Source: Candidatus Auribacterota bacterium
GTDB lineage: Bacteria; Auribacterota; JAFGBW01
Direction of reading: 5' to 3'
NCBI GenBank assembly: GCA_016932965.1
Contig: JAFGBW010000276.1
Span: 1 to 5,777, forward strand
DNA length: 5,777 bases
Below, in pieces: positions 1-5,777 of this stretch. The stretch's first letter is position 1. Every line of letters begins with the position of its first letter. A program made the translations under genes and the position numbers. The notes beneath the pieces were generated by a model. It did not search any database and was not told the origin of the DNA. It worked only from the letters and a program-made list of their open reading frames with translations.

Positions 1-105
1 AGGCATGTTCTTTGTGGAATACACCCTGAATACCGGGTGATGATCTTCCCTTTTTTTGCCGGGAGCAAATTCAATTTCAGAAAGAAGGGTCTTTTCATTT
101 TCTTC
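1..105 (-). other. C-terminal flank of module 2, running off the window
   Basis: Residues 1891-1925 (for example LLSEIEFAPGKKREDHHPVF) continue without a stop to the window edge. The His-His pair at 1912-1913 and the short strand FRVYS are the only notable points. The domain it belongs to is cut off. Confidence 0.4.
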
Positions 106-3100
106 CATCAGCGGGACCTCTCTGCCTTCATAATCTTTGATGAAAATCTGGAAATTTTCGTTGCAGGCCATGCCTGCAAAGGTTCTCCATAAATCCCGGG
201 CAATCATCTGCTCGAGCTCGGGAACAGAATTGGAGAGTCTCTTGATCCTTCTGACTGTGACGCCCTCTGGAATTTCTTCCGTGATTTCGCGCACTTTTGT
301 CAGAACAACAGTAACCGGTTCGCCGGATGCACCTCTTTTTACTTCCAGAAAAAATTGCACCCTGCGCCCTTCTTTATTGGAGGAAATGATTTCCACGCGG
401 TCCATGTCATTGAAAACCGTGAATTTTCCTGTTCCGAAAGTGCCGGCAAAATCAATCTGGTCCCCTTCCTTTTTCATGGATTTTTCTATGAGAAGAGCCG
501 TCTCACTCAACGCGCCTGTGCCGTTGTCCGTCACTTCCTCGACGAATTCATCTTTAACCGTGTCCCGAAAAAAATCGATCACGAGTTTTCCCTTTTTGTC
601 TTTTGTGGCATCAATGGAATTCTGGGTGATTTCAGCCTTATCCCCTCCGGCCTCCCTCTGCACCGTGACGTTCCTGACAATGGCTGAATCAATGGAATTT
701 GACTTTTCAGGCAGTGTATTCCCCTCAACGGCCTGTTTCAGGTATGTCAGGGGCATGACAGAGCCGGGGGTTTTTCCGGGTCTGGCCTCTTCCAGGAGCT
801 GTATCCGGGAAAGCTCGACATCGCCGTCAGGCATGTCCCAATTGTTTCCCTGCAATTCCGCCCGGCTATCCTCCCTCACTAAAGGACAGTTTAAAGTAAA
901 AAAATCAGCATAGGATCTGGCCGGGCCTATAGCAGCGGCTTTTTTCCGGTCAAAGGCCGTGGTATAGGCATTCAGATTCGTCTGGCTGACCTTTTCAAAA
1001 GCCTTGCTCATCCTGGAAATGAAATTGGACCTGGCGGATTCGCTCAATTGCAGTAACTTCCGGACCTGGAAAACCGATTTTTCCATGTTGCCGGGGGATT
1101 TGAGGCTGAATTCAGAGAGTAACTGGATGATTTTCATGATGGTCAAAGGAGGGGACGCTTCTTTTTTCAGCTCTTCGATCAGGCGGTACAAGGGTTGTGA
1201 AACGAGCTCTTCATTATTTTTATCGGCAAGGGGAGTTGACCACCCGTATCCCCAAAGCTCAAAGGTTTCATCGGTCAAATCCTTGAGGCTGATATTCTCA
1301 TCCGCAATGGTTGTAAAAAGATCCAATACCAGGTTTGTTGAAATCTGTCTTCGTTCCTCGGCATTACTTTGCTGGAGCATTCGCAGACCGGTTTCGGACC
1401 GGGTGAATTCCTCCAGACGTTTCAGTCCCGCCTCCATTCTCCGGTTGAACAGGGCTATGGCCAGGGATGAATCTTTATAGACTGGAGCTGACTGACCCTC
1501 GTGCGCTTCCCTTAACTGGCGTAATACCATCTGTTCGTGCTTCTGGTACAAATTTTCTATATCAGGCCGCATGAGCTGATGGATATCCCCTGTATAGGAG
1601 GGAAGCAGTCTTTGGATTTCCTCCATGAATTGACTGTAACCGGCCTGGGCTTGGCTGATCCATCTGTCCCTGGCAGGCTGGACATGAGTTTTCCAGGCTT
1701 CCGCATATTCAGGAGTTGTCTCCCAGGCAGATTCAGGTCTCAGCGTCAGGTCAGGAAGAAGAGGGGTGTTTGCAACCATCAATTCGTGTTGCTTAGAAGA
1801 AGCGAATTCCTGTGAAAAATAGCCTTGCAGTTCGGAAATCAATCCTATTTCGCCTTTTTTCATCAAATAGGAAATGACCATCGTAAAAGCCTGCCCCCCT
1901 GTGGCAGGATCTAAACGATCTCCATCGTGGAAGGCTGGGTTGGCTGATAGGTCAAAGGCAGGAGATGCAGCGTCTGGCTGAGCAGATGTCATGATTCCGG
2001 GAAAATACCTGGTTATGATTTCAACCACTTTGTGCGGAGAAGTCTCCCTGGTTGAAAGAAGCATATGAAAAATTTCAATGATAGTGAAATTTGATTTTGG
2101 AACTTTCTCTCCTGATTGAATTTCAAATAAATTTTCCGCGGCCTGACTTTCAGTTAGCTGTCCTTTTTCCAATTGATAGTAAACATCAAAAAGTGTCCAG
2201 AATGCAGTCTGGCCTGAAAATTGACCGTGAAACAGTTTGTATTGTGATGGATTTTTGTCTTTGAGTTCTTTCAGGGGACTGAAAATCAAATGACGGAATT
2301 CAGGCCTGTTTTGCAATACGGCAGTCATTAAATTTTTGACCACAATAATCCATGCGGGATATCTGAGCAGTAATTCAAAAATTTTCTGTATTTCTTCTTC
2401 AGAAAGGAGCGTAATCTTGTCAGGTATTTTAACGGATATGGTATTATAAATCTCAAGGGCATGGTTGAAATCCTTTTTTTCCATATGAGACAAACAAACC
2501 TGCAGCATGAGTTTGAGATTATAGTCCGTGTCAGAACTGCTCGAGCTGATCGAGCCGGCTGTTACTGAACCTACTGCAATAGCCTCATCGTTTTTAGAGT
2601 AAACCGTATACCTGCTCATCATATTTGAAGGATAGGAATAGTCGTGGGGATAGGAGGCTACTTTGTCCGCGAACTCCGGCAGTCTTTGGAGCTCACTCAT
2701 ATAGGCATCTAACCGGTTTTGTTCTGCCATTATGCGTAAAAAATTGGGTAATTGCTTCAGCAGTTCAGCCAGATGGGCATGGGGGGTTCCCTGATCCTGG
2801 TCGTGTATGAGTATGAAATCAATCACCTCGGTTTCAATAGCCGGCCCCTGTTTTTTTGCGAATTGAATGGCCTGAGCGTATTTCCCCTGATTCAACAAGG
2901 CTTGTGTGATTTTCTGCAGATTGCGGATATCAGAATAATAATTGGTTTGTTTTTTTCCGTCTTCAGGATTCTTTCTGATAATGGCTCGAATCAGATACTC
3001 GAATATTTCCTGAGTGCATAGGGATTCTGCTAAGGCTTTTGCCTCCTGATAGGCATGATCCGTGTCAAGCCCCACATAGAGGTCTATCAATGCCCGGGTT

Positions 3101-5777
3101 TTTTGCGCCTCTCCGACAGCGCCTATCATTTCCATTGGTGTGGCTCTTACGGCTTGTATTTTCGGCAGAATGTCATCCCTGACATATTCCGCCAGTTGGG
3201 GATCTCCTGTTGCCAAAAGCTCATCGGCTGCTGCCCGGTATTCTCCAAAATTTTTAGGGGTGTCCGCCGCAGTGGGTAATGTAAATGAATCAAAATGCGA
3301 CAAATCCGCTGTGCCGGTTTCTTCAAACAAACACCGGACTAATCTCGCCGCGGCTGATGGGGAACGGCTTTCACGGATGCTGCAGCGGGGAATGAGAGGA
3401 ACTAATCCTGGTATTTTATCCTTCCTTCCGGTTTTGCCGTACATGCGGATAACAGAGAGCAGTCCCTCGAATGGGCTGACGCCATATTCTGAATGGAAAT
3501 CAAAGGTCACATCATTCAGTTCACCCGCGAATTTATCGGCGATCCGCAGAATTTCCTCCCGGTTCATCATCTGCGTCATCGCTATTTCAGGAGTCTGTAA
3601 AAATTTTCCGAGCGCTTCTGCATCCGCCTCTCCCAGGGGTTTTGTCCCTGCCGGGGAAGGCGCTGAAGGCGTGACACTCAACTCAGCCGGTGCCTCATGG
3701 ATTTCATAATCGGTTCTCGGAACAACCGGTGTGAATCCCTGGATCGAAGAGAGTAAAAATTCCAGATGCATTGCCTCTGTTTCGGTTAAACCTGTTTTCT
3801 GTTTTTCCATGAAATCAATGACCCGTTTTCCGATTTGACTGGGTATGACAACAAATCCCTCGCCGCGGATAATGGGCGTGCGCCTGCCGTCAGGCCAGGT
3901 GTGCCAGGAAAGATTCAGATTGGCCCCCCATTTATTCTCAAACTCTTTTCCGGCAAAAGGAACGCTGATCACCGGGATCTTATTGGTTCCGCCTGCATTA
4001 ACTTGAGGGATGATTTCTCCGCCCAGGGATAGGAGGTTCACTCCCTGCCAGTTGAAAAGATAGGGATTCAGGTAGACAGCCGTTTTACCTTCAGGAATGG
4101 CGATGGATTGGTAGACAGGGTCATGCGGCAGAAAGACAAAATGATTTTTTACCATCTCCGTTATCAAAGGCTCCATGGCCTTTCTGGCTTCCATGCGGAT
4201 ATCTTTGACCAGGGTTTCATATTTGTTGTTGCCTCTGGCCATTTCCTCCATGCCCGCGATGATGGAATTGATGAAGCGGATTTTTTGTTCAGGCTTTAAT
4301 TCATCGTTTGCCAGAAGTTTTTTAATAAGGGACACGGCGGCTTTTTGAAAGCGTCTGTCCATGATCACACTGTCCCTTGTTTCAGGGACAGACATCATCC
4401 TCCCCATTTCAACCAGCATGCCTCCTTTGACACTATCATCTGTGATGACCCCTGCCGGAATTTTCACGGCCCTGATCACTTCGCCGTTTCGTGAGAAATA
4501 GATCATGTCGGGCAGGGTCTTGTCATGCACGAGCTGTCCCTTTTCCTCCAATTCCTTCTCTTCATCCGTCAGAGGCTCTTCGCCTTTTGTTCCTCTGCCT
4601 TTGACAAACATCCGGGAAGTGACGGGTGCATCCATGCCTCTGCCGTTGTCAACAATGGCTATTTTATTGCGTGTGATATTGACCTTGACGAACAAGTCAG
4701 GCCTGAAATGGCCCGGCTTGGCTCCGTGGGGCACCAGGAAATTCTTGGTGTCAAAACCGTTTACAGGCACATAACCTTCACCGTTCCGGTTTACTGAAAC
4801 ATCCACGTCTGTCACAAAGGGAAATTTTGTTCTGATTTTATTGTCCAGGGTTTCCTGGGAATTCACCTGTATTTCAGTGCTGATAAGAGGAAGCGGATTT
4901 TGAAAGGACACCCTCACAATGGTGCCGCGGTTCATTTTTTCACCCTCCTCATCCCCGATTTCTTTTTTGGCCGCTTCTTTATAATCCTCAACGGAAACCG
5001 GTTTGATGGAGATATAATATCCTCCGTTCGGCGCCCTTATGATGGACAAATGATGAGCTTTTTCAGCCTTGTCGGTTTTGGTATACACATCCACCCGGTC
5101 GCCGGTATGTTCCAGCCAGGCGAGGATCTGTTTGATCCCTTTGCCGAACTGGCCGATTTTATAGCCGTTCGCATCCAATCCGTTGGAAATCGCCTCCAGT
5201 ATGCTTTGCGGTTTTGCCTCCCTGCTTTGTTTGCTGATCTCGTCATCCAGATAGGGATTTTGATAGGAGGTGCCGTTTAAGAGGTTGATGACTCTTTCAG
5301 GAAGATTATTTTCAATTAATTTTTCAAAGATTTTTTGGGAAAGTTCTTCATCTGCCACCCATGGATCGATTCGAAGCTCGGAGCGGATTTGCCTGAGGGT
5401 ATCTTCGGAGACCAGATCTATTTCCGAGAGCCGTCTGATGGCCACCACAAAATGTTCCAGGTCAATGCCTGAAAAATCACCGTGTTTAAAGGCAGATGCT
5501 TCACGCCTGTTTTTTATCGCCACAGCTTCCTCAGAAACCGGTTCAGGAGGCAGGGCTTCTGCCGCGGCAGGAACAGGCGCTGTTTCAGGACCGAAATCCA
5601 TGGGCAGGACTGGCGCGTTGCTTAAACGGGTAACTGTATCATGATACTCTGAAATAGGAGAATGATCGTATAAGCGTAACTGCGTCTGATCGTCCTGGGG
5701 AATCCACTCCTGAGTCAATGATTGGGATGAGAGTAAATACAGAATACCCACGCCGCATTCCCCGGCCACCTGGGATA
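1..5777 (-). CDS. Giant multidomain protein with two GHKL ATPase modules (partial at both ends)
   Basis: One minus-strand frame is open across the whole window: no in-frame tta, cta or tca triplet appears on the plus strand in phase with position 1. It yields 1925 complete codons plus a partial codon at 5776-5777. The translation has balanced, protein-like composition throughout. It contains two GHKL ATP-binding modules (residues about 184-400 and 1700-1890) joined by a mainly helical region with TPR-like stretches, beta-rich parts and low-complexity linkers. No signal peptide or clear transmembrane helix is visible, so the visible part is probably cytoplasmic. GHKL proteins bind ATP and usually dimerise or change shape on hydrolysis; the substrate here is unknown. 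The start and stop lie outside the window. The first in-frame ATG (M59, 5599-5601) has no ribosome binding site and the open frame continues upstream of it, so I do not take it as the start. I do not recognise a named family for the full protein. Confidence 0.95.
106..678 (-). other. GHKL ATPase module 2, canonical motif order
   Basis: Residues 1700-1890. The lead QREAG (1706-1710) precedes the N-box AEITQNSIDATK, with E1715 as candidate catalytic base, N1719 as Mg ligand and D1722-A1723. Strands (KLVIDFF) lead to the G1 loop EVTDNGTGAL (D1750, G1752, G1754). A lid-like segment LLIEKSMKKEGD (1761-1772) follows, then the G2 loop AGTFGTGKF (G1778, G1781, G1783). Downstream strands (DRVEIIS, VQFFLEV) and EGVTVRR (1837-1843) match the GTxV strand position of the fold. 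A beta segment (FQIFIKDYEGREVPLM) follows, as it does in module 1. Gyrase, MutL, Hsp90 and MORC families share these motifs; I cannot place it in any one of them. All residues needed for ATP binding and hydrolysis appear intact. Confidence 0.85.
1891..1989 (-). other. Pro/Ala/Asp-rich break in the helical region
   Basis: Residues 1263-1295 (for example AQPDAASPAFDLSANPAFHD) lack helix-forming periodicity and are rich in Pro, Ala, Ser and Asp. They look like a disordered loop dividing the solenoid into two blocks. Confidence 0.5.
2527..2553 (-). other. Serine-run linker inside the helical region
   Basis: Residues 1075-1083 (SISSSSSDT) contain five consecutive Ser encoded by mixed AGC, TCG, AGT and TCT codons, so this is not a simple DNA repeat. 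It probably forms a loop between helical blocks. Confidence 0.5.
3610..3720 (-). other. Second Pro/Ala-rich linker
   Basis: Residues 686-722 are rich in Pro, Ala, Ser, Glu and Thr (for example HEAPAELSVTPSAPSPAG). They separate the beta-rich region and its helical tail from the long helical part. The composition suggests a flexible, disordered linker. Confidence 0.65.
3841..4158 (-). other. Beta-rich region of unknown family
   Basis: Residues 540-645 alternate short hydrophobic strands with Gly, Asn and Pro turns (HFVFLPHDP, KTAVYLNPYLF, KIPVISVPFAG, WGANLNLSWHTW, RGEGFVVIP). Tryptophan and aromatic residues are enriched compared with the helical parts of the protein. No HExxH, Walker or other catalytic motif is visible. 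It may be a beta-sandwich or ligand-binding domain; I cannot name it. Confidence 0.45.
4159..4575 (-). other. Charged helical region after module 1
   Basis: Residues 401-539 start with a highly charged helix-like segment (LTDEEKELEEKG, residues 402-413) and a short strand pair (MIYFSRNG, EVIRAVKIP). They continue with amphipathic helices (for example FQKAAVSLIKKLLANDEL and YETLVKDIRMEARKAMEPL). No family is recognised. Its position behind the ATP lid suggests a transducer or stalk for module 1, which is inference. Confidence 0.4.
4630..4653 (-). other. Displaced G1 loop (DNGRG) of module 1
   Basis: Residues 375-382 read VDNGRGMD, a near-ideal GHKL G1 box (DxGxG followed by Met) in which the Asp contacts the adenine amino group. 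It lies about 165 residues after the G2 loop instead of before it. Confidence 0.75.
4944..4949 (-). promoter_or_regulatory. Internal Shine-Dalgarno-like AGGAGG ahead of M281
   Basis: On the minus strand a perfect AGGAGG (4949 to 4944) precedes an in-frame ATG (4935-4933, M281) with an 8-base spacer, an ideal bacterial ribosome-binding geometry. It falls in the acidic segment GDEEGEKM inside module 1, between the G2 half and the GTIV strand. The gene clearly does not begin here, because conserved GHKL sequence lies upstream. It could cause an internal start or a ribosome pause, or simply reflect Glu-Glu-Gly codons. Confidence 0.3.
5125..5208 (-). other. Abutting N-box and G2 loop of module 1
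   Basis: Residues 190-217 contain the N-box (E194, N198, D201, A202) and the GxxGxG G2 loop (G208, G211, G213), separated by only NGYKI. A canonical module has strands, the G1 loop and a lid between these two motifs; module 2 of this same protein has about 55 residues there. Confidence 0.75.
5227..5490 (-). other. Helical lead-in to GHKL module 1
   Basis: Residues 96-183 are rich in Leu, Ile, Glu, Lys and Arg in amphipathic helix-like spacing (for example HFVVAIRRLSEIDL and LSQKIFEKLIENNLPERVINLL). The stretch runs straight into the conserved REA lead of the first N-box. I recognise no specific family. It may be a small helical bundle packing on the ATPase module. Confidence 0.45.
5521..5592 (-). 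other. Pro/Ala/Glu-rich linker
   Basis: Residues 62-85 are dominated by Pro, Ala, Glu and Val (for example APVPAAAEALPPEPVSEE). This is typical of a flexible, disordered interdomain linker. It separates the N-terminal edge segment from the helical lead-in to the first ATPase module. Confidence 0.7.
5590..5775 (-). other. N-terminal edge segment of the giant protein with a Gln-x4-Cys-Gly motif
   Basis: Residues 1-62 of the fragment begin SQVAGECGVGILYLL. A Gln (Q2) is followed five residues later by Cys-Gly (C7-G8) and then a hydrophobic helix-like stretch (residues 9-15). This resembles the catalytic-cysteine neighbourhood of papain-like or C39-type peptidases, in which an oxyanion Gln precedes a Cys at the start of a helix. 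The sequence upstream is missing. Histidines follow at H38 and H45 (the first in the segment YDHSP), but I cannot show that either completes a catalytic pair. Cysteine is otherwise scarce in the protein. The domain could equally be the tail of an unrelated upstream domain, so the peptidase reading is weak. Confidence 0.25.

What the first reader, a model, noticed from the sequence alone, without database searches (positions are those of the whole stretch)
4576..5226. GHKL ATPase module with relocated G1 loop (order N-box, G2, G1)
The sequence shows an N-box (E194, N198, D201-A202) and a GxxGxG G2 loop (G208-G213) only five residues apart. The only G1 loop, VDNGRGMD (375-382), with its preceding strand and following lid-like MFVKGRGTKG, sits about 165 residues downstream of G2. 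Known GHKL families (Hsp90, MutL, GyrB, MORC, histidine kinases) keep the order N, G1, G2, and module 2 of the same protein does too. In effect the strand-G1-lid block was cut out and placed behind the GTxV strand. This is not a simple circular permutation. I know of no described GHKL family with this layout.
Basis: partly seen in the sequence, partly recalled or inferred. Interest (0 to 1): 0.78.

Follow-up and report, generated by a model that had tools for sequence, protein, structure and literature searches.

The report
ATPase fold with transposed nucleotide loop
A family of very large, probably exported bacterial proteins carries an Hsp90-like ATP-binding domain in which one 40-residue piece of the binding pocket has moved to a new place in the chain while every key residue stayed conserved, which suggests that this ancient fold can be rewired inside one domain.

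Summary
The window encodes, on the minus strand, most of a ~2,300-residue protein. Its first module has the motif order N-box, G2, GTxV, G1. The same order recurs in 28 aligned proteins from Ca. Auribacterota and Omnitrophota, with E194, N198, F210, G213, Q216, G284, D376 and G380 invariant, so neither chance nor misassembly explains it.

A profile of the family hits Hsp90/TRAP1 N-domains in the PDB (E 8e-9), in three segments out of order. Moving the G1 block back on paper turns these into one colinear match (42-51 bits instead of at most 13) and makes Pfam HATPase matches appear or strengthen; other orders do worse. Sister giant proteins in Omnitrophota keep the canonical order, share the downstream domain, and carry a G1 block up to about 43% identical to a transposed one. 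A tree puts all transposed members on one branch (92/92), so one event is likely.

Most complete members begin with a signal-peptide-like segment and share one layout: transposed module, canonical module, HExxH motif. Whether the moved G1 completes the same pocket, and whether ATP is hydrolysed, is untested: both AlphaFold models were too weak. New variant of a known kind.

The parts
1..5775 (-). Open frame of 1,925 residues, open at both ends of the contig; with contig C75 it makes 2,303 residues to a stop. The start of the frame (SQVAGECGV...) resembles the residues just after the signal-peptide-like segment of relatives (FAQVAGQLNV...), so probably only some 20-40 residues are missing at the N-terminus (inference).
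4096..5244 (-). Module 1: GHKL-type ATP-binding domain with transposed G1, plus the conserved domain that follows it (residues 178-560)
   Evidence: A6 profile E 7e-181 over residues 146-679; 28-member alignment
5170..5196 (-). N-box EAISNGLDA, residues 194-202 (E194 candidate general base, N198 candidate Mg ligand)
   Evidence: E and N 28/28, D 27/28, A 26/28
5137..5157 (-). G2 box IGQFGKG, residues 207-213, beginning five residues after the N-box alanine
   Evidence: F and last G 28/28
4915..4926 (-). GTxV strand, residues 284-287
   Evidence: G 28/28, T 26/28
4582..4707 (-). Transposed G1 block, residues 357-398: two strands, DNGRGMD, helix, start of the lid; in canonical relatives this block sits between N-box and G2
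4630..4653 (-). G1 motif VDNGRGMD, residues 375-382 (D376 candidate adenine ligand)
   Evidence: D 28/28, second G 28/28, M 27/28
4096..4563 (-). Domain after the G1 block (residues 405-560), shared with the canonical-order sister proteins
   Evidence: A6 profile positions about 266-464 match the canonical sisters
4375..4377 (-). R467 of the PETRDSV motif, R in 25 and K in 3 of 28; possibly a catalytic arginine as in Hsp90 (inference)
1..708 (-). Module 2: GHKL domain with the ordinary order (N-box 607-633, G1 514-528, G2 427-444), continuing into contig C75
   Evidence: Pfam HATPase_c_3 E 0.0026, below its cut-off

Best explanation
Module 1 is a true Bergerat-fold (GHKL) nucleotide-binding domain in which a block of about 40 residues (strand, strand, G1 loop DxGxGM, helix, start of the lid) moved from its ancestral place between the N-box helix and the G2 loop to the linker between the last strand of the ATPase domain and the following domain. 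SHOWN: the order, its conservation with all key residues, the homology of the moved block to its canonical counterpart, and single grouping in a tree. INFERRED: the N-box helix, whose end lies next to the phosphates in canonical folds, now runs straight into the G2 loop, and the G1 strands re-enter the same sheet beside the GTxV strand from the other side, so the same pocket is rebuilt in the same chain with an altered path. INFERRED: the module binds ATP-Mg and uses lid closure plus the following arginine-bearing domain as a clamp, perhaps pairing with the ordinary module 2 of the same chain. The protein is a large, probably exported, two-module relative of Hsp90/MutL-type ATPases with a C-terminal HExxH motif. 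A likely route of origin is duplication of the segment into the linker followed by loss of the original (inference).
For: 28 relatives share order and key residues; three further members were found later (L105, L113, L121). The family profile hits TRAP1/Hsp90 at E 8e-9 with N-box, G1 and G2 segments in swapped order. On-paper restoration gives one colinear HtpG match of 42-51 bits against native segments of at most 13 bits, and hhalign P 1.6e-14 against 5.8e-6; the other four orders also score lower. Pfam HATPase models are absent for the native window and L024 cores and below cut-off for L044, but in restored order L024 reaches 30.5 bits over a cut-off of 25, L044 32.3 over 25, and the window 23.1, just under 26.4. 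Canonical-order sisters L072, L073, L076-L079, L126, L129 share the domain after G1. The G1 blocks of L024 and L072 align without gaps over 37 residues, about 16 identical by my count of the printed alignment. Tree: transposed members on one branch, 92/92. The layout module 1 - module 2 - HExxH holds in both groups.
Against: No confident structure: AlphaFold pLDDT 50 (pTM 0.41) and 56 (pTM 0.57) with only five admissible sequences. Foldseek found nothing significant; VIA-align matched Hsp90-family N-domains at best Z 4.1 and only for model residues 1-172, that is without G1. ATP is not expected outside the cytoplasm, yet most members start with a signal-peptide-like segment. The post-G1 domain shows no detectable homology to the HtpG middle domain. 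The tree used canonical rows aligned to a profile made from transposed rows, which may favour the grouping.
Confidence: 0.75

Rival explanations
1. The pocket is completed in trans: the downstream G1 block serves the N-box/G2 unit of a second chain, or of module 2, as in a domain-swapped dimer, so that each chain alone is not a complete site.
For: The G1 aspartate sits 75-98 residues after GTxV, beyond a region with variable insertions; two modules exist in each chain.
Against: Module 2 of the window protein has its own G1 in the ordinary place; the stretch between the last strand and G1 looks long enough to reach in cis, and cis is the simpler reading.
Confidence: 0.1
2. Module 1 is a relic: the rearrangement broke ATP binding and the residues are kept for folding or protein contacts only.
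For: Exported proteins have no obvious ATP supply; a few members such as L060 and L056 have degenerate motifs.
Against: The chemistry-bearing residues E194, N198 and D376 are invariant in 28 members that are only 16-39% identical to the window, which a purely structural role does not readily explain.
Confidence: 0.13
3. The apparent order is an assembly or frame error, or a chance G1-like motif downstream of a broken domain.
For: The window is a short contig of a draft assembly with k-mer ends.
Against: The same order occurs in many independent genomes of two phyla with invariant motif residues.
Confidence: 0.01
4. It is a plain circular permutation of the GHKL domain.
For: Motif order is changed.
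Against: The order N-G2-GTxV-G1 is not a rotation of N-G1-G2-GTxV; the true rotations, tested as controls G2-N-G1 and G1-G2-N, fit HtpG worse than the restored order.
Confidence: 0.01

Closest known systems
Hsp90 / TRAP1 / HtpG N-terminal ATPase domain
   Same: N-box ExxxNxxDA, DxGxGM, GxFGxG and GTxV are all present and conserved; best PDB matches of the family profile (E 8e-9)
   Different: G1 block lies after GTxV instead of between N-box and G2; no detectable Hsp90 middle domain; sits inside very large, probably exported proteins
Canonical-order GHKL modules of Omnitrophota giant proteins (L072, L073, L076-L079, L126, L129)
   Same: Same domain after the ATPase part; those with longer sequence (L097-L099) show the same module 1 - module 2 - HExxH layout; G1 block up to about 43% identical
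   Different: Keep N-box, G1, G2, GTxV in the ordinary order and lack the downstream G1
MutL / GyrB / MORC / sacsin-type GHKL ATPases (Pfam HATPase_c, HATPase_c_3; NCBIfam P_loop_sacsin)
   Same: General Bergerat motifs; in restored order two of three test sequences pass the Pfam HATPase_c_3 cut-off. Module 2 weakly resembles the sacsin domain
   Different: In native order the window protein's module 1 matches none of these models; motif order differs

Membership tests
GHKL (Bergerat-fold) superfamily | N-box E...N..DA, G1 DxGxG, G2 GxxGxG and GTxV all present and conserved | tested here: met
   28-member alignment
GHKL (Bergerat-fold) superfamily | Canonical linear order N-box, G1, G2, GTxV | tested here: not met
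   Order is N-box, G2, GTxV, G1 in all 28
GHKL (Bergerat-fold) superfamily | Sequence homology to known members | tested here: met
   TRAP1/Hsp90 E 8e-9 with segments out of order; restored order colinear
GHKL (Bergerat-fold) superfamily | Alpha/beta sandwich fold with one nucleotide pocket | tested here: inconclusive
   Models of low confidence; weak VIA-align Z of about 4 to Hsp90-type N-domains, without the G1 part
GHKL (Bergerat-fold) superfamily | ATP binding and hydrolysis | not testable with these tools
   Needs a bench assay
Hsp90 (HtpG) family | Hsp90 middle domain after the N-domain | tested here: not met
   hhalign of the following domain against five HtpG sequences gave P 0.39; only five rather similar HtpG sequences were used, so a distant relation is not excluded
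Hsp90 (HtpG) family | Match to Pfam HSP90 (PF00183) | tested here: not met
   No PF00183 match for the window protein; the genome has a separate ordinary HtpG on contig C43
Pfam HATPase_c / HATPase_c_3 | Module 1 above the curated cut-off | tested here: not met
   No match for the window in native order; above or near cut-off only in restored order

The most novel reading that the evidence does not exclude
A natural, still functional GHKL ATPase whose pocket is built from a non-circularly rearranged chain: a single event in the ancestor of a family of exported giant proteins moved the whole G1-lid block past the rest of the ATPase domain, so that lid closure is now wired directly to the following domain, and the ATPase acts outside the producing cell, for instance on nucleotides of a prey or host cell.
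Probability: 0.35. Interest if true: 0.88.

Novelty: new variant of a known kind. Interest (0 to 1): 0.74.

Why it matters
Non-circular transposition of an active-site segment inside a single domain is rare among natural enzymes (general knowledge), and I found no description of it for the GHKL fold in the papers searched. Because canonical-order sisters with the same following domain exist, the before and after states can be compared directly, a natural experiment on how chain connectivity constrains a fold and its lid motion. It also explains why standard profile models miss this module, and gives a concrete domain assignment inside giant proteins of Omnitrophota, whose roles are described as poorly understood (PMC10066038).

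Tried and rejected
Pfam, NCBIfam and PADLOC scans of the native protein: only module 2 is seen, weakly. Single-protein scans of genome contigs and viral contigs with the window protein found nothing; a profile of three rows worked for genome contigs; viral contigs stayed empty. AlphaFold on window residues 95-670 and on the L024 core gave low confidence; only five sequences were admissible. Foldseek and VIA-align on that model are at most suggestive. A link between the following domain and the Hsp90 middle domain was tested and not supported. Misassembly, chance and circular permutation were considered and rejected. Papers on permuted GHKL folds: none of the searches returned one that describes this; the library holds open-licence papers only.

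Full report
What the window is. The 5,777-base window is a complete contig, C67 of a 3.1-Mb, 92.6% complete draft genome. Its minus strand is one open frame of 1,925 residues without a stop. Contig C75 of the same genome overlaps the low end by exactly 65 bases and continues the frame for 377 residues to a stop, making 2,303 residues. No contig was found to continue the other end. A relative from the same phylum, G020, is Candidatus Theseobacter exili (L024), which NCBI places in Candidatus Auribacterota; by the kinship codes of the genome search the window's genome belongs to the same phylum.

The observation. Module 2 at the C-terminal end has EITQNSIDA, DNGTG, GTFGTG in the ordinary order. 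Pfam and NCBIfam see only module 2, below their cut-offs.

Relatives with the same order. A search of related genomes found a weak match in G020. Its 3,026-residue protein aligns over about 380 residues at E 1.4e-13 and has ELAANGIDA (849), GRFGVG (868) and DSGTGM (1002) in the same swapped order. A profile found G012 and, in genome contigs, L024 (the G020 contig), L025 (the G012 contig, labelled Chlamydiae), L026 and L027 (labelled Omnitrophica/Omnitrophota). A profile of five then matched 32 of 384 genomes of the Omnitrophota, and a 28-row profile matched 48 of 384 genomes of one class, of which I count 26 with a long colinear match. In Auribacterota 3 of 44 genomes carry it. In 384 genomes searched with a three-row profile, most of them outside Auribacterota, only two further short, marginal hits appeared (E 0.006-0.008).

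Conservation. In the 28-member alignment A6, E194, N198, F210, G213, Q216, G284, N339, D376 and G380 (window numbering) are invariant, and D201, A202, I207, G208, G211, T285, G378 and M381 nearly so. Between the N-box alanine and the G2 isoleucine lie 3 to 11 residues, too few for a G1 block. L060 and L056 have partly degenerate motifs. Three further members found later, L105, L113 and L121, show the same order.

The block really moved. The A6 profile against the PDB gives Hsp90/TRAP1 at E 8e-9 as three separate stretches: profile 44-61 (N-box), 202-265 (G1) and 59-186 (G2 to the end of the ATPase domain) align to TRAP1 48-65, 76-135 and 126-230. That is the expected signature of a transposed block. 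I cut A6 into N, G2-GTxV and G1 blocks and tested all six orders against five HtpG proteins from Auribacterota genomes. Only N-G1-G2 gave one match covering all three blocks (42-51 bits; hhalign P 1.6e-14). The native order gave segments of at most 13 bits (hhalign P 5.8e-6); the four remaining orders gave at best two-block matches of 38 bits or less (hhalign P 5e-11 to 1e-5). In Pfam, the native window and L024 cores match no HATPase family and L044 only weakly; with the order restored on paper L024 and L044 pass the HATPase_c_3 cut-off and the window reaches 23.1 bits for HATPase_c (cut-off 26.4).

Sister proteins in the ordinary order. Several Omnitrophota giant proteins match the A6 profile as out-of-order pieces because they are canonical: L072, L073, L076-L079 and later L126 and L129. 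They have N-box, G1, G2, GTxV and then the same following domain as the transposed family (profile about 266-464), without a second G1. The relocated G1 block of L024 and the canonical block of L072 align without gaps over 37 residues with about 16 identities by my count. Genome G569 holds one of each kind (L045 and L073). On an IQ-TREE tree of 40 rows with blocks put in common order, all 28 transposed rows are one side of a branch (92/92), apart from the canonical and HtpG rows. The support is good but not decisive, and the canonical rows were aligned to a profile of the transposed ones. A single event is the best reading.

Window lineage. The window module groups with L027 (100/87) inside a 17-row clade whose other rows are all from Omnitrophota, whereas the other two Auribacterota members, L024 and L025, lie elsewhere beside L026. 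Transfer between the phyla at least once is the likely reason (inference).

The whole protein. Longer stretches around 20 loci were fetched. Most transposed members with enough sequence show module 1, then roughly 550 to 2,600 residues, then a canonical module 2 and an HExxH motif some 150-260 residues later; L097-L099 show the same layout with a canonical module 1. Sixteen of 18 members whose frame has an upstream stop have a hydrophobic segment with K/R before it near the start, many followed by A-x-A-like sites; one more (L094) is visible by eye. This is a signal-peptide-like pattern by simple hydropathy, not by a trained predictor. The window frame begins SQVAGECGV, like FAQVAGQLNV just after that segment in L095, so its own signal segment probably lies just beyond the contig end. 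Giant ORFs over 20 kb are common in Omnitrophota, few annotated domains are known in them, and roles in adhesion or predation have been proposed (PMC10066038); the members here are mostly smaller than that.

Mechanism. Shown: conserved pocket residues, transposition, single grouping. Inferred: in canonical GHKL folds the end of the N-box helix and the G2 loop both face the phosphates, and the GTxV strand lies beside the G1 strand (general knowledge of the fold), so a direct N-box to G2 link and entry of G1 from behind GTxV can rebuild the same pocket. R467 (R in 25, K in 3 of 28) in the following domain may act like the catalytic arginine of Hsp90, but that domain is not detectably Hsp90-like. 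A clamp-like ATP cycle, perhaps between modules 1 and 2, is the most likely use. How an exported protein meets ATP is unexplained; action inside or on another cell is one possibility.

Structure attempts. Two AlphaFold jobs were allowed, with only five admissible sequences. The window construct gave pLDDT 50 (pTM 0.41), the L024 core 56 (pTM 0.57), with its middle part around 80. Foldseek found nothing significant. VIA-align listed Hsp90/TRAP1/GRP94 N-domains throughout its best rows, but at Z about 4 and only for residues 1-172, so without G1. This neither supports nor refutes the pocket.

Verdict. The layout claim holds and is a conserved property of a family, not an accident of one contig. 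The domain is homologous to GHKL ATPases but fails the canonical-order criterion, so I call it a new variant of a known kind.

Noticed in passing
window 1-5775 and L080-L096: Most complete relatives start with a signal-peptide-like segment although they carry two ATPase-type modules; an ATP source outside the cytoplasm is not obvious.
   Followed up: partly
contig C75 (L007) 3-1199: The C-terminal continuation has HEIAHLLEQ, an HExxH zincin-like motif also found some 150-260 residues after module 2 in most relatives.
   Followed up: partly
window 4096-5244: The module groups inside an otherwise Omnitrophota clade although the genome is Auribacterota, suggesting transfer between phyla.
   Followed up: partly
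L060 (G689) and L056 (G472), module 1: Members with decayed N-box or G1 (LLSNAQGQ / DSREGM; DHADGM) may be pseudo-ATPases.
   Followed up: no
L076 and L077, module 1: Canonical sisters with long extra stretches between G1 and G2, unusual lid insertions.
   Followed up: no
L009 1065-16376: A 5,103-residue frame in Ca. Theseobacter exili whose N-terminal part is alike to that of the G020 and G012 relatives; a TraB-like domain there is only my guess.
   Followed up: no
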